Of a DNA stretch of 36,193 nt, positions 1-36,193 are shown one piece after another. The position numbers and the translations under genes are program-made. Numbering within the stretch: position 1 is the first letter of the stretch; each line of letters starts with the position of its first letter. This stretch comes from Acidimicrobiales bacterium (GTDB taxonomy: Bacteria > Actinomycetota > Acidimicrobiia > Acidimicrobiales > RAAP-2): positions 1 through 36,193 of the forward strand of contig JADGOH010000028.1 of the NCBI GenBank assembly GCA_017883025.1. Reading direction: 5' to 3'. The notes under the pieces were generated by a model. It worked only from the letters and a program-made list of their open reading frames with translations, was not told where the DNA came from and did not search any database.

Positions 1-320
1 AAACGACCCACGTAAGGCAACTCATGGTTGCTGAGCATGGTGCGGCTTAGGAGTAAGTCCTGCCCGTGGCGTCCCCGGCTCTCGGGGGCGGGCGGAGAGG
101 GGATGACGCGTGCCCGTAGTGGTTCCGCAGGGTTCCCGACCGGAGACGGTCGGAGCCGCCGGAGCCCGGCCGCAACTCCCCCCGCAGGCGAGTGTGGGGT
201 CAAAGACCAGGTCAGCCGCACGCCGCTCACGACTCACCCGTTCCCATCCCATCACCGACCGACCAGGAGGACCGGCCACCAAGTGCAGTAACCCGATCAC
301 GATGCCGAGGAGGCGAAACA
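1..320. other. Leader region upstream of hpf, no gene recognised
   Basis: No open frame here resembles a known protein, and the overlapping frames on both strands read as low-complexity high-GC translations. A hairpin CCCCG-GCTCT-CGGGG lies at 73-87 and could end a transcript entering from the left. A small palindrome, GGTC-AAA-GACC, lies at 198-208. The region probably holds the hpf promoter, but no -10 box can be named with confidence. Confidence 0.5.
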
Positions 321-683
321 GTGGACGTAGTCATCACGCATGGTAGGAAGATCGTGTCCGACGAGGTTCGAGCCCTGACCGAGGAGAAGGTCCGCCATGT
401 GGGCGAGCACTGTCCCGGGCTGGAGCGTGCCGAGGTCCACTTCTCGGAGGAGCACAATCCGAGGATCCACGATCGGGAATGCTGTGAGGTGGTGATGTCC
501 GGTCACGGGCACACGATCCGTGCCAAGGCGGCGGGTCAGGTCCCGCTGGTCGCGGTGGACCTCGTCGTCGAAAAGCTCGAGCACCAGATCGAGCGCACCA
601 AGGGCCGCATCGTCGGGCGCTCGCAGCCCCGTCACCGGCTGGCGCCCACCGAGACGCTCTTCCGCAGGGTGCGCACCGCCTGA
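321..683 (+). CDS. hpf: Ribosome hibernation promotion factor, short form (S30AE family)
   Basis: A 120-residue protein that is essentially one S30AE domain. This family binds the 30S decoding region and silences ribosomes in stationary phase. The start is GTG 321, chosen because GAGGAGG lies just upstream (305-311) and the protein then opens with VDVVITHGRK, the first beta strand of the family. The EEHNPRIHD segment and a C-terminal helix rich in Lys/Arg (KLEHQIERTKGR) fit. Actinobacteria usually carry the long form with a C-terminal dimerisation domain. Here the protein stops after a short tail ending FRRVRTA, and no such domain lies in the 110 bases before secA. The in-frame extension back to 192 has no family similarity. 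Function is from family knowledge; the short form is seen directly. Confidence 0.85.
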   Translation: MDVVITHGRKIVSDEVRALTEEKVRHVGEHCPGLERAEVHFSEEHNPRIHDRECCEVVMSGHGHTIRAKAAGQVPLVAVDLVVEKLEHQIERTKGRIVGRSQPRHRLAPTETLFRRVRTA

Positions 684-690
684 ACTGCCA

Positions 691-737
691 ACCGGCCGGC
701 CCCGGCCGCCCCGTCACGGGGTGCGGGGCCGGCCGGT
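691..737 (+). terminator. Strong hairpin after hpf
   Basis: A perfect 14-bp inverted repeat (ACCGGCCGGCCCCG at 691-704, complement at 724-737) encloses a second stem, CCCCG-TCA-CGGGG, at 709-721. It begins 7 nt after the hpf stop. There is no T run, as is common in high-GC actinobacteria. It probably ends or attenuates hpf transcription, with secA restarting from the promoter at 779. Confidence 0.6.
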
Positions 738-778
738 GGCCGTATGGCGTGCGGTGCTTCCGGGGAGGCAGCCGACAG

Positions 779-784
779 TAGAGT
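779..784 (+). promoter_or_regulatory. Putative -10 box of secA (TAGAGT)
   Basis: TAGAGT ends 9 nt before the secA ATG and no Shine-Dalgarno lies between them. A start site at the usual distance would leave almost no leader. Confidence 0.5.
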
Positions 785-793
785 GGGTCCCCC

Positions 794-3556
<2,763 letters not shown>

Positions 3557-3557
3557 G

Positions 3558-4715
3558 ATGGCGGCCGACAGCCCCCGTCCGGGGGACGGCGCGGTCGACC
3601 GGGTCGACATCGCCGAGACCCTCGTCCGGCTCGCGGAGCGACTCGGCGAGGCCGAGCGCTTCCTCGGTGCGGAGGGCCTGGCCGGTCGCCGGTCCGAGCT
3701 CGAGCAGGCGGCCTCCGCCCCTGACCTGTGGGACGACGCCGACAACGCCCGAGAGGTGACCACCGCCCTCGGACGGGTGACCGAGGACGTCCAGCTGCTC
3801 GCCTCGCTGGCCGAGCACCTGTCGGACGCCGAGACCCTGCTCGAGCTCATGCAGGAGGAAGGCGACGAGTCACTCCGCCCCGAGGTCGAGGGGATCCTGG
3901 CCGACCTCGACCGCCGCATGGGGGCACTCGAGCTGCGGGCGCTGTTCGGCGGCGAGTACGACGACGGCGACGCCGTGGCCGAGGTCCACGCCGGGGCCGG
4001 CGGCACCGACGCCCAGGACTGGGCCGAGATGATGCTGCGCATGTACACCCGCTGGGCCGAGCGCCGGGGTTTCACCATCGAGGTGGAGGAGGCCACGGAG
4101 GGCCAGGAGGCCGGGCTCCAGTCCGCCACCTTCATCGTGCGGGGCCGCTACGCGTTCGGGCTGCTGGCCGCCGAGCGAGGCGTGCACCGACTCGTGCGCA
4201 TCTCGCCGTTCGACGCCCAGCACCGGCGCCAGACCAGCTTCGCATCGCTCGACGTCGTCCCGTTCCTGGAGGACGTCTCCGGCGTCGTCGAGATCGACGA
4301 GAAGGACCTGCGTGTCGACACGTACCGGTCGTCGGGCGCGGGTGGCCAGCACGTCAACAAGACCGACTCGGCAGTGCGACTGACCCACCTGCCCACCGGG
4401 ATCGTGGTCACGTGCCAGAACCAGCGCAGCCAGACCCAGAACAAGGCCAAGGCCATGCAGGTACTCGGGGCCAAGCTGGCCGAGCGGCAGCGCGCCGAGC
4501 ACCAGGCGACGCTCGACGGCCTGGCGGGGGAGCGCACCGACAACGCCTGGGGCAACCAGATCCGCTCCTACGTGATGGCGCCGTACCAGTTGGTCAAGGA
4601 CCTGCGCACCAACGCCGAGACGGGCAACGTCGAGGCCGTCCTCGACGGCGACCTCGACATGTTCATCGAGGCCGAGCTGCGCCGCGGCGCCGAACTCCGA
4701 CGGAACAAGGGCTGA
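3558..4715 (+). CDS. prfB: Peptide chain release factor 2
   Basis: A class I release factor that reads UGA/UAA and triggers peptide release. The 385-residue protein shows the anticodon-like SPF tripeptide (RISPFDAQHRRQTSF), which separates RF2 from RF1 (PxT), and the catalytic GGQ loop (SSGAGGQHVNKTDSAVRLTH). ATG 3558 follows the secA stop by one base. The reading frame is continuous, so the autoregulatory +1 frameshift with an early UGA, known from many bacteria, is absent. The N-terminal extension (about the first 15 residues, acidic and Pro/Gly-rich) is longer than in E. coli. Its place between secA and ftsE is a common actinobacterial order. Confidence 0.96.
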   Translation: MAADSPRPGDGAVDRVDIAETLVRLAERLGEAERFLGAEGLAGRRSELEQAASAPDLWDDADNAREVTTALGRVTEDVQLLASLAEHLSDAETLLELMQEEGDESLRPEVEGILADLDRRMGALELRALFGGEYDDGDAVAEVHAGAGGTDAQDWAEMMLRMYTRWAERRGFTIEVEEATEGQEAGLQSATFIVRGRYAFGLLAAERGVHRLVRISPFDAQHRRQTSFASLDVVPFLEDVSGVVEIDEKDLRVDTYRSSGAGGQHVNKTDSAVRLTHLPTGIVVTCQNQRSQTQNKAKAMQVLGAKLAERQRAEHQATLDGLAGERTDNAWGNQIRSYVMAPYQLVKDLRTNAETGNVEAVLDGDLDMFIEAELRRGAELRRNKG

Positions 4716-4737
4716 GCTCCCTCCCAGTCCGCCGCCC

Positions 4738-4764
4738 CCGACGGCCCAGGCGCGGCATCGTCGG
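4738..4764 (+). terminator. Possible terminator after prfB
   Basis: CCGACG at 4738-4743 pairs with CGTCGG at 4759-4764. An inner GCC/GGC pairing extends the stem across a 2-nt bulge. No T run follows. It lies between the prfB stop and the predicted ftsE promoter. Confidence 0.4.
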
Positions 4765-4803
4765 AGGTCAGGGGGGCTGACCGAGTTCGGCGACGGCCCC
4801 GGG

Positions 4804-4809
4804 TAAGAT
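4804..4809 (+). promoter_or_regulatory. Putative -10 box of ftsEX (TAAGAT)
   Basis: TAAGAT precedes the ftsE ATG (4867) by 57 nt, so this transcript would have a leader of roughly 50 nt, unlike the leaderless units elsewhere in the window. No clear -35 is seen. Confidence 0.4.
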
Positions 4810-4866
4810 GGACGCTGCGGACAGTCCGCCGTGTTCTCGCATGCATCCCCGCCGCACCGCTACCCC

Positions 4867-5658
4867 ATGATCACATTCCAGAACGTCACCAAGACGTACA
4901 AGGGATCCACGGTCGCCCTGAACGACTGCACCGTAGAGATCGACAAGGGTGAGTTCGTCTTCCTGGTCGGCCCCTCGGGCTCCGGCAAGACGACGTTCAT
5001 CCGGCTGCTCCTGCGCGAGGAGATGCCGGACTCCGGGCGGATCTGGGAGGCGGGCAAGGAGATCGGCCACCTGCCGAAGTGGCGAATCCCGTACCTCCGT
5101 CGCAACATCGGGTGCGTGTTCCAGGACTTCCGGCTCCTGCCGAACAAGACCGTCTTCGAGAACGTGGCCTTCGCACTCGAGGTGATCGGGCGGCCGAAGC
5201 ACGTGATCGCCGCCCAGGTGCCCCAGGTGTTGGAACTGGTCGGCCTGGCCAAGAAGCGCGACAACCTGCCCGGCGAGCTCTCCGGCGGTGAGCAGCAGCG
5301 GGTGGCCGTGGCCCGGGCGTTCGTCAACCGCCCGCTGATCCTCCTGGCCGATGAGCCCACCGGCAATCTCGACCCGACCACCAGCCTCGGCATCATGCGC
5401 CTGCTGGACCGGATCAACCGCACCGGCACGACGGTGATCATCGCCACCCACGACGCCGGCATGGTCAACCAGATGCGCCGACGGGTGATCGAGCTCGACC
5501 GGGGCAAACTGGTGCGCGACCAGGCCCACGGCGTCTACGACATCGACAGCACCACCCTGGCCGGCGGCGCCGGTTCGCCCACGGGCGCACTGGTGGACCA
5601 GATGCCGACCGCCGACGACGACTTCGAGGTGTCCGACACCTTCCTGACCAGCCCCTGA
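4867..5658 (+). CDS. ftsE: Cell division ATP-binding protein FtsE
   Basis: The ATPase subunit of the FtsEX complex, which couples divisome assembly to activation of peptidoglycan hydrolases at the septum. The 263-residue protein has Walker [10 protein letters not shown], the Q loop in [21 protein letters not shown], signature [14 protein letters not shown], Walker [12 protein letters not shown] and the switch His in ATHD. The FtsE-typical segment around [14 protein letters not shown] is also present. I chose ATG 4867 because it gives the canonical [11 protein letters not shown]; the GTG at 4831 would add 12 unrelated residues. There is no good Shine-Dalgarno. About 40 residues beyond the ABC domain form an acidic, Gly/Thr-rich tail, longer than in E. 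coli. The gene overlaps ftsX by one base (TGATG). Confidence 0.95.
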
Positions 5659-6545
5659 TGGCGGTCTCCCCCGCCTATGTCTCGAAGGAGGCCGCCACCA
5701 ACCTGTGGCGCAACCGCCTCATGACTGCTGCCGCCATCCTGACGGTGGCCGTCTCGCTCGCCCTGGTGGGCTCGGCCCTGCTGCTCAAGCAGGGGGCGTC
5801 CAAGGCCACCGAGCTGTGGCAGAACGGCGTCCAGACCATCGTCTGGGTGAACCCCGGCGCCGGTCCCGCCCAGACCACGGCCATCAAGACCGAGCTGGCC
5901 CAGTCGCCGTACATCAAGTCGTGCATCTACAAGTCCCAGGCCTTCGACTACAACGAGGCCAAGAACGTGCTGCCGGCCGACGAGCTCGCCGTCACCACGC
6001 AGGCCCAGTACCCGTCGTCGTACCGTTGCGAGCTCCAGGACCCGTCCCAGGCGCCTGCCGTCTACCAGGCGTTCCACGGCAAGCCCGGGGTGTTCGACGT
6101 GAAGTACCCGGGTCAGCAGATCAAGACCATGCAGAGCGTGATCCGCGTGCTGCAGTGGGTCTTCCTGGCGGTCGCCGTGGTGCTCCTGCTGTCCGCCTCG
6201 GTGCTGATCTTGAACACCATCCGCATGGCCATCTTCGCCCGACGGCGGGAGGTCTCGGTGATGAAGCTGGTCGGCGCCACCAACTGGTTCATCCGATTGC
6301 CGTTCATGGCCGAGGGCATGATCCAGGGGCTGCTCGGCGCCGGTGTGGCCGTGCTCGTCGTCCTGGCCCTCTACTGGGGGATCGGACTGGACCAGCACCG
6401 CACCGCGGCCGACACGAACATCATCCACCAGATGGCACTCAGCGGCCCGGAGGTCTTCTTCACCTGCCTGCTCGTGTCGCTGGTGGGGGTGGGCGTCGGC
6501 GTGATCGGGTCGGCGTTCGCCGTCCGGCGCTTCCTCGACGTCTGA
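5658..6545 (+). CDS. ftsX: Cell division protein FtsX (permease-like)
   Basis: The membrane partner of FtsE. The 295-residue protein has the FtsX plan: a cytoplasmic N-terminus (YVSKEAATNLWRNRLM), TM1 at about residues 22-45, an extracytoplasmic domain of about 120 residues that recruits a hydrolase or its activator, and three C-terminal TM helices. The short segment RRREVSVMKLVGATNWFIR between TM2 and TM3 is the conserved coupling loop that contacts FtsE. The start overlaps the ftsE stop, so translation is coupled. In many actinobacteria smpB or a secreted peptidoglycan hydrolase follows. Here the next gene is a convergent lipase, so the FtsEX effector is not encoded beside it. Confidence 0.94.
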   Translation: MAVSPAYVSKEAATNLWRNRLMTAAAILTVAVSLALVGSALLLKQGASKATELWQNGVQTIVWVNPGAGPAQTTAIKTELAQSPYIKSCIYKSQAFDYNEAKNVLPADELAVTTQAQYPSSYRCELQDPSQAPAVYQAFHGKPGVFDVKYPGQQIKTMQSVIRVLQWVFLAVAVVLLLSASVLILNTIRMAIFARRREVSVMKLVGATNWFIRLPFMAEGMIQGLLGAGVAVLVVLALYWGIGLDQHRTAADTNIIHQMALSGPEVFFTCLLVSLVGVGVGVIGSAFAVRRFLDV

Positions 6546-6593
6546 CCCCGGGCCCCTGCTGACGTCGGGGCGCGCCTGACGCTGTCCGGCGTC
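6546..6593. terminator. Weak hairpins between convergent ftsX and lipase
   Basis: CCCCG (6546-6550) can pair with CGGGG (6566-6570), and GACGC-TGTCCG-GCGTC forms a stem at 6578-6593. Both are short and lack a T run. Confidence 0.3.
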
Positions 6594-6664
6594 TGACGCC
6601 TGGGCACGTCGCCATCCCCGTCGCCTGCAGACCAGGATGCCGACCGCCGGGGGCGTGCCGCCGC

Positions 6665-8026
6665 TCAGCGCAGGTGGCTGATCCCGAGCCCGGGGCGGGT
6701 GCAGGAGTCGACCGTCGACCCGCCGCCGAACCGGGCCCGGATCCACCGGTTGATCACGGTGGTCGACAGGTCGAGCACCTGGCTGTGGCCCACGCCCTGC
6801 TCGGCCACGTAGTCCACCGAGTCGTACTGGCTCTGGCACAGGCGTGTGCCCACGAAGCTCGTGGTCCGCCCGAACGGCACGACCTCGTCGGCGGTTCCCT
6901 GGACCACGAGGATGGGGGCCGACGTCGGCGAATTGCCGGGCCGGTTGGCCCGGTTGGCGGCCTGCACCCCGGGCAGGTGCTGCCAGCCGGGGAGGAAGAA
7001 CCGGGCCGGGGGCACCGCGTCGTACAGCGAGGCGACGCCGTCCACGCACGACGAGGCGACGGCCGGGATCCCCGCCAGGCCGGCCGGCGTCAGCACCTTG
7101 CCGAGCTGGAAGGTCCCGTAGTGCCGCGCCCAGGCGAACAGGGCCATCGCGGTGAACGCCGACTGGCCCGACGGTGGTGGTTGGTCGCCTGTCGGCGCCA
7201 GGTCCAGCACCGAGGTCACCGGGGCGACGGCGGCCACGCCGGCCACGAACAGCTCGGGCGCGTAGTTCTGGGCGATCTCCCCGGCGAACAGCGCGGCCTG
7301 GCCGCCCTGGGAGAATCCGAGCACCACCACGGCGTTCGAGGCGGCGCCACCCTCCAGCGACCGGGCCGCCCGGGCGCCGTCCAGCACGTCCTCGGCCTCG
7401 CTGTTGCCAACCAGGTAGGGGTGGATTCCGGGTGCGCCGAGTCCCCGGTAGTCGGCCGCCACGACGATCTCCCGGTCGGCGACGAGCGCGGCCACGTCCG
7501 GGATGGTGGAGGTGCCGTCGAGCGACGGGGCGCAGCCCGAGGCCACGCCGGTGGTCCCGTGGGCCCAACTCACGATGGGGAAGCCGCCCGGGGGCGGCCT
7601 ACCGCCGGGGACCACGACGACCCCCGACTCGGCGAGGTCCCCGCCGGAGCCCGAGGTGGTGTGGAAGAGGACCCGGTAGGCACGGGTGCCGGCGGGCAGG
7701 CCCGTGAGGCCGGCGACCGGTTGCGACCGGATGACCGATCCGGCCGGCGCGTAGGGGAGCGGGCTGGGTGGCCGGTAGAACCAGGCGAGCGACCCGGTGA
7801 CCGATGCACTGCCACCGTGGACGGCGGCAAGCGCGGCGACCGTCGACGCGGGAGCGGTGACCGCCGGCACCACCACCGTGGCGCTGGCGAGCGGCGCGCT
7901 TGCCGAGGTGCCGGCACCCGCCGGGGCGGCCGGCGCGCCCGCTCCGGCGAGCGCGACCGCCACCAGCAGGGTCACGAGCGCCGTCCGGATCGACGGGCCG
8001 TGCAGGCGTTCGCGGGTGGTCGCCAT
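6665..8026 (-). CDS. Secreted lipase/esterase, secretory lipase (LIP) family
   Basis: An alpha/beta-hydrolase predicted to be exported and to cleave acyl esters. The 453-residue protein opens with a signal peptide (positive n-region MATTRERLHGPSIR, hydrophobic core about 16-30, Ala-rich cleavage region to about 48). The catalytic set is visible: oxyanion region WAHGTTG (154-160), nucleophile elbow GFSQGG with Ser239, Asp380 in GTADEVVP and His414 in GVGHSQVLD. This arrangement matches the secretory lipase family related to Candida LIP proteins and mycobacterial homologues. The substrate cannot be read from the sequence. ATG 8026 was chosen because it gives a proper signal peptide and TACTGT ends 9 nt before it, although GGAG in the same gap could act as a Shine-Dalgarno. 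The gene diverges from the hydrolase at 8084. Confidence 0.85.
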   Translation of the reverse strand: MATTRERLHGPSIRTALVTLLVAVALAGAGAPAAPAGAGTSASAPLASATVVVPAVTAPASTVAALAAVHGGSASVTGSLAWFYRPPSPLPYAPAGSVIRSQPVAGLTGLPAGTRAYRVLFHTTSGSGGDLAESGVVVVPGGRPPPGGFPIVSWAHGTTGVASGCAPSLDGTSTIPDVAALVADREIVVAADYRGLGAPGIHPYLVGNSEAEDVLDGARAARSLEGGAASNAVVVLGFSQGGQAALFAGEIAQNYAPELFVAGVAAVAPVTSVLDLAPTGDQPPPSGQSAFTAMALFAWARHYGTFQLGKVLTPAGLAGIPAVASSCVDGVASLYDAVPPARFFLPGWQHLPGVQAANRANRPGNSPTSAPILVVQGTADEVVPFGRTTSFVGTRLCQSQYDSVDYVAEQGVGHSQVLDLSTTVINRWIRARFGGGSTVDSCTRPGLGISHLR

Positions 8027-8035
8027 GGCCGCTCC

Positions 8036-8041
8036 ACAGTA
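8036..8041 (-). promoter_or_regulatory. Putative -10 box of the secreted lipase (TACTGT)
   Basis: Ends 9 nt before the lipase ATG. With the -10 at 8069 on the other strand it makes a compact divergent promoter region. Confidence 0.45.
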
Positions 8042-8068
8042 GCCAGGAGTATGACCGGCGTGTTCCCC

Positions 8069-8074
8069 TACGCT
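8069..8074 (+). promoter_or_regulatory. Putative -10 box of the beta-lactamase-fold hydrolase (TACGCT)
   Basis: Ends 9 nt before ATG 8084 and argues for that start over the upstream in-frame ATG 8051, which would lie before the transcription start. Confidence 0.45.
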
Positions 8075-8083
8075 GGTGCGGGC

Positions 8084-8959
8084 ATGGACGCTCTGGAACT
8101 GGTGGCCGACTGGCCGGTGGACACGGCTGCCGTCGGAGTGGTGCGTGTCGGGCCCGACGGCCCCGGACGGGCGACCACCACCGGCGACACGGGGCGTCCC
8201 TACGCCTGGGCGTCGGTCACCAAGCCGGCGACGGCACTCGCCGTGCTGGTGGCCGTGGAGGAGGGCACGCTCGCCCTCGACGATCCTGCGGGACCGCCCG
8301 GGTCCACGGTGCGCCACCTGCTGGCCCACGCCTCGGGGCTGGGCCCCGACCCCGGCCCGCCCGTCGAGCCGCCGGCGGCGCGGCGCATCTACTCGAACGC
8401 CGGTTACGAGATCCTGGCCTCCGTTCTCGAGGCGGCGGCCGGCATGTCGTTCGCCGCGTACCTCTCCGCCGGTGTGCTGGAGCCGCTGGGCATGCACCGC
8501 ACCGACCTCGTCGGATCGCCGTCCGGAACGGCTGCCGCCGGCCTGGTGGGCCCGCTCGACGACCTGCTGGCGCTCGGCCGGGAGTGGGCCCAACCCACCC
8601 TGGTCAGCCGGGCAACCTGGCATCAGGCCACCTCGGTCCAGTTCCCGGGCCTGGCCGGCGTGCTCCCCGGGTTCGGCCCGTCGGACCCGTGCGACTGGGG
8701 CCTGGGCGTCGAGGTCCGGGGCACGAAACGCCCACATTGGACGGGGGTGACGAACTCGCCCGCCACCTACGGCCACTTCGGGCAGTCGGGCTCGTTCCTG
8801 TGGGTCGACCCGGCCGCCGGCGTGTTGTGTGCGGGGCTGGCGGACCGCCCGTTCGGCGTGTGGTCGTCACGGGCGTGGCCGGCACTGGCCGACGCCGTCC
8901 TGGCCGACGTGGCCGACGTGGCCGACGCGGCCGACCCAGCGGGCCCTGCCGGCGCCTGA
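8084..8959 (+). CDS. Serine hydrolase, beta-lactamase/esterase EstB-like fold
   Basis: A member of the PF00144 family (class C beta-lactamases, DD-peptidases and esterases), which uses an acyl-enzyme serine. In this 291-residue protein SxxK is ASVTK (Ser44, Lys47), the second element is YSN (103-105), and HFGQSG (231-236) stands where KTG occurs in true beta-lactamases. That pattern fits esterase-like or uncharacterised hydrolases better than a resistance enzyme. No signal peptide is evident, so it is probably cytoplasmic. ATG 8051 would add 11 residues but sits directly against AGGAG. The C-terminus ends in a low-complexity run ADVADVADAADP encoded by a 9-bp tandem repeat, followed by PAGPAGA. 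The true substrate is unknown. Confidence 0.82.
   Translation: MDALELVADWPVDTAAVGVVRVGPDGPGRATTTGDTGRPYAWASVTKPATALAVLVAVEEGTLALDDPAGPPGSTVRHLLAHASGLGPDPGPPVEPPAARRIYSNAGYEILASVLEAAAGMSFAAYLSAGVLEPLGMHRTDLVGSPSGTAAAGLVGPLDDLLALGREWAQPTLVSRATWHQATSVQFPGLAGVLPGFGPSDPCDWGLGVEVRGTKRPHWTGVTNSPATYGHFGQSGSFLWVDPAAGVLCAGLADRPFGVWSSRAWPALADAVLADVADVADAADPAGPAGA
8902..8935 (+). repeat. 9-bp tandem repeat at the 3' end of the hydrolase gene
   Basis: GGCCGACGT occurs at 8902-8910 and 8911-8919, then GGCCGACGC at 8920-8928 and a partial GGCCGAC at 8929-8935. It encodes an ADV/ADA run after the catalytic domain, where copy number can probably vary without harm. Confidence 0.8.
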
Positions 8960-9049
8960 CGGGCGGCTGCGCCTCCACCCGTCACAAGGCAGGCCCGTCC
9001 TCCCGGCACGAGGTGCGGTCGTCCGCCGCACACGGCCGTCGGCCACGTC

Positions 9050-9055
9050 TAGGCT
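9050..9055 (+). promoter_or_regulatory. Putative -10 box of the nucleotidyltransferase gene (TAGGCT)
   Basis: TAGGCT is followed by exactly 6 nt and then ATG 9062, the spacing expected if transcription starts at or next to the A of the start codon. There is no Shine-Dalgarno. Confidence 0.6.
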
Positions 9056-9061
9056 GCGCGC

Positions 9062-9805
9062 ATGAAGGGTGTCCTCCTCGCCGGTGGTACCGGCTCGCGT
9101 CTCCATCCGCTGACCCGCATCACCAACAAGCACCTGTTGCCGATCTACGACCGGCCCATGATCAATTGGGCGATCGAGGCGCTGGTGAACGCCGGGATCA
9201 CCGAGATCATGCTGGTCACGGGCGGGACCCACGCCGGGGAGTTCCTGCGCCTGCTCGGCAACGGCCAGGAGTTCGGGATCGACCGCCTCAGCTACGGATA
9301 CCAGGAACGCCCGGGCGGGATCGCCGAGGCGCTCGGCCTGGCCGCCCGCTTCGTCGACGGGGACCCGGTGCTCGTGATGCTGGCCGACAACATCTGCGAG
9401 AACTCCATCCGGCCCATGGTCGACGCGTTCCGGGCCGATCCACACGGCGCCCGCATCCTGCTGACGCCGGTCGAGGAGGACGAGCACCTGCGCCACCTCG
9501 GCGTCCCCACCTTCGACGACGACCACCGGATCATCGGCATCACCGAGAAGCCCGAGCAGCCGGCCTCCAAGTTCGGCGTGACCGGTATCTACTGCTACGA
9601 CGCCGACGTGTTCGACGTGATCCCGACGCTGGTCCCCTCGGGCCGGGGCGAGCTCGAGATCACCGACGTCAACAACCACTACATCGCCCAGGGGGCCATG
9701 GACTTCGACGTGCTCGAAGGGTTCTGGGGCGACGCCGGCGAGTCGATCGACGCCTATTACACGGTCAACGACTTCGTCCGCACCCACGGCGCCAACAAGG
9801 GCTGA
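9062..9805 (+). CDS. rmlA: Sugar nucleotidyltransferase, glucose-1-phosphate thymidylyltransferase-like
   Basis: Predicted to join a sugar 1-phosphate to an NTP (classically dTTP plus glucose-1-phosphate to dTDP-glucose) in the cytoplasm, for rhamnose-type sugars of the envelope. The 247-residue protein has the N-terminal nucleotide loop LLAGGTGSRLHPLT, then NKHLLPIYDRPMI, the metal-binding LADNICEN (LGDN in most RmlA), ITEKPEQPASKFGVTGIYCYD and RGELEITDVNNHYI. It is shorter than classical RmlA (about 290 residues) and lacks the C-terminal helices of the allosteric site, as in the 'short' RmlA-like proteins of actinobacteria. No rmlBCD genes are nearby, so the sugar is uncertain. Confidence 0.85.
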   Translation: MKGVLLAGGTGSRLHPLTRITNKHLLPIYDRPMINWAIEALVNAGITEIMLVTGGTHAGEFLRLLGNGQEFGIDRLSYGYQERPGGIAEALGLAARFVDGDPVLVMLADNICENSIRPMVDAFRADPHGARILLTPVEEDEHLRHLGVPTFDDDHRIIGITEKPEQPASKFGVTGIYCYDADVFDVIPTLVPSGRGELEITDVNNHYIAQGAMDFDVLEGFWGDAGESIDAYYTVNDFVRTHGANKG

Positions 9806-9806
9806 T

Positions 9807-9832
9807 CCACCGCTCGTCCCGCCGAGCGGTGG
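9807..9832. terminator. Bidirectional terminator hairpin
   Basis: A perfect 10-bp stem (CCACCGCTCG / CGAGCGGTGG) with a TCCCGC loop starts one base after the rmlA-like stop, in the 37-bp gap to the convergent acyl-CoA synthetase gene. It has no T run on either strand. Confidence 0.65.
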
Positions 9833-9842
9833 GACCTGTCGC

Positions 9843-11495
9843 TCAGCCGAGCGGCACACCCAGCGCCTCGGCCGTCTCGCCCCGGTGGCGGGCGTAGTCG
9901 ACCTTGCCCGACGGGGAGCGCCCGATCGTCTCGACGAAACGGACCCGGCGGGGCGCCTTGTAGCCGGCGAGCCGCGCTTTCACGTGCTCGATGACGTCAT
10001 CGCCCGCCACCGACCCCTCGGGAGTGCCGGGGGCGAGCTGCACGACGGCGACGATCTCCTCGCCGAAGCGCTCGTTCGGGATCCCGACGACCACGGCGTC
10101 GAGCACGCCGAGCACCGTCTTCACGACCTCCTCGACCTCCTCGGGATAGACCTTCTCGCCGCCGGTGTTGATGCACACCGAGCCGCGTCCGAGCAGGTGG
10201 ATGGAGCCGTCCCCGCGTATCTCGGCGTAGTCGCCCGGGATCGAGTAGCGGACGCCGTCGATCACCCGGAACGTGGCCGCCGACTTGGACTCGTCCTTGT
10301 AGTACCCGACGGGGATGCGGCCGCCGAGGGCGAGCACGCCCACCTGTCCCGACCCGGCCACGACGTCCTTGCCCTCGGTGTCCACGACCCTCACGTCACG
10401 ACCGAGGCGGAACTGGGCCGTCCTGGCCCGCTCCTGACTGGAGGACACGGAGGTGCCCATGCCGAGCGCCTCCGACGAGCCGAAGGCGTCGATGAGCAGC
10501 ATGCCCTCGTGGTGGCGAAGCAGGCCCTGTTTGGACTCCTCGCTCCACATCACGCCCGACGAGATGATGCCGACCAGGCTCGAGAGGTCCCACCGGCCCG
10601 GATCGGCGTCGAGCGCGGCGAGGATGGGCCTGGCGAAGGCGTCGCCCACGATGACGGTGCAGTTGACCTGCTGGGACTCGATGGTGTCAAGGAGCTCGAC
10701 CGGATCGAACTGACGTCCGGCCAGGGTCACGACGTGCCCGCCCTCGCTCAGGCACTCCATGGCCGTGAACGCCCCGGTGCCGTGCATGAGCGGGCAGGCG
10801 GGGAGCAGGGTCATGCCGGCGCCGTTGGCCGCCAGCTCGGCACGGACGTCGTCGATCCCGCCCTGCTCGGGATAACGCCGGAACCCGCCGCCGTTCAGCC
10901 GGGCGAACAGGTCGTCCTGGCGCCACATGACGCCCTTGGGCATCCCGGTGGTCCCGCCGGTGTAAAGCATGTGGATGTCGTCTGGGCCCCGTCCCCACGG
11001 GGCGACTACCCGCTCGTGCCCGTGGGGCCCGTGGGCACCGGTCGTCTCGGCCGCCTCCTCGTAGGGGACGGCCCACGGCGGGCAAGTGGCGGTGCCGTCG
11101 TCGACCCACAGCCAGCTGCGCACGCCGGGCACTCGGTGGCGGATGCCCTCGATCCGGTCGACGAAGATGCCGTGGAAGACGACCGCCACCGTGTCGGCGT
11201 TCTCCCACAGGTAGACGAGCTCGTCGTCGGCGTAGCGGTAGTTGGTGTTGATCGGGACGAGACCGGTCTTGTAGGCGGCGAAGGACGCCTCGAGGTAGTC
11301 GGGGCAGTTGTAGAGGTAGAGCGCGACCTTCTCCTGTTGGGAGGCACCAGCCCCGAGCAGCCACCGACCCACGTTGTCGGCCCGCTGGTCGAACTCGCGC
11401 CACGAGCGGGTGTGGGTGCCGTGGACCAGTGCCGGCGCCTCGGCCAGCTCGTCGGCCACGGCCTCCCACACGTCGGCGAAGTTCCACGTGCTCAC
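9843..11495 (-). CDS. Acyl-CoA synthetase (AMP-binding, FadD family)
   Basis: Predicted to activate a carboxylic acid with ATP and CoA through an acyl-adenylate. In the 550-residue protein the P-loop is YTGGTTGMPKG (178-188), followed by WRQDDLF. Further motifs are the A4/A5-like SSEALGMG, the hinge region with GDYAEIRGDGSIHLLGRGS, and the C-terminal catalytic lysine in RSPSGKVDYARHR. It resembles actinobacterial FadD proteins of lipid or sterol side-chain degradation. The GTG start at 11495 has GAGGAG 6 nt upstream and gives VSTWNFADVWEAVAD. The acyl-CoA dehydrogenase gene diverges from it, suggesting a shared beta-oxidation role. The acyl chain cannot be predicted. Confidence 0.9.
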   Translation of the reverse strand: MSTWNFADVWEAVADELAEAPALVHGTHTRSWREFDQRADNVGRWLLGAGASQQEKVALYLYNCPDYLEASFAAYKTGLVPINTNYRYADDELVYLWENADTVAVVFHGIFVDRIEGIRHRVPGVRSWLWVDDGTATCPPWAVPYEEAAETTGAHGPHGHERVVAPWGRGPDDIHMLYTGGTTGMPKGVMWRQDDLFARLNGGGFRRYPEQGGIDDVRAELAANGAGMTLLPACPLMHGTGAFTAMECLSEGGHVVTLAGRQFDPVELLDTIESQQVNCTVIVGDAFARPILAALDADPGRWDLSSLVGIISSGVMWSEESKQGLLRHHEGMLLIDAFGSSEALGMGTSVSSSQERARTAQFRLGRDVRVVDTEGKDVVAGSGQVGVLALGGRIPVGYYKDESKSAATFRVIDGVRYSIPGDYAEIRGDGSIHLLGRGSVCINTGGEKVYPEEVEEVVKTVLGVLDAVVVGIPNERFGEEIVAVVQLAPGTPEGSVAGDDVIEHVKARLAGYKAPRRVRFVETIGRSPSGKVDYARHRGETAEALGVPLG

Positions 11496-11636
11496 GTCGG
11501 TCTCCTCGTTCCCCGGGGGTGCGGAACGGCCTGCGCGCCCGTCCGGTGACCCCAACCGTTCCGGTCGGTGGGCGCCGGCCCTGTTGGAGGGGGCGCCGTC
11601 CCATGCCGCGGCACCACCGCGGCGATCGGTGCAGCC

Positions 11637-11642
11637 TACGCT
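11637..11642 (+). promoter_or_regulatory. Putative -10 box of the acyl-CoA dehydrogenase (TACGCT)
   Basis: Ends 7 nt before GTG 11650 with no Shine-Dalgarno between, which fixes the start codon and points to a leaderless mRNA. Confidence 0.55.
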
Positions 11643-11649
11643 GGCGACC

Positions 11650-12792
11650 GTGGACACCGCGCTCCCCCCCGACGACGACCCGCGCAGGACGGAGCTGCGG
11701 GCCTGGTTCGCCGACCACCCTGCCCCGACCGGCCGCGAGCTGGCCGAACGGGGACTGGTCGCCCCGCACTGGCCGGCCCCTTGGGGCCTGGGCGCCGACC
11801 CCACCCATCAGCTGCTGGTCGACGAGGAGCTCCGGAGGGCCGGGGTCAGGCGACCGGAGAACACCATCGGGATCGGCTGGGCCGGGCCGACCCTCCTGCA
11901 TGCCGGCACGCCCGAGCAGAAGGAGCGGTACCTCCTCCCCCTCCTGGCGGCCGAGGAGATCTGGTGCCAGCTCTTCAGCGAGCCCGGCGCCGGCTCCGAC
12001 CTGGCGGGGCTGACCACGCGGGCCGAGCTCGACGGCGACGAATGGGTGGTCCAGGGGCAGAAGGTGTGGACCAGCTACGCCCATCGTGCCGATTTCGGGA
12101 TCCTTCTGGCCCGCACGGAACCCGATGCCCCCAAGCACCAGGGGATCTCCTACTTCGTCTGCCCGATGGACGCCCCCGGCATCACGGTCCGGCCGCTCGT
12201 CGACATGACCGGGGCCCACACGTTCAACGAGGTCTTCCTCGACGAGGTGCGCCTGCCCGCCGCCAACCTGGTGGGGGAGCGCGGCCTGGGCTGGTCGCTG
12301 GGCAAGGTGACGCTGGCGAACGAGCGGGTGTCGCTGTCGGGGGCGGGGGCGCTGTGGGGGATGGGCCCGACGGCCGACGACCTGGTGGCCGCCGTCAAGG
12401 CGGGTGGCGGCGTCTCCGACCCGCTGCTGCGCCAGCGGCTGGCATCGGTGTGGATGGAAGGGGAGATCCTCCGGCTGCTCCGCCTGCGCACGGTCTCCGC
12501 GGCAGTGGCCGGTGCCCCGCCGGGACCGGAGGCGTCCGTGCGCAAGGCGCTGGCCGACGAGCACGGGAAGCACATCATGGAGCTGGCCCGCGACCTGGCC
12601 GGGGCGGCGGGGATGCTGTCGGGCAGCGGCCCGGTGCCCGGCACACCCGACGCCGGCGGCTGGCCCGACGGCATGTGGGCCTTCGGGTTCCTGTTCGCCC
12701 CGGCGCTCACCATCGGCGGCGGGACGTCCGAGGTCCAGCGCAACATCATCGCCGAGCGGACCCTGGGGCTGCCCCACGACCCCCAGGCCTGA
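11650..12792 (+). CDS. Acyl-CoA dehydrogenase
   Basis: An FAD flavoenzyme for alpha,beta-dehydrogenation of an acyl-CoA, the first step of beta-oxidation. The 380-residue protein has the usual three parts: an alpha-helical N-domain (about 1-110), a beta-domain with the flavin-contacting WCQLFSEPGAGSDLAGL and VWTSYAHRADFGILLART, and a C-terminal helical domain ending TIGGGTSEVQRNIIAERTLGL, a hallmark of the family. The N-terminus is short and has a degenerate dehydrogenase helix, as in many FadE proteins of steroid and unusual-lipid catabolism. The GTG start is set by the promoter 7 nt upstream. It diverges from a FadD-type gene and is followed by an esterase, which would make a plausible lipid-use cluster. 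Confidence 0.9.
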   Translation: MDTALPPDDDPRRTELRAWFADHPAPTGRELAERGLVAPHWPAPWGLGADPTHQLLVDEELRRAGVRRPENTIGIGWAGPTLLHAGTPEQKERYLLPLLAAEEIWCQLFSEPGAGSDLAGLTTRAELDGDEWVVQGQKVWTSYAHRADFGILLARTEPDAPKHQGISYFVCPMDAPGITVRPLVDMTGAHTFNEVFLDEVRLPAANLVGERGLGWSLGKVTLANERVSLSGAGALWGMGPTADDLVAAVKAGGGVSDPLLRQRLASVWMEGEILRLLRLRTVSAAVAGAPPGPEASVRKALADEHGKHIMELARDLAGAAGMLSGSGPVPGTPDAGGWPDGMWAFGFLFAPALTIGGGTSEVQRNIIAERTLGLPHDPQA

Positions 12793-12915
12793 GCCCGACG
12801 ACCCCTGGGTCGGCACCGGACTCCCCACCAGGTCCGAGCCGGACGACCAGCCCTTGGGTAACGTCACCCCCGTTGCCCGGGTGCATGGGCCCCGACGAGC
12901 GCCCAGGAGGCGAAC

Positions 12916-13842
12916 ATGGCCCTCGATCCCCAGGCCCGCAGCCTGCTCGACCTGATCGCCGCGGCAGGACGGCCGGCACCGTGGCACCAGGATCCGGAGG
13001 AGGCGCGAGCCGGATACGCGGCGCTTGCCGAGCTGGCCGGCCCGCCCGACGTGTCGGTCCCGTTCGATGACCGGTCGGTCCCGGGCCCCGCAGGCGACAT
13101 CCCGGTGCGCGTCTACCGCCCGGGGGCCGAGGGCCCGTTGCCCGTCGTCGTCTACTTCCACGGTGGGGGTTGGGTGATCGGCGACATCGCCACCCACGAC
13201 GCCACCTGCCACCGGCTGGCCGCCGGGGTCCCGGCGGTCGTGGTGAGCGTGGAGTACCGGCTCGCGCCCGAGCACCGGTTCCCGGCCGCCGTGGAGGACT
13301 GCGACGTCGCCACCCGTTGGGTCTCGTCCCATGCCGTCGACCTCGGGGCCGACCCGTCCCGGCTGGCGGTGGCCGGCGACAGCGCGGGAGGCAACCTCGC
13401 CACCGTGGTGGCACGCCGTTGCCGTGACGCTGGTGGACCGCCGATCGCGTTCCAGCTCCTGGTGTACCCGGGCACCGACATGACGCGTTCGTTACCCTCG
13501 CAGACCGAGAACGGCTCCGGCTACCTGCTCGACTCCGACACGATGACGTGGTTCCTGGGGAACTACCTCCACGGGGCCGACCCGCTCGACCCCGATGCCT
13601 CGCCGCTGTTCGTGGACGACCTGTCCGGCCTGCCGCCGGCCCTGGTGGTGACCGCCGAATTCGATCCACTGCGTGACGAAGGTGAGGCCTATGCCGAGCG
13701 CATGCGCCACGCCGGGGTGGCCGTCACCACGTCGCGGTACGACGGGATGATCCACGGGTTCTACGGGCTCGACAACCTCTTCGACTCGGCCAAGCGGGCC
13801 ACGGCGGAGACGGTGGCAGCGGTGCGCGACGCCCTGGCCTGA
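12916..13842 (+). CDS. Alpha/beta-hydrolase, hormone-sensitive-lipase (HSL) family esterase
   Basis: A cytoplasmic carboxylesterase of the HSL/LipH-type family. The 308-residue protein has the HSL oxyanion motif HGGGW (82-86), nucleophile motif GDSAGG with Ser156, an acidic residue at Asp250 (FDPLRDEG) and His280 (MIHGFYGL). A cap region of about 40 residues precedes the core. AGGAGG lies 5 nt before ATG 12916, so this gene uses a Shine-Dalgarno. A TAACGT hexamer at 12859 could be its -10 and would give a leader of about 45 nt. It follows the acyl-CoA dehydrogenase by 123 nt and may supply fatty acids to it. It is not a BioH: it lacks the GWSLGG-type elbow of pimeloyl-ester hydrolases. Confidence 0.88.
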   Translation: MALDPQARSLLDLIAAAGRPAPWHQDPEEARAGYAALAELAGPPDVSVPFDDRSVPGPAGDIPVRVYRPGAEGPLPVVVYFHGGGWVIGDIATHDATCHRLAAGVPAVVVSVEYRLAPEHRFPAAVEDCDVATRWVSSHAVDLGADPSRLAVAGDSAGGNLATVVARRCRDAGGPPIAFQLLVYPGTDMTRSLPSQTENGSGYLLDSDTMTWFLGNYLHGADPLDPDASPLFVDDLSGLPPALVVTAEFDPLRDEGEAYAERMRHAGVAVTTSRYDGMIHGFYGLDNLFDSAKRATAETVAAVRDALA

Positions 13843-13955
13843 CTGCCGCGGTCGAGGCCCCCATCCGCCGGGACCGGATCCGTGCGCCGCTACGGTTGGC
13901 CCGAGCACAGGCACGAACAGCGGCTGTGGACGACCATCCCGCGTGAAGGAGACCG

Positions 13956-14450
13956 ATGTCCGACTCCGGTGGTGCGACGCAGCAGTCGGGAGCCCCGGCG
14001 TCCGGTACCGAACAGGATCAGCACACGTTCGACACCGAGGTGCCGCCACGGAGCCAGGTGCGGACGACGGCGCTCTGGCTGCTGCTGCTCCTCGTGGGCG
14101 CGGGCATCGTCCTCCTGGCCGTCTTCTTCACCGGTGTGCGGCACTGGGTGGCACTGCACACCGGGGTCATCAACGGCGGACCGGACAAGTACTACAACTT
14201 CTGGTCGGGCTTCGGGTCCGACCTGGGTGAGGCGACGCTGATCAGTGCCGTGTGCATCGGGGTCTACACCGGGGCGCGCAAGGTCAACTGCCACGTGAAG
14301 GGCTGCTGGCGGATCGGTCACCACCCGCTCGTGGGCACGCCCTACGTCCTGTGCAAGCGCCATCACCCGCACGTCCCCAGCAAGGGCGCGTCCCACGAAC
14401 ACATCCTCGAGCAGCACCGCCGCCAGGCGGACCGTGAGGGCGTGACCTGA
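13956..14450 (+). CDS. Small two-helix membrane protein with a Cys/His-rich cytoplasmic tail
   Basis: I do not recognise a named function. In 164 residues there is a hydrophilic, disordered-looking N-terminus (1-33), TM1 at about 38-60, a loop containing INGGPDKYYNFWSG, a second hydrophobic stretch at about 92-106, and then a tail with Cys112, His113, Cys117, His122-123, Cys133 and His136-137-139. The segment CHVKGCWRIGHHPL followed by VLCKRHHPH looks like a metal site. Similar proteins occur, unnamed, in actinobacteria and their phages as far as I recall. AAGGAG precedes ATG 13956 by 8 nt, and TACGGT at 13891 may be the -10. Metal binding and topology are inference. Confidence 0.65.
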   Translation: MSDSGGATQQSGAPASGTEQDQHTFDTEVPPRSQVRTTALWLLLLLVGAGIVLLAVFFTGVRHWVALHTGVINGGPDKYYNFWSGFGSDLGEATLISAVCIGVYTGARKVNCHVKGCWRIGHHPLVGTPYVLCKRHHPHVPSKGASHEHILEQHRRQADREGVT

Positions 14451-14524
14451 GCCGGCACCACACCGCGGTCCGGCGGCGCAGTTCGAGCAGCGTTCCCCAA
14501 CCGGCGGCCCGGGGCGCGCAGCAC

Positions 14525-14530
14525 TAGCGT
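14525..14530 (+). promoter_or_regulatory. Putative -10 box upstream of the cupin gene (TAGCGT)
   Basis: Ends 8 nt before ATG 14539, which opens a 17-codon frame rather than the cupin itself. The cupin GTG lies 49 nt downstream. Confidence 0.45.
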
Positions 14531-14538
14531 CGACCTGC

Positions 14539-14592
14539 ATGGCAGCTGCGAGCGTCACGGTCGGATCGGGAGCCACACCGTGGACGACGTAG
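14539..14592 (+). CDS. Putative leaderless upstream micro-ORF overlapping the cupin start
   Basis: ATG 14539 lies 8 nt after a TAGCGT -10-like box and opens a 17-residue frame, MAAASVTVGSGATPWTT, that ends at TAG 14590-14592. It overlaps the first 13 bases of the cupin gene in another frame. If the transcript starts just before this ATG, ribosomes would translate the micro-ORF first, coupling or competing with the cupin start. No homology is claimed; the peptide itself has no obvious feature. Confidence 0.35.
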   Translation: MAAASVTVGSGATPWTT

Positions 14593-15092
14593 TCGGTCCG
14601 AACGTGCCCGGGCTCGAGCCGACCTTTCGCCATCTCGACGACCCGGATGTCCCCTGGCAGCAGGTCCGTGCCGTCCGGCTCGCCGACGGGACCGTCGCCT
14701 CGGTGTGGGAGAAGTGGCTTGCCTTCTCCCCCGACCCGCAGTACCTGTCGCTCTACGCCAAGTGGGATCCCGGCGTCATCCAGCGGCGCCACGGGCACCT
14801 CAGTCCCCACGTCGTCATGGTGCTCGACGGGGAGATCTTCTGCGGCGGCCGGCGGTGTCCCGCGGGCACCCACATCGAGCTCCCCCAGGGGGCCGCCTTC
14901 GGTCCGTTCGAAGCCGGACCGGACGGGGCCCTGCTCTTCGAAGTGATGATGGGGGATCCCCGTGGCTGGGGGGACGACCCGGCAGCCTTCGAGCGCCTGC
15001 TCGGACAGCGCGGTGCACAAGCACTTCCCGACCCGGAGATCGAACTGCCGCCGTGGCTGGAGGACCTGCGGGGGCGCTGGGTCGCCGAGTGA
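14580..15092 (+). CDS. Cupin-domain protein (ChrR-like fold)
   Basis: A 170-residue protein with one beta-barrel cupin core. Motif 1 is GVIQRRHGHLSPHVVMVLDG, with candidate metal ligands His71, His73 and His77 (His in place of the usual Glu), followed by GEIFCGGRRCPAGTHIELPQG. Motif 2 (GPFEAGPDGALLFEVMMGDP) lacks its usual histidine, so a complete metal site is doubtful. ChrR-type cupins often act as sensors or in small-molecule modification; which applies here cannot be told. The start is GTG 14580, supported by GGGAG 7 nt upstream. The body of the protein begins near FRHLDDPDVPW, so a start further in cannot be excluded. A micro-ORF overlaps the start. Confidence 0.75.
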   Translation: MDDVVGPNVPGLEPTFRHLDDPDVPWQQVRAVRLADGTVASVWEKWLAFSPDPQYLSLYAKWDPGVIQRRHGHLSPHVVMVLDGEIFCGGRRCPAGTHIELPQGAAFGPFEAGPDGALLFEVMMGDPRGWGDDPAAFERLLGQRGAQALPDPEIELPPWLEDLRGRWVAE

Positions 15093-15193
15093 ACGGCGTC
15101 AGGCCGGGGGACGTGCTCCGAGCCGGCGTGGAGCGACGTTGCCTGGCTCGGCGCACGGAGCAGCTGCACGACGCCAGGTGCCGGCGGCCTGAT

Positions 15194-15232
15194 GGCAGGG
15201 GACCTGCCGGTGCCCGGGCAGCAAGCCCGGGC
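15194..15232. terminator. Tandem hairpins between convergent cupin and TetR genes
   Basis: Two perfect stems follow one another: GGCAGG-GGA-CCTGCC (15194-15208) and GCCCGGGC-AGCAA-GCCCGGGC (15212-15232). They lie mid-way in the 164-nt gap between convergent genes, so a bidirectional terminator is likely. Confidence 0.55.
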
Positions 15233-15256
15233 TCGGGCCCCATCACGCTCCGAGTC

Positions 15257-16030
15257 CTACGCCGGCGGCGCAAACTCCGGATCGGGTTCGAGGTACTGGC
15301 GTGCGAGCGCCTCCAGCCCGATGGCGTAGTGAGACCATTCCTGGTCCTCCCCGGCCGGTCCGGTCGGACGCATCGTCATCTCGGCGTCGTCTCCCGCCAA
15401 TTGGCGTAGTGCGCAGCCCTCTGCGAAGGCGATGGCCGCCCTGCTGAACTGGTCCATCGACCACGGGTGCCGAATCCGGAATCCCAGCAGTCCGACGAGT
15501 GCGGCGAAGTTCGCACTCCAGAACTCGGTGACGGACCGGTAGCCCTCCGCGAGTGCCCCCTTGATCCGTGCCTGCAGGTCCGGCTGCGCCCCACAGATCG
15601 CCATGCCGATGACGCCGAGCCACAGTTGCCAGTTGTCGGACCGGCCGATGGCCGTGCTGCTTGCATTCCCCTCCACGCGGCACACTTCCCGGAGGGCCAG
15701 CGCCCGGGTCTCCGCGGAGGTCATGTCCAGGTCGCCCAGCATGGTCGTGACCCGGCGGCCGCTTCCCTGGGCCCGACGTGCCTCATCGCGCGCGATCGTG
15801 ACGAGCACGTCAGCCTGGAAATCCGCCTGGTTCTCCCAGATGCGCCTGATCACCGAGGCGTTGGTGATCCGCAAGCCGGTCTTCGTCTCCACCCGTTGGA
15901 ATACCCGCTTGAACGTGAGGTTGCTCGAACCCGTCTCGAGTCCTTCCGAGAGCAGGATCTCGCGTCCTTCCTCGACGAGCGTCGTACGAAGTTCCTCTCG
16001 GGTTCGCCTACTCGATCGCAACGTGCTCAC
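15257..16030 (-). CDS. TetR-like transcriptional regulator
   Basis: Probably a ligand-responsive DNA-binding repressor. In 257 residues the N-terminal three-helix DNA-binding domain (about 1-65) covers TREELRTTLVEEGREILLSE, a stretch with FKRVFQRVETKTG, and ITNASVIRRIWENQADFQAD. The insertion between helix 1 and the recognition helix is longer than in standard TetR proteins. The C-terminal part is helical with several Trp residues and looks like a ligand pocket. Start GTG 16030 gives VSTLRSSRRTREEL; the frame stays open upstream to 16378 but those residues look non-coding. Codon use is less GC-extreme than in the flanking core genes. A palindrome near the predicted promoter (16112-16123) suggests autoregulation. 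The regulated target may be the neighbouring methyltransferase, but this is a guess. Confidence 0.7.
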   Translation of the reverse strand: MSTLRSSRRTREELRTTLVEEGREILLSEGLETGSSNLTFKRVFQRVETKTGLRITNASVIRRIWENQADFQADVLVTIARDEARRAQGSGRRVTTMLGDLDMTSAETRALALREVCRVEGNASSTAIGRSDNWQLWLGVIGMAICGAQPDLQARIKGALAEGYRSVTEFWSANFAALVGLLGFRIRHPWSMDQFSRAAIAFAEGCALRQLAGDDAEMTMRPTGPAGEDQEWSHYAIGLEALARQYLEPDPEFAPPA

Positions 16031-16479
16031 CTTTCCGGTCGTCGATCCACTTCCCGTGACGTCGCAGGTTGCCGCTGGGGGAAACGGTGCCGCGCCCACG
16101 CGGGCTGCCCGCACGATTTCGTGGCTCACCCTACGGACGCCGCGGGCAGCCTCGGGTGATCCACGCGCTCGATCGCCGTACTCCCGGACCGCTGCGATGC
16201 GCGGTTCCCGCAAGGACGGTTCGGTCACGGGGCCGGCCCGACCAGGAGGAACCACCCCGGTCCGACGCACGGCGTCGAGGGCCAGGTGACCGGGCTCTTC
16301 GGTGCCACCCCCGGGGGAGTGGTCAGCGAGTTCGGAGAATTGAGAAGCGACAACCGCCATACGTCCGCCTTGATCCACAACCTCGGTGTGACCCTAGCGA
16401 GCCCCGACGCGGTCTGCCATGGCCGCAGCGGACCCGAGGTGCGCGATCCAGGGTGCGGTCGGGCAGCCTGACCCCCTGC
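16031..16479. other. Long intergenic region upstream of the TetR gene
   Basis: About 450 nt between two leftward genes, lower in GC than its surroundings. The minus frame of the TetR gene stays open to 16378, but the translation has no recognisable domain and a Shine-Dalgarno is missing. A 61-codon plus frame at 16286-16471 likewise looks random. The only structured element seen is the -10-like box and palindrome at 16112-16133. Confidence 0.5.
16112..16133 (-). promoter_or_regulatory. Putative promoter and operator of the TetR gene
   Basis: On the minus strand TAGGGT (16133-16128) is followed after 4 nt by the perfect inverted repeat CACGA-AA-TCGTG (16123-16112). The palindrome would cover the transcription start expected from that -10, a typical place for an autoregulatory TetR operator. 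The leader to GTG 16030 would be about 90 nt. Confidence 0.4.
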
Positions 16480-17346
16480 TCACGGGTTGGCGAGTGTGGC
16501 CGTCACGATGAGGGCAGCGGCTCCGAGGCGGAGCAGACCGTCCTGCACCCGCGCATCCAAGGCGGTGCGCACTGCCGACCTGAGCTGCTCATGGAACGCC
16601 GGGTCGTCGTCCATCTCGAGTGCCTCCCGCACGGCTCCCACCCGGCAGGCCGCCTCGACCACCATGTCGACCTGGTCTGCGCTCACCACGACCTGCTCCG
16701 TTTGGGGACGCACCTCGATCGACCCGAACCCGGCACCGAGGAGCAACTGCTCGACGTGCCCGGGATCGGCCAAGGAGAAGGGCCCCGGTTCACCCGGGCC
16801 GGGCATGGGCGGCAACTGTCCCGTCACCGCGACCACCGCCGAGCCCGGCACGAGCATCCATTCGTTCGAGAAGACGTCCTGCCAACAGGCGAACGCGATC
16901 CGCCCACCGCTGCGCAAGGCGCGGCGCACATTGGCGAAGGCGGCCACCGGATCGGAGAAGAACATGACGCCGAACTGGGAGAAGACCGCGTCGTATGCCC
17001 CACTCCCGAGGTCGGCGGACTGCGCATCACCGACGACGAATTCTGCGTTGTCCACGCCGTCGCCGCCCGCCCTCGCTCGCGCGACCGCCAGCATCGAGGG
17101 TGCGATGTCGATCCCGACCGCGGTTCCTCCAGGAGACACCCTGCGTGCCAATTCGATGGTTGTGGGCCCGGTTCCGCACCCGACGTCCAGCACCCTCGAG
17201 CCGGGTTCGAGGGCCAAGCAGTCCATCGCCCGTCGGCCGAACGAACCGGTGACAAGGGTCGTGTAGTCCTCGGCCTCGATCCACGACGACGAGCGCCGCT
17301 CCCAGTAGTCGCCCTGTGTGGAATTGGCGTCGACCGAGTCGTCCAT
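16480..17346 (-). CDS. Class I SAM-dependent methyltransferase
   Basis: Transfers a methyl group from S-adenosylmethionine to an unknown small-molecule acceptor. The 288-residue protein has motif I LDVGCGTGPTT (residues 53 on), the acidic residue after strand 2 (VGIDIAPSMLAVAR), motif II/III VVGDAQSADLGSGAYDAVFSQFGVMFF, and the GGRIAFACWQDVFSNEW region of UbiE/Coq5-like enzymes. The N-terminal YWERRSSSWIEAEDY helix is typical of this subgroup. The ATG start at 17346 is supported by TAGCGT 7 nt upstream, and no Shine-Dalgarno is present. It is unlikely to be BioC despite the nearby biotin genes: the fold is generic, and it is separated from them by DUF2332 and ribC in the other direction. Confidence 0.85.
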   Translation of the reverse strand: MDDSVDANSTQGDYWERRSSSWIEAEDYTTLVTGSFGRRAMDCLALEPGSRVLDVGCGTGPTTIELARRVSPGGTAVGIDIAPSMLAVARARAGGDGVDNAEFVVGDAQSADLGSGAYDAVFSQFGVMFFSDPVAAFANVRRALRSGGRIAFACWQDVFSNEWMLVPGSAVVAVTGQLPPMPGPGEPGPFSLADPGHVEQLLLGAGFGSIEVRPQTEQVVVSADQVDMVVEAACRVGAVREALEMDDDPAFHEQLRSAVRTALDARVQDGLLRLGAAALIVTATLANP

Positions 17347-17353
17347 CCTGGCG

Positions 17354-17359
17354 ACGCTA
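17354..17359 (-). promoter_or_regulatory. Putative -10 box of the methyltransferase (TAGCGT)
   Basis: Ends 7 nt before ATG 17346, in leaderless spacing. Confidence 0.55.
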
Positions 17360-17438
17360 CTCGGACCGTCCCGGCGAATCTCCAGGGGCCACCGCTCGCC
17401 ACGGTGCGCATCCCCGTGCTCCGTACGAGGCGAAAGGG

Positions 17439-18437
17439 TCAGCGACCCGAACCGGGAGCAATGACGGTCGACGCCGGGCCGATCCAGTCGAGCGACTCAC
17501 CGTGCGGTCCGGCGTACGCCAGGGGTACGCCGTCCAGGGCGATCACGAATGCAGACCGGGTGACATCGGGGCGCGGAGGGAGCGCGCGTTCCGGGTACGG
17601 GAGGACTCCCACCCCTTCGTTGGAGATCCAATGTCCGGGCAGCGCATCCGTGCGGCGGGCGAAGGCCGCCCGATCGTCGAGGCTCAAATAGGCCAGGACG
17701 GCACTGTGGAAGATGACCAGCGTTGCGTCTGCCGGGGCCCTGGCGGCCGTCTCCTCCAGTAGTGAGAGGAGGTCCCCGGCGACGAGATCGGGTGGCATTG
17801 TGCGGGCCACCTCGGCCGCCGCCCTCAGCCGATCCCTGCGATGTTCCTGCCCGGGCCAGACCAGGGCCTCGAGCCACCGCATCTCGTCAGCGTTGTCGAC
17901 GTCCAAGGGGTTGAGGTCGATCCCTGCCCGCCAGGCGATTTCGGGGAGGCGTGCGGGCACGGGAACGAGTCCCGACGTAGCACACGGCAACACCGACGCT
18001 CCTGGTCCATCCGCTGGGTCAATGCGAGGCCCGTCGTCGTACCGATAGCTGAACCTGTCGGGATACAGGCAGAGGCCAGCCGAAGCGCCGACCTCGAGCA
18101 GCGCCAGTGGCTGAGGAAGCGAGGCCAGACAAGGCAACAAGGCGGCGCACCGTCCCGGCTCGTTCGTCTGGGTGTGCCGCTCGAGGGCAATCGCACGAAT
18201 CTCGGGCCATTCGTCGATGAACCGCGCCCGGAACTCACCAAAGCCGATTGGCGGGATCCCAGCGAACCGGGCCGCTGCCAACACGAGGTTCGGTTGCCTC
18301 GTTCGCTCCGGAAGCTCATCGATCAGCGCCACGAGGCCGTGGTCATCGGCAATGCCCTCGGCCCACTGCTCATAGCAGGCTGAGGCTCCACGGACTTCGG
18401 CCGATGCGAACCACCGGTACCAGCTGGCAGTGTCCAT
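17439..18437 (-). CDS. DUF2332 family protein
   Basis: A 332-residue member of the actinobacterial DUF2332 family, whose function is unknown. Recognisable are WYRWFASAEVRGASACYEQWAEGIADD at the N-terminus, the LLEVGASAGLCLYPDRFSYRYD segment, GIDLNPLDVDNADEMRWLEALVWPGQEHRRDRL and VIFHSAVLAYLS. The LLEVGASAGL stretch resembles a Rossmann methyltransferase motif I, and family members are often suspected to bind a nucleotide cofactor, but no activity is established. I start at ATG 18437 because TACTGT ends 8 nt before it; a TTG three codons upstream would begin inside the predicted promoter region. Codon choice is less GC-biased than in the bio genes. Confidence 0.82.
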   Translation of the reverse strand: MDTASWYRWFASAEVRGASACYEQWAEGIADDHGLVALIDELPERTRQPNLVLAAARFAGIPPIGFGEFRARFIDEWPEIRAIALERHTQTNEPGRCAALLPCLASLPQPLALLEVGASAGLCLYPDRFSYRYDDGPRIDPADGPGASVLPCATSGLVPVPARLPEIAWRAGIDLNPLDVDNADEMRWLEALVWPGQEHRRDRLRAAAEVARTMPPDLVAGDLLSLLEETAARAPADATLVIFHSAVLAYLSLDDRAAFARRTDALPGHWISNEGVGVLPYPERALPPRPDVTRSAFVIALDGVPLAYAGPHGESLDWIGPASTVIAPGSGR

Positions 18438-18445
18438 CTCCGTCA

Positions 18446-18451
18446 ACAGTA
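18446..18451 (-). promoter_or_regulatory. Putative -10 box of the DUF2332 gene (TACTGT)
   Basis: Ends 8 nt before ATG 18437. GGAG directly abuts the ATG and is too close to serve as a Shine-Dalgarno. Confidence 0.5.
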
Positions 18452-18465
18452 CGGCCCCCGTCGCG

Positions 18466-18492
18466 CCCGTGGTGCATCCCTCCGGCCACGGG
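18466..18492 (-). terminator. Possible terminator after the riboflavin synthase gene
   Basis: CCCGTGG (18466-18472) pairs with CCACGGG (18486-18492) across a 13-nt loop, 27 nt past the stop of the leftward gene at 18520. No T run. Confidence 0.45.
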
Positions 18493-18519
18493 TGACGTGC
18501 CTGCAGCCGATGGCCTGCC

Positions 18520-18996
18520 TCAGCCGACGATCGGACCGGCGTCCTCGTAGCCCTGGCGCACGCCCTTGCCGGCGTTGCGGGTCAGCTGCTCGGGTTCGTA
18601 CAGCATCCAGTAGGCGTTGCGGGCGTGCTTGCGGGCCCGGTTGACGCACACGAGGGCCAGCTTGGCCGGGTCCGCCTCCTCGTTCTCGTGCACGAAGACC
18701 TCGAGGATGTGGGTGGAGGTCATCAGCTGGGCCAGCATGAGCCCCTGGGACGCCTCGTGGGCGCAGACCTGGTCGATGGCCGCCCTGCCGGGCATGCCCA
18801 GTGCGACGACGATCCTGCAGTCCTCCTGCTCGATCAGCCGCTTGCAGGCCACGCCCAGATCCTTGAACCCGGGAACGGTGCGGCGGACGACCTCGAAGGT
18901 CGAGCCGAAGCCGGGGCAGTCCGCCAGCTCGTCCAGAGCCTCGGCCCCCATGTCGTAGCGGGCGAACATGGTGTCTACGACGCCGATGCGATCCAT
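18520..18996 (-). CDS. ribC: Riboflavin synthase, archaeal type (RibC, lumazine-synthase fold)
   Basis: Predicted to dismutate two 6,7-dimethyl-8-ribityllumazine molecules into riboflavin and the pyrimidinedione. The 158-residue protein matches what I recall of the archaeal pentameric enzymes along its whole length: IGVVDTMFARYDMG, RRTVPGFKDLGVACKRL, VALGMPGRAAIDQVCAHEAS, QGLMLAQLMTSTHILEVFVH, NRARKHARNAYWMLYEPE and AGKGVRQGYEDAGP. It is unrelated to the duplicated-barrel RibE of most bacteria. A paralogous lumazine synthase is the main alternative, but CAHEAS and the GKGVRQGYEDAG ending favour RibC. ATG 18996 is preceded by TAGAGT with a 6-nt gap. It diverges from bioA. No other rib genes are in the window. 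Confidence 0.85.
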   Translation of the reverse strand: MDRIGVVDTMFARYDMGAEALDELADCPGFGSTFEVVRRTVPGFKDLGVACKRLIEQEDCRIVVALGMPGRAAIDQVCAHEASQGLMLAQLMTSTHILEVFVHENEEADPAKLALVCVNRARKHARNAYWMLYEPEQLTRNAGKGVRQGYEDAGPIVG

Positions 18997-19002
18997 CGGT
19001 CC

Positions 19003-19008
19003 ACTCTA
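19003..19008 (-). promoter_or_regulatory. Putative -10 box of ribC (TAGAGT)
   Basis: Ends 6 nt before ATG 18996, the exact leaderless spacing. Confidence 0.6.
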
Positions 19009-19150
19009 CCGGTCGACCTCTTGCGCCCTTCCCTTCGGTGGCCCCGTCACGCAGTCCGGCGCACGCCTGCCGCGCGACCCCGGGCGTGCACGGACCACGT
19101 CGCGGCGACGGTTCGCCGGAGGCCTCGCCGGTGGGCAAGACTCGTGGCCG

Positions 19151-20478
19151 ATGAGTGCTGAGACCCCACCCCCGACCGCAGTCGACCCCTGGGTGGCCAG
19201 GGACGTCGCCGTGGTCTGGCACGGCTTCACCCAGATGGCGGCCTACCCGGGCAACGCGCCGGTGACCGTGGAGCGGGCCGAGGGCCGGGAGCTGATCGAC
19301 GTCCACGGCAACCGGTACTTCGACGCCATCTCGTCGCTGTGGGTCACCACGTTGGGCCACCGGGTGCCCGAGCTCGACGCCGCCGTGATCGACCAGCTGG
19401 GCAAGGTGGCCCACGCCACTCTGCTCGGCAACGGCAGCCGGGTGGTCGTCGAGTTCGCCGAGGCACTGGCCGCCGTGGTGCCGGTCGACGATCCGCACAC
19501 CGTGTTCGCCTCGGACGGGGCGGTGGCCGTCGAGCAGGCCCTCAAGATCGCCTTCCAGTACTGGGTCAACCGCGGGGAGCCGGACCACGCCCGGTTCCTC
19601 GCCCTTGGCGACGCGTACCATGGGGACACCGTCGGCGCCCTGTCGGTGGGCGACGGCGGTTTCGGCACCACGGTGTTCGACCCGTTGCGGTTCCCGGTGG
19701 TCCGCACCCCCGGCTACGCCAGCGCCGACTGGGCGCCCAAGGCGGTGGCGGCCATCGAGGCCCATGCCGGCACGCTGGCCGCCATGATCGTCGAGCCGCT
19801 CGTACAGGGCGCGTCGGGTATCCTGGTGGCCGACCCCGAGGACCTGGCCATGGTCGGCAGGGCGTGCCGGGAGCACGGCGTCCTGCTGATCTGCGACGAG
19901 GTGGCCACCGGGTTCGGACGCACCGGCAGGCTCTTCGCATCCGAGTGGGCGGGGCCCGAGTTCCGGCCCGACATCGTCTGTCTGGGCAAGGGGATCACCG
20001 GCGGGTACCTGCCCGTGTCGGCTACGGTGGTGTCGCGGGCCGTCTACGAGGGGTTCCTCGGTGAGGACCTCGGCACGGCGACCTTCTACCACGGGCACTC
20101 CTACGGTGGGAACGCCCTCGGGTGCGCCGTGGCCCTCCGCCACCTACAGCTGCTCGAGGAGTGGGACGTCCTGACCCATGTCCGCACGGTGGCCGACCAC
20201 CTGGGCGCCCGGCTCGACCGGTCGGTCGTCGGCCTCGGCGGGGTGGCCGACGTGCGCCGGCGCGGCCTCATGGTGGGCGTCGAGCTGGACCCGCCCGACG
20301 GAGCCGTGCGGTGGGGCCGCCGGGTGTGCGCCGGCGCCGTGCGGCGCGGCGTGCTGCTCCGCCCGCTGGGCGATGTGGTCGTGATCATGCCGCCGCTCAC
20401 CAGCACCGAGGCCGAGCTCGACCGGGTGGTCGACGTACTGGCCGAGTGCATCGCCGAGGTGTGGGCCGAGGACGCAGG

Positions 20479-20482
<4 letters not shown>
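19151..20482 (+). CDS. bioA: Adenosylmethionine-8-amino-7-oxononanoate aminotransferase
   Basis: A PLP enzyme that converts KAPA to DAPA with SAM as amino donor, the step before dethiobiotin. The 443-residue protein is a class III aminotransferase: YHG at 156-158, DE at 249-250, the PLP lysine Lys280 in CLGKGITGGYLP, and HGHSYGGNALGCAVA. The N-terminal WHGFTQM fits BioA. ATG 19151 has no Shine-Dalgarno; AAGACT ends 8 nt upstream and could be a weak -10. A 4-base overlap (GTGA) with the next gene, annotated as bioF, and an 11-base overlap beyond it to bioD make a coupled operon, which is the main reason for assigning BioA rather than another omega-aminotransferase. Confidence 0.92.
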
Positions 20483-21658
<1,176 letters not shown>

Positions 21659-21669
<11 letters not shown>

Positions 21670-22342
21670 GCGGTTGGTGCTGGTGTGCGGGACGGGGACC
21701 GAGGTGGGCAAGTCATGGGTGGGTGCCCGCCTGCTCACCGAACTCCGGTCCCGGAGCCGGACGGTGTCGGCCCGCAAGCCGGCACAGTCCTTCGATGTGG
21801 ACCACGCCGGCATTCGCCTCGGCGGCGCCACCGACGCCGAGATCCTCGGTGCCGCCTCGGGCGAGCATCCCGGCGAGGTGTGCCACTCGTTCCGTTCCTA
21901 CCATCGGGCCATGGCCCCGCCCATCGCCGCCGAGGTACTGGGCCTGCCGCCGTTCACCGTGGCCGACCTGGTCGGGGAGCTCGACTGGCCCGCCACCGGC
22001 TCCGACGTGGGCCTGGTGGAGACGGCGGGCGGGGTGCGCTCGCCGCAGGCCGACGACGGTGACGTGTGTGACCTGGTGGCCGCGCTCGCACCCGATCTGG
22101 TGGTCCTGGTCGCCGACGCCGGGCTGGGGACCATCAACAGCATCCGGCTGTCGATGGACGCGCTGGCCGGGAGTCTCGGCGGGACCCCGCAGGTGCCGGT
22201 GGCCGTCGTGCTCAACCGCTACGACGGGAACCACGAGATCCACCGGCGCAACCACGGCTGGTTGGCGGGGCGCGACGGTTACACGATGGTGACGATGCCG
22301 GGCGGTGGGCCGGCGCTGGCCGACCTGGTCCTCGGGGCCTGA
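21659..22342 (+). CDS. bioD: ATP-dependent dethiobiotin synthetase
   Basis: Closes the ureido ring of DAPA with CO2 and ATP to make dethiobiotin, the substrate of BioB. In 227 residues the P-loop is CGTGTEVGKSW and the lid region contains ETAGGVRSPQADDGDV, where most BioD proteins have an ETAGG followed by a serine/proline stretch. LNRYDG is the guanine-like base loop. The GTG start at 21659 overlaps bioF by 11 bases. The segment ARKPAQSFD replaces the KPV/ASG pattern of enteric BioD but fits actinobacterial forms. It is the last gene of the bioAFD unit; the next gene has its own promoter. Confidence 0.9.
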
Positions 22343-22406
22343 ACGGGACCTCCCCCGGCGGACCGGATCGGTGGCCTACCGGCCGTCCTCGCCCCGACGC
22401 CCCTGC

Positions 22407-22412
22407 TACCGT
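22407..22412 (+). promoter_or_regulatory. Putative -10 box upstream of the patatin gene (TACCGT)
   Basis: Ends 7 nt before GTG 22420, which opens an 11-codon frame. The phospholipase start lies 56 nt after the hexamer. Confidence 0.45.
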
Positions 22413-22419
22413 CGACCTC

Positions 22420-22455
22420 GTGACGACCGCAGGAGCCCGCCGGTGCGCACGGTGA
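22420..22455 (+). CDS. Putative leaderless upstream micro-ORF before the patatin gene
   Basis: GTG 22420 is 7 nt after a TACCGT box and encodes MTTAGARRCAR, ending at TGA 22453-22455. The patatin GTG follows 13 nt later with no convincing Shine-Dalgarno, so that gene may depend on re-initiation by ribosomes leaving the micro-ORF. The single cysteine between arginines is reminiscent of short regulatory peptides, but one example is too little for a function. Confidence 0.35.
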   Translation: MTTAGARRCAR

Positions 22456-22468
22456 CCCGGGCACGGCG

Positions 22469-23296
22469 GTGACGCTCGCACTGGTGCTGGGCGGCGGCGG
22501 GGTCGCCGGCATCGCGTGGCACACCGGCGTCCTCGCCGGCCTGGCTGCCTCCGCCGCCGACCCCACCGGGGCCGACCTGCTCGTCGGGACGTCGGCCGGG
22601 TCCACGGTCGCCGCCCAACTCGGCGGCGGGCACGGGCTCGACGAGCTGTTCGCCCGCCAGGTCGACCCGGCCACGCTGGCCACCGAGCGGACCCCGCCGG
22701 TGACGGTCGCCGAGCTGCTGGGGCGGCTGGCCCCGATCTATTCGGCGCCGGTCGACGCCGCCGAGCGCCGCCGCCTGCTCGGCGCGATGGCCCTCGACAC
22801 CGACACCGTCCACCAGGACGTGCGGCGGGCGGTGCTGGTCGGCCGGCTCGTGGACCATGCCTGGCCGGAGCGGCCGTTGCTCGTGCCGATCGTCGACGCA
22901 TCGTCCGGCGACCGGCGGGTCCTCGACCGGTACTCCGGCGTGGACCTGATCGACGCCGTGGCCGCGTCGAGCGCCGTACCCGGGGTGTGGCCGCCCGTGA
23001 CGATCGACGGCGTCCGGTACATCGACGGCGGGGTGTGGTCGCTGACCAACACCGACCTGGCCGTCGGCCACACACAGGTGTTGGTCCTGGCCCCGATCGT
23101 CGACCCGGCGCTCGAGGCCGAGCTCGCCGGGCTCGGCCCCGGCGTCCGGGCCGTGGTGGTGTCGCCCGACGCGGCGTCCCTCGAGGCGTTCGGGACCGAC
23201 GTGCTGGACCCGGTCGTCCGCGAGCCGTCGGCACGAGCCGGGATGGCGCAGGGTCGCGCCGAGGCCGAGCGGGTCCGGGCGCTGCTGACCGACTGA
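22469..23296 (+). CDS. Patatin-like phospholipase/acylhydrolase
   Basis: A cytoplasmic or membrane-associated lipid acylhydrolase with a Ser-Asp dyad. In 275 residues the oxyanion loop is GGGGVAG (8-14), the nucleophile motif GTSAG (40-44, Ser42) and the catalytic Asp186 lies in DGG. ASSAVPGVWPPVTIDG, which precedes the DGG, is typical of bacterial patatins. The start GTG 22469 gives MTLALVLGGGGVAG, close to the normal start of the fold. No signal peptide or membrane segment is seen. The substrate is unknown; envelope phospholipid turnover is usual. It converges on the SCO6745-family gene. Confidence 0.87.
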   Translation: MTLALVLGGGGVAGIAWHTGVLAGLAASAADPTGADLLVGTSAGSTVAAQLGGGHGLDELFARQVDPATLATERTPPVTVAELLGRLAPIYSAPVDAAERRRLLGAMALDTDTVHQDVRRAVLVGRLVDHAWPERPLLVPIVDASSGDRRVLDRYSGVDLIDAVAASSAVPGVWPPVTIDGVRYIDGGVWSLTNTDLAVGHTQVLVLAPIVDPALEAELAGLGPGVRAVVVSPDAASLEAFGTDVLDPVVREPSARAGMAQGRAEAERVRALLTD

Positions 23297-23302
23297 CGGG
23301 GC

Positions 23303-23334
23303 GGGCGCCGAGCGGTGACCCCGGTCAGGCGCCC
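23303..23334. terminator. Bidirectional terminator hairpin
   Basis: GGGCGCC (23303-23309) pairs with GGCGCCC (23328-23334). Inside is TGAC-CCCG-GTCA (23316-23327). The right arm runs over the last codons and stop of the leftward gene at 23325, so one structure serves both convergent genes. Confidence 0.5.
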
Positions 23335-24200
23335 AGGCCCGACGCGGCCACGACGGTCCTCGAGAACGGTCGGGCCAGGCGCCGCAGCACGTCGCACCCG
23401 TCCTCGCCGATGGCCTCGTAGGCGACGACCGACAGCTGGTCGGTCCCCTCCTCGATGGCACCGCGGACCGCCGCCCCCTCGTCGCTGAGCGCCAGGGGCT
23501 CGTTCGCGCCGCCGGGACGGAGCCAGCCCCGGTCGCGCAGGCGCTCCGTAGCCGCCGCCCACTCGTCGTCGGTCCAGCCCCGCGTGGCCCGCAGGAAGGC
23601 GACCGGGAGCTCGCCGGTGGCCTCGTGCATGACCAGGGCCTCGATGCCGTCGAGCCCGTTGGCGACGAGGAGCGCGATGTGGCCGTCACCCCGGAATTCG
23701 CGCAGGAGCGACTGGGCGTGCCACAGCACGTCGAGCGGGTCCTCGGGCCAGTCCAGGCCGGCGTGACCGGCGAACAGCGGCCGTCCCTCAGGGTGCTCGC
23801 CGGCCGCCAGGGCGGCCCGCCGGGCCAGTCCCGCCGCCGCGGCCACGTCGTCGGAGGAGGCTGCGTCACCGAGCATCCGACGGAGCGCCGCGCCGGCCGC
23901 GGCCGTGCGCGCCGCCAGCACGTCGGCGGGGGACGCGCGGTCCCACACGCCGGCCATCGACTCGTGGACGAAGGACGGTCGGAAATTGAAGAAGGTGGCC
24001 ACCACCGTGCCCGCGGTCACCGCGCCCATGGGGGCGGACCGGGAGGCGAAGTAGCCGGACTGGCCGGCAAGGCCCAGGCCACGGTAGGACTCGTCGGCCT
24101 CGGGAGCGAAGTAGACCATGCCGTGCAGCGGCTCGACCGTCCGCCAGGTCTTCCTGGCGGTGACGGCGGACACGGGGGACGGGAACGAGCGGGCGACCAT
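23325..24200 (-). CDS. SCO6745 family protein (helix-rich, unknown function)
   Basis: A 291-residue protein matching the actinobacterial SCO6745 family, often labelled winged-helix or hypothetical. Recognisable are TWRTVEPLHGMVYFAPEADESYRGLG near the N-terminus, SGYFASRSAPMGAV, ATFFNFRPSFVHESM, and a C-terminal winged-helix-like part with TRGWTDDEWAAATERLRDRGWL, then LSDEGAAVRGAIEEGTDQL. That last portion resembles the MarR-like half found in the family. Whether it binds DNA is not known. ATG 24200 has TACCGT ending only 5 nt upstream. It diverges from the small NfeD gene. Confidence 0.8.
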   Translation of the reverse strand: MVARSFPSPVSAVTARKTWRTVEPLHGMVYFAPEADESYRGLGLAGQSGYFASRSAPMGAVTAGTVVATFFNFRPSFVHESMAGVWDRASPADVLAARTAAAGAALRRMLGDAASSDDVAAAAGLARRAALAAGEHPEGRPLFAGHAGLDWPEDPLDVLWHAQSLLREFRGDGHIALLVANGLDGIEALVMHEATGELPVAFLRATRGWTDDEWAAATERLRDRGWLRPGGANEPLALSDEGAAVRGAIEEGTDQLSVVAYEAIGEDGCDVLRRLARPFSRTVVAASGLGA

Positions 24201-24205
24201 CGCCC

Positions 24206-24211
24206 ACGGTA
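24206..24211 (-). promoter_or_regulatory. Putative -10 box of the SCO6745-family gene (TACCGT)
   Basis: Ends 5 nt before ATG 24200, slightly tighter than the 6-9 nt seen elsewhere. Confidence 0.45.
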
Positions 24212-24253
24212 TCCCGCAGGGACGGTCCGGGCTGGGCCCGACGGGCGGTCCCG

Positions 24254-24259
24254 TATAGT
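24254..24259 (+). promoter_or_regulatory. Putative -10 box of the nfeD-SPFH operon (TATAGT)
   Basis: The best -10 hexamer in the window by consensus. It lies 94 nt before the NfeD-like ATG, so this transcript has a leader that contains the 13-bp tandem repeat. Confidence 0.5.
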
Positions 24260-24265
24260 GCGGGT

Positions 24266-24291
24266 CAGTGGACGTGGCCAGTGGACGTGGC
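24266..24291 (+). repeat. Perfect 13-bp tandem repeat in the nfeD leader
   Basis: CAGTGGACGTGGC occurs at 24266-24278 and again at 24279-24291. It starts 7 nt after the TATAGT box, covering the predicted transcription start and early leader. It may be a regulator site or a recent slippage event. Confidence 0.8.
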
Positions 24292-24353
24292 CACGGGACC
24301 GGGCCGGGTCACACCCGTGCAGGTGCCCGGACGACGATGAGCAGGAGTCGGCG

Positions 24354-24566
24354 ATGTTGAACGGGGTCCCCGGCATGGTGGGCGAGACGGCGGTGGTCAC
24401 CAAGGAGCTGGCGTCCAGCCACTCGCCCGGGTCCGTCCTCGCCCGCGGCGAGGAGTGGTTCGCCCGGCCGCTCTTCCCGGGCACCGTCATCACCCCCGGC
24501 ACCACCGTGGTGGTCGCCGACGTGGAGCGGGGCGTGCTCGTCTGCTACCCCGCCGACCAGAGCTGA
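24354..24566 (+). CDS. Minimal NfeD-like protein (C-terminal OB domain only)
   Basis: A 70-residue protein with the pattern of the soluble C-terminal domain of NfeD: GMVGETAVVTKELA, PGSVLARGEEWFARP, then TPGTTVVVADVERGVLVCYP. NfeD proteins are membrane partners of SPFH proteins such as slipins and flotillins. Full-length members also have a ClpP-like protease domain and membrane helices; both are missing here, so this would be a soluble or peripheral subunit. AGGAG lies 7 nt before ATG 24354. The SPFH gene follows after 104 nt, which supports the assignment. The call rests on pattern and context, since the domain is too short for certainty. Confidence 0.68.
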   Translation: MLNGVPGMVGETAVVTKELASSHSPGSVLARGEEWFARPLFPGTVITPGTTVVVADVERGVLVCYPADQS

Positions 24567-24643
24567 CGGACCCGGACGCCGTCCCCCTGGGGCCGGACGC
24601 GGGCGGCCAGCACGCACGCGCCGTGTACGGAGCCGAAGATGCC

Positions 24644-24649
24644 TAAGGT
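24644..24649 (+). promoter_or_regulatory. Putative internal -10 box for the SPFH gene (TAAGGT)
   Basis: Lies 21 nt before ATG 24671, with a GGGAGGTGG Shine-Dalgarno between. It would give a very short leader that just contains the ribosome site. Confidence 0.4.
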
Positions 24650-24670
24650 GTGCGCAGGGAGGTGGTCGCC

Positions 24671-25678
24671 ATGATCGTCGGTTCAGCAGCAGTTGCCATC
24701 GGAGCGGCGGTGGTGGGCTTCTTCATCTTCGCCTTCATCGTCATCTTCCTGAAGTCGTGCCTCAAGGTCGTCCAGCAGGGCTGCGTCGGCGTCGTCAAGC
24801 GGTTCGGCGAGTTCCGGACCATCAAGCAACCCGGGCTCCACCTCCTCATGCCGCTGGCCGACCGGATGGACAAGGTGGACATCCGCGAGTTCCCCCGCAC
24901 GGGCGACCAGCAGGCCGTCATCACCAAGGACAACGTGTCGCTGTGGGTGAGCGCCACGATCTTCTGCCAGGTGACCGACGTGAAGCTGGCCCTGTTCGAG
25001 GTGAACGACTTCGGGCTGGCCATCGACCAGATGGCGCGGACCGCTCTGCGCGCCGTCTTCGGTGAGCTGACGCTCGACGAGTCGCTGTCCGAGCGCGAGA
25101 CGATCAACTCCAAGATGCAGGACCACATGGCCGAAGCCACCCTGAAGTGGGGCGTCCGGCTCAACCGCATCGAGATCCTCGACATCACGCCGCCGACCAA
25201 CGTCCTCCAGGCGATGTCCGAGCAGAAGGAGGCCGAGCAGCACAAGCGTGCGGCCATCCTCAAGTCCGAGGGCGAGCAGCAGGCGGCGATCAACAGCGCC
25301 GAGGGGCGCAAGCAGGCCAACGTCCTCGAGGCCGAGGGTCAGAAGCAGGCGTCGATCCTGGCGGCCGAGGCCCAGAAGCAGGTGCTCGAGCTGCGGGCCG
25401 ACGGTGAGAAGCGCGCCGCGCAGCTGCGGGGCGAGGGCGAGGCGGCGGCCCTGTCCGCCATCGACACGGTCGGCATCAATCCCAATACCCTGGCCATCAT
25501 GCAGCTCCGCGCACTGCAGGCGGTCGCCACCTCGCCCAACGCCAAGGTGGTGGTCCCCTACGAGGCCGTCGGCCTGGTGGGCGCGGCCTCGGTGCTCGTC
25601 GATGCCATGAAGGACGCCGGCGGCTCGCCGGACGAACGTTCGGCCGGCAACGGGAAGTCGGCGCCCACCACCGTCTGA
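24671..25678 (+). CDS. SPFH/Band 7 domain protein (slipin/QmcA-like)
   Basis: A membrane scaffold protein of the stomatin/prohibitin superfamily that oligomerises on the inner face of the membrane or in a cage and works with NfeD partners in membrane microdomains and quality control. In 335 residues there is an N-terminal membrane anchor (about 5-30), the SPFH domain from VQQGCVGVVKRFGEFRTIKQPGLHLLMPL to LNRIEILDITPP (about 38-185), and a long Ala/Glu/Gln/Lys-rich coiled coil (about 185-265, e.g. SEGEQQAAINSAEGRKQANV). A hydrophobic C-terminal stretch (AVGLVGAASVLVDAM) and a disordered tail follow. GGGAGG before ATG 24671 fixes the start. It converges on the ABC-F gene with only 15 nt between. 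Confidence 0.93.
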   Translation: MIVGSAAVAIGAAVVGFFIFAFIVIFLKSCLKVVQQGCVGVVKRFGEFRTIKQPGLHLLMPLADRMDKVDIREFPRTGDQQAVITKDNVSLWVSATIFCQVTDVKLALFEVNDFGLAIDQMARTALRAVFGELTLDESLSERETINSKMQDHMAEATLKWGVRLNRIEILDITPPTNVLQAMSEQKEAEQHKRAAILKSEGEQQAAINSAEGRKQANVLEAEGQKQASILAAEAQKQVLELRADGEKRAAQLRGEGEAAALSAIDTVGINPNTLAIMQLRALQAVATSPNAKVVVPYEAVGLVGAASVLVDAMKDAGGSPDERSAGNGKSAPTTV

Positions 25679-25693
25679 CCGCGGGCGCCCCTC

Positions 25694-27292
25694 CTATTTC
25701 ATCTCCACCATGTCGAGGTAATCGTCGCGCCAGTGGGTGAAGACCTCGTCCGGCAGCTTGAGCGCATGGGTCGGCTCCATCGCCTCGACGAAGGCACGGT
25801 CGTGGCTGACCACGACGATGGTGCCCGGCCAGTTGGCCAGCATGGTCCCGACCGCCTCGATCGAGGACGGGTCGAGGTTGTTGGTGGGCTCGTCCAGCAG
25901 CAGCACGTTGGCCTGGCCGGCGGCCAGCATGGCGAGACCGAGCTTGGCCCGCTCACCACCCGACAGGGTCTTCGGCATCTGGTAGGCGACGTCGCCCACC
26001 AGGCCGAACGAGCCGAGGAGCGCCCGCCGTTCCGTTTCCTTGGTGAGGATGCGGTCGTCGATGTTGTCGAGCACGCTGACGGCGAGGTCGACCTGCTCGT
26101 GCTCCTGGGCGAAGTAGCCGAGCGCCACGTTGACCCCGGGCTCGGCCGACCCCGACGTCGGCTCCTGTACGCCGGCCAGGCAACGGAGGAGGCTGGACTT
26201 GCCCGCGCCGTTCCTGCCGATCACGACGACACGGTCACCCCGACGGCAGTGGAAGTCGACGTCGGCCAGGACCGTCTTGTCGCCGTAGCGGACGACGAGG
26301 TTGGACACCCGCAACGGGACCTCGCCGGAACGGGCCGGCGTGGGGAGCTTGAACGAGCTCTTCTTCTCCCGCTTGTGGACCTCGGTGCGCCCCCCCTCCA
26401 GGCGCTCCACCCGCTTGTCGAGCGACTTGGCGATCCGTGCCCGCCGGTTGGTACTGCCGCGCATCGAGTCGGCCAGCTTGGACAGCCGGTCGATCTCCCG
26501 GCCCTCGAGCTGGGCGGAGCGCTCGCGCTGGGACTGGTCGGCCTCGAGCTGGACCAGGTACGAAGAGTAGGTGCCCTTGAATTCGGTCAGCCGGGCATCG
26601 GACAGGTGGAGCACCTTGTTGATCGAACGGTCGAGCAGCTTCAGGTCGTGGGAGACCACGAGGATGGCCCCGAGGAAGCCCTCGAGCTCGTCCATCAGCC
26701 ATTTCTTGGCCGGGCGGTCCAGGTGGTTGGTGGGCTCGTCCAGGATCATGGTGTCGGGGCCCTGGAACAGGATCCGGATCAGGTCGACCCGGCGCCGCTG
26801 CCCGCCGGACAGACTCTCGATGTCCTCGAGGAGGAGATCCTGGCGGAGCCCCAGCCCGTCGGCCAGCCGGGCCATGGTCGCCTCGGCCTCGTAGCCGCCG
26901 TTCTCGCGGAACTGTTCCTCCAGGTCGGAGAAGAGCGCGATGTTCTCGGTCGACGGGTCCTTGGCCATCTGGGTCCGGGCCTTGCCGAGGGCGTCGTCAA
27001 GTACGTCGAGGCCGCGGCCGGACAGTACGTGGGAGAACCCGTTGGGCTCGAGACCGAGCCCGTGGAGCTCCGGGACCTGGGGCAGGTAGCCGTAGGTGCC
27101 GCGGATGGCCGCGCTCCCCGTCGAGCGCACGTTGCGGCCGGGCTCGTTGATGACCACGGAGATGAATGTCGACTTGCCGGTGCCGTTGCGGCCGACCAGG
27201 CCGACCTTCTCGCCGGCCCCGACGACGAAGGACGCGTCGCGCAGGAGGGTGCGGTCACCGATCTCGATGGTGAGGGAGGATCCGACGATCAT
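25694..27292 (-). CDS. ABC-F family ATP-binding protein (EttA-like)
   Basis: A soluble tandem ATPase without transmembrane domains. ABC-F proteins bind the ribosomal E site to tune translation or protect against antibiotics. The 532-residue protein has two ABC cassettes: Walker A GRNGTGKST and GRNGAGKSS, signatures LSGGQRRRVD and LSGGERAKLG, Walker B with LDEPTNHLD and LDEPTNNLD. Between them is the charged linker (LEADQSQRERSAQLEGREIDR to RREKKSSF-like residues), the P-site interaction motif. The short arm fits a housekeeping subfamily rather than a resistance ARE protein, but the subfamily is not certain. ATG 27292 has no Shine-Dalgarno. It follows the SDR gene by 142 nt. Confidence 0.93.
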   Translation of the reverse strand: MIVGSSLTIEIGDRTLLRDASFVVGAGEKVGLVGRNGTGKSTFISVVINEPGRNVRSTGSAAIRGTYGYLPQVPELHGLGLEPNGFSHVLSGRGLDVLDDALGKARTQMAKDPSTENIALFSDLEEQFRENGGYEAEATMARLADGLGLRQDLLLEDIESLSGGQRRRVDLIRILFQGPDTMILDEPTNHLDRPAKKWLMDELEGFLGAILVVSHDLKLLDRSINKVLHLSDARLTEFKGTYSSYLVQLEADQSQRERSAQLEGREIDRLSKLADSMRGSTNRRARIAKSLDKRVERLEGGRTEVHKREKKSSFKLPTPARSGEVPLRVSNLVVRYGDKTVLADVDFHCRRGDRVVVIGRNGAGKSSLLRCLAGVQEPTSGSAEPGVNVALGYFAQEHEQVDLAVSVLDNIDDRILTKETERRALLGSFGLVGDVAYQMPKTLSGGERAKLGLAMLAAGQANVLLLDEPTNNLDPSSIEAVGTMLANWPGTIVVVSHDRAFVEAMEPTHALKLPDEVFTHWRDDYLDMVEMK

Positions 27293-27419
27293 GGGGAGGG
27301 GGGTCGACCGGTCCGCCGCGGGAGGCCCCCGCTACGCCGCCGGATTCCCGGCCAGGTCAGTACCCGTAAGTCTCCCACATCCTCCGGCCCTCCCGGTCGG
27401 CGCCGGGACGCCTCCTGCA

Positions 27420-27457
27420 GCGGAGCCGCCGTGACTACCGGCGGCGGAGCCGCCGTG
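27420..27457. repeat. 14-bp direct repeat at the end of the SDR gene
   Basis: GCGGAGCCGCCGTG occurs at 27420-27433 and 27444-27457, separated by 10 nt. The second copy lies in the last, arginine-rich codons of the SDR gene and the first just beyond its stop. The sequence can also fold (GGCGG-CTC-CGCC on the minus strand), so it may act as a weak terminator. Confidence 0.5.
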
Positions 27458-28880
27458 CGGAGCGGCGGGTCCGGGCCCTGCGATGCCGCACCATGGCCCG
27501 GAAGGCGAATTGGTGGACCGGCCACAGCAGCCACCAGTAGGCCATGCCGATGACACCCTTGGTCCGCAGCGAGCCCACCTGCTCGATGGCGTAGGGCGCA
27601 GTGGGGGAGACCCGGAAGCCGAGCCACGCCTCACCGCAGAACCAGTCGTAGGAGCGGAGCACCAGCGCCTCTGGCTCGCGCACGACGATCGTCCACCAGT
27701 CGACCTGTGCACCGGTGGCGATCTCGGCGGGCCGCCCGAGGCGCATGTCCTCGCCGAACAGGTGGCCGAGCGTGATGCGGAGCAGCCAGGCGAAGGGCAA
27801 TCCGTACCACGACAGCCGGCCCCCGATGTCGTCGAGGTCGTCGGCGAACCCCGGGACGGTGCCGTCGGGGGCCACGTCCTCGGCCCGCAGCAGTGCCCGG
27901 GACCGGTCGGTGTAGACACCCTCGTCGAGGCCGTGCCGGCGGGCGAACAGGGTGGCGGTCACCCAGTCCGCCTGGGCATCCAGCGCGGCCCGGATGGCTG
28001 CCTCGACCGACAGCGGGCGCACGGTGAACGCGGCGTCGGTGCGGGCCCGGGTCCGCACCGTGACCTCGTTGGTCAGGCTCTCGATGAGGGCGTGGCTGAC
28101 GGTGGCATCGACCGGGGTCACCAGGTCCACCCAGTGGGCGGACAGCGCCGGGGTGAGCACGGGCACCTTCACGACCAGCCGCGGGCGCAGGCCGCGCACC
28201 CGGGCGTAGGTGTCCATCATCTGGCGGTAGGTGGTGGCGTCGGTGCAGCCGACTTCGTAGACGCCGGGGGTCACGTCGGCGGACTCGAGCAGGTACTCGA
28301 GGAGATCGGCCAGGGCGATCGGCTGGGTAGGGGTGTTCACCCAACGAGGGCAGACCATCATGGGGAGCCGCTCGGTCAGGTAGCGGATCATCTCGAAGGA
28401 GATGCTGCCGGCACCGAGGACCACGGCCGCACGCAGCTCGACCACGGGGACTCCGGTCGACCCGAGCACCTTGCCCACCTCCTGCCGGCTCGACAGGTGG
28501 GTGGACAGGTCCTCGTGCCCGAGGCCGCCCAGGTAGACGATCCGCCCGACACCGGCCGAAGCCGCCGCCTCGGCGAAGGACCGCGCCAGCTGCCTGTCCC
28601 GGTCGGCGAACCCGTCGCCACCGGCCATGGCGTGGACAAGGTAGTACGCGACCGCGCATCCCTCGAGCGCCTCGGCCACCTGTGCGGTGTCCGACACGTC
28701 GGTCACGTGCACGCCCACGTGGTCACGTTCGTGGAAGCCGGACGCGTCGCGCAGCAGGGCGTGGACGTCGAAGCCGCCCGACACGAGCGCCGGCACCAGG
28801 TTCGTGCCCACGAAGCCCTTGGCGCCCGCCACGGCAGCACGACGGCGGGGGAGCGGCGCGCCTGGTCCCGCTGCCGTCAT
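27435..28880 (-). CDS. SDR-family NAD(P)-binding protein fused to DUF2867
   Basis: A 481-residue two-domain protein. The N-terminal part is a YbjT-like Rossmann fold with GAKGFVGTNLVPAL (glycine motif 19-25), AYYLVHAM (the position of the active-site YxxxK is degenerate) and VELRAAVVLGAGSISFEM. The C-terminal part (about 320-460) is DUF2867, with WYGLPFAWLLRITLGHLFGED, VDWWTIVVREPEALVLRSYDWFCGEAWLGF and a hydrophobic last helix. Such fusions are common in actinobacteria and poorly characterised; quinone or lipid chemistry is only a guess. The Arg-rich tail (RHRRARTRRSARRLRRR) is unusual. ATG 28880 overlaps the dus stop by four bases (ATGA), so the protein is translationally coupled to Dus. 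Confidence 0.85.
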   Translation of the reverse strand: MTAAGPGAPLPRRRAAVAGAKGFVGTNLVPALVSGGFDVHALLRDASGFHERDHVGVHVTDVSDTAQVAEALEGCAVAYYLVHAMAGGDGFADRDRQLARSFAEAAASAGVGRIVYLGGLGHEDLSTHLSSRQEVGKVLGSTGVPVVELRAAVVLGAGSISFEMIRYLTERLPMMVCPRWVNTPTQPIALADLLEYLLESADVTPGVYEVGCTDATTYRQMMDTYARVRGLRPRLVVKVPVLTPALSAHWVDLVTPVDATVSHALIESLTNEVTVRTRARTDAAFTVRPLSVEAAIRAALDAQADWVTATLFARRHGLDEGVYTDRSRALLRAEDVAPDGTVPGFADDLDDIGGRLSWYGLPFAWLLRITLGHLFGEDMRLGRPAEIATGAQVDWWTIVVREPEALVLRSYDWFCGEAWLGFRVSPTAPYAIEQVGSLRTKGVIGMAYWWLLWPVHQFAFRAMVRHRRARTRRSARRLRRR

Positions 28881-30043
28881 CCGCCGGACACCAGGAGGTC
28901 GCCCCCGGCCGGCGGTGTGGGGTCGTCGGCGGTCTCGAGCCACCGGTCCGGCAGGTGGACCGGGCGGGGGCCGTTGGTGTGGCCCCGGGCCATGCGCATG
29001 GCCCCCGGCGGGAAGGGGAGCTCGTGGTCGAGGCCGTCGAGCAGGGCGGCGACCTCGGCCACCGTGGACGCCAGGGCCAGGTCCCTGCGGACGGCCGACC
29101 CCACCGGAAACCCGGTGAGGTACCAGCCGGTGTGCTTGCGGAACTGCCGGGTGCCCAGTTCCTCGCCGAAGAGCCCGCACAGCAGGTCGAGGTGCGCGAG
29201 CATCATCGGGCAGATCTCTCCCAGGCCCGGCGGCGCCGGCACCGGCTCCCCCCGGAAGGCGGCGGCCAGGTCCCGGAAGAGCCACGGGCGGCCGAGGCAG
29301 CCGCGCCCCACCACCACCCCGTCGCAGCCGGTGGCGCCCATCATGGCCAGCGCGTCGGCGGCCTCCCAGAGGTCCCCGTTCCCGAGCACGGGGATCGTCG
29401 TCACGGCCCGCTTCAGCCGGCCGATGGCGTCCCAGTCGGCGGTGCCGGAGTAGAGCTGCTCGGCGGTCCGCGCGTGCAGGGTGACGGCAGCCACCCCCTC
29501 GTCCTCGGCGATACGGCCCGATTCGAGGTAGGTGGTGTGGCCGGCGTCGACGCCGATGCGCATCTTGACGGTCACGGGGACCGTGCCGGCGTTGGCGACG
29601 GCCGCCCGGACGATGTCGCGGAAGAGCGTGCGGTGGACGGGCAGGGCGGCCCCGGCACCCTGCCGGGTGACCTTTCCGGCCGGACACCCGAAGTTGAGGT
29701 CGATGTGGTCGACGCCGATCTCGTCGACGAGGCGCCGGACGGCGCGGCCCATGACCACCGGGTCGACGCTGGAGAGCTGCACGCTGCGGACCGTCTCGTC
29801 GTCGCCGAACGAGGCCATGCCCATCGTCTTGGCATTCCCCTCGACCAGTGCTCGGGCCGTGACCATCTCACTGACATACAGCCCGGCGCCGTAGCTCCGA
29901 CACAGAGTGCGGAAGGCGCTGTTGGTGACGCCGGCCATCGGGGCGAGCACCACCGGGAGGTCGACGACCAGGTTCCCCAGCTTCAGCACCGGGACGCCCG
30001 GGTCGGCCGCCGGGACGCCGTCGGTCGGGCCGGCGCCGCTCAC
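28877..30043 (-). CDS. dusB: tRNA-dihydrouridine synthase, DusB-like
   Basis: An FMN enzyme that reduces uridines in the tRNA D-loop with NAD(P)H. In 388 residues are the TIM-barrel segment VVLAPMAGVTNSAFRTLCRSYG, the M(V/I)TARAL motif, DHIDLNFGCPAGKVTRQGAGAAL with the catalytic cysteine in GCPA, VKMRIGVD, LHARTAEQLYSGTADW and VLGNGDLW. These place it in the bacterial DusB group. The GTG start at 30043 overlaps the maf stop (GTGA). The C-terminal 50 residues are Pro/Gly-rich and variable. The position between maf and the SDR gene implies a single transcript from the maf promoter. Confidence 0.92.
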   Translation of the reverse strand: MSGAGPTDGVPAADPGVPVLKLGNLVVDLPVVLAPMAGVTNSAFRTLCRSYGAGLYVSEMVTARALVEGNAKTMGMASFGDDETVRSVQLSSVDPVVMGRAVRRLVDEIGVDHIDLNFGCPAGKVTRQGAGAALPVHRTLFRDIVRAAVANAGTVPVTVKMRIGVDAGHTTYLESGRIAEDEGVAAVTLHARTAEQLYSGTADWDAIGRLKRAVTTIPVLGNGDLWEAADALAMMGATGCDGVVVGRGCLGRPWLFRDLAAAFRGEPVPAPPGLGEICPMMLAHLDLLCGLFGEELGTRQFRKHTGWYLTGFPVGSAVRRDLALASTVAEVAALLDGLDHELPFPPGAMRMARGHTNGPRPVHLPDRWLETADDPTPPAGGDLLVSGG

Positions 30044-30645
30044 CGGTCGCCGTCCCGCCACAGGTCGGTGATCGACACGCCGAGGTCGCCCAGCAGCGAG
30101 CGCAGGGCCGGCAGCGACAGCCCGATGACGTTGCCGGGGTCGCCCACGATGCTCTCGACGAACGGGGCCGAGCGTCCGTCCAGGGTGAACGCACCGGCCA
30201 CCTCGAGGACGTCGGGAGTGGCCAGGTAGGCGTCGAGCTCGGCGTCGGTGGTGACCCCGAAGCGCACCGTCGTCCCGACGACGGCCTCGGACCGGGCACC
30301 CGTGGCCTCGTCGATGACGCAGTGGCCGGTCCAGAGAATGCCGGCCTTGCCCCGCATGGCGGTCAGCCACGACCGGGCCTCGGCCGGCGACGACGGCTTG
30401 CCGTGGGGCCGGCCGTCGAACTCGAGCATCGAGTCGCAGCCGACCACCAGGGCGTCCCCGTCGGGACGGGCCACCGCTTCGGCCTTGGCGGCGGCCAGCC
30501 GACCGGCCGAGCCCCGGGTGTCGTCGGGGTCGACACCGTCCTCGTCGACCCCGCTGACCCGGACCTCCGGGTCGATCCCGGCGTCACGCAGGAGCTTCAG
30601 GCGCGCCGGGGAGCCCGAGGCGAGGACCAGGGAGCGGGCGGGCAT
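30040..30645 (-). CDS. maf: Maf family nucleoside triphosphate pyrophosphatase
   Basis: Hydrolyses non-canonical or modified nucleoside triphosphates (dTTP/UTP or modified bases) to monophosphates, acting in house-cleaning and linked to septation control. The 201-residue protein opens with LVLASGSPARLKLLRDAG, the Maf phosphate-binding motif, followed by AAAKAEAVA, GCDSMLEFDG with the catalytic aspartate, GKPSSPAEARSWL, and the C-terminal GAFTLDGRSAPFVESIVGDPGNVIGL. ATG 30645 is preceded by TAGGCT with a 6-nt gap and no Shine-Dalgarno, so the whole maf-dus-SDR unit is predicted to begin with a leaderless gene. Confidence 0.93.
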   Translation of the reverse strand: MPARSLVLASGSPARLKLLRDAGIDPEVRVSGVDEDGVDPDDTRGSAGRLAAAKAEAVARPDGDALVVGCDSMLEFDGRPHGKPSSPAEARSWLTAMRGKAGILWTGHCVIDEATGARSEAVVGTTVRFGVTTDAELDAYLATPDVLEVAGAFTLDGRSAPFVESIVGDPGNVIGLSLPALRSLLGDLGVSITDLWRDGDR

Positions 30646-30651
30646 GGGGCA

Positions 30652-30657
30652 AGCCTA
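30652..30657 (-). promoter_or_regulatory. Putative -10 box of the maf operon (TAGGCT)
   Basis: Ends 6 nt before ATG 30645, the same hexamer and spacing as at the nucleotidyltransferase gene. Confidence 0.6.
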
Positions 30658-30742
30658 GGGGTCGCCCTGATGTGCCGATGCCCGGGGCGGTGCGAGCGGT
30701 GCGATCGTGCCCCGGTCCGGGGAATGCGCGATCCTTGTCGCC

Positions 30743-31024
30743 ATGACCGACGCCGGCATCACCCTGGCCCCCACCCACGTCGACCCGCAGCTGGACGGCG
30801 ACCACGAACGGATGTCCCACATCGTCCTGGAGGGCTACAAGCCCGAGAAGGGCGACTTCATCTCGGCGGGCCCGTCGGTGGTCGAGGGCATGGTGAACGG
30901 GACGGCCGTGAAGGCCTTGTGCGGCAAGATCTGGGTGCCGGGCCGCAACCCGAAGCGCTACCCGGTCTGCCCGACGTGCAAGGAGATCGCCGAGTCGCGG
31001 GGCTGGAAGGTGCCGGGCGGCTGA
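30743..31024 (+). CDS. DUF3039 zinc-ribbon-like protein
   Basis: A 93-residue actinobacterial protein of unknown function (DUF3039). The C-terminal half carries ALCGKIWVPGRNPKRYPVCPTCKEIAE, whose cysteines (one in the LCGK segment, two in CPTC) could hold zinc. The N-terminal half (THVDPQLDGDHERMSHIVLEG) is conserved and acidic. ATG 30743 gives the family start MTDAGITLAPTHVD; the open frame upstream to 30707 is not needed. The hexamer GATCCT ends 7 nt before the ATG, an imperfect -10. It diverges from the maf operon and converges on a sulfotransferase. Confidence 0.85.
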   Translation: MTDAGITLAPTHVDPQLDGDHERMSHIVLEGYKPEKGDFISAGPSVVEGMVNGTAVKALCGKIWVPGRNPKRYPVCPTCKEIAESRGWKVPGG

Positions 31025-31026
31025 GC

Positions 31027-31050
31027 TCGCCGCCGGCCCGAGGGCGGCGA
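31027..31050. terminator. Bidirectional terminator hairpin
   Basis: TCGCCGCC (31027-31034) pairs perfectly with GGCGGCGA (31043-31050) across an 8-nt loop, 3 nt after the DUF3039 stop and 27 nt before the sulfotransferase stop. No T run. Confidence 0.55.
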
Positions 31051-31076
31051 CGAGCCGCCGGGACGGGCGTCGTCCG

Positions 31077-31697
31077 TCAGCCGAGTGGTGGCATGCCGAG
31101 GTCGGCACGCCACTGATTGGTGTCGTTCGTCTTCGGGAACGGCGTGTCGGGGACCTCGACGCCGAGGCGTTCGCAGATCGGCTCCCAGCCGTCGGTCGCG
31201 TTCCATTCGAGGAGGCGCTCGGTCGGGATGGTCGTGCGCACCGCCTCGTTGTGGCGCTCGAAGGCGTCCATCATGGCGGTCGGGTTGTCGAGCTCGTCGC
31301 AGAACCGGTCCCGCAGGAGCGTGCGAACGGTCTCGAACCAGGGGCGCATCTCGGGCGGGGCGGCATCGAACACGTTGAAGATGGTGTTCGACGCGCTGGT
31401 GTACCAGGACTCGGGACTGCGGACCGACAGCAGGACCAGGGCGTCCGGGTTGGCCGCCGCCAGCTCCGGCCAGAACGACGCCCCGGGCCAGTCGACCAGG
31501 GTGCCGTACCCGGTGGGCATGGTGGACCAGTCGACCGGTCGACCCTCGATCGCCTCGGTCCAGGACGGGACCTGGGACGGGTCGCTGATGATCTCGAACA
31601 TGTGGTGGCAGGGCTCACCGGTCAGCTGCTCGAGTGCCAACTTGAGCGAGTTGGTGCCTGTCCGACCCACGCCTGCGCCGACGACCTTGAGTGCCAT
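31077..31697 (-). CDS. Sulfotransferase family protein (Sulfotransfer_4 type)
   Basis: Resembles the PF17784 group of P-loop proteins predicted to use PAPS as sulfate donor. In 206 residues are the N-terminal phosphosulfate loop VGAGVGRTGTNSLKLALEQL, the pocket residues CHHMFEIIS, the 3'-phosphate-binding stretch VLLSVRSPESWYTSASNTIF and the C-terminal ERLLEWNATDGWEPICERLGV. The acceptor is unknown; glycolipids or small alcohols are typical guesses. ATG 31697 has GGAGGCAGGA upstream as Shine-Dalgarno. TACAGT at 31764-31759 is a candidate -10, diverging from the lipoprotein promoter at 31805. Activity is not established for most of this subgroup. Confidence 0.8.
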   Translation of the reverse strand: MALKVVGAGVGRTGTNSLKLALEQLTGEPCHHMFEIISDPSQVPSWTEAIEGRPVDWSTMPTGYGTLVDWPGASFWPELAAANPDALVLLSVRSPESWYTSASNTIFNVFDAAPPEMRPWFETVRTLLRDRFCDELDNPTAMMDAFERHNEAVRTTIPTERLLEWNATDGWEPICERLGVEVPDTPFPKTNDTNQWRADLGMPPLG

Positions 31698-31804
31698 GTG
31701 TCCTGCCTCCGTTGGTCCGCCGACCGCTGGCCGGGCCGACGCGATTGTCGATTGCGGCACTGTAGCCGGCACCGGGGACCCCCGCTCGAACGGCGGGGCA
31801 GGTG

Positions 31805-31810
31805 TACCGT
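31805..31810 (+). promoter_or_regulatory. Putative -10 box of the lipoprotein gene (TACCGT)
   Basis: Ends 6 nt before ATG 31817. The hexamer overlaps the alternative in-frame GTG at 31802, which argues against that start. Confidence 0.55.
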
Positions 31811-31816
31811 CGGCTG

Positions 31817-32281
31817 ATGGGGATGCGTGCGACGGGCGTGGTGATCGGAATGGCGGTGGCCGCCATCGCGTCCGGGTGCTCGTCAGCGCCGTCGACGAGC
31901 CCGACGACCCGGCCGGCGACCACGACGACTACCCGAGCAGCTGCATCGGCGTCCACCTCCCGGCCGACCGTAGCGACGACGACGACGTCCCCGCCCACGA
32001 CGACGTCCCGACCGGGCACCGTCTCGTTGGCCGCCGGGTCGAGCTACACGATCACCGGTTCGGGCTGCACGCCGGGGGCCGCTGTCCAGGTCGTGCTGGA
32101 GTCGTCGACGCACGTGACGAACAAACTCGCCAGCAGTCCGGCCGGCCCGATCGGGTCGTTCGCCCTCACGGTGACCGTTCCGGCGACGGGCACGTCCGAG
32201 GCCGTCCTGAGCGCCGGGTGCGAGTCACCCGCGGCCAGTGGCTGGACACAGGTGGACGTCCCGATCCACTACACGTCCTGA
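31817..32281 (+). CDS. Putative secreted lipoprotein with an Ig-like domain
   Basis: In 154 residues the N-terminus is a lipoprotein signal with hydrophobic core (VVIGMAVAAI) and lipobox-like ASGC, the lipidated residue being Cys21. A low-complexity Thr/Ser/Pro/Ala linker (about 22-65) likely spans the envelope. The C-terminal part (about 65-150) has the pattern of a small beta-sandwich common in actinobacterial surface proteins: SYTITGSGCTPGAAVQVVLESS, then SFALTVTVPATGT and VDVPIHYTS. No enzymatic motif is seen. Start ATG 31817 is set by the -10 six bases upstream; ATG 31823 is a less likely alternative. It is predicted to be surface-anchored, function unknown. Confidence 0.72.
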   Translation: MGMRATGVVIGMAVAAIASGCSSAPSTSPTTRPATTTTTRAAASASTSRPTVATTTTSPPTTTSRPGTVSLAAGSSYTITGSGCTPGAAVQVVLESSTHVTNKLASSPAGPIGSFALTVTVPATGTSEAVLSAGCESPAASGWTQVDVPIHYTS

Positions 32282-32329
32282 GCCGACCGGCACGTGCGGG
32301 CCGTGCCCGGATCCGGCCGAACGTGGCGC

Positions 32330-32742
32330 TCAGCCGTCGTCCACCGCCCGCCGCGCGACCGAGGCGAAGTGCTTCTCGGCGTCGGGGTCGATGCCCCAAC
32401 TCCAGATGACCTCGGGCACGATGCGGATGCGCAGGCCGCCCCCTTCGTCCTCGAGCGCCGCCGAGTCCCGCAACTTTACGTCCCGTGGGGTCCACGGGTG
32501 CACCGTCGTGAGGTCGTCGACGACGACCGTGGCCGGTGGGTTGGCGAGCAGATTGGGTGGTGGCGAGCAGATTGGGTACGGACCGTCTTGGTGATGTCGA
32601 GGCCGCCACTGATGATCGAGTCCCCGTCCACCCCGAAGCCCACCGGCGAGACGTCGGGTACGCCGGACGCGGACGCCGTGGCCAGTCGGGCCAGGTGCTG
32701 CGTGGCGAGGAACTCGAGTTCCTCGTCGGTGAACACGCCCAT
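32330..32742 (-). pseudogene. Frameshifted PPOX-class F420-dependent flavin oxidoreductase
   Basis: Remnant of a pyridoxamine-5'-phosphate-oxidase-like split-barrel enzyme, of the F420-binding kind found in actinobacteria. From ATG 32742 (GAGGCGG upstream) the frame reads VFTDEELEFLATQHLARLAT, then VGFGVDGDSIISGGLDITKTVR, as in the family. At about 32542-32577 the frame breaks. The rest, NLLANPPATVVVDDLTTVHP to WSWGIDPDAEKHFASVARR, continues in another frame to the stop at 32330. The break coincides with a 17-bp sequence repeated 19 bp apart. Total length is not a multiple of three. A sequencing or assembly error at the repeat is possible, in which case the gene would be intact at about 137 residues. 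Confidence 0.75.
32542..32577. repeat. Tandem duplication breaking the flavin oxidoreductase gene
   Basis: TGGCGAGCAGATTGGGT occurs at 32542-32558 and 32561-32577, a period of 19 bp, not divisible by three. Removing one unit does not alone restore the family frame; one further base would have to change. Confidence 0.85.
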
Positions 32743-32910
32743 GCTGGCCGCCTCGTCCGGGATCCGCTCAGCCGGAGATTGCCGAGGGCGTCGGCCGGCT
32801 CGATCAGCAGGTGGTCCGAGTGGCTCGTGGCCGATCGGCAGGCCGTCAGGCCACGATCGGACCGGCTCGTCTGCACGCTGCCCGACCGGCGATCCGCCCG
32901 CCCGGGCGGT

Positions 32911-32925
32911 ACGGTGGAGCACCGT
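32911..32925 (+). promoter_or_regulatory. Putative desaturase promoter with operator-like palindrome
   Basis: A perfect inverted repeat, ACGGTG-GAG-CACCGT, begins inside the -10-like hexamer TACGGT (32910-32915), so a bound regulator would block polymerase or the start site. The palindrome is 75 nt before the desaturase ATG. A lipid-responsive repressor (TetR or FadR-like) is a reasonable guess but none is adjacent. Confidence 0.4.
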
Positions 32926-32999
32926 CGCTCGGCGTCCGGCCCGCACCAGGCCCTCCGGAATGGCCCTGCCCCACGCGCGCCTGCGCCATTGGAGTTCCC

Positions 33000-33944
33000 A
33001 TGGGTCCCACGTCGTTCGCCACCGAGGCCCTGAGCGCGGTCGACCCGGCCGCTGATGCCGGTTCACCGCCGGTCGGCGTGCACACCGCGCAGAAGGTGGT
33101 CACCGCGGCCATCGTGGCCGGTCCGCCGGCGGCCCTCGGACTGGCCATGTGGTGGCTGTGGGGCGGGGTCGTGAACCTCACCGACGTGGTGATCGCCCTG
33201 GCCCTGTACGTGGTCACCGGATTCGGGATCACCGTCGGCTTCCACCGGCTGTTCACCCACCGCGGGTTCACCCCCCGCCGGGCGCTCAAGATCATCCTCG
33301 CCGTGCTCGGGTCCATGGCCGTCGAGGGCTCGGTCACGAGCTGGGTCGCCACCCACCGCCGCCACCACATGTTCAGCGACCGGGCCGGCGACCCCCACTC
33401 GCCGCACCGCTACGGCCACCGGGGAACGGCGCTCCTGCGGGGGCTGGCCTTCTCCCACGCTGGCTGGCTGTTCGTCTCCGACTCGTCGAGCGCCGAGCGC
33501 TATGCGCCGGACGTGCTGAAGGATCGCGACCTGGTGCGGATCGGGAAGCTGTTCCCCCTGCTGGCGCTGGCCTCGTTGGCCGTGCCGTTCGGCATCGGCT
33601 ACGCCATCTCCGGTTCGTGGGTCGGGGCGGTCACTGCCCTGGTGTGGGCCGGGCTCGTCCGCATGGCGGTGCTCCACCACGTGACCTGGTCGGTCAATTC
33701 GCTCTGCCACACGTTCGGCAGGCGGAGCGACCGGACGACCGACCGGAGCACCAACCTCTGGCCCCTGGCCGTCGTGTCGTTCGGCGACGCCTGGCACAAC
33801 GTCCACCACGCCCATCCGTCCTGGGCCCGGCACGGTGCCCACCGGGGCATGGTCGACCCGTCGGCCTGGCTCATCGCCCGCTTCGAGCAGTGGGGTTGGG
33901 CGACCCGGGTGCGGTGGCCGGTGCCCGTGGCCGACGTCGCCTGA
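33000..33944 (+). CDS. Fatty-acid (acyl-CoA) desaturase, delta-9 type
   Basis: An integral membrane di-iron enzyme that inserts a cis double bond into acyl chains, using O2 and an electron donor. The 314-residue protein has the three histidine boxes: HRLFTHR, HRRHHMFSD and HNVHHAH, all intact, and hydrophobic stretches at about 37-60, 63-82, 175-200 and 210-230 that make the usual four-helix plan. It lacks a cytochrome b5 domain, so it must receive electrons from a separate ferredoxin or oxidoreductase. GGAG 7-10 nt upstream supports ATG 33000. A palindrome sits at the predicted promoter. It converges on the VOC gene. Confidence 0.92.
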   Translation: MGPTSFATEALSAVDPAADAGSPPVGVHTAQKVVTAAIVAGPPAALGLAMWWLWGGVVNLTDVVIALALYVVTGFGITVGFHRLFTHRGFTPRRALKIILAVLGSMAVEGSVTSWVATHRRHHMFSDRAGDPHSPHRYGHRGTALLRGLAFSHAGWLFVSDSSSAERYAPDVLKDRDLVRIGKLFPLLALASLAVPFGIGYAISGSWVGAVTALVWAGLVRMAVLHHVTWSVNSLCHTFGRRSDRTTDRSTNLWPLAVVSFGDAWHNVHHAHPSWARHGAHRGMVDPSAWLIARFEQWGWATRVRWPVPVADVA

Positions 33945-33986
33945 CCCCGCGCACGCCGTCCGGACGCGTTGCCGGCGGAGGCCGGG

Positions 33987-34397
33987 TCAGCCGCCCTTGC
34001 CGGCCACGTGCTGGATCATCCAGCCGTTGCCGTCGGGGTCGTGGACCTCGAAGAACGAGTTGTAGTCGCGCCCCTCGGGGTCCGGGCCGTCGACCTGGGT
34101 GCCGGCCTCGAAATGGACGACCCCGCTGGGCCCGGCACCCCGGGCGACGAGCTCGGCATGTGCGGCGTCGATGTCCGGCACCACCAGGTGGAGGCCCTGG
34201 ACGGCGCCTGCCGAATCGGGGTTGAGCATGAGCGCGATCGAGCAGGCCGAGCCCGGGGGGGTGGCCTGGACCACCCGGAACGTCGGGCTGCCCTGGTGGT
34301 CGACCAGCAGGTCGAAGCCCATGGCGTCCAGATAGAAGGCCTTGGCGCGGTCCTGGTCGGCCACGGGGACCACCACCAGTTCGAGCTTCCAGTCCAT
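33987..34397 (-). CDS. VOC (glyoxalase/bleomycin-resistance fold) protein
   Basis: A 136-residue protein with two beta-alpha-beta-beta-beta modules of the vicinal-oxygen-chelate superfamily: MDWKLELVVVPVADQDRAKAFYLDAMGFDLL, then GLHLVVPDIDAAHAELVARG and FEVHDPDGNGWMIQHV. The glutamate and histidine positions used for metal in glyoxalase I are only partly conserved, so the substrate cannot be guessed. GAGGAGG upstream of ATG 34397 is a strong Shine-Dalgarno. It follows the GAP-family gene by 25 nt, probably as the last gene of the leftward bioB-bsaP series. Confidence 0.85.
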   Translation of the reverse strand: MDWKLELVVVPVADQDRAKAFYLDAMGFDLLVDHQGSPTFRVVQATPPGSACSIALMLNPDSAGAVQGLHLVVPDIDAAHAELVARGAGPSGVVHFEAGTQVDGPDPEGRDYNSFFEVHDPDGNGWMIQHVAGKGG

Positions 34398-34422
34398 GTG
34401 CCTGCCTCCTCGACGGACCCGG

Positions 34423-35097
34423 TCAGGGGAGCGCCTCGATGCCCTTCACGACGAGGTAGACGGCGAAGACCACCTCGATGACGACACCGATCCTACGGGC
34501 GTTCGCGCTGACCCATGCATGGGTGGCATCCAGCATCGGGTCGGCACCCGACCCGAGCACCGTGACCAGGAGGACGGGCGCGAGTACCGGGACCAGCACG
34601 ATCACGTAGAGCACGGCGAACACGGCGACCCTGGTCGCGGTGACGGTCGGCGAGTGGGTGATCTCGTGCATCGCCGGCAGCACCAGCAGGAGGGTCGAGA
34701 AATTGACGACCATGCCGAGGGCGCCCACCCCGACGAACCAGCCGGTCGAGGCCGTGCCCAGCCGGTCGGACACCTTCGACGGCTGCTGTTCGCCCACGGT
34801 CGGCCGCCGCATGAGCGAGCGCAGGGCCAAGAGGGCGAGCAGGCCCCCGCTGGCGAACAGGATCGCGGCGTCGGTGGCCGACTTGTGATCTGCATGGTGC
34901 GGGCGCACCCGCTGCAGCGCGGTCACACACAGGATGCAGAAGGCGCCGAGCACGAGTGCGGCGCCGAGCGCGAGGGCCCAGGCCCGGGCCAGGCGGTGGG
35001 TGGTCCCGGTCAGGACCAGGAGCTGCAGAGCCAGCAGGGTGGGGCTGACGGCCGCTCCCAGGGCCAGCGGCAGCACGGCAACCAGCAGCGACCCCAT
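34423..35097 (-). CDS. GAP/Sap family membrane protein (SfLAP-like)
   Basis: A 224-residue integral membrane protein with about six hydrophobic helices, e.g. LLVAVLPLALGAAVSPTLL, ARAWALALGAALVLGAFCI and VFAVLYVIVLVPVLAPVLLV. It resembles the mycobacterial sulfolipid-1-addressing and GPL-addressing proteins, thought to help export glycolipids to the cell surface; LysE-like exporters share the plan. Cargo here is unknown. ATG 35097 is preceded by TACGTT with a 6-nt gap, so it can be transcribed separately although bsaP lies 59 nt upstream on the same strand. Confidence 0.75.
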   Translation of the reverse strand: MGSLLVAVLPLALGAAVSPTLLALQLLVLTGTTHRLARAWALALGAALVLGAFCILCVTALQRVRPHHADHKSATDAAILFASGGLLALLALRSLMRRPTVGEQQPSKVSDRLGTASTGWFVGVGALGMVVNFSTLLLVLPAMHEITHSPTVTATRVAVFAVLYVIVLVPVLAPVLLVTVLGSGADPMLDATHAWVSANARRIGVVIEVVFAVYLVVKGIEALP

Positions 35098-35103
35098 GGG
35101 GTC

Positions 35104-35109
35104 AACGTA
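35104..35109 (-). promoter_or_regulatory. Putative -10 box of the GAP-family gene (TACGTT)
   Basis: Ends 6 nt before ATG 35097. It lies in the short gap after bsaP. Confidence 0.5.
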
Positions 35110-35156
35110 CTCCCCGGCTCCGCAGCCTCCCGGGACCGCGGCGGGCGAAGTACGGG

Positions 35157-35360
35157 TCAGCCGGCGGTGAGCTCCCCGTGGTCGCGGCACCGGGCCCGGT
35201 AGCCGCCGGGCGTCACGGTGACCGTCAGCCGACGCCCGCAGTTCGGGCAGAACCGGGGCGGGTCGAGCGTGCGGCGGCAACCGATGCACGACACCGAACC
35301 ACAACTCGTGCAGTGGGAGCCGGTGGCGGACCCGGGGGCGCCGTCCTCCACGGTGTCCAC
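35157..35360 (-). CDS. bsaP: Biotin synthase auxiliary protein BsaP
   Basis: A 67-residue Cys-rich protein directly downstream of bioB (11-nt gap). It has paired cysteines in HCTSCGSVSCIGC, then the segment LDPPRFCPNCGRRLTV followed by VTVTPGGYRARCRDHGE, matching what I recall of actinobacterial BsaP. This small iron-sulfur protein is needed by mycobacterial-type BioB to make biotin from dethiobiotin. Seven cysteines could hold a cluster or zinc. The start is uncertain: GTG 35360 or the in-frame GTG 35351, neither with a good Shine-Dalgarno. A generic zinc-ribbon protein is the alternative, but the neighbour makes BsaP likely. Family role is from the mycobacterial work; its action here is inference. 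Confidence 0.8.
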   Translation of the reverse strand: MDTVEDGAPGSATGSHCTSCGSVSCIGCRRTLDPPRFCPNCGRRLTVTVTPGGYRARCRDHGELTAG

Positions 35361-35371
35361 CGGTGGTCTGC

Positions 35372-36193
35372 TCAGAGGACGCCGGTCAGGGCGCCCACGG
35401 GCATGCGGAGGTCCGACAGCATCTGCAGGTCCTCGTCGGCCGAGCGGCCGAGGGTGGTCAGGTAGTTGCCGACGATGAGGGCGTTGATGCCCGAGGTCAT
35501 CCCCATCGACTGGAGCTCGCGCAGCGTCACCTCGCGTCCGCCGGCGTAGCGCAGGATGACGCCCGGGAGGCCGAGGCGGAAGAGGGCGATCCAGCGGATG
35601 GCCTCCCAGGCCGCCACCGGCTGCTCGCCGCCGAGCGGGGTGCCCGGGCGGGGGTTCAGGAAGTTGAGCGGTACCTCGGTGGGGTCGAGCTCCTGGAGCT
35701 GGGTGAGCAGTTCGATGCGCTGCTGGTCCGTCTCCCCCATGCCGATCAGGGCCCCGCAGCACAGCTCCATGCCGTGGTCGCGCACCAAGTGGCAGGTCTC
35801 CTCGCGCTCCTCCCACGTGTGGGTCGTGACCACGTTGGGGAAGAACGACCTCGAGGTCTCCAGGTTGTGGTTGTACCGGTGGACCCCGCCCTCGGCGAAC
35901 CGTCGGGCCTGGTCCTCGGTCAACAGGCCGGCGCTGACGGCCACGTTGAGGCCCGTGCGCTCCCGGACCATCGGGACCAGTTCGAGGATCCGCTGCATGG
36001 TCCGTTCGTCGGGGCCGCGGACGGCAAGCACGATGCAGAACTCGGTGGCGCCGGCGGCCTTCGTCTCCTCGGCCGCCTGCAGGACCTCGTCGGCGTCCAG
36101 GAACGGGGTCGCCTTGACCGGGGTGTCGAACCGGGACGACTGCGAGCAGAAGTGGCAGTCCTCGGGGCAGCCGCCGGTCTTGGCCGACAGGAT
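35372..36193 (-). CDS. bioB: Biotin synthase (3' part, cut by the window edge)
   Basis: A radical-SAM enzyme that inserts sulfur into dethiobiotin, the last step of biotin synthesis. 273 residues of the C-terminal part are visible; the start lies beyond 36193. The radical-SAM cysteines are [10 protein letters not shown], preceded by AKTGG. Downstream are [10 protein letters not shown] and [52 protein letters not shown] and [16 protein letters not shown], all BioB signatures. The frame is intact to TGA at 35374-35372. It heads a leftward series with bsaP and is 13 kb from bioAFD, on the opposite strand. Confidence 0.95.

Follow-up and report, generated by a model that had tools for sequence, protein, structure and literature searches.

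The riboflavin synthase of archaea is pentameric; it takes up two molecules of lumazine and shifts a four-carbon unit from one to the other, yielding riboflavin and a pyrimidine that lumazine synthase (RibH) can use again. In some bacteria, not in all, the RibH cage encloses the bacterial synthase, RibE, by way of the RibE C-terminus (PMC13376624, in the text available). The roseoflavin-producing Streptomyces possess RibE2, an additional, archaeal-like synthase for which horizontal transfer has been suggested; the available text of the paper concerned (PMC11039241) holds the only statement on archaeal-type riboflavin synthases in bacteria that we met in the open-access literature. The accessible main text of PMC10117117 yielded nothing on archaeal-type synthases, and the RibE2 of Aeromonas is, in the available part of PMC10012899, a bacterial two-barrel enzyme.

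Here we analyze a window (the whole stretch of DNA studied, 36,193 nucleotides) from one of the Acidimicrobiales. The original prediction of an archaeal-type synthase in an actinobacterium is confirmed, although the extra copy of the roseoflavin producers (PMC11039241, available text) means that it is not unprecedented. Our reading, to which we assign a probability of about 0.92, is that the gene at 18520-18996 (ribC) encodes the only riboflavin synthase of the cell, an enzyme of the archaeal kind, that ribC came into an ancestor and ribE disappeared from its place between ribD and ribBA, and that a further switch in genus g51 is probable. Family codes (f1, f31 and the like) are internal to the analysis, f1 being the family of the window.

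RibC belongs to the archaeal-type riboflavin synthase family

The open reading frame coincides exactly with 18520-18996 on the minus strand, starts with ATG and encodes 158 amino acids with no internal stop (Table 1). In the NCBIfam search, its product scored 193.8 bits against TIGR01506, the archaeal-type riboflavin synthase (curated equivalog cut-off 100.55), with residues 4-156 covering positions 2-151 of the 151 in the profile; the likeness to archaeal RibC over the whole length, as originally claimed, was thus recovered, and the motifs quoted at that time (CAHEAS and LMLAQLMTS among them) are present. Against TIGR00114, the lumazine synthase profile, the score was 24.3 bits (curated cut-off 84.6). 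The best natural relative of solved structure is the riboflavin synthase of Methanocaldococcus jannaschii (2B98, E = 1.5 × 10−55), marginally exceeded by 5IM5, a designed variant of 2B98 (E = 1.1 × 10−55), and no solved lumazine synthase matches better than E = 0.28. Identity to M. jannaschii RibC amounts to 88 of 153 aligned positions (58%; 58-59% across comparisons), and identity to the RibH of the same genome to 25% over 99 positions (E = 0.029). In a joint tree, 13 RibC rows, one of them archaeal, were split from 24 RibH and RibH2 rows with support of 100/100, which places the protein outside the lumazine synthases. The identification of the product as a lumazine synthase was rejected on the TIGR00114 score, the tree split and the low identity to the cell's own RibH.

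Table 1. Positions of ribC, its neighbors in the window and the riboflavin operon (locus L005, contig C50 of the same genome).
Feature	Sequence	Position	Strand	Basis or remark
ribC, archaeal-type riboflavin synthase	window	18520..18996	minus	158 aa; TIGR01506, M. jannaschii identity, RibC/RibH tree
putative −10 element TAGAGT	window	19003..19008	minus	6 nt before ribC ATG; putative leaderless start
class-III aminotransferase, divergent neighbor (bioA name tentative)	window	19151..20482	plus	Pfam Aminotran_3, 290.9 bits; context only
DUF2332 protein, downstream neighbor	window	17439..18446	minus	Pfam DUF2332, 240.2 bits; context only
ribD	L005	aligned from 1141, stop at 2178		
ribBA	L005	2321-3577		
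ribH	L005	3564-4148		
hisG	L005	aligned from 4151 to 5047		

Pfam files RibC under DMRL_synthase (51.8 bits), a family with three further members in the genome, as might be expected if RibC were an enzyme of lumazine-synthase type with a different function and the cell obtained riboflavin in some other way. We consider this very unlikely, because the riboflavin synthase equivalog cut-off is exceeded by 93 bits and the lumazine synthase cut-off missed by 60, because the RibC rows stand apart from RibH and RibH2 alike, and because the pathway would otherwise be without its last step.

Comparison of ribC with six relatives gave pS values of 0.33-0.40 and pN values of 0.04-0.13, change being mostly at synonymous sites. 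The GC contents of the three codon positions (0.69/0.42/0.94) were close to those of the gene at 794-3556 (0.69/0.41/0.95), which we take, from its sequence rather than from a family scan, to encode SecA. The mean log codon score of ribC was −0.639; four genes at 794-9805 scored between −0.594 and −0.652, and the three at 19139-22342 between −0.715 and −0.819. The host-like codon use that had been proposed therefore holds. The methyltransferase and DUF2332 genes downstream of ribC (16480-18446, minus strand) scored −1.016 and −1.218 and are clearly less host-like than ribC and the other scored genes of the window. These nine genes form the reference, so that their own scores are flattered.

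The riboflavin pathway in the genome of the window

The assembly to which the window belongs comprises 2.5 Mb in 178 contigs and is 72% complete. The Lum_binding domain, the mark of bacterial RibE, was not found in it by a search that detects the domain in 11 of 14 control genomes; at 72% completeness the absence of RibE is weak taken alone, and the relatives are needed. The genes ribD, ribBA, ribH and hisG, and with them the lumazine synthase, lie in one run on another contig (Table 1), where RibD scored 305.3 bits against TIGR00326 (cut-off 156.35), RibH scored 154.9 bits against TIGR00114 (cut-off 84.6), and the DHBP synthase part of RibBA exceeded its Pfam cut-off. RibD, RibBA and RibH would make lumazine, and RibC, by its predicted activity, would carry out the last step; by analogy with the archaeal enzyme it is expected to be a pentamer that would form riboflavin, together with a pyrimidine reusable by RibH, from two molecules of 6,7-dimethyl-8-ribityllumazine.

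Besides the normal ribH, the genome contains two second-type lumazine synthases (NF009084), at 2283-2696 of contig C173 (L002) and 18347-18760 of contig C174 (L003). Each adjoins a similar LLM-type oxidoreductase gene (TIGR03841 in the case of L003) and lies near a carbohydrate-deacetylase-like gene, the C173 copy of which was scanned and fell below all cut-offs. No Rfam match to the FMN riboswitch was found at the gathering threshold in the window or at loci L005, L006 and L007.

RibC and RibE are almost mutually exclusive among relatives

The sample of relatives comprised 100 genomes, 61 of f1 (including that of the window) and 39 of other families. Within f1, RibC was above the cut-off in 54 of 61 genomes and fragmentary in two more (G037 and G048), and it was not found in five (G012, G025, G039, G041 and G055). 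RibE was above the cut-off in none of these 61 draft assemblies, with a single match below the cut-off, in G027. Of the two alternatives originally offered, replacement of the bacterial enzyme or possession of both, it is the former that fits this result and the lack of RibE in the window's own genome. By hand count, 42 f1 genomes are listed as at least 90% complete, and RibC occurs in 40 of them. Three f1 genomes listed as 91-97% complete (G039, G041 and G446) have DHBP synthase and neither RibC nor RibE, perhaps through assembly gaps.

Among the 39 genomes of other families, four had RibC, 28 had RibE, seven had neither and none had both. In a sample of 298 genomes of the order, RibC was found in 45, RibE in 187, both in one (G672) and neither in 67. 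The RibC carriers belong to f1 (11), f112 (10), f39 (6), f127 (6), f9 (3), f31 (2), f33 (2), f110 (2), f115 (1), f126 (1) and f14 (1). In a sample of 396 genomes from the phylum, RibC was above the cut-off in nine, all within the order of the window. In the genomes sampled, RibC is a lineage trait and not phylum-wide.

The high similarity to the archaeal enzyme might suggest contamination, or a recent acquisition in a single strain. This is extremely improbable, given that the codon use of ribC fits the contig, that most f1 genomes carry the gene (see above), and that a search of a genome collection gave 192 confirmed matches, of which the 80 listed are 73-92% identical and mostly titled as Acidimicrobiaceae, Acidimicrobiales, Actinomycetes or Actinobacteria metagenome-assembled genomes (MAGs), two as Acidobacteria or Acidobacteriota and one just as bacterium. 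Among the matches listed is the RibC of the cultured Aciditerrimonas ferrireducens (NCBI family Acidimicrobiaceae), with 83% identity.

Five genomes of the same order listed as 95-99% complete (G066, a single contig, and G075, G077, G093 and G094) gave no match for RibH, RibE, RibC or DHBP synthase, and these organisms may need outside riboflavin. In the RibE-bearing G672 (L228:5514-6962, contig C73), the only one of 12 f14 genomes searched with RibC above the cut-off, a SoxR gene stands divergent to a gene for a RibH2-type lumazine synthase, and the RibC gene starts 8 bases after the latter; this RibC is divergent in sequence (120 bits) and has CAGDAS in place of CAHEAS.

The ribE slot of the operon is empty in the RibC genomes examined

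We picked nine RibE genomes that have ribE and ribH on one contig, and all nine showed the order ribD-ribE-ribBA-ribH; in G080 ribD and ribE are about 1.7 kb apart. Two RibE genomes of f31 (G548 and G715) have the same ribE-bearing operon (2/2), which makes 11 of 11 genomes picked. On coordinates alone, ribE lies near ribH on one contig in 27 of 28 RibE genomes, and in the remaining one (G099) the two are on different contigs.

At all 12 RibC loci examined, ribE is absent from the operon, which in the genome of the window is otherwise complete. At 11 of the 12, ribD runs up to ribBA with a gap of at most about 0.2 kb, too little for ribE. At the twelfth, in G092, the approximately 0.9 kb from the contig start to ribBA hold neither ribD nor ribE; since ribD does not stand upstream of ribBA there, the operon is rearranged and the lack of ribE carries less weight. 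The same stretch of G092 (L166:1-890, contig C39) contains a frame that, by eye, resembles the zinc-ribbon end of a transposase-like protein. A remnant of ribE in the operon was rejected as well, because tblastn with two RibE queries (E 1 × 10−6) gave no match at any of the 12 RibC loci, at which fainter traces are possible.

An ordinary RibE might still be encoded in the missing part of the assembly, with RibC as a second synthase in the manner of the roseoflavin-producing Streptomyces. The 72% completeness leaves room for this, and two synthases can coexist, as G672 shows by holding both RibC and RibE and as the extra RibE2 of Streptomyces illustrates (PMC11039241, available text). It is nevertheless a very improbable explanation, because RibE is above the cut-off in no f1 genome, including the 42 listed as at least 90% complete, and because the site at which RibE relatives keep ribE is sequenced through here and ribE is absent from it. 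From the near exclusion of RibE by RibC, together with an operon that lacks ribE, we infer that RibE was displaced.

Replacement history within the order

The displacement of RibE probably happened more than once. In a tree of SecA sequences from 30 genomes (query 794-3556), the RibC carriers did not form one clade and three changes were needed; two rows were out of place, those of G090, a RibC carrier with 41% of its columns filled, and G091, a RibE carrier on the longest branch. A single RibC clade was not rejected (AU p = 0.077), and without G090 and G091 one change suffices (support 89/88). A single change was also enough in a tree of concatenated operon genes from 21 genomes, weakly supported (51/68). 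Both states occur within family f31, with RibC in two genomes, both of genus g51, and RibE in seven others; the g51 RibC clusters with its f127 counterpart (89/87). In a larger RibC tree, from which 16 near-duplicate f1 rows had been removed beforehand, f1 was not one clade, and for this reason there were perhaps further transfers.

The likeliest history comprises an old replacement in the main lineage, followed later by another in g51: an ancestor of the Acidimicrobiales lineage would have gained ribC, ribE would have dropped out between ribD and ribBA, and at least one further RibE to RibC switch would probably have followed in genus g51 of f31. The transfer looks old, as originally proposed, because RibC is spread over the whole family, and transfers within the order seem to have continued, as in g51. 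A longer RibH N-terminus was rejected as a mark of RibC carriers, because the RibE carriers G080 and G087 have it too.

Expression and gene context of ribC

We located ribC in 116 relatives, of which 12 lacked a usable start or 60 nt of upstream sequence, and of the remaining 104 stretches 31 near-copies were dropped, leaving 73. TANNNT, sought 5-9 nt upstream of the start codon, occurred at 6-8 nt in 27 of the 73, as compared with a mean of 1.0 and a maximum of 7 of 73 in 500 mononucleotide shuffles. A looser −10-like pattern fits 43 of the 73 (a raw count with no shuffled control), and a Shine-Dalgarno-like 4-mer is present in 35, in some cases inside the −10-like element itself. A scan around ribC found neither a sigma-70-type hexamer pair nor a terminator. 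Of the clean leaderless promoter originally described, the TANNNT element 6 nt before the ATG is there, but, with no hexamer pair, the promoter is less clean, and the leaderless claim comes from the −10-like element by itself. On this pattern we take the ribC start to be leaderless in the genus of the window; other relatives may differ. At 26 of 85 loci, including one f33 locus, a relative of the divergent aminotransferase is encoded no more than 3 kb from ribC, some loci being too short to show it.

Novelty and implications

RibC is an enzyme of a known kind. What appears new is its role as the sole synthase of a bacterial lineage, together with the emptied operon slot, neither of which we found described in the open-access literature. 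The lineage offers a clear before-and-after case in which a member of a different family took the place of an essential enzyme, with the vacated slot still visible and both states present within f31. These bacteria also allow a natural test of whether RibE needs to be kept together with RibH. With RibE gone, any RibH shell that they form would lack RibE as its content, and such a shell or its cargo may have changed. A survey of pathways or a list of drug targets that relies on RibE alone would miscall these bacteria as riboflavin auxotrophs.

Source of ribC and comparison with known systems

Among 72,556 plasmid records, the only match was the RibE2 of Streptomyces camelliae (65.6% identical), alongside which a gamma-glutamyltransferase, ribX and rosB were seen. 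Phages gave no RibC match, nor did viral contigs, for which another search gave 22 pattern hits, none confirmed. The RibC of the window is closer to RibE2 (66%) than to M. jannaschii RibC (58-59%). RibE2 fell inside the Acidimicrobiales RibC set at 99/87 in one tree, a position that is not secured by these sequences, as a topology holding RibE2 outside was not rejected (AU p = 0.252, and 0.453 with more rows). With RibH as outgroup, the bacterial RibC rows were all united next to M. jannaschii (92/97, short of the starred level); with M. jannaschii as the sole archaeal sequence in the trees, they cannot settle the direction of transfer or the donor, and RibC is presumably of archaeal origin. 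A tentative picture, which we would not favor at present, makes the Acidimicrobiales the bacterial home of RibC: a single entry, displacement of RibE at least twice (in the main lineage and in g51 of f31), and passage to other actinobacteria, so that the RibE2 of the roseoflavin producers would come from this possible bacterial source rather than directly from archaea. The gene may travel in portable ribH2-ribC pairs, of which the SoxR-flanked pair in G672 would be an example.

The protein of the window resembles archaeal RibC (TIGR01506; M. jannaschii, PDB 2B98/2B99) in its full-length match, in its 58% identity and in the kept CAHEAS and RQG-EDAGP motifs, but its host is a bacterium whose RibD is of the bacterial type (TIGR00326). 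Bacterial RibE (PF00677) presumably catalyzes the same reaction, whereas its family is different and it was not found in this genome. Lumazine synthase (TIGR00114) shares the Pfam family of RibC as a distant paralogue, but RibC scores below its cut-off and the two form separate groups in the tree. The RibE2 encoded in the rosB cluster of S. davaonensis, S. berlinensis and S. camelliae is of the same family (163.2 bits against TIGR01506 for S. camelliae) and its host, too, is one of the Actinomycetota. The window ribC does not stand with rosG, ribX, ribY or rosB, its five scanned neighbors being a methyltransferase, a DUF2332 protein, two aminotransferases and an AAA_26 protein. Whereas RibE2 is, in the available text of PMC11039241, an extra copy in an antibiotic cluster, the RibC of the window is apparently the sole synthase and is encoded beside probable biotin genes.
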